From assembly GCA_963920705.1 (NCBI GenBank), contig OY987227.1:15401434-15465433 (forward strand): 64,000 bases of DNA, read 5' to 3'. Position numbers and translations under genes: made by a program. Within the stretch, counting starts at the first letter, position 1. Each line of letters opens with the position of its first letter. Shown piece after piece: positions 1 through 64,000 of the stretch. Under the pieces are notes generated by a model. It saw only the letters and a program-made list of their open reading frames with translations. It did no database searches and was not told the DNA's origin. Source of the stretch: Odiellus spinosus. Lineage: Eukaryota > Arthropoda > Arachnida > Opiliones > Phalangiidae.

Positions 1-3000
1 TACCACGAAGTAGTTGTTCTTCTTGTTTGGGGTTGAGCTTCCAGACAATCTCTCTTCGGTTTCGGATTCCCCACTGCTTAACTTGGGCACAACAGCACCG
101 TCCATACTTCCGTTCGTGCTCTCAGCGTCTTTTTGTTTAAGTACGAAATTGGTTTGTAAGAAACTTTGTTCTTAAGTTTGGAATTTAAAGATTTAAACTT
201 AACTTACCACCATTCTTGGGATGATCAATTTCCAGACTGGTATCTTGATGGTGGTTCATTGTTAGAGAAACGTAACTTCGTTTATTGGGGCCCGGGAATA
301 AGACTTCTTCTATTAGATTGTCTGATTCGTGAGCAGCTTCCGGTGGTCCGCCGTTCACCATTTTAGGAACTAAGTCTAGAGATCAAATTTAAGTGGTTTC
401 GGTTTAAGTTTTATAAAAGGAAACTGAACGGGACGATTATATTTACTAGAATCAACTGAATTCTTGGCGTTCGTTTGATTTCCGTTAACCACGGACCCGT
501 TACTAGATATCTCTCCTTCTTCAATGGACTTGTCAAGATGCTCCATAGCTTCTAGTACTTCCGGCGAATCGTCGGGCGACCAAGGAACCACGTTCTTAAC
601 AAAGGTCCTCTGGTTTTGTTGATTAGAGTCTTGCAACTTAATCGGAAGGCTGAGCCTGGGTTCGATTTCCCGTTTTACTATCGTTTCCGTCGAACTGGCA
701 GGACTGGTAGATCCACTGCTGATAGAGGGGGTTCCCGAGGAACTTCTGGTCGCGGGCATCTTATTGGAAGGCAATTTGGTTGGCGTTCGAGACGCCGGTA
801 CTTCAGCCAACATAGCTTTGCAAAAACTAGCCCTCAGCTGGGGATTGACCGTTTCCTGAACGGCAGACAAGTCATAAGACTTGTAATGGGCAGAATGAAC
901 TTTGACGTTAGTATTGAAACACTCCACAGAGAGTCGGTCCTTCTCTGAAGCCTGATTGAATAAATTAGCTAATTATAATTAGCAAAAAGTAATGAAATTC
1001 AAACGCGTAACGATAATTTGGGTTTTTTTAATTTTGTCTATTTGGTCGAATTCAGAAGCAGTTTTTGACAAAATTAGAAACATTTTCCTAATTGAGGAGG
1101 ATACTGAAAAGTAAAATCGACTTTTTTTTTTTCCAATTTCTAATAATTAATGAAAGCCAAATTTATAAACACGGCGTGTTATTTGCGTATGACACAAAAT
1201 TTTATACAGACAAAGGTATAGCGCGTATCACAGCTGTTTTAATATAAAAACAACTGCGATCTTCGCCCTATCTTTGACTGTACAAAATTATGTACGTGTT
1301 TATTAAATTTACTCTAATTCAATAGCATCAGGTTAAATCTTAGTTTTCACTAATTTTAATAACGCGCGTAAAATCTTTGCACGTTACAAACTTAAGTGTG
1401 TTAGCGCGCGTAACGAAAAACGCGCCGTTACTCGCGCTAGTGGAAGCTAAGCTTTAAAGGCGGATGCACTCAGAACTATTTCACTCGTTTCGAGCTCGCG
1501 CGCCAATATTAAATCAATGGGCGCAAGAAGCGCGAAACACGTGAAAAGAGGTAGACCTGTGTGAATCCGGCTTATCTTGGATGCACCCCACCTCGTGAAA
1601 TGTACTTCTACCTCCACAAAGCAAAGTAGGCACCTGCTTATGGATCCCGATATTTTTGGGGACCCGGGCACCTCACAGGAGGGAACCTGGAGAAATTATC
1701 AATGTACGGGACTGATTAGGGCTCCCAATTAAGGGTCTTAATCGGGCACTGTATCGGGTACAATCACTTTGAGAAATAATTCGTATTTATGGGTTTTCAA
1801 GGTTCCACCCACCTCAAAATAATATTGTATAAAGTTAGCACACTTACCCCAGAATAACCGTTGTTCTTTTCGGAAACGCTGCCGAAACTTATCACTGTCA
1901 CACCAGACCTGTAGGGTGTTCGCGTATTACCAAATCGATGTCCGCTTTCAAAGGGCGACACGTACTTATTATTGTTATTATTATTATTACTCGGGTAATT
2001 GTCTCTTTGAAAGTAATTGTCACCATCGACGTTCACTTCGTTTGGATCGATAAACACTTCTTCGTAATCCGAATTAAAACTGTTATTGTCCAGAACCGGA
2101 TTTGAGACTTCGACGCGTCTCGTCAGTGTCGGCGTGCGAACCAAGCCGAAAACGGTGCCGCGAGACGATTCTTGACAAAGCACAGACTCGTTGGTACTGA
2201 CGTATCTCGGGCTTTGGTCGTCATCTTCATCTCGAGAGATGCAGTAGTCCAGAGGGGGTGGTGGGGGAGGCAGTGGTTCCTCTAAATTATCCAAAGGAGG
2301 CTCCGGCAAAGGCGGCGTCGACGTACCATACAACGGTTCAGGGGGTCGCACTATAGAGGAATAGAGAGTGAGCGACATTGAAAAACTTAACCTTACGGAG
2401 AGGAAAAGGTTAAGCTTTTCAAAAAAATGCTACTCCAGACTACACGCAAAGTGCGTGGGACCTCGCTGAAACTCATAATATCCTAGAGACTAACGCCACA
2501 GAATGCGCGATTAGATACCGTTACCTATTAAACCCTTGTCACATGGTCAATATCAAAATCGTGGGGTCTACGCATATGGATCAGGAATTTATTCCGGGAA
2601 AATCATTACACTACAAACATTTGAAACGTCACCCTAAAGCAGGACTGACGACGATTTAAACGTAGCCTCCAAAAGCTTGTTTACAATACCGGTCTGCAGC
2701 TTTGCTCAGAGTAGAATTTCACAAAAAAGAACTGGTTATTTCTAGGTTCGTGATAAATTTAACTCTCGGTGGCGTATACCTTACAGACGTTTCAACATTA
2801 ACTCAATATGGACTTCCTTGAAGGTCAATTTTCAACTACCTCAGACGTTTTCGATTTCTAGATAACCAAACACCTAACCTGAAAGTATTTTTCAGTGTTT
2901 ATTGCTCAATCCTCGAATGCAAAGATGGTTTTTTTGCCGAAAAATATATCGAATTGCAAAACTTTTCCGTAGTAAAAAAAAATGGGAAATATCGAACCCA

Positions 3001-6000
3001 TTCGGATGTTTACCTTAAACGAATTCCCGGGCGATTCGAAGCCCGGATCGTTTTAAACTTTCATCCCTCTCTGCTCTATCGGAACGTGCAAAGAAAATCT
3101 TTTTCTCGCTTCTCCATAAAACTCCAGATAAAACTAAGCTCGTAATCGTAAAAGTGGCGAAAAAGGTCCGATCGGGAACGCCGGTTCTATGACCCAGATG
3201 GTTTTACGAGAAAAAGAAATAGGAGAGGCTGGAGAACCCTGGGATGAAAACTTTGAGAAGCAGCATCGTGATGTTGGGATTTTTTTCTTTCCGAGTTCCA
3301 AAAACCACCCACTCCCTAGACGTCGACTAGAAAAGCGTAAATCGTTTCCCCCCACCTCCCTTTTTATCAAATGAACCAAAACATTCGGCATATTTGGGTC
3401 GAGCCTTTGGAGTTTTGGACCAATCAAGCTCTTTATTTTTCGCGCCAACTATTCCCGCCAAAACAAAAAAAAAAAAAAAAAAAAAAAAAAACTTAAACAT
3501 TTTAAAATAAGTTCATCAAACTATGATCAAACTGTTTGAAAAAGTTTCTAAAATAATGTCGAGTGTTTTATATTAAAATAATCAACATAATATTGTTTAG
3601 CCCGCATGTGATACGGTTTTAGGCTGTTTTTAAGCTGCAGGAGACCACCTGATGCGATCATTTTTAAACAGTCAAATTTTTGAAAAGGGAGCGTTCGTGA
3701 GAGATGATATTCGAGACTTTTGGGTGTGGAGAAACATAATTCTTCAATTTCGGTGCTTGGTGCAGTCATTCTCTATATCTGGCTTAAAGATAAACTGAAA
3801 TGTATTTAAATCCTAAGACTACAACCTAAGATTCTACTCAAGTTTATGTTCCAAATTATGTTTTCCTTCACTTAAAGATAATTTCACGAAACTAAACTTA
3901 GGGCTATTTAACCTTGTTTATCAAATTTACTTCAGCTTTTTTCATTTGCCTATAATGTCGAGTTTAATTTCGGGTCAATTGTAGACTAAATATAGTATTA
4001 CCTTCAATAATCAATTTAAGATTCAAAATGGATTCAAAGTGCTATCAATATGAACAAATAGCTTTAGTTTTCCGGTTTAAAATACATTAATTTATTCATA
4101 TTAATTATGAATGTTTTGAAATACATATTCTTCTATTGAAACTTGCAGGTTCTTGATAAAAAAATATCTCAAACAACCCATAAATAGCGCGCATAAATAA
4201 AGTTTAAAATTTAATATTTATGTTCAATAGACTGAGGTCGCATCAAGCGATCCGTATTGAAATCGATTGGAATAATAAAAAATAAATGGGGCCGGATATC
4301 GTTTTAAGTTTAGTCTATACAATTTAATTAATAACAAGTCCGCTTTATCACCCATGCAGCCTCGAGGGGTTAAAACTCATAATGGGCTACATTTCTAGAG
4401 CCGTGAGGGTGTGTAATTTTATAACCGAAGAAAAATGTTAAAGACGGTATATATTCGTCTTCAGTTTTCAGCACGTTCAAAGATAAGTACTATAGTAATT
4501 CGTGATATTAAAAGTTTTATGCCTTCCACTTCGCGTGTGCCGTCTGTGCTAGAAATAGATTACACGGGTAGGACAGTAAAATCGCCTAAATGTACACGTA
4601 TCTTTTTGAATCGTCAGGGAGGACCTGGCTAGTGGATGAAAGTAATTGTAATTCAGCTTAGATTTGGGCGTAGTTCGCCGGTTTTAGAGTATCAGTAAAG
4701 AGTATCCCGGACATCCCAACTAAAAAAATAAAAATTCTAAATTTATAATTTTTTTTTCAATTTTGCGTAACAACCATTATTCTAGTCAAAAATATATAAA
4801 CTTTAGAAAGGACCCACCCAATTTGGGTATGGTATATAAAATCTGTAGAAGTTTAATTTTCACTCAACCCAAAAAAAAGTTATTTTTAAAGGGATAGTGA
4901 AACCAAAAGTGATAGTGGGACCAAATAAATATATTGAGCAAGAATAAGATTAAAATATTCCTACGCAACGTTTCAAAATATAAAGTAACTATCAAAATGA
5001 CAAGTCTAATTGAATTAAATTGGTTGTAAATTGTTTACAGGCCGACCTTCAAACAAAAAGGGTTCTTGACAAACTGAAAACTAAGCTTTGCATAACGATT
5101 TGCGGCCGTGCTTCCAGTCTTCTTGACTAACTAAAGATAAAAACTTAAATTTGTTCCCCAGCTCATGACGGGAAACTCGCTAAGTCCCTCCCATTTCATA
5201 TAATCAAGTATTGTCGTACAAGCCTGTAGCTTTGAATGTACTAACGTAATTACGTAACCGAGTCAGTATTAAGCATTAACAAAGGCTGTAACCATTGTAC
5301 AGATTTCGTGGGAAGTGATAAACTCATTGGTCTTGATTAATCAGAATATTTAGTCGGTTTAGTTACGGTAATGAACTATTCATCTTTCCATAGTAAGCAA
5401 AAAAATGTATTTAAAATAAAAAGCCATTCTCAATTTTGTGAAATTTGTATCGCTCGTATATGCATGTTGAGCGCTGCTTAAATATCATTGAAGCGGTTAA
5501 AATTAAATGTCAAAAGATATTTGAAAAATGTTCGGAAACCTTTAAAACCATTTTGTCAAGAAAGAGAGCGGGGTTACAACCACGCCAAGAACTAGCTGAC
5601 ACACAAAATAGATTAAATTCGAGAAATAGTTTCGTAAAACTATTAATTTTTTTTCTAGAGGTAAAAAGAGTGTCAGGAGCAGGTTCAAACGATCTACATC
5701 TAGACAGTGTCACGAATATAATCGATATTATTTGAAAGGGAAAACTTTGTAACTCCAATTATTGCAGTAGCTGTTGTTTCAATTCCTTTCTATCCCATCG
5801 GTTTTACAAAATTCAAGGAATGTAAAACATTCCTTCTATAATTAAATTATTTAATTATTATGCAATTTAACTAGCTGCATTCATCCGTATCTATCATTAA
5901 GGTATAAATTATTTTAATTTTCCCTGACATTTCGATCAAATGTTTAAGTTAACTGACCCTTATTGGTTAAATTTTAATATTACATTACCTTTTGGATTTT

Positions 6001-9000
6001 TAATTATCTATGTTTTTTCCTTAATTTTAATATTCCCTGACATTTTAGGTTCAATTATATTATTCCACGAGGGTTTTAGCTCTATTTTTACAATCTCCGA
6101 CTCGCTTCGACCTTTTAAAGCTCATTTTCAATATTACCCCGATTAATTTGGTTAAATTTTTACATTTCCTGACCATTTTAATTCAATAGTAATAATCTAG
6201 GACGTTTTTCGTTTATATGTCATGACTTTTTTTGTTCGATTTTAATATTCCCTGACCTTTTTGGCTCAATTTCTACTTCAACTAGGTAAATATAGAAAAT
6301 GCGTTTTTGGCGGAATCGATTTTGTAGTAAAAAGGGCAAGCAGCAATGACGTCAAAAAAAAAAAAAAAAAAAAAATGTTCAGCGAGTCATTTTATATATT
6401 TACCTATTTTATATAACCCCTGACCTTTTGGAAAACTTTTAAATATATACTATATTTAGGATATTTTTCGGCGAGCATTTTTTTCTCTAAGACACGTTGA
6501 TTTGGCTTTCAGGTAACTATAATAACGTCTAGAATCCAATTTTCTCTTGAAATTTCCCTTTCTATTGGAAACACAATTGAGTGGAACACTTTCATTGAAG
6601 ACAGAATTGAACAAGATGGTCAAGCCCATAGAATAGCTAGACCCATGACATAGTAAAAGAGGCTGAAAAGAATTATGCTATAGCAGGGGCTTGTTATGCA
6701 TGCATAAACGCTCTTTGAACAATTTGAATGGCGTTTCTAGATCCCTTTAAACACGAAGTTTTTCAAATCATGTTTTTCAAATCATGTTTTTCAAATCATG
6801 TTTTTCAAATCATGTTTTTCAAATCATGTTTTTCAAATCATGTTTTTCAAATCATGTTTTTCAAATCATGTTTTTCAAATCATGTTTTCCAAATCATGTT
6901 TTTCAAATCATGTTTTTCAAATCATGTTTTTCAAATCATGTTTTTCAAATCATGTTTTTCAAATCATGTTTTTCAAATCATGTTTTTCAAATCATGTTTT
7001 TCAAATCATGTTTTTCAAATCATGTTTTTCAAATCATGTTTTTCAAATCATGTTTTTCAAATCATGTTTTTCAAATCATGTTTTTCAAATCATGTTTTTC
7101 AAATCATGTTTTTCAAATCATGTTTTTCAAATCATGTTTTTCAAATCATGTTTTTCAAATCATGTTTTTCAAATCATGTTTTTCAAATCATGTTTTTCAA
7201 ATCATGTTTTTCAAATCATGTTTTTCAAATCATGTTTTTCAAATCATGTTTTTCAAATCATGTTTTTCAAATCATGTTTTTCAAATCATGTTTTTCAAAT
7301 CATGTTTTTCAAATCATGTTTTTCAAATCATGTTTTTCAAATCATGTTTTTCAAATCATGTTTTTCAAATCATGTTTTTCAAATCATGTTTTTCAAATCA
7401 TGTTTTTCAAATCATGTTTTTCAAATCATGTTTTTCAAATCATGTTTTTCAAATCATGTTTTTCAAATCATGTTTTTCAAATCATGTTTTTCAAATCATG
7501 TTTTTCAAATCATGTTTTTCAAATCATGTTTTTCAAATCATGTTTTTCAAATCATGTTTTTCAAATCATGTTTTTCAAATCATGTTTTTCAAATCATGTT
7601 TTTCAAATCATGTTTTTCAAATCATGTTTTTCAAATCATGTTTTTCAAATCATGTTTTTCAAATCATGTTTTTCAAATCATGTTTTTCAAATCATGTTTT
7701 TCAAATCATGTTTTTCAAATCATGTTTTTCAAATCATGTTTTTCAAATCATGTTTTTCAAATCATGTTTTTCAAATCATGTTTTTCAAATCATGTTTTTC
7801 AAATCATGTTTTTCAAATCATGTTTTTCAAATCATGTTTTTCAAATCATGTTTTTCAAATCATGTTTTTCAAATCATGTTTTTCAAATCATGTTTTTCAA
7901 ATCATGTTTTTCAAATCATGTTTTTCAAATCAAATATTTTATTTCTGACATACTCAAACCCAACACGCATAAGCTCCCTTATTATCTCGTTCGCGACGAC
8001 TTGTTTGTTGTTTTTGAGTTTTCATTACTGACAGACTAGAACCGAAACCTTCATAAGCTACCTTTTATCTCGTTCTCGACGACCCTTTATTAACAACGAC
8101 TTGTTTTCTGTATTGTATATCTATGAAGATATAAGGAGTTTTTCGCTAAAGTTTAACCAATTACCCGTGGTAACGAGGATGAGCGTCCAACTCTCGATCG
8201 CAAAGCTATGAAGCTTCGAGCGCGACGCGGTTTTTTCCGAAATTCGGGAGACCACTTGGTGGAAAATCGATATCTTAAAAAAAAATAGATATTTTAAATT
8301 TGTCTGGGACATCACGTCGTGACGTCTGGTGGATAAGAAACGAATGTTTTTTCGATACGATGACGTTTTTCGTCATTTCTGGGACACCGACTTCAGACTT
8401 CAGACTTCAGACTTCAGACTTCAGACTTCAGACTTCTGACTTCAGACTTCAGACTACCAGCACGACTCAAAACACTAGCTAGAACCTATACAAGTATAGG
8501 GTCTAGCTAAAAAGAGAATTCTCTCTTTCACTTCTATACATTTTCAATCTTCCAAATTAGTCGTTCGGTTTTCTATTCAAGTTTTAAATCATTAAATTCT
8601 TTCAACGTTCACGTTTGCAATCGATGACTGACTAAAAGTCGGTTGAGAAAGAGAGAGAAAAATATTTCTTTTGTTGAACCGAATCTTTTTAATGGGACCC
8701 GAAAAAAAAAGTACTTGGCATCTCACGATACGTTAATTTTTCTATTTTTCGTGAGTATTATAATGTATCTAGGTCAACTGGCGACGAGGCGAGAAACAAA
8801 AAAGAAATGGCGAGGGAATTATTAATATATATATTTCAAGTACTAATTGTTAGCTAGATAGCGAGATTCAATCTAGTAAAACAAGTTTACCAAAGAAAAA
8901 AAAAAAAAAAAGGTTTTCTTGTTTTTCTTTTCGTCAATTAATGGTTACTAATTTTGAAACTATTGTAGTGGTTGATAATTTGTACTATTTGGACATTAAA

Positions 9001-12000
9001 ATGATCCCAGACTTTGATAACGATATTGGTTTGTAAATAAATATTAACGGAGTTTAACTTTGGCTATGCACTGGTGGGATTATATTTTAAAATATCAAAG
9101 ACACTCAAGGTCAAATTATAAGGCTATTAATTAACTATGGACTAGGTTCCACCCCCGCACAACTAAACTACGATCAATTTAAATTAATTTTGCAAAAACC
9201 CTTTTAATTTTGCCTCTACACTAATTTATAATTAAAGATTAACATAAATCCTATTTTTATTGTTAATTAAACCTAAAAACAACCTAAAAACAGTTCGTTT
9301 TAATCGATTCTTTGTCGTTTAAATAGGCCTAATCCAACAATAAAAAAATTAAAAACAAATATTACTTACCCGGAAAATAGGCTTAGCTTGATTCATGGAG
9401 ATCACCTGAACTCCCCGTATAAGGACTAGCGACCAATGACATTAATCGATGGCTCTTATATGAGGAACGCATTGGTCGCTAGTCCTTATACGGGTAGTTC
9501 AGGATATCTCCGTGAATCAAGCTAAGCCTATTTTGATGGTAAGTTTATTTATTTCTAGTTAAATATTTGTAATTTTCTCTACTGTTGGACTAGGCCTATT
9601 TAAACGATAAGGAATCGATAAAAAAATCTGTTGTTGTTAGGTTGCATTCTCCCTTTAAGGAGTTCACGAAAAATCCTTGTCACCCTCACTTTAAGGAAGT
9701 TGCGCGAACTCACGAAAAACACTTGATTTATTTAAATTTTATTTAATATTTTTATTTGAAACTTAACCATGGGCCTAGATTAAAAGTAAGAAACCACTTT
9801 TTTATATAAAACTAAATCGTGAACCGTGAATTCAGAAATAAATTCAGTCAATATTATTATAAACAGCAGATTAAAAAACCTAAATTTTTAAAACTTCGAA
9901 ATATCCCATCACGTTTTCAATTATACCAAGTTTGAAAAATCTAATAATCAGAATCAGTTTAAATTTACGATCCGTATTTATCTCTCCAGGAAACTAAATA
10001 ATAGAAGAAAAAAACCGTAGCTTCAACAACGAATACGTTGAATACGCTCACAATTTCCGATCGTACCATCAGGGCTCTTTTATTATTATTAAATAATAAT
10101 ATTATAAAAATCCTATTCGAATAGCAAGCGCCAATAAAACTACAACTTTTCTGTAAATCAACATAAAATGAAATAAAGGGTAGCCTAGGTTTGACTGTAC
10201 TGCCAATACGAGGTGGAAAAGACTATAAAAGAACAGAAAAATGATCCATACGTCGAAACATCAATAACATAATAAACGTAAGTGTGTCACACACAATAAT
10301 ATATATTAAATGAAGAACTACTCATTCGTTTCCTAGCTTCTCAAGGATTGGTCGGTCACGTGGCAAGTTCCTAGCTTCAACTATACCCAACACTCACTCC
10401 TCTGGTGACCAGAAATGAAAGCTAATCCGTGAAAATATTTTTCATCCACTCCTTTAAAGGGAGAATTAACATATAACCAATTTACAATTTCCGTCTGTAT
10501 GCTTTCAAGAAAGGTGCAATAAGGTGGGCTTCACTCTGAACACCGGAGCGCGAAGACTTGAACACTTTTACAGCCGCTTAACCAATTTATTTTACTGACG
10601 AGTTTTTGCTATTATTTAAATAGGCATAATCCTAAATTTACAAACAAATTTTAAACTAGGAATAAATTTAAAACTTACCCGAAAAATAGGCTTAGCTTGA
10701 TTCATGGAGATCCTAAATTTCATCGTATTGATGGGTCAGCGACCAATAGAATTTTATTGGAAGTCTCATGGAGATTTCCCCTTAAAGAAACGTCTTTTCT
10801 CATTGGTCGATGACCCTTCAATGTTAAGAAAATCAGGACCTCCATGAATCCAGCTAAGCATATTTTCCGGGTAAGTTTTAAATTGATTTATGGTTTAATA
10901 TTTGTTTGTAAAATTTTTAACTGGTTGATTAGGCCTCTTTAAACGATAAGAAATCGATAAACAAATTACTTGTTATTAGGTTGCATTCTCCGTTTAAAGG
11001 GACCCAAAAACAAAGCAGACGACAAAAACTGAACTCATAAATTGTTAAAGCATTGTGCGTGGTCAATTTCATACCATAGTAGTAATTTAAACTCGAGGAG
11101 ACTAAAATAACTCTTTACGCAGTCTGAATTGGCATACTTATATTTATAATGTTATTTATGAAAAATAGCTCGGACAAAAGTGTCGATGTCTCTATAATAC
11201 TACATACAGAGAAGAAAAATCTCCAATGTTACGCAACATTACTTCGGATTATTGTCGACATAATAAAATTGAAGCGGAAGGATATTTACCCATGGGGCGG
11301 GATGTAAGAGCCACAACAAATGACATAGCATCATTAAATAATAATAATCACATAATAACTTCGACGGCAATATTATCCCATAAATATTTAATCATTATAT
11401 CTCGATATTTTTCCTGCAATTTTCACGGCGAGCGGTTATCCGTATAAAAGGACCAGTTTTCAAAAATAAAACGATACTAATCTCAAACCGGCATTGTTAT
11501 TTATCCTTGAACCCATACGGCTTTGATCATTAAATATTAGTTGTTAATGAATATTTTTTTACGTAGTCAACGTATGAGAATATATGTTCTCAAACTTCTC
11601 TCAAACGATAAGGAAACATGTATCTTACAAATTAAAGGTACTAACGACGTTTTTTTGGAAATCTTTACGCGTTTAATTTACGATTAAACTTACGTGCTCA
11701 TGCTAGTCACTTGATTATGGGAAAGAAAGGGGTCCCACAAATTTTGGGGCTCAAAAAAAAAAAAAAAAAAAAAAAAGTTTTTTGTCGGGGCTTCTCTAGG
11801 CTTATTTTATTATTTTCTGGACCTCACAATATTACGGGCAGCAGGAGCCCATAATTTCGCAAACTTCCCTGGACCTATCCAGATGGTGGTTAAGGTGCAA
11901 TCGTGGGGGCTGGTTAAATCTCATCGACACGATGTCAAGAAACACCATTTTTCGGAAACAACCCTTTTAAGCAAAAAATGCGGTTTCTGTTTTAGGAAAA

Positions 12001-15000
12001 AGCTGTTACGCAGTACACTCCGAATAGCCTATATAGCCATAAAATTTACTTACTTACATTTTTATATGGAATTTGCATGAGAAGCACTAATCATGACAAA
12101 GCTTTTGACTTAACAAACAAATTTTAACCGAAAAACAAAGATATTTAAAACGGATCTTTAAAACGTTATATTTTAAAGATTGAACATCAGGGAGGATATT
12201 CGGTTTGCGTCATGTCCTGGTAAAGAATTAAGACCAAAATACTCAAACATAATTAGATAATTCCGCGCGGATTTTGATTCTTTTCTTTTTCTATTTTTTT
12301 AACAAATAAAACCGCGTTGTAGCAGCCTAATTCGTTATTGTTGTACGATTGAAAACAATGAGTTGTACGTCATCATCACTGGAGCACGGATTGTATCCAT
12401 ATTGTTGTTCGAAGCTAGGACTAACAGAGTTCCAGTGACCGCTATGGCATAAACTTTAATAATCGGGGATCTTGTTTAGAAAAGTAAGGGCTCTCTCTAA
12501 GTCTAAGACTTCACGGATCGAGTGAAAAGGAGAAAAACGGTCTCCTTTAGCCTAAAAAGAACACGAGATTTCCAAAAAAAAAAAAAAAAAAAGCAATCCG
12601 CCCACGATGTGACCTTTCTCGCGATAATACGCCTCACGATTATACACACAGGTCCTATCTCTTTTGACGGTGAAGACAAAGATTTCAGATACAATTTTAT
12701 TACTTATTAAGCATGGTCAGGTAACAAACGTTGGAAATATAGTTCAAAATATATTTTTACCTGTATGAAGATCTCGCAAAAACGAGTACCATTGTTTGAG
12801 AGTTTTGAGAGATTTTTTTTACAAAAATATAAAAAGATATCCTCCCTACTCGAGAATATTATTTTTGTAACGCGCCTTTAAAGTTTAAGGGTTTTTTAAG
12901 TATTATTTGAGTATCGTTATAGATCATTGGGTCATTGCCTAAATTGAGGTTAGGCCATCACGCGGTTGTTATAGAATCTAAGACCAAGAATGGTCTTCAT
13001 TTAGTAACATCGCGAAATTATTTTTGAGGTTTCAATATCAGCGCGTTATTATTTTATCTCATCTCTAAGAAATCAAACACAACGTCGTAAGTTGGCTAAG
13101 AGCTTAGTGAGAACTTTAAAGGTCCTATCTAATCTAGATTTTGCCCCTTGAAAATCATCATTCCTTGTGCGCACATCCTAGCTTTGACTGTACAAGTTTT
13201 TATTACCACGGTTGTCTGCTAAGCAAGAAAAGAAGACTACTTTTTAAACTTGCTTACAAATCGGAGATAGTCCCTTTAAAGGCCATTTCTGCTCTAGAAT
13301 TTTCCCCCTTAAAATCATATTTCCTAATACACACAGCCTAACTTTGATTGCGCAAATTGGTTATGGTCAACATCGTCTGCTAACTAAGAAAACAAGGGGA
13401 TTTTCAAAACGCAGATAGTCCCTTTAAATGAAATTTATGATCATGTAAAGATGGGCGAAATAGATTTGAGTATAATGATATGAAATGGCTGATGATATAA
13501 TTTTACGATTTCCCTAGATTTTGCGAAGTGATAGGCAGATAGTGGCCCTAATCGTTTGGAATGGCCACGTACCATTTGCTATGACCATACTGGATTCTAA
13601 CAGAATGGCAATGTTTCTCGAGGCGATAATATAAACCTTATCCATGCATGTACGCAAATTAATATTGCGCTAAGCCTTTTAGAATTGTCAAGGCGTTAAG
13701 ATCCACACATTGTAGAAAATCCCAATAGTATTGTCTAAAGTACGAAATTTACAGCCAAAACCTTTTTTATAGGGTTTAAAAAACTACAAATTACGATTAG
13801 CAAATAAATAATTTGAATTATGTCATTATGAAGTACTAAAATATTATTGAAACACTGCTGTACGTTTAGGTGACTTAAGAAGTTAAGCCAGGGGTTAACT
13901 ACTTACGTAAAATCTGCACGCAGATTACGCAACTGATTATAGCCTTTATAATTACTCAGTTACGTAATCTTAGTACAGTCCAAGCTACAGGCTAGTACAC
14001 TGACTTCGTGTCCAGTGATAGTCCTGGTCGATTTGCCGGAAATGGGCCCTTGTCTCATAGCCGCGCCGCCATCTTTTTGTAGTAACAGGCTGCCAGACTA
14101 TTTCTAATTTTATTTCCCACAAACCAAATTCAAGTTGTTAGTCCAACGCTTCCTATATGATAAAGTATAGGAGGCGTTGGTTAGTCTGTAGCTATTTTCA
14201 CACTACAAAAAGATGGCGGACGATCACGTGACAAAAAGTTTTTCCGCCAAAATTTTCGCGAGGTTCTCTAGACTTCCGGTTTTGGAAATCGACCAGGACT
14301 ATTGACGTAACCCCTCAGAAATCACAAAAAAATATCCACAAAAATTCAAATTCCATTTTAAAAACCTCAAAAATTTAAGTTCCATTTTAAAACGTCAAAA
14401 ATTTCACCGTACCTATAATCTGTTGAAATATACTCCAGACTGATATTTGTATTGCTTACGTAATTGGTACCGCGACTAAAAGTTATTTCCCTCTCTGTTA
14501 GTCCTAGATAACTAAATGAGTGAATCGGGAGGGTTCGGGGATTGTTTGTATTTTTTCGATGATTATAATAAAAAACTAAGAGACAATTGAAATTCCGAAA
14601 CGTCATAGAGAAAAATTCGCTTATCCTATACGCCCTAATTGGCAAGCGAATATATCAATGTGTACTATACATCAATCCTCATCAGTATATTCAGCCATGA
14701 TCGCTGTATTCAGCGGGGCTACAACTAACTTTAACAGAAATGAAAAGGCAAGATTTGACGCTACATGTCAGTGCCTTCATTGATCCCCCATTGTACCTTT
14801 CTCCCTCATTCTTATAAAAATACCCCTAATGAGTAATGAAAGCGGCGAATTCGATAAATTGATAATTTTGTTTCCTAAACTTAGTAATTACGTCCCTCGC
14901 GATGGGTAAGCTTAACGAGGAAGATCATTAGGGAAAGATAAGTCTTAACTAGTCTCAAGTGAAATTGTCATTGTAACTTTTAATTGAAAATAATTTTCCC

Positions 15001-18000
15001 TTATGCATGTTAAAGGTGCAATAAGGTTTCGGCGATGAAGGAGGGGGGAAATACATTAAGTTTTTATACACCCATGCGCTCTTGTTGTTAAAGACCACAC
15101 TAGTTTTATAACGCCTGGACTTTGAACACATTCAACACATAGTCTTAAGCCTGTTTTTTATTCGTGTGGTTTTGTATATCCGATTTTCAGATGGCTCATC
15201 TAATTATAGATAACGTAATTTTAAAGCTAAGCTAGATATTTTAATCTGACTGGATGCGCCACTCGATTGGCCAGAGAGCAACAATCTGACCAAAGGAGAA
15301 CATGGACCAAGGAAGTGGCCGCACAATGCTAAGGCTATTTGTAACTATAGAGTTGTTTTATAACGGCTGTATCAAATTTATCAGGTGCTAAAAACGCTGG
15401 CACACACCTTGCCGCGCCTTATGAAGGGAGCTGCCATTTTTTCCGTTCCCCTTAGTTTCGACCCCCCAATCCGCCATTTTGGTCACCCAGAAACGAGGTG
15501 GTAGTGGCTCTGCCTACTCGTTTCTGGGTTACCAAAATGGCGGATTGGGGGGGCGAACTAAGGGGAACGGGCAAAATGGCCGCCCCCTTCATAAGGCGCA
15601 GCAAAAAGTCTATAGTCATTCAATTATCGGAAAAATCGAACCCAAAATTAATCGAATAATTACTCCATGCTCTTTTGTAACAGATATTATATATAATCCC
15701 AATAAAAACGATGTTAGATCTAACCTGCTTGGATCAGATGCAATTCTTTCCAACCGTCGAATTTAAAAACCATTATGAAACCGGCACAGTTTTGGTTTAT
15801 GAAATTATTTAAAAACCGCGAAAAAGTTCTTATTTAACACGAGGCGTCAAAACACCGACTTCGAGTGACTGAGATCCGTTTTTACAATGAAAGGAAAGAA
15901 ATATTTCCTCTTAAAAACACCTTCAAGGTTCCGCGCTATGATGATAATGATAATAACAAATGGTATATACCCTACTCTACGTCACCCCCTCCCTCCCCCA
16001 AAACTAGTCAAATGTTTTGCCAAGAAATAAAGAAAAAATAAAACCTCAACTTTTTTCTCATCTGGAAAGAGATCCCGTTAGATAGGTATAATTGGGACAC
16101 TATTTAAATTGACCCCATCTCACAGTAGAAGGCCGATTTATGTATATACACCTACATGTATATACAAAACTACTTTATCACCTACGAGGTTTTAAATATT
16201 GCTTCAGCATTTGATAGTTTGTAAACTGCGCATGGTGCATTTTCTACAGTAGATAGAAGAGCGGTCAGCCGTGACCTTTGTCCAACGATAAGTAACCCTG
16301 AGTTTTTCAACCGTGTAGGTGGAATAATTTAAATTAGGCTTAGGTTCACTGTTTTTTCTTCCCCAATTAAGAATTTTCGGACTTTTTAACGAGGTTCCGA
16401 GACTCGCATATTTTACCTTTTAAAACCAACGATGCGGGCGGATTTCTTAGCTTAGATTAAATGAATTATGTTACCTTTCGAGGAAACTTTTCGTTCTCCC
16501 AAGGTTGTTAGGTTGAAGGTCACGTAAGGTTACCTTGGGTGTGTAAAACGCGGAAATAGGCATTTATGGTTTTGGTGAAAAACATTTTGTTTGTTTAAAC
16601 AATAGATGGGGGCATAAATTTATCATGGGTGGGAGAGTAATGGCTTTATTGTGAATGAGAACCAAAATTAGAACTTACGAAGGAACTGGTTTCAAACTGC
16701 AGCTTTACACATACCGGTAGTAGATATTTAGCGCAGGCTTGTGGTATTTACAATGTAAATTAGGTTATTCAAATAGAGAATTGGCGAATTTGTGAGTTAA
16801 ACATATTAAATTAAATAACAAATATTTACTAGTAGATTATGTCGAAATTAGATGTTTTTCACTCTTTTGAAACTCGTTCCTATGCTCCTTCTATGAGGTT
16901 CACTAAGATATGCGTCCAACTCTAGTGAATGAAGCGAATATGGGGGAGTTAAAGTAAAACCCTTCCTATTCCAAAGGCTCTATTTTATTACATCGCGAAT
17001 ATATTTACTAAAATTTATAGATACTCTGGCGCCGTCTCTCGCTAATATTTGGAAGCTTAAAAGCGCGGGAAAAATTTTGGAGGGAAATTCAAGCGTCTAA
17101 AAACGAAGACACGACAAGAGGGATGAAAAAGTTAGATGTTTTTGGTCCCGGTATTTGGCAAAATGGCATAATTTGGACAGGTTAATCAATAAGCTATCTT
17201 TCACGCTACTATTAATACGTGTTTAATCATTTTAATAAAATATTTTATTTAACTGGAAAAAGCTTCAGTATTTTCATTCTTAAAGGCTCTTTCCCCTCTA
17301 GAAACCTCAGTTTCAAAATCCTATTCAAAATCCTACAGCCTGGCTTTGGTTGTATATAACGTATTCTGCTAATCAAAAAAAGGAGGCTACTTTAAAGGGG
17401 CTCTAAATCACAGGTATCTTTAATGTCGCGTATTTTAGGCCACCTTTTTGGCTCAATTTTTTTATACTTGACGCTTGTAGAAATGTTCCAACTCTGTGAC
17501 GCGTAAACATATTACATAAAAGCGTAATGACGTTCTTGTGACCTCCCTATTTTCTATTAAATGACATTATATAGAAAAAGTCATTTCAAAAAATAGTCAC
17601 CAGGCATAAGACATAACATTAAAGTAAACAATCCGTGTCTCTCTCCAAGAAATGTCATAATAAAAAGCCGGATTTTTCTGGTTTTCATTTTTTGTTTAGA
17701 AAATCGGTCTGACGCTCATTAAACCAAGAGAAAAACGCATATTTTCCCGTCTAATAGCTCGGACAACTCCGCCTACACGCGTATAGTAAGGCTTCGAAAA
17801 ATACCACAATTCGGGACATAAAAAGAAATTTGAAAGATGAATGCGCTCACGTGCTTATAATATCCTAAATTAATATATAAATACAAAGTATAAATGAAAA
17901 ATAAATCACGTTATTTTACTCATTTTAAAAACATTAAGTACGCCTCGATGGTTACGGAATTTTATGGACAGAAATTGAAAGAAATTTTTGTCAAATTATT

Positions 18001-19882
18001 TCCAAGGGCACGTCTGGAATTACAACACCGGAGATGCGCCAACCAAAAGAGGTTAAAATAAAATTATTACTAATCAAAATCATTTCTTATATGAATGATT
18101 AATGAATAAGTAAAAATTAACTTTATACACTTGAAAAACGGTGAGTTGTTCCTATTTATCATCTAAGGAATCTAAAAATTTAGACTTATAAAATATCTTT
18201 AAGCATATTATTTCTTTATTTTAAAGTGAGGCTGTCATTATTTTTCCCGAAGGCCTATATGGATTATATTTTTCAGTTTTCTCATACTATTAAAAACCAT
18301 TTTCAAATTCTTGCCATTTTTTTAAGGTAATTAACGTTAATTTTCATATGAAAGGTAGGGCTTTCTGCATTAAGTACTCTCCCGAAAATTCTACTCGAAT
18401 TATATTTCGAGCTCATGAAAAATCTACTTTAATATGCATGGGTCATTTTGAGCATTATATACTCATCCAAGCTTCCAGTATCAAAGTTCTTCCTCAAAAT
18501 TGGGGGTTGGTTCGCCACAAATCTACTCTTTTCTGTTACCGTTTTAAAACTGCATATATAAAAAGGCACGTTCTTATTAACGAGAGTTAATTTGACCTCC
18601 TGATTTGAACCCAATCGAAAAATAATCGAAAGTGTGCCATTTTGGATGATAACCGAAGATAAAATACTATAGGAAATACCTTAACAAGGGTACGCGCGTT
18701 CTTGAACAGAAGATACTAAAGATGATTTTAAAACTAGTTTTCTTTCAACTTTATAATAAAAGTATGTCAAAATTTCGCCTCAGGGTTACACATTGCCCGC
18801 GATGAAATATTAGTGTTCGAGAAAGTTAAATTAATAAAGGGGGTATATCAAAGATAAGCGCGTTTAAGTATAGTTATAAGGAAGAAATAAAAGTAAAAAG
18901 TTTACAGCCTTCAGCGATTTTAGTTTAAAAATGTCGAACATATAACACTAATACGATAAGAATTTTAAGATATTTGAACTCACCCCGTACTGTAACTCCC
19001 AGACGTCCGGCGTCTTCCTGTCTATGACGCACTTCCGGTTCGGTGTCGACGCGAGTTTCCGGTAATTGGTCTAATAAGTCCATAGATATTCGTTTACGCG
19101 AAGTTGAGCCCATAGGTTTAACCCATAGTTCACCACCACCACTGCCGCTGGAAGTATCCTGACCCCGCGAATCAACTTGGAGGTCATATTCGTTAGGGTT
19201 CAAATAACTGGCCCTCTGGTTTCTTCTGAGCGATCCTCGTTGATAAACGGAATGACTGCGAGGCAACGGTGGTTTCCCCGTCACTACGGGCTCCAATGAA
19301 GTACTTCCGGGGGGTGGTTGTTTGTACAATGCGGGTAATTCTTCGTCCAGAGCGCGGTAGGACAGGGGTCGAACTTGACCCGTCGCGGCGGACAACGCGA
19401 AGATTCTATAAGTAGCAGGAGGTGATTCCGTGGTTTCAATGGGACGATACTGTATAATAAATGCAAAACCATAATAGTTAAAAAGTAGAAGTTTCAATGT
19501 CCCAGAAAATGTTTGGTTAACGTTAATTGTTCTGACGGATAAGATTGAAAAGATTTATTTTAAAAGTTTTAATCGTTTGTATAGAAGAAAAATAAGGTTT
19601 TCTGACAAAGGGGAGTTGAAACACTTGTCGGATTTCGCATGGAATTTGTAAGCAGCGTAAGCCTTTATTTATACTCGAATTGGTTTTCACAAAAATACTA
19701 TATCTAACTGCAACTGGTGGCACTCCCTTTAAAAGATGGTAAAAATACTTTTAATATCTTACCTCGTTTGGATATCCCGAAACATTTCCGGAAACCTGCT
19801 GATGTAGAGATTTGGACCTGACAAGGTTGTACTTCCGCCAAGGAACTACAGACGTTCCTCCGGGCATCATGGCGGCGCACAT
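1..19882 (-). CDS. Unrecognised long proline/serine-rich protein, 3'-partial, six exons seen
   Basis: I do not recognise this family. Exons inferred from splice sites, all in phase: 19763-19882, 18984-19449, 1848-2350, 447-951, 208-369 and 170 to the left edge, giving about 640 residues so far. The start is the ATG at 19882, with further in-frame ATGs at 19870 and 19867. The product is low-complexity and looks intrinsically disordered: an arginine/serine-rich stretch, a poly-proline run in exon 3 (LPPPPPPLDY), an Asn-7 run coded by ATT/ATA-type repeats, Ser/Thr-rich segments and acidic clusters. The motif VVPW occurs twice (VVPWRK near the N-terminus, VVPWSP in exon 4). No transmembrane segment, signal peptide or catalytic motif was seen. 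Composition suggests a cytoplasmic scaffold or cytoskeletal adaptor, which is inference only. The intron between exons 2 and 3 is about 16.6 kb and may hide further exons, although exons 2 and 3 join directly in phase 1. The last intron seen would be only 37 bp. Confidence 0.7.
1971..1993. repeat. Trinucleotide run coding poly-Asn in exon 3
   Basis: A TTATTA-type trinucleotide run inside coding exon 3 of the left-hand gene. On the minus strand it reads as seven consecutive asparagines (context YPS-N7-KYV). The length is a multiple of three, so it can vary between alleles without breaking the frame. Confidence 0.75.
2351..6758. other. Intron sequence, left part, no gene seen
   Basis: Non-coding part of the long intron of the left-hand minus-strand gene. 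It holds an A-tract (about 3463-3490), a second A-tract at 6355-6375 and AT-rich filler. A segment at 5205-5265 is an inverted match to 13965-14005 (shared core: the plus strand reads CCTGTAGCTTTGAATGTAC, the other copy has the reverse complement with few changes), so it is part of a dispersed repeat. The open frames here are short and show no splice or protein character. Confidence 0.6.
6759..7932. repeat. 14-bp tandem satellite, about 84 copies
   Basis: About 84 head-to-tail copies of TTTTTCAAATCATG. The array is almost perfectly uniform; the one variant I saw is a T-to-C change near 6889. Uniformity points to recent expansion or strong homogenisation. The unit has no stop codon in any of the three forward frames, so all three frames stay open for more than 400 codons, each giving the same 14-residue repeat. 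I take these as artefacts of the repeat rather than genes: there is no start context, splice context or conserved protein character, and the array sits inside an intron of a gene on the other strand. Confidence 0.97.
8392..8456. repeat. 7-bp minisatellite (CTTCAGA)n
   Basis: About nine copies of a 7-bp unit, ACTTCAG, with one variant copy carrying CTTCTGA. It is followed within 20 bp by two short hairpins (8476-8508 and 8514-8526). Confidence 0.9.
8474..8526. repeat. Two adjacent short palindromes
   Basis: The first stem is AGCTAGAACCTATA pairing with TATAGGGTCTAGCT around a 4-base loop. It is followed by AAGAGAATTCTCTT, a perfect self-complementary palindrome. There is no gene context, and function is unknown. 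Confidence 0.6.
9280..9645. mobile_element. Palindromic MITE-like element, copy 1
   Basis: A long imperfect palindrome. The inner arms (about 9378-9445 and 9470-9537) are nearly perfect reverse complements carrying AATAGGCTTAGCTTGATTCA. The outer arms continue with CGTTTAAATAGGCCTAATCC (left) matched by the complement of GGACTAGGCCTATTTAAACG (right). No coding capacity. A diverged second copy lies at about 10600-10985. I read this as a non-autonomous foldback DNA element; no clear target-site duplication could be assigned. Confidence 0.8.
9646..13140. other. Intron sequence between repeats, no gene seen
   Basis: Apart from the palindromic element at 10600-10985 this stretch is AT-rich intron of the left-hand gene. 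A-tracts lie at about 11754-11776 and 12575-12592. A segment AAGGTGCAATAAGGT at about 10510 recurs near 15013, and GAACACTTTTACAG at about 10560 recurs near 59700 and inverted near 29570, so parts of old dispersed repeats are present. Confidence 0.5.
10600..10985. mobile_element. Palindromic MITE-like element, copy 2
   Basis: Same family as 9280-9645. Both arms share the blocks ATTTAAATAGGC, AATAGGCTTAGCTTGATTCA and ACGATAAGAAATCGATAAAC, and the right end shares TTAGGTTGCATTCTCC with copy 1. The centre differs completely from copy 1 (a separate hairpin built on CAGCGACCAAT / ATTGGTCGATG). This suggests arms conserved for mobility around a variable core. Confidence 0.75.
13135..13435. repeat. 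Direct repeat of ~140 bp, two tandem copies
   Basis: Two adjacent diverged copies (about 13135-13275 and 13290-13435). Both share the order: TTTTGCCCCTTGAAAATCAT-like start, CTTTGACTGTACAA or CTTTGATTGCGCAA, then GTCTGCTAAG/CTAAC-AAGAAAA and AGATAGTCCCTTTAAA at the end. A third, more distant copy lies at about 17295-17400 (CCTCTAGAAACC..., CTTTGGTTGTATA, TCTGCTAATCAAAAA, CTTTAAAGGGG). The family is unidentified. Confidence 0.65.
14021..14299. mobile_element. Tc1/mariner-like MITE with TA flanks
   Basis: A 279-bp element with perfect 14-bp terminal inverted repeats, GTCCTGGTCGATTT, flanked on both sides by TA, as expected for Tc1/mariner-type insertion. Internal inverted blocks include GCCATCTTTTTGTAGT paired with ACTACAAAAAGATGGC, and a central CCAACGC...GCGTTGG stem. 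No coding capacity. The family is assigned only from the TA flank and overall form. Confidence 0.75.
15414..15599. mobile_element. Foldback hairpin, 83-bp arms
   Basis: Left arm 15414-15496 and right arm 15518-15599 are near-perfect reverse complements around a 21-bp loop. Arms contain CCCAATCCGCCATTTTGG and its complement CCAAAATGGCGGATTGGG, and they end in GCGCCTTATGAAGGG / CCCTTCATAAGGCGC. GC content is much higher than in the surroundings. Transcription would give a strong single hairpin. The best reading is a foldback MITE; a source of hairpin small RNA is possible. Confidence 0.85.
15600..18983. other. Intron sequence, right part, no gene seen
   Basis: AT-rich filler up to the exon starting at 18984. 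The third copy of the 140-bp repeat sits at about 17295-17400. No convincing exon was found on either strand. Confidence 0.5.
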
Positions 19883-22800
19883 GTCACACTCAAGGATATC
19901 CCATTTCCAAATAGTTAATTTTTAAACTCTGTAAAATATATATACTTAAATTATAAAATGAAAATCGGTGTATTGAACCCTGCCTCCCTGCGGTTTAAGG
20001 AACTGAAGGAACTACTGCTTCTAAATCACGACTTTTAGATTCAGAAGAACGATAATAATTCTCTCGATAACACATGATTTAGCGACAAAACATCGAAGCA
20101 CGCAATGTCCTTTAGACTCTACGTGAAATATATTAAGGGCGTGTGTAAAAAAAATTCACCCTCTAGTTTTGATTAATTCGACTGCGTATTTTAGAATGAT
20201 CGAAATTATCATTAAAAAACCTGTTTTTCAACGTGAATTTAAATCATTTTACCCTTGCAAATTCGCTATACAGTCCATCGGGCAAGTGTTATAGACCCCT
20301 AGGTCCTAACGTCCTAATGTTAGCCGAAGATCGCGTGACTATAATATTTGACGGAAATCCAAAATCGGTCAAAACGCGAATATTACCAAAATTACGCAGG
20401 TGAGAATTTTTGAAATGTTTTCTCACAGACAACTCGAATGATATCTACCCTAGAAAAACTAACCACATCTACGCGGTGTACCCTTATACTATCTAGAAAA
20501 GCGGTCGATATACTTTGAGAACTTTTAAAAACCTTGTTCAAGAAAAACCAAATAAAAAAATAAAACTATCCAGGAAAACTTTGTAGAAATGGTACTTTTT
20601 TTATTTTGATAATGTACGCCCCCTATATAATACTGACAAAGTTCTGTCTCTTTTTTTCGAACTGACTAAACTCTAGAATCTAAAGTGGTCGCGGGGGTGG
20701 AATTTGGAAAAGGTATAAGAGACTACTATCTTCGAATTTAAGCCTACCTTGTAGAAAAGCTCGCGTAGAAAAAACCGCGAACTTTTGGTACAAACCGGCG
20801 CGAAAAAAAAATATCACAAACTGATCACTAATGCAAAGTTTAGTATGGGTCGTTTTCGAAGCCGAGCCAGTTGGGGGGCTAATGGATTCAAGGAGGAATT
20901 TCTTTTTTTTTCTCTCTCAATTTCTTTCTTATGGGTTGGTAATTTGACACCGCGAACTAGTGGGTGTTGTTGTCTCTGACTAATGATTGAGAAAAGACTG
21001 AATTTACAGCTTTGGCATCTTTTAAAGGATGGCTGCAAACAAAACAATTGATACAATTTCTGGCAAAAATGTTTACAGGCTTCATTTACTTCTTAATTTG
21101 AAAAGACAATGAATATCATCTAAATAAATCTTCGGAAGTTGTAGACTAAAAGATACTGTTTTTCTCTATGGACAAATACCACCAAATATACCAAAATAAA
21201 GTATACACTTTCTTAGAAGATAACCTTCGTTAAGCCTATTTTGGGGTCAACCTAAATCATTAAAATATCTTTGACGAAACATAGTTTAACTATAAAATAA
21301 CATCTTTGATATTAAAGTATATCAACAAGTTGCAACCTTATCCCTAAAATTAGGCTTATCGAGAAGGGTTAATTATTCAGATTTCAGATGATTTTGATTA
21401 CGTAGAACGGTAGGATACATACAGTAGTTTCACCTTCCCTTTAAACTATAATACGAGGGGGTAATACTAAACTCACGAAATAGAAAACGTATCGAGTTTC
21501 ACGTTCAAAGCTTAACCACAACCAGTTACGGCCGAACCAAATACGAACAACCTGACACGGTAAATATGTGATGGAATTTTGGAATTTCAACTCCTCTCGA
21601 GGGGGTCAAACCTAAAAATCTAGAATTTCAGATTGAAAAGGGCCATATCAACGAGAAAAACAACGGTAAAACCGTTAGAAATTAGTCACCCTTGACCTTT
21701 ACGTCTCCTTCCTCCACCCCTACAATGCCGAGTTTATTTAATTAAGTAATTAAAATCTTAATTACCCGAGACCGGTTCGTTGTCATGTTGAACTTGAAAT
21801 CGAACCACCACCTGAGAGACAGATAGGAGAGCGCGCGTTTTCGACTTTTCGTGGGAGTTGATCGTAAAACTATGGATGATGACAAAAGTTAGCTAGGTAA
21901 AATATCCTCGGTAAAGGAAACTTTTTTTTATTATTGTCCAATCCAACTATTACCCAAAAACGAGAGAAATTAGCCTTCATAAACATAGAAAAGAGAGGGG
22001 AAGTCACGTGACGCCTGAATGGGTTTCCGGGTCTACATGGCTGGTCTTGCGCGAAGTCAAATTTCGCTACTCGTTTTGGGAAAAAAGTAAAAAAACTCTA
22101 ACGCTTTTTTTCCATCCGCTCATATAATAGTCTGTTCAAATTATTAGTGTGAATACTTGCAAAGCTATGATAAGTAGTTTTCAAAGTGTCAGCCAGCTAC
22201 CTTCGTCTCCTAACACTACATTGACTCTAAGAAGTCGAGAATATTGTTGGGCTCATGGTCTCATTGCCTCCCTCCCTCTTTATCTATTCTGCATTTTATT
22301 ATTATTCATATTTTTGGCGGCCCCCGCCCCTTAAACCTCAAACGTAACTTTTTTTTACTGGATAATAGAATTTGCGTGGCTTACTCCTTTTTATAGCATC
22401 CTGGGAATTGGGATAAACCCATGGCTATTTTGAACCATCATTCCCTCGCCAAAACCATTAAAACTTGTCGATTAGTTCCACGAACCCGTGGAGAATCAAA
22501 TGATTATGACGATGAAAATATGTATGGTCAGAAAAATATTACATTTGTCTAATAAAAATAAAACTACGTTATTATTTAAGTCTTTTAAAGGGATAATGAA
22601 TTGATCAAACCTTTCTCAATCGATTTAAATCAATAACTTATTATCACAAAGGAAAAGGACCAGTTTTGCCTGTGACATAAAAAATTCTGTAGTAGGAAAA
22701 CTTCTAAATCAAGCTCCGATATCGTTGAAAAGGAGTTTTTTTTTTTGTTTTTTTTTTTGCCCTCCCACTCACAAAATTTGTTCATCTCTCTTCGATCTTC

Positions 22801-23530
22801 AATAAAATAGCTCGGGAATATTGTGCTTTTCAATCAAATGGACAGCTGATCATTTCGAATTTGATAAAATGAAACCCTTGTCGGTAGCTTGGGAATCAAT
22901 CAAATAGGAATATGCAGTACGATATCAAAGTTGAATCGATTTTTAGAGATAAAGAGAAACCCATAAAAAAATTCGCTCCAAAAACAGGGAGGGACCAAAG
23001 AGTGTATTTAAGGGGGGATTGTAATCTTGGCTGTATAAAGTTCAAACTCAATGGTAGCCTCGACAGACGAGGAAAAATGGTGGTTAGTGAAAAGGTTTAT
23101 AGCTTTATACTCGCGAGAAAAATATAGACGTTACAAGCCAATTTTTTAAAAACGTTAACTATCAATTGAGGAACTGGAAAAATTGAGATTATCCTTAGTA
23201 TTATCGCTATTATTTAAGTTAACCAACCTTAATACCCCCATAGTCCTAAAGCGACAAAATAACATTTGTTTTCTCTTCGCACAACAGTGCTAAAGCGTGT
23301 CGACCTAGCCTCTAAAGCGGCTATTAACGGTAATAAACGAGGAACTCAAACTTACATTTCCCTTCCATCCCCTCCCGAGATTTCTTAATCTCGTAACCAA
23401 ACGCAACCCGACATAAAATTGGTCTAAAAAGTCTACAGGTACCGAAATCCATAATAAATTCAAGACGACGACGCCCACGAGGCCACTGCTTCACCAAAAT
23501 CAAAGCGAAAGGGACAAGGGCACTGGAACG

Positions 23531-23572
<42 letters not shown>

Positions 23573-23832
23573 ATTTGTCTTCTTTAAGGAGGAAACATTT
23601 GAAGAATTTTTGACGAATTAATGAGATACCTTTTTGTATAAAAAAAAGTTAAATATATTACATAAGGTTAACATAAACGTCCGTTTGTAAAATAAATACT
23701 ATATAATTCGCGTCTTTGGTATAGGGAGGCAATAATTTAAAGATTTAAGGCAAAGGTGTTCAAGGCGATTGGTTGCGGGGCTGTTACTCTTTTTTTTTCT
23801 CTTCTGAAGATAAAATTTAGGCTTAATGATTT
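19883..23832. other. Intergenic region, no gene seen
   Basis: Lies between the 5' end of the left-hand gene (whose promoter should sit just right of 19882) and the 3' end of the F-box gene. It contains T-tracts, a 40-plus adenine run at about 23530-23572, and scattered TTAGGCTTA-type words (for example 21350). The longest open frames are 60-80 codons, without splice or protein character. Confidence 0.5.
23530..23572. repeat. Poly(A) homopolymer, over 40 bp
   Basis: An uninterrupted adenine run preceded by GGAACG and followed by CATTTGTC. It could be the tail scar of a retroposed sequence, but no recognisable body or target-site duplication was found. Confidence 0.9.
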
Positions 23833-26800
23833 TTAGTTAAATATGAGTTGATTGTAAAAGGATAAAAGGTAACACAGAGTTTCCCGGCAGTTGTTGGTGG
23901 TTCGAACGACGGTACCACGATCGGCTCTCTCGAAGTTGGACTTCACCAGTTCGAAGTATTTGCCGTCGCTCAAAACGAGACTATGAAGACGAAGACACTT
24001 GACGCGAATGGCGTCGATAGCTTTGCTACTACGATCGCTAAAACGTAAGGTTTCCATGTCCCATCGCATCTCCAGACGTTCCACGTTGGGACAATTGTTG
24101 GCCAGCGAGTCCACCAACGAGTCCACGTGAACCTTTTGGGTAATCTTTTGACAACAGCCCTCGGGCATTCCCATCACGAAGATTCTAATCAATTAAGGGA
24201 TTAAGGATCGCATTTTGATCATGGATATCAATATTGGTAGAAGATTTTTTACCTTCCATTCTTCACAAGAGGCAAAACAGCGGTCCAAAAAGGTTCTGTT
24301 AATTGCGGGATGCCGGACAATTGAAGACCCATCAATTGAGGACCTTGCACCTTGAGAACATTGAGCAACATCTCTTCCGAGATATTTTCGTTACGATCTA
24401 AATCTAAGGCGATAAGATTCTTGATATTTCCTTTCTCTACGAACTCTTTCATGACCGTATCGGTAAAACCGTCTTGTTGACCGGCGCTCAGATAGCGCAG
24501 CCCGGGCAGAGTGGTCAACAGGTCAATCAGACACTCGCTGGTCAAATCGGTGGCGGTGATGTCTAGTTCTAGAATGTTGGTCTTGTCCCATTCAACAGCC
24601 AAAACGTGCTCGCTTTGAAGGCCTTTGTATTAGCGTGATAAAATTATTATAATCCTAACGAGTGCGGAAGTAATTGTACTGCTATCACTGCTAAGTTAGG
24701 CTTAACGCAAGTTAGCTGACTTTACGAAAGAGCAGGGATTTTATATTTATCAAACAAATTTATCTAACAAAAAATAGGAAGGGTGGGCAATTTTCTAGAA
24801 TAAACGTTGTTTCTCAAGTCATCATCCGCCGGGGTTCGCTCCGAGCTAAGCCTAACTTCTGACGATAGGGAATTTGTATTGTATTGTTTAAAAACAAATT
24901 ACCAGTTTGCTGCATGAGCAACGTTTTGAGCTTCTTGCAACGCGACAGCAAAAGTTTAAGGACGGATCCAGTGAATTTTGTACAGAAATTTAGCGATAAA
25001 CATTCCAGTTGGGTGCAGTTGGAGCTGAGTGACTCAACGTGGCTGTCATCCACAAAAACGATCCCGTAAAGATTGACAACTCTTAAATTAGGGACGCAAC
25101 TCTTTAGCTTATGTATGTTGATGACTTCGTAAATTTCCTCTTCTTCTTCTCCCACATTCTCGTAAGTCCCTATGAATTCGAGATTAGAACTAAAATCTTC
25201 AAGTATCAATTCTGTCAAAGGAGAAATTACCTATTAAATGAAGAACTTCGAGACCATTGATGAAGTTATAAATCTTTCTCATAAATCCTTCCATGAAAAT
25301 GACCTCGGATAGACAAATACACATGACCCTCAATTTAGTGGGAAAATTTTGCAAGTCATTGAAGTCGTGCAACTGCATGGCTGTTGAGAAATCCAGCAAC
25401 ATATGGGTTAAATTGGGGCATTTGTTACCCAGTTCATGGAGAACTGTATGGGTGATTAGATCAATGGGGAGTTCGATGTAACGCAAAGAAGGACCTTTTC
25501 GAAAAAATACATTTAACAGAATATTAATTAAAATGGTTTAGTTAGTTTATTATGATCAATTTACCGAATCGAACCGATATGAGGGCTAACAGAGTCTCGA
25601 TGTTGGGCACATGAAGACCCGAAATTTCGCCCCTGAGTGAGACGTGTGTCCAAAGACGGGTATCGCATGATATCATGCGCCATTTCTTGCAAACCCTGGC
25701 CAACCGAGAGACTTGACGATGGGGCAAGTACGAAAAAATCTTCAGCAAGATTTTGTCTGGCAATTTTTCGATCGTCTATGGAGAAGTTGAAATTAAAACG
25801 ATGCAATTAAAAAATTATGAGAAATAATATTTCAAATCATATCTCTAAAAATAATATTAAAAATGTTATGAGAAACCAAGTTTCATAGCGTAGAGTCCAA
25901 ACTGAACAACACGGCCAATAAAAACTTTGCCTTATTAACAAAAAGCAGATATGTGTGTCTTTACAAAAGGATATCCTACAGAAAGTTTACCCAATTGATA
26001 CTCAGCAAGGCATGGGCGAACGAATAAATAAATACTCGCTATTTTTATGTAGTAGTATTAATTTGAAATACTTTAAAGCTCAATAAGAACATAACGTTAT
26101 AATAAAACGATCACAAAAAATGGTTTTTAAAGTCATCTTCACTAAAACGGGCTACACCGTCCCCTTCTTCATTCCCCCACCCACTGTGTTTATAGCTCTT
26201 CGGAGGAAGACTTCCTAAGGGTCCCTTTAAAGGGAGTATAAAGTTCTGGCCCAAGGTGGAATTTACAGCTTGACATCCCAGTCACTACGTCTAACAAATT
26301 CCCGTTTCGTTAGGAAACAAGACGTTGCGCGCGAAATTAATAGACTTTTTTCCGATTTGGTTTAACAAAAGCTTCATTTTGATCCCTAATTTTGTAAAAA
26401 TAACGAGAAGCTTTTTAAAGTAACATAACTTTATAGGGTGTTTTTTGGACGATAATATCCCACACAGGATTATACTTCTAAAATTGAATTTAAACCAGCG
26501 ATAAAGCACGAAAAATCTGCTAATAAAATATTTTCTCCTAAGCCTATCGTGTCAAATATTTGGCTTAGGCACCTTCATCCTACGACTGTAACAACTTTGG
26601 AAACAACTTTTTTCTCTGCTGAAAAACACTATATCGTTTAACAAGAAGATACTACTTTCTAAGATTGCAACTACATATACAAGCCTTATCCCTTCAACAC
26701 ACATACGCAAGGTTCCCTTCTAGTTTCTATTTTGGTGCTTCGAAGCCGGGTTTATATTTAGAAGAATTCTCTAAGCCGAAAAATAATGGCAGCGAAAAAA

Positions 26801-27469
26801 ATTGATTAAAACTTCAACCAAAATGATAATGCAGTAATATCACAATATTAAAATGAAGAAGACAGAATTAGGCTTAGCATCGTTTTAATAAATAAATTAG
26901 GCTTAGCGCTTAGAAGTCCAAATTAGCGAAAACAATCAAATTTCGTATATATTTAAACTATATATCATAAATTACAAATTTAGGCTTAGGAAAAATTTGT
27001 ATAATAGCCTATTCGCCAAAGGCTTCATAGAATTCACGAAAAACCATTAGATTTTGCATCAATAACTGTGTTAGGCTTAATGCAGGATTAAACAATTAAA
27101 ATTGGCAGAGAAATTGATTGTGCAAATGATGAAAATAGGCTTAGCAAACCTTAGACTACCCACTTCTCCCCCATCGTTTCAAACTAAGAAAAGGGCTCAA
27201 GAGAGTTAGTAAATAATAAAGAGGTAACTGACCTACGGGTCAAAGGTGATCAAACTAGATGAAACGAATCAATCGCATGCCGAACGTATTAAGAACGTAA
27301 GACTATAGGATTTTCGAGGATAATCAAGGCATATCCCTTGCATATGTCTTACCGCGAGAACTTTCTTCTTCTGAATGGAACCATCTTTACCGGTTGGATC
27401 TTTGATATTGGCGATAGCCGCCGAGGACACGTCTTGCGTTATGGCCCACATCGAGATTCTGCGGTCCAT
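23833..27469 (-). CDS. F-box and leucine-rich-repeat protein
   Basis: Substrate-binding subunit of an SCF-type ubiquitin ligase (role from the family). Six exons, all in phase: 27353-27469, 25565-25775, 25231-25494, 24903-25169, 24253-24622, 23833-24184, giving about 526 residues. Exon 2 opens with the F-box (IEKLPDKILLKIFSYLP, then RLARVCKKW). Downstream exons carry LRR-type repeats such as CTQLECLSLNFC and LIALDLDRNENISEEMLL, plus an acidic GEEEEEIYEV loop. The C-terminus ends in YNQLIFN. Most introns are around 60 bp; the first is about 1.6 kb. The layout (short N-terminal extension, F-box, then LRRs to the end) suits an insect FBXL-type protein, but I cannot name the orthologue. An alternative first exon at 33987-34064 would also join exon 2 in phase 0. 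Confidence 0.88.
26216..26320. repeat. Dispersed repeat, copy 1
   Basis: Shares TTCTGGCCCAAGGTGGA, then CAGCTTGACA, then TACGTCTAACAAAT in order with 60355-60440. It starts at the palindrome CCCTTTAAAGGG. It lies in the first intron of the F-box gene. Confidence 0.6.
26860..27145. repeat. Cluster of TTAGGCTTAG-type motifs
   Basis: Within about 280 bp the word TTAGGCTTA(G/A) or TAGGCTTAG occurs five times on the plus strand (near 26869, 26896, 26981, 27070, 27134). The same word occurs at many other places in the window. It is not a tandem array here; the spacing is irregular. Confidence 0.7.
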
Positions 27470-30209
27470 AATGTTGACAACTTATATTTATATCCTCGGT
27501 TTAAGGGGGTAAAGGTGGGGGTTAAAATTAATGAGAAAAACTTCTAATGGTTAAAGGCAGGAAACTTGAGGGGCAACGGGGGTGGGGTAGGGGAGGGATT
27601 CCCTGGGGTATACTACACGTTAATTTACTATCTTGGCACAACTGTTCGTAACTAAAAGGTACGAGTGAAGAGATCTCTGTCTCTCTTTCTCCCTTTCCTC
27701 TCTGGCGTCTACATCAACCGCGAATAATTGACATACCAGAAGCGTATACACGATCACTCCTCTAGTACGCCACCTCGGTTGTTTGTTCACGGAACGAAGC
27801 TGAATGAAAATACGATAGGGAAAGAGCGGCAGAGCGCTTAAAAATATCTTGGAAAAACGCTTCCTCTTGCCCATCATTCTATTCAAACTAGTTAGTAGTA
27901 CTGTGGATAAACTATAATTTGTTCTCGAAACATTAACGAATGAAGATATGTTAGGGGAAGCAGAGAAACGTAGTTGACGATATCTTAGAAATAAATCATG
28001 CAATGTCTTTCTTACTATTCAAACTTTTCCTCCGAATAAACTAAATCGTTTTACACCGAGCCAAGCTGAATTTAAGGGATGACATACAAGTCGTTTAACT
28101 CTTGCCCTAGAGATATCTGCCATCACAAACTTAATCCCCACTGTATTCAGTTTTCCGAATGGATAGACTACACGTAAGACTGCCTAGAATAGTGAAAGAG
28201 AGGATAGGGAGTTGGACTATTTATAGAACAACATCCTTATGTACTAACGTCCCTATAACATCCTAAATTCCCCCGTTTCTAAATTCTGCACGTTTTTGCG
28301 TCGTTGAATTTCAATAGAGAAGGATTTAAGCTCAAATAATAAATTTCAACGAAAGTATAACCTAAGCCGTAAGGTACGATATACGTCTTTGTAGTTAAGT
28401 TCATTTTTGCTGGGACTAACTTTGGGATGTGGTGAAACTTTATCGTATAAAAAGGTTACGGAAAACTTTGTCTATATGGCTTTTACCAGACCGCTACGTC
28501 TATACTTCAGTTCAGTATTGTCAAAATGTAAAAACCCGAGGCGGATTGATACATTATGTTAAATGTTATAGTAAAAAAAGTAAGCGTGGCCAACTCCAAT
28601 TGTACACTTAGATATAAAATTTGCATTAAATACTAAAAGTTAAATAAAATTTCAAGTCATCTTAAAGGTGAGATATCTCTAGTTATCTTAGTTATATTTG
28701 TAATTAGTGGCAAAGCAGTAAACCGTGCGAGATATCCTAAAATAGTTTACAAGTATTTTACGATAGAAAGAATGATGAGAATGGAAATATTTGTAAAAGA
28801 AATAAAAACTTAATAAGTGACATCGCGCGGTTACACAAACAATTATTCTTAATATCATCTCGTATTAAACTTAAGTTAAAACTATATATAAATAATCACA
28901 ATCATTAGGAAAATATTCTGTAAAGGAAAAACGATATGTTTAAGAAAATTATATTACAAAATATCCTCCATCTCAATAGAATTAGATAGCCTAGTTATCA
29001 TAATCACGTAGAGGATTATAAACAGCTCTAAAATAACGGTTTTTAATAACAGAAATATCAAATATCAAGATATCCTTGAAGGAGAACTGGAGAAGGATTT
29101 TAACATTACAGTTTTATAGAAAAGTTAGAAAATATATCTAAACCGTGGCCATTTTCTTTTACGACGGGTTCGTGACGAAACAATTGAAATAAGAAATATG
29201 GATTATAAAAAATAAAATAAAAATCACGGATTTGAACATTAAAGTTTTTGAATGAATTATTATTGTTTGAGCATTAAAAGTCTTCTCTTTAAAACTAGTT
29301 CTACAAATTGAAGTGAAGAAGAAATGCTAAAATTTTTTTTAATAACGTCAATAAAATATTTTTCAGATTACCACTATATTCATAAATAATGTTGTAAGGA
29401 CAGGGATTTGAAAAACATCTTTGGGTACTTAAAATTCCCTAGGAAAAAAATTGATATACGAAATAAAGTGATTATGCAATGCAAATTGTGATTCAGAGCT
29501 AAACCTTTGAATAGGAAAAAAGCTCCCTTCCAGGGTGAGTAGATGTAACGTTTTTTTCTATATAACGCCTGTAAAAGTGTTCTAGCCTTAGTACACCGAA
29601 GCCCAAGGGAAATCTAACATAGGTGTAGAAACTACTTTTTAAACCGAAACTTTCTCACGCTTCAATTGTGGGAAATATGAATATAAAGTGAGTGGAAAAA
29701 TATTTTGAATATAGTTTGAGATATTTTAACACATTTAACATAAATTTAGGATCCCATAAACTATTGGGGGGAAACATCCGAAACAACTGTAGGGCAGATA
29801 TATTTTAACTTTAATATTTTATATTGAATTTATTAAACATATGGTACTCAAATATTTAAATTATTAGCTGTGTTGAAAAAAGCGTGTTAGCTTTTATAAA
29901 ATGCTTTCGAGGTTAAACAATGAAGCCTCATTAATTAAAATATTTGAATTTTAGGTTTTTCTTCGAGTATTCAAATTAAGCTTTCGTCCTCACTTTAAAT
30001 ATTCAACGTCTTCCCACTGTAACGTACGTATAACATAAACAAGAATTTGGAAGCGAGTGGGTGACTGAATCCGAGAGGGAGGGAGCAAGGATAAAACAGA
30101 GACCAGCTGAAGGGGGCCTTCAAAAAGCAGAGGGGGATTGAAATGCATAGAACGATTTTCAAAACGCCAGTGAGAAAGTGTGGGATGAGAGAGTTTCATC
30201 TCCGCGAAA
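27470..30209. other. Intergenic region between divergent genes
   Basis: Separates the F-box gene (minus) from the ZIP13 gene (plus), so promoters of both may lie here. A minus-strand open frame of 127 codons at 27620-28003 shows no family character and I do not call it. AT-rich otherwise; nothing else recognised. Confidence 0.5.
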
Positions 30210-30275
30210 ATGGCCGACAACTGTTTCGAGGGATTCGAGCCTATAATCCCAGCGGAGACCGAGATTTTCCAATAA
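30210..30275 (+). CDS. Candidate upstream ORF, 21 codons
   Basis: ATG GCC GAC AAC start in good context (AAAATGG), encoding 21 residues (MADNCFEGF...) and stop, 273 bp before the ZIP13 start codon and in the same orientation. It could be an upstream ORF in the ZIP13 leader or simply chance. Whether this part is transcribed is unknown. Confidence 0.25.
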   Translation: MADNCFEGFEPIIPAETEIFQ

Positions 30276-30547
30276 AAGGTTTTTGCCTATCGAGTCAGGT
30301 GGATTTATCAAACAAGACCGCCTCGCTACCGTCCGTCTTATCTATTCGATAATGAAGAGAAGACCCAAGAATCGGTCTTTGTGATCCTAGCGAAATTTTC
30401 CCACCGTTTAGTCGCCTGTCAAGAGCCGCTGATCGTTGGTTGGCCTCGAGTAAAAATTCATCGCGAATGCCTTTTGTTTGATTTAAAAGAGTGTCTCGCG
30501 TATATTAACGTTTTATATCAAGTTTTTTTTGATAAAAAGTATTTAAA

Positions 30548-33500
30548 ATGGACGAGGTTGTGACCATAGTGACCGCTAGTCAGTCAAATAGCACCGTTTT
30601 TTGCGGACAGGGTCAACAAACTTGGCTTCTATCAATAGCGGCGACTTGCGCTGTCGGTTTAAGCGGTATCATACCATTAGCGATTATTCCAGTGGAAGTG
30701 ACGCAGAAAAGGAGCAAACTTGAAGGTAATTAAATTAATAAGTTAATTAATCCCGGGGTGTCACACTAACACGCTCCTTTGTTACGTTAGTTCGAAAAAT
30801 ACAATACAGTTACGCACTTAGCAAGATTAATTATACAAAATAAATTATTTTAAGGGTAAATTAGTTGAAATAACTTTCTAGAAGTATAAGCAGAAGTTTA
30901 CTACTAATATTAACTACATTTTAAACTCGAACTATATCAGTTTCAGCAATTAATAAATCATTTAAAATTCGGAAGGAGATTAAATTCTAGGAATTGAATT
31001 TTGAATTGACATTTCTTCTATAGTTTCAATTAATAACGGCGTTCATTAGGTGACGTCACATTAAAAATGAGTAGGGATAAAATCAGAATCAAGTCTTATC
31101 TCTTTTGAAACCAATGTATTAAGCTTAAAGATATAAGCAAATGGTATAAGAAAAAGCTTTGTACTATCTTTAAATATGCAAAATATTATTTTTCTTATAA
31201 TCTGATTATTTCTAACTGCATAGTTTAGGTTTGATATTGAAAAATTTAATTAGGACACACTCGTATCCCATATATCCCTTTCAACTATAAACGCAAACAA
31301 CCACCTACAGTTTGTTGTAAACGTTTTTATGTCGCGCTTTTATATATATTTAAACAGAACTAAATTGATCAAACACTATCCGAAGTCACGTTAAGTGCAT
31401 GCTATTGAATAGAGGGATGTAATGGTTACACGTTTGACAGTACTAAGGTCTATGGAATTTAAATATGGAGTGCCTTTTCCCTATCGATATTAAATGGGGG
31501 CGTAAATTTTCCCTAACCAATATGCCCTCGACACTGTCACACACAAGACCACTACAATTTTAGATATTTTATAGGTTTCTAGAACTTTTTCGAAATTAAA
31601 CAATTCGATATCATATTTTTGTCATTTAATTAATTTTAGGGGGAAAAAAAAAAAAAAAAAAATCAGACAAAGTTTTAGAATTTTCAATGGAAAATCAACT
31701 CCTAAACTCGCAGAAATAGGTTGGATGTATCAAAAATATAAATGGCAAGCGACCAACGGCAACGTAATATTTAATTTACATGTTATAGGCCGGTTTAAAA
31801 ATATAACAGTACGCTGAACGCCTACATTAAGCCTTGAGACACGATTTTGAAGGAAGAAAAAAAAAAAAAAAGATGAACGAAAGTCGAGAAAGTGAAATTA
31901 AAATCTCATCTAAGGACCTGTTTAGTAACAATAAAGTATAGGGCACTGAATTTCCGGATTTTTAAATAGGCAAAGTTTCATATAACCAAAAACGTATAAC
32001 TGGAATCATTGAAAGTTAAAATAGGGCATTAGCTTAATTTTTAAGATTAACAATAACAGAAAAAACTAAATTATTCAATAATTATTAAATGATTTATAGG
32101 ATCTATACGTTAACCGGCGAATTAACAATGAGTTGCGTTTAATAATTAGGTTTGGTTTAACTATTAAAGATAAATATAATAATACAGGAAGCGAAACGAA
32201 ACTTTCTTTTGAACGTTTGAAAAAAATATACTTCCGGCTTTTTATATTTTAATTTATTTCTAACAGTCCTAAAGATAGTTTTACTTTCTGGCAGATGAAT
32301 TGTTATACTTTTTTTAAAATCAATTATGATAAATGAATGTCACCTTCCGCGTTACCGACTACAGAAACTCTAAAACTGTTGCTTATAGTTCAATTAAAAT
32401 TTCAAACGAGTATTTTGGCACGTTTGAAAATGATTAATTCACACGATGCTTATCACGCGGCTAGCATCTAAAGGAATACCAAAATATAAGAATCCACTTG
32501 AAAGGGTAAAGATTCGAAAGTGGTTATACGCGAATGAACTTACAATCAGTCATCAAAAACCTATTAAAGGTTTATTTTGATTTTATCTTTCACTTGGATT
32601 TATCTCGAGAGGGAAGGGGGAGGTCATAATTAGTAAGAATCGTTTACTAAAATCAAATAAAACACAGGTAAATCCCTGTAATACAGCGTTATTTTAAACG
32701 AATTTTGTCAACGCTATCTTTATCTCTTATCGTTAAAAAGATATTGAACCCCCGTTAGAAAAACGGAGATTTATTTTCCCAACATTTCTTAAAGAAGCCA
32801 AGTTCACACTTATCAAAACTATAAATATAATTTCACCTAACATCCAAGTGTATTAATTCTAGGCAGCGTTTGACCTAATTGTTAATATTTTATAGTCATC
32901 TTCGATTCTAAATATATCCAAGCAACTTTGCTTATTACCCCTCAGTTTAAAGAAAACAATTTTTATGCCAAATTTTGCACAACAGTTCGGTATCTTATTG
33001 GTTCCCCCTAATTTACACCCTCCTAACAAAAATTACGAAACAAAGCTGAGAAATTAAACTCCAGGGCCCCAATTCTATCTCTGAATCAGATTAATTTAAT
33101 TATTGTTAAAATTGATTGTAAGGTTAATAAATACGTCTATCAACCTTTTAATAATTCCCAACGATTGGTATTTAAATTATTTTTAATCGATTTAGACTGT
33201 TAAAATATCAGTAAATTCTGTATCAAAACTCAGCAAAGGTTTCGCTGCAGTTTACTGTTAATTATCAAACTAGGCTCGTTAAGCCTACATCCGTTTCGAA
33301 GAAAGTTAAGACTAGAAAAATTCTCTAGAAAATTCAATTGCTTTAACCAATGAGATAACGTATAAAAATGGCGCGTAAACTAATTTAACTAATTGCTATT
33401 TCTAACAAAAATCTCATTGGATTCACGCACGAAATCTCATTGGCGTCATCAATTGAGTGCTTTTGAAATGTAAATTACTTCGAGCCTAATTTAACAACTT

Positions 33501-36500
33501 TGATGAAAATTAACCACGAAAACATTTTGCGAATTTTAATTTTTTTAGGCAAATTTTAACTTGTCTAAATCGATAAAAATAACTTTTTTTCCAGAATCTA
33601 GTATCCCTTTAAAACCAACAGGCCAACTCAGCATCGTAATTTAGATATTCGAAACATCCATGTTCTGGCAGGTATAATTACCAGTTTTCACAGTGACATA
33701 ATTTAAACACTTGAAAAACGATTTCAAGTCCTCAGTACGAACGCAAAAGCGTTATCACCGAAAAAAAAAAAAAAAAAAAAAAGCCTCCACTCGATAAATG
33801 TTAAGATAAAATTCGTTCGCCCTCAGCATAATCGATACACAATGAGAATTTGCACCCATGGACTCGCATAGAAATATCCCAACTTAAAATTGCTTCACAC
33901 ACTTCCCTTTCACCCACCCATTCTCACGACAAATAAATAATAAATAAAATAAAAAAAAAAAGATAAAAACACGCAAATATACTTACTATATGACTGCCGA
34001 CTTTCTTTGTGGTACTAGAGAATTTTCCCATTTTCTTTTCGCCCATTGCCGAAGTTTGAGTCATCACAATAACTAGTACCACGCAGTCAGCATGCGGTCC
34101 ACTTAAGGTCTACGAGATTGAGGAAAATTTCTATCCAAGTCGCGAAGAATTACCACTTCCCTCTCAATGCGCAAAGTATTTATTCGAATGACTTTCTCAT
34201 CAGCGTGACATCACAAAGGTGTCGTCTTTTTTTTTAAGCCAACACGAACCAGCTGCCGTTTTTCTCATACAACCTGGTTTAAACAAAAAGGAAGAGTCAA
34301 CGAAGACCGAAAGGATTCTAAAACAAAATTTCGGGAAGGTGTAGAAACCGATTAGAAATAGAAAGACGCCCAAATGCTTTTAGATTATGGGCCTTCACTT
34401 TCAAGCCCATAACACGTGCGCCAATGTTCTTCTACTATCTAAATTGCTTTAGAGTCCAAAAAGAATATCCTTCCTATATAGGAGCTTGGCATATACTGTG
34501 CCATTTCCCGATTGGAATTAATACAGCCAAAGGCATGGAGCTTCCATCCTCCTATCTTAAATACAAACGCCACTTAGCACTTGGAGTTATGAGAGAAAAT
34601 GGTCTAAACGCCTTTGGTGTCGGTGTCGGGTAACAACTGATACAGGATGAGCTCCGAAAATGCTATTAAAGCAAGATACGATTAGTTGTTTCACGGGTTT
34701 CGCGAAATTCCGCTATTTATACCACGGCTAATCAAAACCTGTCGGCTTCTGTTGGAGCTTAGACCATTACCAAAGTCTTAGGAATTCTTCAAAGCCTAAT
34801 GTTTTAGTATGAAGTAACGTTGATTACCTATTATGTTTTTTGGAACTGAGGCGTCGAGAGATTAAAATCGTTGAGTAATTGGGATGGTATCCATTTCCCT
34901 TTTTAATAGGATAAGGATATTACGTACTATAGTACCAAATGGTTTATATTTAGGTCTTGTGAAAACACGATGCAAGATTTTATAGGCTAGAACTATAAAG
35001 AACTTTGACTAGCATTTGTCGTACCGAATGTTAACTCGTTTGTATTCCATTTAGGCGATGGCAAAGTCTTGAAATTGTTGTTGAGCTTCGCCGTTGGTGG
35101 TTTATTGGGCGATGTCTTCCTCCATCTTCTACCAGAAGCTTGGAATTCTCTTCAGAGGAACCCGGGTCCGTTGGCCCATCTTCAAATGGGATGCTGGATC
35201 TTGACTGGTATCTTTACTTTCGTAGTCGTGGAGATGATGTTTTCGGTCGAAAATGATACAGTAAGTTTAAAACTAGCGTTGCTACTGGCTAATTTTTTCA
35301 TTTAACCTCGTTTCTTTTCACAGAAATCGTCAGAGAGGGACCAAGTGCAATACGAAAAGGTCAAACTCACTAATGGCCATCATTCGAATAACAACGATAG
35401 TCCGTGTCATTTGAACGGACACGCTATGATAGTCAAAGAAGAATCCAAAATTCACGTAAGATGGATAATACAACTGTCACCCTCATGACCTCTACTTGAC
35501 CTTTATTTTAACCTTTATAGATTACAGGTTATCTAAATCTACTAGCAAACGCCATAGATAATTTCTCACACGGTTTAGCAGTTGCTGCTAGCTTTATAGT
35601 CGGAACTAAGGTTGGATAGCCTTTTTGGGTTACTTACTGAGACTAATTATCCCTAATCCTAATTTTTCTTGTTGTTTAATGAAAATAGATGGGTTTAATA
35701 ACGACGGCGGCTATCCTAATACACGAGATTCCCCACGAATTTGGTGATTTCGCCATCTTACTAAAATCGGGCTTTGACAGGTGGGACGCTGCAAAAGCTC
35801 AGGTAAATGGCATAAAAACTTTCTCTAAGTGTAATATAATTTTAATAATAAGCTTCCTTTTTAGGTTTCTACCGCCATAATAGGCGTTATGGGCGCCGTA
35901 GTAGCTTTAACTTCCAATTCTTTAGAAGAAGTTGGTAAGTTTCATATCATTTCTAAACTTTAAGAGCCTTTTTAAACTTTATAACCCTAAACCGTCATGG
36001 TGAATCCATCTTAAAAAGAGATATTCGATTCACTGCACTTTATTGAGACGCCTAGCGGAAAAATGTAGAATAGTTCAAGAAATCCGAAAAACAAAAAATA
36101 ATAACATAACTTGTATTTATATGCTTATTTCCAGAGGTGGGCAAATTCGCGAACTTTCTCGCGAGTGACCAGGCTTGGCTGTACAAAGTCACTCGCGAAT
36201 TGCCCAGCACTGGTTATTTACCACTCTCCCCAGTAGTTACGAAACTCCCATCTGCTAGACGGCGCTGCGATGGGATTCAAAATCATCATACATTTCTTTT
36301 CATTATGCATATACTGTATCACTAGACATATCTTAATAAAGTGGAGCTCATCGAAATCGAATATCTCTTGGCGGCAATTTCAAAATGATTAAAAACACGT
36401 TTTTCTTTTCCTTGAAGGGAATAGCACTTCTTGGATTTTGCCTTTTACAGCAGGTGGTTTTATAAACATTGCTTTAGTCAATATACTACCCGATCTTATG

Positions 36501-36658
36501 AAAGAAAGTGATCCATGGTAATCTTTTAACCTTTTTCAAAAATTTTCCGGTACTTTTATAACCCAAATATTTTATTTTTAAGGGAATCTATCAAGCAAAT
36601 ACTTTGTATTTGTTGCGGAATAGCTGTGATGGGTTTTATAGGATTCGTAGCCGAATGA
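30548..36658 (+). CDS. SLC39A13: Zinc transporter ZIP13 (SLC39A13 family)
   Basis: ZIP-family zinc transporter of the intracellular (secretory pathway) ZIP13 branch; in flies this branch moves metal into the ER/Golgi. Eight exons, all in phase: 30548-30725, 35055-35260, 35324-35455, 35521-35610, 35689-35802, 35865-35934, 36418-36517, 36583-36658, giving 321 residues. Membrane segments are clear at about residues 26-48, 65-85 and 105-122 and through the C-terminal half. The metal site is present: [13 protein letters not shown] (residues 185-197) and [14 protein letters not shown] (from residue 214), followed by [20 protein letters not shown], a ZIP13 hallmark stretch. A histidine-bearing cytosolic loop (NGHHSNNN...HLNGH) lies between, shorter than in many ZIPs. 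Intron 1 is 4.3 kb. Exon 4 ends at a weak donor (AAG|GTTGGA). A hAT-like MITE lies in intron 6. Confidence 0.95.
30726..35054. other. ZIP13 intron 1
   Basis: AT-rich intron with A-tracts at about 31647-31662, 31858-31871 and 33762-33782. It contains a possible antisense exon at 33987-34064. No other coding signal was seen. Confidence 0.6.
33987..34064 (-). CDS. Candidate alternative first exon of the F-box gene
   Basis: A minus-strand ATG (34064) opens 26 clean codons ([14 protein letters not shown]...VGSHI) and ends exactly at a near-perfect donor, ATA|GTAAGTAT, in phase 0. The next phase-0 acceptor I can pair it with on this strand is exon 2 of the F-box gene (25775, starting T-I-E-K-L-P-D-K), which would give SHI-TIEKLPDKI. 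If right, the F-box gene has two promoters and its long transcript overlaps the ZIP13 5' half in antisense. It could instead be the start of an unrelated gene or a chance frame. Confidence 0.4.
36132..36212. mobile_element. Very short hAT-like MITE in ZIP13 intron 6
   Basis: An 81-bp element. The left end CAGAGGTGGGCAAATTCGCGA and the right end (read inward) CAGTGCTGGGCAATTCGCGA form terminal inverted repeats of the CAG-G-TGGGCAA type known from hAT elements. The centre contains TCGCGAGTGAC / GTCACTCGCGA. Flanks are CTTATTTC and GTTATTTA, agreeing at six of eight positions as an 8-bp target duplication should. Confidence 0.75.
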
Positions 36659-37189
36659 CCAAGTTTTAATTGGCTTACAGAGCGCTTTCTTGGAGTTCCA
36701 AATTATATTTTTATACTTGAAAAACTGCCTTGATTATACAATAGCCCGAAGAACATAAGCGCAACATTTTTTTAACCTTGGAATTAATTTAAAATAATTT
36801 ATATTATTTTAAAAACAAATTTAGGTTACATTTCAGTCGAGGCTTTTACCTCATTGTTGCGTTAAATTTTACCTAAGGGAGACCAAGATTGAAAATCTCC
36901 TAGCCTTTGTTCCCCTGAATTAACTTTCTAGACTCAATTATTATAATTAATTATTACACGATATTAATTTTAAATTTTGAGCGTTACGCTAAATGTAAAA
37001 GTGCCTGACCCCCTAGTCACCTACTGAGAATAATGCATTTAATATTGTAAGTTGCGTAACTATATTGGCAGTGTTTTTTTTTTAGTGTTTGCGAACAAAA
37101 TTTTATGGATCGAATGTTACCATGTTTTTAGTGAATGAAATTGAAATTTTTTAGAATGAATAATTATATAAATAAATTGTGATAAGAGC

Positions 37190-37236
37190 AATAAAAAGCT
37201 TATATTTAATTTTACCACTCGCACATTCGATTTATT
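37190..37236. terminator. Facing poly(A) signals of ZIP13 and COX15
   Basis: AATAAA on the plus strand at 37190-37195 fits the end of ZIP13. TTTATT at 37231-37236 (AATAAA on the minus strand) fits COX15, whose stop is at 37426. The two convergent transcripts would end within about 50 bp or slightly overlap. Confidence 0.5.
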
Positions 37237-37425
37237 TTTGTTTGAAACTAAACAAACTACTTTCTCCAATTTTAAAAGATCTTATATCACAGACAGTATA
37301 AATTAATATACTGTTTTGGCCCGTTACTACATTCGCTTACAACTGTGAAAGGAGTTTAGCTTCTCAAATTTCCTTTCAAGTTGCAAATATAATTTTTATG
37401 ATGTAACAAAGTTACAAAACTGTTT

Positions 37426-38998
37426 TTAAATCCGTATTTTCCGCAAGAGTTTAAGTTCATGCGTTAACCAGACTGCGGTAGACAAGAGTGTCAAAGCACC
37501 AGCTTGGTGACAGGCAGCCAATGACTTCGGAACGTAAAGAAGCAATGTCGCGATGCCCATCCCCACCTAATTCGTACAAAGATTTGGAATTCTGGTTTTT
37601 ATATCGAGCCAAATCTTATCTTCCTTTTCCTAGTACAAAATTGAACGTACCTGAACCATTCCTACAATCATCATAGCATTGGCAGCCATTCTCGCTCTAT
37701 GGGGAAGTGGAAGCTTCCTAGAGTAAAGCCATAGAGCAGTTACAGCGCAGAAAACTGTTTCCCCGAGAATTCGATGATCGAATTGAACTGTGGTGGGGTT
37801 TTCGGTGAAATTTCTAAGTTTTGGTTCGAAAGCTAGAATGTCCGATGGTATCCAACGGTCTGCCATTTTAGGAAAAGAATTGTAGACTAAACCAGCTTCC
37901 AATCCAGCGACAAATGCTCCTAGTTTTTATAATAAAATATATGTTAAACCAAAGTTTTACAACTCTGAATTAGTTGTTAAAAATTACCCGAAAATGCAGT
38001 TAAAAAGATAATTGATTTGGTTCCATGAGCTAATTTCCAAAAAAATTTCATTTGTTTTGAGATTGGTATCTAAATATAATAAAAATTAAGTTACAAAAGA
38101 TTTCATAGTAATGTGCAATAATTTAAGAATCTACCTCTTGAGGAGGGAAAAGGTGGCTCAATCCAGACCATAAGAGTAGACTATAAAAGACGAACGCAGT
38201 TCCTAAATGAGCAGCCAGTCTATATTGACTAACTCGGGGTTTGGAATTTGGTTCATTTTTTTCTTCCAATCCACTTTTAACCATGTACCATCCTAATAGT
38301 CCTTGAAACGCCAACAGCCCCCCAAAAACTAGGATTCTGGGTTTCATAGCTTTACTAAACCAACCTTTGTACCAAAAAAATGTAGCTGGTAAGTAGTAAA
38401 ATGCTCCTATGGCTCTGCCCCAACTTCGATGAACGTATTCCATCCACCAAATCCATTTGAACTCATTCAGAGTCATATCTTGATTTGTTCTAAGTTTAAA
38501 GGAGAGCTTCAACTTGACTTCAAAAAGACTACGTCTTTTCTTACATTTTGTATTCCGGAAATTGCTGATATTTTGCAAATTCAGCTTCCCATTGAGCATT
38601 CGTTCTAGGAGGAACTTCTTTGAAGAGGTGCCAGTCCACCATGGAAAGGCCCGATTTAGTAAGCCTAGTTGTACCACCGAGAACCACTGTACCAAATACC
38701 ATACCACCACAAGTCAAAAGCCACCTTCCTACCCATTTTTGACCTTTAATTGGCACTTTGAGTGTCTGAGGAGTAATTGCATGACTAACGCTTTGACGTA
38801 GGCATGTCTGCAAACATTGTTAATGCTTTTCCATCACAATTTACCCAAAGGTTTCATTAGAAAAATCATACGAACCAAGTTTGAGGGAAATGTCTTTAGT
38901 TTTGAGGCGAATGTGCTTGGTGCAATGATCTTTCTGTTATTGCAAGATTTCAGGCTCGAACAATGTGTCAATCGTAACGAGTATCTTAGAATATTCAT
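37426..38998 (-). CDS. COX15: COX15, heme A synthase
   Basis: Mitochondrial inner-membrane enzyme converting heme O to heme A for cytochrome c oxidase. Six exons in phase: 38876-38998, 38545-38807, 38135-38489, 37988-38069, 37651-37919, 37426-37566, giving 410 residues, the same length as I know for the human protein. Residues 1-41 look like a transit peptide (basic, Ser/Thr-rich, no acidic residues). Family blocks follow: [95 protein letters not shown] and [10 protein letters not shown]. The conserved heme-ligand histidines in EYVHR, AAHLG, FDHR and CHQAG are all present. Exon 1 ends at a weak donor (TTG|GTTCGT), the only in-phase choice; a GTTCGT donor is also used in the STK32 gene here. 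Introns are 55-68 bp except the larger 3' ones. Convergent with ZIP13. Confidence 0.95.
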
Positions 38999-39119
38999 AT
39001 TCACCAGTTGGCGTAATAATAAGCCCTAAAATGTAAAGTTACTTCGTCGATGGTCCACGTCCAACTTCTAACCAGTAACAATTACACAAGGCATATTTTA
39101 TCAAAAATTACCGGCTTTT

Positions 39120-39362
39120 GCTGCAAAAGTTTTGCACACTTTCCGGTTTACCGGAAACATCAAAGGAAAAGTGTTGTTTGGCTTTACGAGTTTTACAACA
39201 GGGCGGCTGCTGGCGAGCGCCGAGCTCCGTTTGGTTTACCATAGCCTCCTCGATCACGCGCTTCGGCTGCGCTCGCGCTATAGAAGCCTCGGCAATCGGC
39301 CGAAAATCGCGAATAAATGAATTCTCGAGATTTACAAAACTCCCCCAAACTGATGCACGTCT
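39120..39362. repeat. GC-rich repeat, copy 1 (inverted with 40940-41070)
   Basis: GC-rich segment containing CTCCTCGATCACGCGCTTCG. Its reverse complement, CGAAGCGCGTGATCGAGGAG, occurs at about 41037-41060, with flanking similarity (TTTGGGGGAGTTTT...) over roughly 120 bp. Overlapping open frames on both strands are by-products of the high GC content. Element class not identified. Confidence 0.65.
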
Positions 39363-39467
39363 CAAAGGGGGGAAACTGACCAAATTTGAAGGGTTTTGCC
39401 CTTTTCAGGTCTTTAATGATTTTTAAAAGCCACAATTAAAATATATGTTTTGCAAATTAGTTTATTT

Positions 39468-39852
39468 TATCTCCCTTACCAGGTTTCATAATTTTAGGGT
39501 GATTAGTTTTTAAGTAAAAAATTAAATGTCAACGTAAGATTGTAGCGTGTGCAAAGCTTTACCGCGTACAATTTGGTGCTTCAATCATTAACTCGGGTAA
39601 GTTTTGAAATTTTGGGAGAGAAGTTTTCCTGCCATTTTCCAAATGTCATACATAGGTCTTTAACTATAATGATAATAGATTAGTGTTAATCTACTCTCAT
39701 TATAGTTAAATAACTATGTATGGCGTTTTGAAAACGGCAAAAAAACTTCTCTCCCAAAATTTCACAACTTACACGCTACCACCTTACATTGATAATTAAT
39801 TTTTAATTTAAATTTATCACCCTAAAATTACGAAATCTGGTTAGGGAAATAT
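39468..39852. mobile_element. Foldback element, ~190-bp arms
   Basis: A long inverted repeat. The left arm runs from TATCTCCCTTACCAGGTTTC through TAATTTTAGGGTGAT to TTTTGGGAGAGAAGTTTT. The right arm is its complement, from AAAACTTCTCTCCCAAAAT through ATCACCCTAAAATTA to GAAATCTGGTTAGGGAAATA. The centre is ACTATAATGATA...TATCATTATAGT-like. No coding capacity. A non-autonomous DNA element sitting between COX15 and the CEBPZOS-like gene. Confidence 0.8.
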
Positions 39853-40234
39853 TTTGCCTTACAACCCTAGATTAGATTAAATAACTAGGTTTGGAAAAAA
39901 TGTTGTTCGGGGCAATCTTATATTGGTATAGTTTTATAAATATATTTTTTACAACATATTGATACTACTACTATCTGATCATAGGTTAAGATGGTGGTGA
40001 ATGTTTTAAATTTAAAGAGAATCTCAAATTATTTGGGGACTCTCATTCCACAATGCTATTGTTTACTAAAATATTAAGGGATTTCTTACAAGTTAGTATA
40101 CAAGAATTTGATGTACTACTAGGAAATAAATACCCATCATAGAGCTCTCAAATTTTTTAGACAACTGTATCCTACGAAAAGACAAGAGAAGACCGCCGTA
40201 TTTAGATTTTCGCGCCGAAACAGGGAAGAGTGGT

Positions 40235-40490
40235 TTGAAAACAGAGTTGTCCCGAATAGACGATAACATAAATTCCGACTACGTCTCAACCTTGAAAAAA
40301 TGTCCCATCTTCCGTATAAACGGGTTCTATTTAACGGCTCTTTTTGTTAGTTTCAAGGCTGGAAAAAGTATAGAAAATCCTACACTTTGTACCAGCCTTG
40401 AAAAAAGGGACCATCTTCAATACAAACGGGTGCTTTTTAACGGTTCTTTTATTCGTTTCCAAGATTATTTTATAATAAGGTCTATTACCC
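40235..40490. repeat. ~230-bp repeat, copy 1, internally duplicated
   Basis: Direct repeat of 41101-41340. Shared blocks: AGACGATAACATAAATTC, TCAACCTTGAAAAAA, AAACGGGTT/TATTTAACGG, TTGTTAGTTTCAAGGCTGG, AAAGTATAGAAAATC, and AAACGGGTGCTTTTTAACGG. Each copy is itself a dimer of a unit with CTTGAAAAA...ACGGGT...TTTAACGG.TCTTTT...TTTCAAGG. No protein reading; class unknown. Confidence 0.75.
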
Positions 40491-40939
40491 GGCTTCAAAA
40501 TTTAGTAATTTCTCTCTCTTATCAATTCTCACAATTGCAACCTTATTAATTTTAACACTTGTTTTTGAGTAAAATAGTATATTGTCATAGAATAAAAATC
40601 AAATCAGAGAGTGAAATTAGAATATAAGTTTATAAATAGCATCTACAGCGAGACTGCAGTGCCTGTGTTAATGGATCAAGGCTTTAGATTTAAAAAGAAC
40701 CCCGCGCAATAGGTGAAAACCGCAAAAAGCTCCGTCAGTAAAGAAAAATAATAGGTTCGCTAGTTTCAACAATTATTAACGCCAAATCTGTAATTCTCAA
40801 AGGCTTGGAATTAATTTGTAAATTATCCGTACATACTTAATTAGATGTGGTTAAAAAATCAGGAAGCTGGAGCGTAAATTTAAAACTTTAGACAAGAATT
40901 TGTTTCTCCCCTCGACTTTCCCCCCCTACATTTTAGTGC

Positions 40940-41070
40940 TTTTTCGCGCCGTCTTTTGGGGGAGTTTTAATTTCCCATTTATTCTCTCAAACACATGTTA
41001 ATTTTTTTCTTTGCCGGGGCTTCTAAAGCGCGAGCGCAGCCGAAGCGCGTGATCGAGGAGGCTATGGGTT
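40940..41070. repeat. GC-rich repeat, copy 2
   Basis: Inverted partner of 39120-39362: GGCTTCTAAAGCGCGAGCGC, then AGCCGAAGCGCGTGATCGAG, then GAGGCTATGG. The two copies are about 1.7 kb apart and bracket the foldback element and the first 230-bp repeat, so the region may be one composite insertion. Confidence 0.65.
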
Positions 41071-41100
41071 TACAGAGGATTGGCTCAGGGTCCGTTTACT

Positions 41101-41340
41101 TGGGTTGGGCAGGAAGATAGACGATAACATAAATTCTGACTTCGTCCCAACCTTGAAAAAAGGCAACATCCTCGGTAGAAACGGGTTTTATTTAACGGTT
41201 CTTTTTGTTAGTTTCAAGGCTGGCAAAAGTATAGAAAATCTTATACTTTGAACCAACCTTGGAAACAGGCAACATATTCGATACAAACGGGTGCTTTTTA
41301 ACGGCTCTTTTATCCTGTTTCAAGGTTATTTTATAATAAT
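41101..41340. repeat. ~230-bp repeat, copy 2
   Basis: Direct copy of 40235-40490, starting at AGACGATAACATAAATTC and ending at AAGGTTATTTTATAATAA. The two copies differ by scattered substitutions only. Confidence 0.75.
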
Positions 41341-41369
41341 TCAGTTTAATTTAATTGTTATTTAAATTA

Positions 41370-41520
41370 ACCTTATTTAGAGATTAAATTCAATTTATTT
41401 TAATGATTAAATGAACCTATTTGAATGCTTAAATAAACCTTATTTAAATGATTAAATGAACCTATTTGAATGCTTAAATAAACCTTATTTAAATGATTAA
41501 ATGAACCTTATTAAATTGAT
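41370..41520. repeat. 45-bp tandem repeat, about three copies
   Basis: Unit of about 45 bp built from two similar halves: AATGATTAAATGAACCTATT and TGAATGCTTAAATAAACCTT. Copies run directly up to the region in front of the three-gene cluster. Confidence 0.8.
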
Positions 41521-41608
41521 TAACCAACCCGAATAAACGGACCATGAGCAGGAAAGCTTAGCTCGTGACGTAACTATTTCGTATTATGACGCAATCGTAG
41601 ACCTTTAA

Positions 41609-41662
41609 AGGTGACAAGGTCACGTCAGAGCATATAGCGGATTTCTACTAACCTTGACGTCA
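41609..41662. promoter_or_regulatory. CRE and orphan-receptor-type sites upstream of the three-ORF cluster
   Basis: About 120-170 bp upstream of the CEBPZOS-like ATG lie ACAAGGTCACGTCAG (an AAGGTCA extended half-site running into an ACGTCA half-CRE) and a full palindromic CRE, TGACGTCA, at 41655-41662. AAGGTCA is the ERR/SF-1-type half-site, often found at mitochondrial genes in animals. Assignment is by motif only. Confidence 0.35.
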
Positions 41663-41778
41663 GAGAGCCAACTCCCAACTTCCCAAGAAGGTAACAATTT
41701 GTCCAAATATTCATGTCATCATTTAAATATTTCTAGTGAGGTAAATTCAATTTGTTTCATAACAGATATGTATCTATA

Positions 41779-42060
41779 ATGTTGAAAAAACGACCTCAAT
41801 ATAATTTTTTTCGGGGGTTACCGAAAATTCAAGGAAAAACTTACACCATCGCCAAGGCACTAATCGCCTTCGAACTTTTAGGACTTCTTGGGTCTTATTT
41901 CGTTTGGAACCGCCTTAATCGCTCCGAAAATTTCAGGAAAACAATTCACGGATACAGCCCAGATATTTTGAATTATTTTTATACCTTCGGTGAGAAATTG
42001 GGAACAACTGGTATGCGGGAGCGTGATATGAAAACCTGGGGAATCGAAACACGAAAATAA
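41779..42060 (+). CDS. CEBPZOS: CEBPZOS-like small mitochondrial membrane protein
   Basis: Intronless ORF of 93 residues. The first ATG of the frame is at 41779; the frame is open further upstream but without an ATG. It matches what I know of vertebrate CEBPZOS (80 residues): an N-terminal single membrane segment (AKALIAFELLGLLGSYFVW, about residues 25-43), then RSENFRKTIHGYSPDILNY, then a C-terminal GEKLGTTGMRERDMKTWG block comparable to the EKSGMYGIRELDQKTW end of that family. The biochemical role is not established; vertebrate members are annotated as mitochondrial. It is the first of three ORFs on one strand: 27 bp separate its stop from the next ATG, and no intron, poly(A) signal or promoter fits in that gap. 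Confidence 0.85.
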   Translation: MLKKRPQYNFFRGLPKIQGKTYTIAKALIAFELLGLLGSYFVWNRLNRSENFRKTIHGYSPDILNYFYTFGEKLGTTGMRERDMKTWGIETRK

Positions 42061-42087
42061 TCTAAAAGACTACAAAAAACATTATTC

Positions 42088-42321
42088 ATGTCTCTGGGAA
42101 AAGCTCTCATCTATTCAACAATCATAATTGGCGGGGCGTACATAGCCAGTACTTCTTTATCACCTACTCCTGAACAATTCAAACAAAAATACAGCAAAGC
42201 CAAACCAGGATTTCTATCAACTAATGAGAAACAAAAGCAAGATTTCCTAAACGCCATAAAGAACAACACTAATATTAAACTAAAGCATTCTACTACTACT
42301 AGTGAAAACAAAGACAAATAA
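42088..42321 (+). CDS. UQCC3: UQCC3/CBP4-like complex III assembly factor
   Basis: Intronless ORF of 77 residues with the form of the UQCC3/CBP4 family: a short N-terminus, one membrane segment (about residues 5-24, KALIYSTIIIGGAYIASTSL), then a conserved-looking STNEKQKQDFLNAIKNNTN region preceded by TPEQFKQKYSKAKPG, which resembles the TPGE-RRK...EMLKE...REEA...LLLATL pattern of UQCC3. Family role: inner-membrane assembly factor stabilising cytochrome b in the bc1 complex. It sits 27 bp after the CEBPZOS-like stop and 10 bp before the TBCC start. Small proteins of this kind diverge fast, so another single-pass mitochondrial protein remains possible. Confidence 0.7.
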   Translation: MSLGKALIYSTIIIGGAYIASTSLSPTPEQFKQKYSKAKPGFLSTNEKQKQDFLNAIKNNTNIKLKHSTTTSENKDK

Positions 42322-42331
42322 AATTTGAAAG

Positions 42332-43240
42332 ATGGAAGATTTTACTAAAGATGAAAATGGTTTCAGCGTTAGTGAACAGATTGATCGTTTCATCGCCTTG
42401 TTCAACAAAAAAAGAATCAACGTGGAAAATAACCTATTAAAAGCGGAACAAATGGATAAAGATAAATTGGCTTCTCATTTTGACGTTATTAGCGATGATA
42501 TCCAAAAAATGCAGAAGTACCTCAATGATTCAACGGTGTTTCTACCTTATTACAACCAAAAGGTAGCCCAGGAATCCCTTAAAATCCTCCACGATAACAC
42601 CGTGACAGCTCGAGCAAAATTAATGCCTAAAAAGAAATTTACTTTCAAGAAAAAAACCTTACAAACTAAATCAGCCACTAATGATACTGTAGACGCCCTA
42701 AAAATATCAATGGATCATCTAAAGAAAGAAATTCCAAGCTGCTACATAGAAAATGGATTTAAGGATAGAAAAAATGAAAATTTGGAGCTGAGAGACAATG
42801 TCAATCGCAAAGATGTTGAGATGAATAACTTAGAAAACTGCGTGATCAAAATCTACGCTACTCCAAATACGCTGCATATGAGTGACCTTAAATTATGCCA
42901 AATTCTCGTAGGACCAGTCACAACTTCAATATTCATTGAAAATTGTAGGGATTGCGTTTTCGTCGTAGCTTGTCAGCAATTGAGAGTGCATTCTACAACT
43001 AAATGCGACTTTTATATTCACGTGACAAGTAGAGCTATAATTGAGGATTCAGTTTGCTTGAGGTTTGCCCCTTACACGTGGCTGTATGATGATATAGAAC
43101 GTCATTTTGAAATATCTGGACTAGAGCGTGGAAAAAACAACTGGAATGCCATTGATGACTTTAATTGGTTATCAGCAGATATACCGTCTCCAAACTGGTC
43201 AATTTTAGAAGATAGCTCTAGGAATAAATTCATTAACTAA
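42332..43240 (+). CDS. TBCC: Tubulin-folding cofactor C
   Basis: Tubulin-specific chaperone C, which with cofactors D and E stimulates GTP hydrolysis by beta-tubulin and releases assembly-ready heterodimer in the cytosol. Single-exon ORF of 302 residues. Residues 10-95 are a charged helical N-terminal domain (spectrin-like in the family), 96-165 a basic linker, and 170-290 the beta-helical C-CAP/cofactor C domain: VGPVTTSIFIENCRDCVFVV, then ACQQLRVHSTTKCDFYIHVT, then SRAIIEDSVCLRFAPYTW. The catalytic arginine finger of the QLRVH motif is present (R218). The start is fixed by a strong context (AAGATGG), only 10 bp after the UQCC3-like stop. An AG lies immediately before the ATG (TTTGAAAG|ATG), which would serve as a trans-splice acceptor if the organism uses one. 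The poly(A) signal may be ATTAAA near 43327. Convergent with RRP5; stops are 152 bp apart. Confidence 0.96.
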   Translation: MEDFTKDENGFSVSEQIDRFIALFNKKRINVENNLLKAEQMDKDKLASHFDVISDDIQKMQKYLNDSTVFLPYYNQKVAQESLKILHDNTVTARAKLMPKKKFTFKKKTLQTKSATNDTVDALKISMDHLKKEIPSCYIENGFKDRKNENLELRDNVNRKDVEMNNLENCVIKIYATPNTLHMSDLKLCQILVGPVTTSIFIENCRDCVFVVACQQLRVHSTTKCDFYIHVTSRAIIEDSVCLRFAPYTWLYDDIERHFEISGLERGKNNWNAIDDFNWLSADIPSPNWSILEDSSRNKFIN

Positions 43241-43343
43241 AAAAATACATTTTGTGGTAGAAAATTATAAACTAATTCGAATTTAGACTGTAATGAAAAG
43301 CACTAAAAATTGTATAATTATTCGTCATTAAAATTAACATTAG

Positions 43344-43349
43344 TTTTAT
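43344..43349 (-). terminator. Poly(A) signal for RRP5
   Basis: TTTATT on the plus strand is AATAAA on the minus strand, 44 bp after the RRP5 stop codon. It lies within the likely TBCC 3' region, so the two 3' ends overlap or abut. Confidence 0.5.
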
Positions 43350-43392
43350 TTTTGAAATGATTTTTAATACATACGAGGAACTATCCTAAATT

Positions 43393-46300
43393 TCACGTTG
43401 CATAATTTGAAGTTTGAACGTATTCTAGAGCTTTCAATTTGACTTTATCAACATTTTCCTCAGTCCCGTGTTCTTTCTCAAAGTCCAGAAACTTTTTGAA
43501 AACGAATTTCATTTTTTTCAACGGTAGAGTAGAGGATGATAGTTTCTCCAAATTTAGCCTGAATTTTATTTTAAATTGACATAATTTTTTTTTTAATTTA
43601 TAAAAGGAAAACTTGAAATATTACCTGGCTTCGTCAATTTCTCCATGTTTAATTAGTACGTCAATAAAAACTGACCAAATATCTGTTCTTTTAGGATAAT
43701 TATTAAGCACATTTTTAAATAAGGTTTTCCCCCTTTCTGGATCACCGTTACTAAATTCCATTTGGGCAAATTTAGAAATGATGTCAATATCTATTAAGAA
43801 TAAAACCAAATTAAAAGTTTTTCATCTATGTTAGGAAATTGTTCTTTATTTCTTACGATGTCTCTTATCCAAGCTATTAAAGCTTCTTTCCATCAGTTTT
43901 CGAGCCTGCTCAGGTTTTTCAATTTTCATATAGAAGAGCCCAAAATCAGTCCAGACCGTTGGGTCTTGGCGATACTTTTTAATAATAGTTTGATGAAGTT
44001 CTTCAGCTTCTTGGATCTTTTCAGATTCCATATAAATCTTGATCATTTGTCTGTATATTTTGAGGGGTTCATTGACTTCCAAGGCTTTAGAGAAGACGTC
44101 CTGTAATGATTCTTGGGTTCCGTACATACTTTCCAAATTTAGGAGCGAGAACCAAATATTTAGTTTCTCATTTTCCTCTCGGAATGAGATGGTTTTTAAA
44201 GCTCGTTGCGCTACGACTCTAGCCTTGTCAATTTCAGTTTGTTGCAAATAAAAAGCCATGTATTTCAACCAAACCATAGAATTATCAGGTGATGAGAGTA
44301 TAAGTCGCTCAAAATCATCTATAGTTTCGGGAATTCTATCCAAATCCATAATTCTTTCCTCTTGCTACAATTAAGTACAATTTAAAAGTAAATATTAATT
44401 TGTATTATTCGCTGCCTTAAATAATTCCTTATTAATTCTCATACTTTTCTTAGTTTATCTTCCTCTTCTTTTTGTCTTTCCCCCTTCTTTCTTTTCTTCC
44501 TTGGACCTATATCCGTATCATCTTCATCTTCATCGCTACTGGATGACTCTTGGTTTTGGTTCAACTGGGCTAAAGTTGATAAGTTTGGAGTTGCGTCTAT
44601 GTTCCAAGCGAAAGATTCGTTAATTTGAAGTCTGGGAATGTTGTCCTTTTCTTCAGAGATATCTTCTTCGTTTAGGATGGGCACACTTGATTTCATTAAA
44701 AATACGTTTAATAATTTCTTAAATCAATACACCCGTATTTAAAATCAACTACAAAACTTACTCTATTGTAGAAATAGCAGGTTTAACTGGCTCGTCAAGT
44801 TTTTTTACTAGTTTGAGATCGTAGCCCTTTTTCTTCACAGTTATTACTTGCACTTTAACTTTGGACCCAGTTTTTAGGTTGTCTACTCCAGCTTGAATTG
44901 TTGATTTGGTTATGATACCTACCCTCTTTGGAGCCAACTGAACAAATATAGTGCCTTTCTTCCAATACAGGACAGTTCCTTCGACTACATCTCCAACAAT
45001 AAATTCAGTTTTGACAGTCTCCTTATTTTTTGACTCTTTTGCTTCCTGAGTTGGCTGGTCTAAAACTTCGACCAAGCTAACTCTAATGTCACCATTGTTA
45101 ATGTCTTCAATTTTTACAGAAAGCTTGTTACCTATCGCTAGATTCTTGCATTTTTCTAGAAGAGAAAAATATTAGCGAGAATGTTCAATAAACCAGATGT
45201 TGGACCAATATTTTACCTGGAAGTTCATTTTGTAGAAGAAAACCAAATTTATTATCGCGAAATTTGACGAAAAGTTTCTTTTTGTTGAAGTGGGAAATAA
45301 CTCCGTCTAAGATCGTACCAACATTTGATTTATTTTCATCTAAAGTAGGAACTTCAAACTCAATTTCATCCTGCGTGATATTTTTTATCCGGAGGTTTAC
45401 TACCTCCCCTGTCTTCGTAATATCCTGGTTGCTAACTGATATGAAATACAAGTTACGTATAAGTCACAATAGAAAAATAATAAAATGAACCAAAAGAAGG
45501 CAAATATACCAATAGTATCTTCAATCCTAAAAAAGCCAGTTTTATGGGAATCCAATTCAACGTAAACCTTTCCAAGAATGCGTCCTGAAATTGTGCCTTT
45601 AACTTCATCACCAACTTCAAGACCTTCTACTAAGGAATCTCGTTTCCCATTTGTTATTTCTTCAATCACTGTTATTACTTTGTCAGAAACAATAGCTTGA
45701 GTTTCCTCATTCGATAATTTGCTCGTATCTTTTATGAGTTTCTTCTTTGTTGATATTTGGGCATTAGTGATATCCAAAGCTTTCCTCTTTGAGGGCGATT
45801 CGGAAATAGTTTTGTCTGAAAGTTTCCTCTTCAAATCTTTCTTTAGAGGTGTTTCCTTGCTTCGTAACATTTCATATTCTTTCGACGCTTGTAGTTCGTG
45901 ACTCTCCAAGATTCCCATAACGTACCTTTCTTTCTTTCTACGAATTAACATACGAGTTTTCTGACCAATTGAGTATAAATTTCCAATCGTATCATTCGGA
46001 TGCTAAAATTAAATGATGATATAAATTACTTAGTCTTCTAATCGCCGGTGCAAACACTACATCATTAACTTACTCTTTTAACGGGCAAATAAGCGAGAAT
46101 GCCGTAAGCAGGGTCTAAAAGGGATGCCAAGGCAAAATGCTCCCTAACCAAAAGAATTTGACATTTTTGAATAGATCCTTTCTTAATCTGATTCAGTATG
46201 GTGCTCTTATTAGCCTTCAGAGACAGTTTGATTAATCGATGGCAGAGAGACAGTTCAACGCAATTATTGTTAAAATCAACGTGCAAAACCATGGCTCGTA

Positions 46301-49300
46301 TTTTATCCCCTTGCGTAGGAATTAAAGCTCCAATATTATTGAGTACGACTATGCCTTGAATTTCAGAATCCACAAGTTGACATAAGCACCCTTCTTTCGT
46401 TACCTTAGTCACTTCAACTTCAACTATTTGTCCAGTTTTAAGAGAACCTATGTTACTTGGGGAAAGGTCAGCGATACGACTCCAGTCAGCCATATAAGAT
46501 TCCAAATTATCAAGAGCAGGTTTCCAGGGTTTCGTTTTGGGTAAAACGTCTAAGAGTCTACTGGAAAGCTCAATTCGTACAGATCCTTTATGATCTTGAA
46601 GTCTTAGAACCTTTACGATTAAAGACTGATGCGTAACTAAACCAGAGAGACCCGGGTTTTTAACTGTAGAGTTCGCTATTTTCTGCGAAATAAAACAAAA
46701 TTTAAATATAAAATTTTATAAGAGATTCTAATACAGTAAAACCTCGTTATAATTTAATTCTGACGGAAAAGAACTATTTCGTTATATTCTTAAATTAGTA
46801 TAGTTGCTAGACCTTGGCTTTGCAGCTGAAGTATTGGGTCACTGGTTATAAGAAAAAAGCAACTTTTCTTCAAATTGTTTCATTATAATTTATAACCAGA
46901 GTTAAAAATGAAAGTTAAACCTTAAGGTCACTGGTTATAACAAAATAGGAGTCTAAATGATATTATTTAGCTATAACCAAATTTCATTATTATAAAAGAA
47001 GTTTTTTTCAGGTATGGCTAATGTATGTGGCGAATCCAAAAAAGTTTTGTTTTAAGGAATTTTTCATTATAACGATTAACAAGGTTTTACTGTATTGTAG
47101 CAGGTAAAGAAACTTACACTCTTATGTACCAATCCTGTTACATTGTTTCCCATTTCAACCAGAATGCCGTAAGTCATGAATCCTTTAATAACGCTTGGTA
47201 GAATAGTACCTTCTTGAACTTGGGAATATTGGAATACTATTTTGTTTTTGGCAGCGGCTTTCAGAAACATGGCTTTCATTGTACATATCTTAATTTTGAG
47301 TTAAGAAGGATAAATTTTAAAAAGATTATGTTAACAAAAGTTTGAATAAAAGGATACAATAACTCCTTTAAGGCTGAAAATGCAAGCTTTCTCGATTGTA
47401 TTTCCAATTTGGAAACGTTCAAGGATGAGTTTGCACAAATGAGGATGATCCGAAAGATGCATCGTAGGAATGAAAGCTCTCAGTTTATCTTCCGGGACTA
47501 AAACATCTAATCCCTTATCAGTTTTCCCCGTTATTTCGAGCGAAACGATATCTCCCACTTTCAACTTGGTCGATTCAGCCAAATCTTTTTTGCCCATTGT
47601 TTTTCTAGTCGTTAGCTAATAAAGAATCGCGTATTAATTACTTTAACAACTTCTGAAAATTCACATTCTAGAGGCTTACTTTTAATGATAATCTCATTTT
47701 ACGGGTTATAATAGAAACATCCAAAATGCGGCACTTTACAACTTGGCCCAAATAAAACAATTTTTCAGGATAATCAACAAAACTGTTGCTAATCTCGGCC
47801 ACAGGTACCCAACCCTTGAGATAAAAAGAGGTTAAAAACATTCTAAATTATTAAATTTAATAAAGAGAGAAGATTCTTACCCAGATATCGTTGTAAAATG
47901 ACACTAAGAGGCCATTACTATTTATTCTAACAACAAAACCATCCGCAATCATTCCCGGCGTTACGCTGTCCAAGGTAGTTAAAGGAGGAAGCTTAGAGTT
48001 GACCAAAGTTTTCTTTGCGGTCAAAAAATGAGACGTACCACCTTCTTTCCTATCTAATTTAAGAACCTAAGGAATCATTTTAACGTTACTTACTGTAATA
48101 AAGTTTTAAAATAAAGATGAAAGACTATAATGGTTCTGGGATAATTGTCAAATGATAAACAGAATTAGGAACAATCTAAGTAATGAGGAATTATTGTAAA
48201 AAGTTAAGGAGGGAAAACCTTGCAGCAGATGAAGAGTGCGGTGGACTGGAGGTAATCCTTTGCTATTGGAAAAAAAATGAAAATTTTTTTATTTACCCTA
48301 CAGGTTATTTCTCCTCCCACATGGAAAAGTTTTTCCGGATGAGTGATCGGGATATCGGACATATGAGTAGGGTCAATAAATCCTCGAACGTAGAGACCCA
48401 GTTTGACATGGATGCCTTTGCTATCAACCTTTTGCACGACTCCTTTAACAATATCGCCAGCTTTTATGGACTCATTCTCTATGAAAGCTTGCTTCAAAAC
48501 TGATTTTTTAAGTGACACCTTAACTATTTTATCCATGTAGCTAAAAGAAATAACTCGACAAGGGACTGTCTCTCCAACCGAAAGAATCTCAGTGGCATCG
48601 CTAACTTCCTGATCCGAAATATGTGGATTCTATTGATGATATATTAGGATTAGGTTGACAGATTAATATGATCGCTGGATTTTGTTTCAGTAACAAACCT
48701 TAACAAACCCTTTGACAGTTTCAGATAGTTTCAGATAAACCGAATGAGGATGAACTTCAATGATTTTGGCATCTTGTATCTTGTCACCAATTTTTATATT
48801 CTCGAACCTTGATTTAATATTCTTTGAAGATGGTTTCGGTAACAATGACATGTGAATGACCTGGGACACTGGATGCTTAAATAAGACCAACGCTTTCATC
48901 TAAAGATAATATAGACAAAGTTTTATAAGAATTAAAATTACATGTAGCTAAAATAAAAGGTACCTCTTGACCGAGTGGATACTTTCGAGGATCATCAAAT
49001 GAGTTTGTTAGGTTATTTTTGTGAATACAACCATTGTAGGCTAAACACCTGATGACTAATCCATTGTGATTGGCTTCGGTAATAATAATAGGAAGAGTCA
49101 TCCCGGGTAGAATAGTTTGGAGAGTAACTTTCTCGGAAACATCAACCTCAAACCCTTTTTTCTTCGTAGTAAGAGTTATGGTTCTTCCTTCTAAGGGGTT
49201 TTCATTCAGCTCTGGCATGTCGACAGCCAAATGCAAGATTTCCCCCACAGCCAACAATCTACCCTCATTAACTTTCTGGATATGATGCGAGGCATTTTTT

Positions 49301-50210
49301 GTGCTAAGAAAACCACTCACTCCAATTATTCCCATATCTATGACGTACCCGTGGCCTTCTACGCTTGAAACGGCTCCTAAAAGAACCTACAAAGCAATTT
49401 TAATTTACTTAAAAAAAAAATACCCCACGACTTGTTAGTTAATTTATTTCATTACCATTCCATGATATATAGATGATGGAACTAGGTCATCGTTGATGTC
49501 TTTAGGATTGATTGACAATTGTATTTGGGCTTTGGCTCCACTTTCAGTGACTGAATAGTTCATTATTTTAACAGGATAGCAATCTCCCACTTTAAATAGG
49601 TTTGGCATAGTCACTAAGTTATCTTCAAAGTTTTCGGGATCTTCCGAGTAGTTTTTTAAAAGCTCCACATAGCTAGTGGATGTGTTAGTTACGGGTACGG
49701 TTCCAAAAATACCCCCTGGTAACGAGAACTCGATACTATAATTGAATACTTTGGTGATACAACCCAAAACGACGAGACCTTGGGCAACATTCTATAATAA
49801 TACCCTCTTTTAAGAATGTAATTTATTTTTAAGATAGAGAGTGCTGAGTGGAGGACCTCGAGCCTAAGGACCCATTACCTCACCACTTTCGGAAATAATA
49901 CGTACCTGGCTATTTAGAGTATCGATGACAACCACATCTTCATCATCTTCTATTTCATCTCCCTTTCTTTTCCTTGATTTACTTTTACTCTTTTTCTTTA
50001 CTGATTTTTCAACAGGGGCCTGACGAAAACATTTATATTTATCATTTAAGGAATGCCTATTCCCTATTTTCCTATGGGCCGAATCGGCCCGGCCGATTGT
50101 TATTAATTAAGCCTTGAACTTACCCGGAAAAGATCTTCATTCGTTTCAGCTTTGTTAGACTTAGAAAAAGTCTGCCTACCACCTCGAGGAAAACTTATTT
50201 CGCTCGCCAT
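43393..50210 (-). CDS. PDCD11: RRP5 homologue (PDCD11), pre-rRNA processing factor
   Basis: Nucleolar S1-repeat protein required for both 18S and 5.8S/ITS1 processing. Eighteen exons, all in phase, total 5040 bp and 1679 residues: 50124-50210, 49906-50019, 49456-49791, 48964-49386, 48699-48899, 48297-48629, 47881-48066, 47680-47814, 47358-47615, 47118-47288, 46074-46682, 45510-46002, 45217-45435, 44762-45155, 44445-44685, 43857-44364, 43625-43790, 43393-43558. Residues 1-67 are a basic/acidic leader (KKKSKSKSRKRKGDE); 68-1320 hold about ten or more S1 domains (for example GLYVRGFIDPTHMSDIP, GWVPVAEISNSFVDYPEKL); 1321-1400 an acidic then basic linker (SSSSDEDEDD, PRKKRKKGERQKEEE); 1401-1679 HAT/TPR-like repeats ending MKFVFKKFLDFEKEHGTEEN...KALEYV. 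Intron 10 carries a pogo-like MITE. The exon 9 donor is uncertain by 6 bp. Confidence 0.95.
46734..47092. mobile_element. Pogo/Tc1-type MITE in an RRP5 intron
   Basis: A 359-bp element with ends CAGTAAAACCTCGTTATAAT and (inward from the right) CAGTAAAACCTTGTTAATCG, flanked by TA on both sides. CAGT..AACCTCGTTATA is the typical pogo/Tigger-type end. Internally, TCACTGGTTATAA occurs twice. No transposase fragment was seen, so it is non-autonomous. It lies entirely in RRP5 intron 10. Confidence 0.85.
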
Positions 50211-50622
50211 ATTATATGTAGCTAATTTATAATTACTTTCTAAATACAATTCAATTATTCCAATCTGAATTAGAGAACTTCATTACACACGTGGGTCACC
50301 ATCATGCACGGCAAGCAGACGACGACGTCTAATAGAACAACATCGCTGCCAGATATGTAGAAATTCAATATTTTTGTGTTGTCCAGCCCCTACAATTCAA
50401 AAACCGCAAAATTCAAATTCTAAAAAGTAACGTGGTCAATAAAGATGTTAAAATTTAATGAAAAAGTCAAAGCTCCAAGCTTCAAAGCGTATAATTGATA
50501 CGCAATCAATTAAATTGTGTATTATTTTTCATTATAAATATTATCATTTTCTTAAAAAGGTTTACAATTTCTGGAATAATATAATTATTAATTAAAATCA
50601 ACGAGCAAAGCTTAGTTTTTCG

Positions 50623-50664
<42 letters not shown>

Positions 50665-50947
50665 TTTTGAACGTACACTTTTAAAGTTTATGTAGTTCAC
50701 CTTTATAGCTTAACTTTTATTTTATATTTTCGAGCCCCATTTCTTAGAGGATTGAGGATGGTGATTTTTATTGTTTTAACAAGTACCGACCGAGGGTTCC
50801 TTTATTATTATAATCATTTATTCGTTGAAGATGGGACTAGGCCCAACCCACTTTCTCTCTCTCTCTCTCTCTCTCTCTTCGCTCGGAGGGACAATTTGTT
50901 TCCTGGGTGCGCTATAATAGAGTTCTAATTATAGGGTGCAAAAGAGG
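50211..50947. other. Intergenic region, RRP5 promoter and STK32 3' end
   Basis: Both neighbours are on the minus strand. TTTATT at 50716-50721 (AATAAA on the minus strand) fits the end of STK32. A T-tract of about 30 bp lies at 50628-50658 and a (CT)n microsatellite at about 50857-50878. The RRP5 promoter should lie just right of 50210. Confidence 0.5.

Positions 50948-64000
<13,053 letters not shown>

Follow-up and report, generated by a model that had tools for sequence, protein, structure and literature searches.

An insect tricistronic mRNA, described by Kanamori et al. in 2010, reportedly yields three proteins by context-dependent scanning. The main text of the FlyBase survey (Crosby et al. 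2015, PMC4528330) lists 159 dicistronic pairs along with seven tricistronic sets and two tetracistronic ones, so a tricistronic unit as such is not exceptional. According to the same text, ORF spacing at loci with only polycistronic transcripts runs from -34 to 319 nt, small polypeptides are over-represented at polycistronic loci, most Drosophila dicistronic pairs fail the requirements for scanning, and use of internal ribosome entry sites (IRES) may be common. Neither tubulin nor TBCC is mentioned in that main text or in that of Hayden and Bosco (2008, PMC2276209) on the conserved-peptide upstream ORFs of Drosophila, another close known system. In Drosophila sloth1/sloth2 (PMC9681215), two small single-pass mitochondrial microproteins are encoded by one mRNA with a 5-nt gap between them, and leaky scanning is supported by reporters. 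Leaky-scanning bicistrons of two green algae are stated to have median AUG observed/expected ratios of 0.49 and 0.48 before ORF2 (PMC11892635).

The locus described here lies within a 64-kb stretch of animal DNA, referred to hereafter as the window, and consists of three adjacent ORFs: two microproteins followed by tubulin-specific chaperone C (TBCC). As at the FlyBase loci, the ORFs are neighbors on one strand with short spacing, and the two gaps (27 and 10 nt) fall within the range given above. The small ORFs resemble sloth1/sloth2 in size and membrane topology, whereas the fly pair has no third, large ORF in the account given and its proteins differ by name. The algal loci may share with the trio a scarcity of AUGs before the last ORF and a better start context on that ORF, but they are algal, have two ORFs, and their AUG deficit is a statistical one over 36 and 43 loci. 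A search of article texts returned no paper on this trio, none that names at least two of CEBPZOS, UQCC3 and TBCC, and none on tubulin-binding cofactor C as a dicistronic gene. The trio thus probably adds to the known animal polycistronic loci, a kind of arrangement familiar from fruit flies.

Three adjacent reading frames

On the plus strand, ORF1 (93 aa) occupies 41779-42060, ORF2 (77 aa) 42088-42321 and ORF3 (302 aa) 42332-43240, leaving gaps of 27 nt (42061-42087) and 10 nt (42322-42331). These coordinates agree exactly with the original prediction, which had described three intact same-strand ORFs, each with its own ATG and stop, at this spacing. ORF1 and ORF2 are in the same frame and a single stop separates them, with none further in 42061-42087. 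In the whole window, 64 ORFs that begin with ATG and are 60 aa or longer gave four adjacent same-strand pairs with gaps of at most 60 nt; two of the four make up the trio, one consists of pieces of a PDCD11-like gene and one (38823-39244) is unexplained. Since close pairs also occur elsewhere in the window, the case for the trio rests on its TBCC and CEBPZOS matches and not on ORF length. Chance could produce a pair of ORFs, but hardly a trio in which one member is a TBCC of 302 aa and another matches CEBPZOS.

ORF3 is a complete, intronless TBCC, as had been proposed. It matched the Pfam families TBCC (3.8e-40) and TBCC_N (7.5e-21), and its alignment with the solved TBCC 9m1m (1.2e-66) spanned residues 14-298 of the 302-residue query. 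TBCC is thus encoded by one uninterrupted ORF. With TBCC as the sole query, no relatives of the locus were found in viral and prokaryotic contig collections.

The CEBPZOS-like label given to ORF1 was also borne out. Compared with one human CEBPZOS sequence, this single-pass membrane microprotein scored 139 over 64 ungapped residues, a score reached by none of 3000 shuffles, and the tail alone scored 91 (0/3000). The match takes in the membrane helix and a C-terminal KTW block, and ORF1 stops six residues past the conserved KTW, much like the human protein. The codon use of ORF1 is not coding-like, being equalled by 10 of 33 null ORFs, which are what remains of the 64 ORFs once 31 in listed gene or repeat ranges are set aside. 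ORF1 is not identifiable as UQCC3 (score reached by 856 of 3000 shuffles), and paralogy of ORF1 and ORF2 is likewise unsupported (474 of 3000).

A single hydrophobic stretch spans residues 6-24 of ORF2, as expected of a single-pass membrane microprotein, and the codon score of ORF2 exceeded those of all 33 null ORFs. Pfam listed nothing for it up to E=10, and its matches in the PDB were poor (best E 0.22). The earlier UQCC3-like label did not hold: in comparisons with one human UQCC3 sequence, the score was reached by 78 and 76 of 3000 plain shuffles, by 361 of 3000 shuffles that treated the transmembrane segment separately, and by 294 of 3000 for the tail alone. PIGBOS1 scored higher, at 45, reached by 0 of 3000 plain and 7 of 3000 segment shuffles, but with the tail alone 534 of 3000 shuffles did as well, and SMIM20 was rejected at 562 of 3000. 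CEBPZOS, used as a control against ORF2, scored 41 (14, 12 and 15 of 3000 shuffles; 68 of 3000 for the tail alone), which indicates that shared membrane-helix composition strongly drives such scores. The CEBPZOS-like ORF1 and the ORF2 microprotein are presumably mitochondrial.

Promoter, leader and 3' end

A putative single promoter lies upstream of ORF1 at 41566-41662. It carries three TGACGYMA-type sites, presumably CRE/ATF-like, at 41566 (TGACGTAA), 41587 (TGACGCAA) and 41655 (TGACGTCA), and a CGTCA half-site at 41623. The window contains nine TGACGYMA sites, and these three, the sole cluster among them, are 124-213 bp upstream of ORF1; for a motif picked after the sequence was seen, the probability that three of nine uniformly placed sites fall inside 89 bp is about 4e-4. 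The densest TGACG/CGTCA cluster in the 64 kb is also found here, with 5 counts inside 130 bp, a single palindrome supplying two of the five. Within 300 bp upstream of the ORF2 and TBCC ATGs there is no TGACGYMA, and none of TGACGYMA, TATAWA, the initiator TCAKTY or a TCT-type motif occurs between the ORF1 and TBCC starts. A core-promoter scan of 41400-42332 found no TATAWA or TCT-type motif and a single TCAKTY, at 41719, upstream of ORF1; the plus strand of the window has 92 TCAKTY matches. In a self-comparison covering 40800-43400 (E up to 1e-4), repeats were confined to 41011-41516, so that neither the putative promoter nor any of the three ORFs recurs in the window.

Splice acceptors were scored with a matrix made from 12 hand-chosen junctions among the 17 exon junctions of the PDCD11-like gene, five unclear ones being left out. 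Several of the 12 were ambiguous (48630, 47843 and 45371), and the ranking favored C or T before AG. Scored by leave-one-out, the reference acceptors ranged from -1.5 to 7.8. On this scale the leader may contain a 75-nt intron on the plus strand at 41691-41765 (AAG/GTAACA ... CATAACAG/A), with 7 of 9 donor matches and an acceptor score of 1.27, better than 3 of the 12 reference acceptors.

According to the original prediction, the gaps between the ORFs were too short to hold a poly(A) site. An AATAAA at 42317-42322 does overlap the ORF2 stop; what stands is that cleavage downstream of it would land in TBCC. Other motifs of this type are an AATAAA at 43223, inside the end of TBCC, and ATTAAA at 42274, 42436 and 43327, among others. 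Because the coding end of the PDCD11-like gene converges near 43394, the transcript is expected to end at approximately 43.24-43.4 kb.

How the trio may be read

For ribosomes to reach TBCC by scanning, six AUGs would have to be bypassed, the first at 41768 and the last at 42224, or seven if an unspliced leader retains that at 41713. The AUG at 41768 opens an upstream ORF of three codons (M-Y-L-stop, 41768-41779), the stop of which overlaps the ORF1 ATG (TAATG). Four further AUGs lie between the ORF1 and TBCC ATGs: two in frame (42013 and 42028), the ORF2 start, and one at 42224, which is the sole out-of-frame AUG in ORF1 and ORF2 and begins an 8-codon ORF (42224-42250) that ends 81 nt before the TBCC ATG. 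The AUG observed/expected ratio from the ORF1 start to TBCC was 0.58 (0.35 without the two starts) and that inside TBCC 1.31; the leader, with two AUGs, showed no deficit (1.05). Across the window, 17% of stretches of 550 nt were equally poor in AUGs. Synonymous shuffles of ORF1 and ORF2 gave means of 1.04 and 2.27 out-of-frame AUGs compared to the one observed (P 0.73 and 0.23). The encoded peptides alone thus suffice to account for the deficit upstream of TBCC, and selection against AUGs in ORF1 and ORF2 is unsupported.

Start contexts, graded by eye from positions -3 and +4, were intermediate for ORF1 (A/T), weak for ORF2 (T/T) and strongest for TBCC (A/G). With its A at -3, the ORF1 start is not clearly weak. 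The upstream AUG at 41768 and both AUGs in frame within ORF1 (42013 and 42028) carry G at -3. Reinitiation is predicted to fail beyond 55 codons, a figure derived from one viral mRNA (PMC4705651), and since the first ORF has 93 codons, leaky scanning is favored over reinitiation.

We consider it fairly probable that the trio is a tricistronic nuclear mRNA read mainly by leaky scanning. From the arrangement of the sequence we infer a shared transcript, a scanning mechanism and translation of ORF2. One promoter upstream of ORF1 (approximately 41.56-41.70 kb) would drive a transcript of about 1.6 kb, which may lose the 75-nt leader intron and would end past TBCC. Of the ribosomes scanning from the cap, part would start at ORF1 and others would leak to ORF2 or go on to TBCC, the start with the best context of the three; ribosomes diverted into the 8-codon ORF that opens at 42224 could take up scanning again 81 nt ahead of TBCC. 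Leaky scanning with local reinitiation would be the favored mechanism; the FlyBase statement that most Drosophila dicistronic pairs fail the requirements for scanning counts against it. The original prediction had left two options, an operon resolved by spliced-leader trans-splicing or a single mRNA translated through leaky scanning or reinitiation. A shared transcript remains the best fit to the spacing and the second option appears the better one, while the spliced leader is disfavored.

The splice-acceptor scores bear on two of the alternatives. The AG at 42331, which closes the 10-nt gap directly before the TBCC ATG and had been proposed as a trans-splice acceptor, scored -2.41, under all 12 reference acceptors, and the AG proposed before ORF2 (42068) scored -0.77, exceeding just 2 of the 12. 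A spliced-leader operon should have a good 3' splice site directly upstream of each downstream cistron, and the proposed AGs do not provide one. Its tight spacing is reminiscent of the operons of the tunicate Ciona (median gap 1 bp), and a better-scoring AG exists at 42194, but spliced leaders are reported to be absent from insects (both from PMC7986045) and no Rfam family reached its gathering threshold in the window, outside of which a spliced-leader gene could sit. We therefore regard such an operon as very unlikely. The same AG at 42194 (6.01, ranking at the 96th percentile among the 3425 AGs on the plus strand) and that at 42285 (4.02, 90th percentile), both inside ORF2, suit a different reading in which the ORFs are carried by separate or alternatively spliced mRNAs: transcription would start for TBCC inside ORF1 or ORF2, or the donor at 41691 would be joined to an acceptor in ORF2, and TBCC would come mostly from the shorter mRNA. 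Monocistronic transcripts often accompany polycistronic ones, as the FlyBase main text states (PMC4528330). However, no TATAWA, TCAKTY or TCT-type motif lies between the ORF1 and TBCC starts, and with an acceptor model built on 12 hand-chosen sites, even a 96th-percentile AG is weak evidence. Separate or alternatively spliced mRNAs are unlikely.

Other alternatives concern how a single mRNA would be read. The upstream ORFs might be mainly a regulatory array acting on TBCC, with ORF2 not a selected protein. ORF2 indeed lacks a Pfam match, a convincing PDB match and a clear family among those tested, but the strong CEBPZOS match of ORF1 and the codon score of ORF2, above every null ORF, argue against this, and we hold it to be quite unlikely. 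Ribosomes might instead enter internally at TBCC or ORF2, a route that according to the FlyBase main text may be common at such loci (PMC4528330). The RNA of the two junctions, taken as stretches of 91 and 121 nt, folded no more strongly than shuffles (z -0.02 and -0.45) and the leader showed no structure (z 0.78). An unstructured or further-upstream IRES is still compatible with these values, and we assign internal entry a very small probability. Fusion of ORF1 and ORF2 into one protein, by stop readthrough or through a sequence error, would suit their common frame and a 27-nt gap free of other stops, but ORF1 ends just past the conserved CEBPZOS C-terminus and frame sharing is a one-in-three event, which makes fusion extremely improbable.

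At this locus, annotation restricted to the longest ORF would miss both microproteins and assign approximately 550 coding nt to the leader of TBCC. A bolder proposal, which we think rather unlikely, is that the tricistronic unit, perhaps old and conserved in related animals, uses graded leaky scanning to couple the amounts of two mitochondrial-type microproteins to that of a tubulin-folding chaperone, and that ORF2 represents a so far unnamed microprotein family. If conserved, the locus would be a compact system for testing how the relative output of three proteins is set on one animal mRNA, and it would link mitochondrial-type microproteins to microtubule assembly.

Neighborhood of the locus

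The convergent minus-strand gene that supplied the 12 reference acceptors (43394-50300, limits approximate) has S1 and HAT/TPR repeats by Pfam and is presumably PDCD11/RRP5-like. The original prediction had called every other gene in the window intron-rich. The check covered this gene only, and there the description applies: 9 of the 12 chosen introns are 60-86 nt long and the rest 114, 230 and 435 nt. Pieces of ZIP, COX15 and kinase genes were also recognized in the window, the sequence of which is AT-rich, with short introns and a CpG observed/expected ratio of 1.10, which together give it a somewhat insect-like look.

Several repeats were noted. A 45-bp tandem array at 41395-41508 stops just short of the putative promoter, and an interspersed repeat is present at 40256-40478 and 41117-41339 (87% identity across 223 bp). 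Far from the trio, 6758-7932 holds 84 copies of the 14-mer GTTTTTCAAATCAT in a near-perfect array (99% matches) that is open in all three forward frames. The unexplained close pair at 38823-39244 consists of plus-strand ORFs of 68 and 64 aa with a 20-nt gap, just past the opposite-strand COX15-like ORFs, and is probably due to chance. Outside the recognized genes, a plus-strand ORF of 61 aa at 30548-30730 was coding-like in codon use, with the top score among the 33 null ORFs, 0.11 bits per codon.
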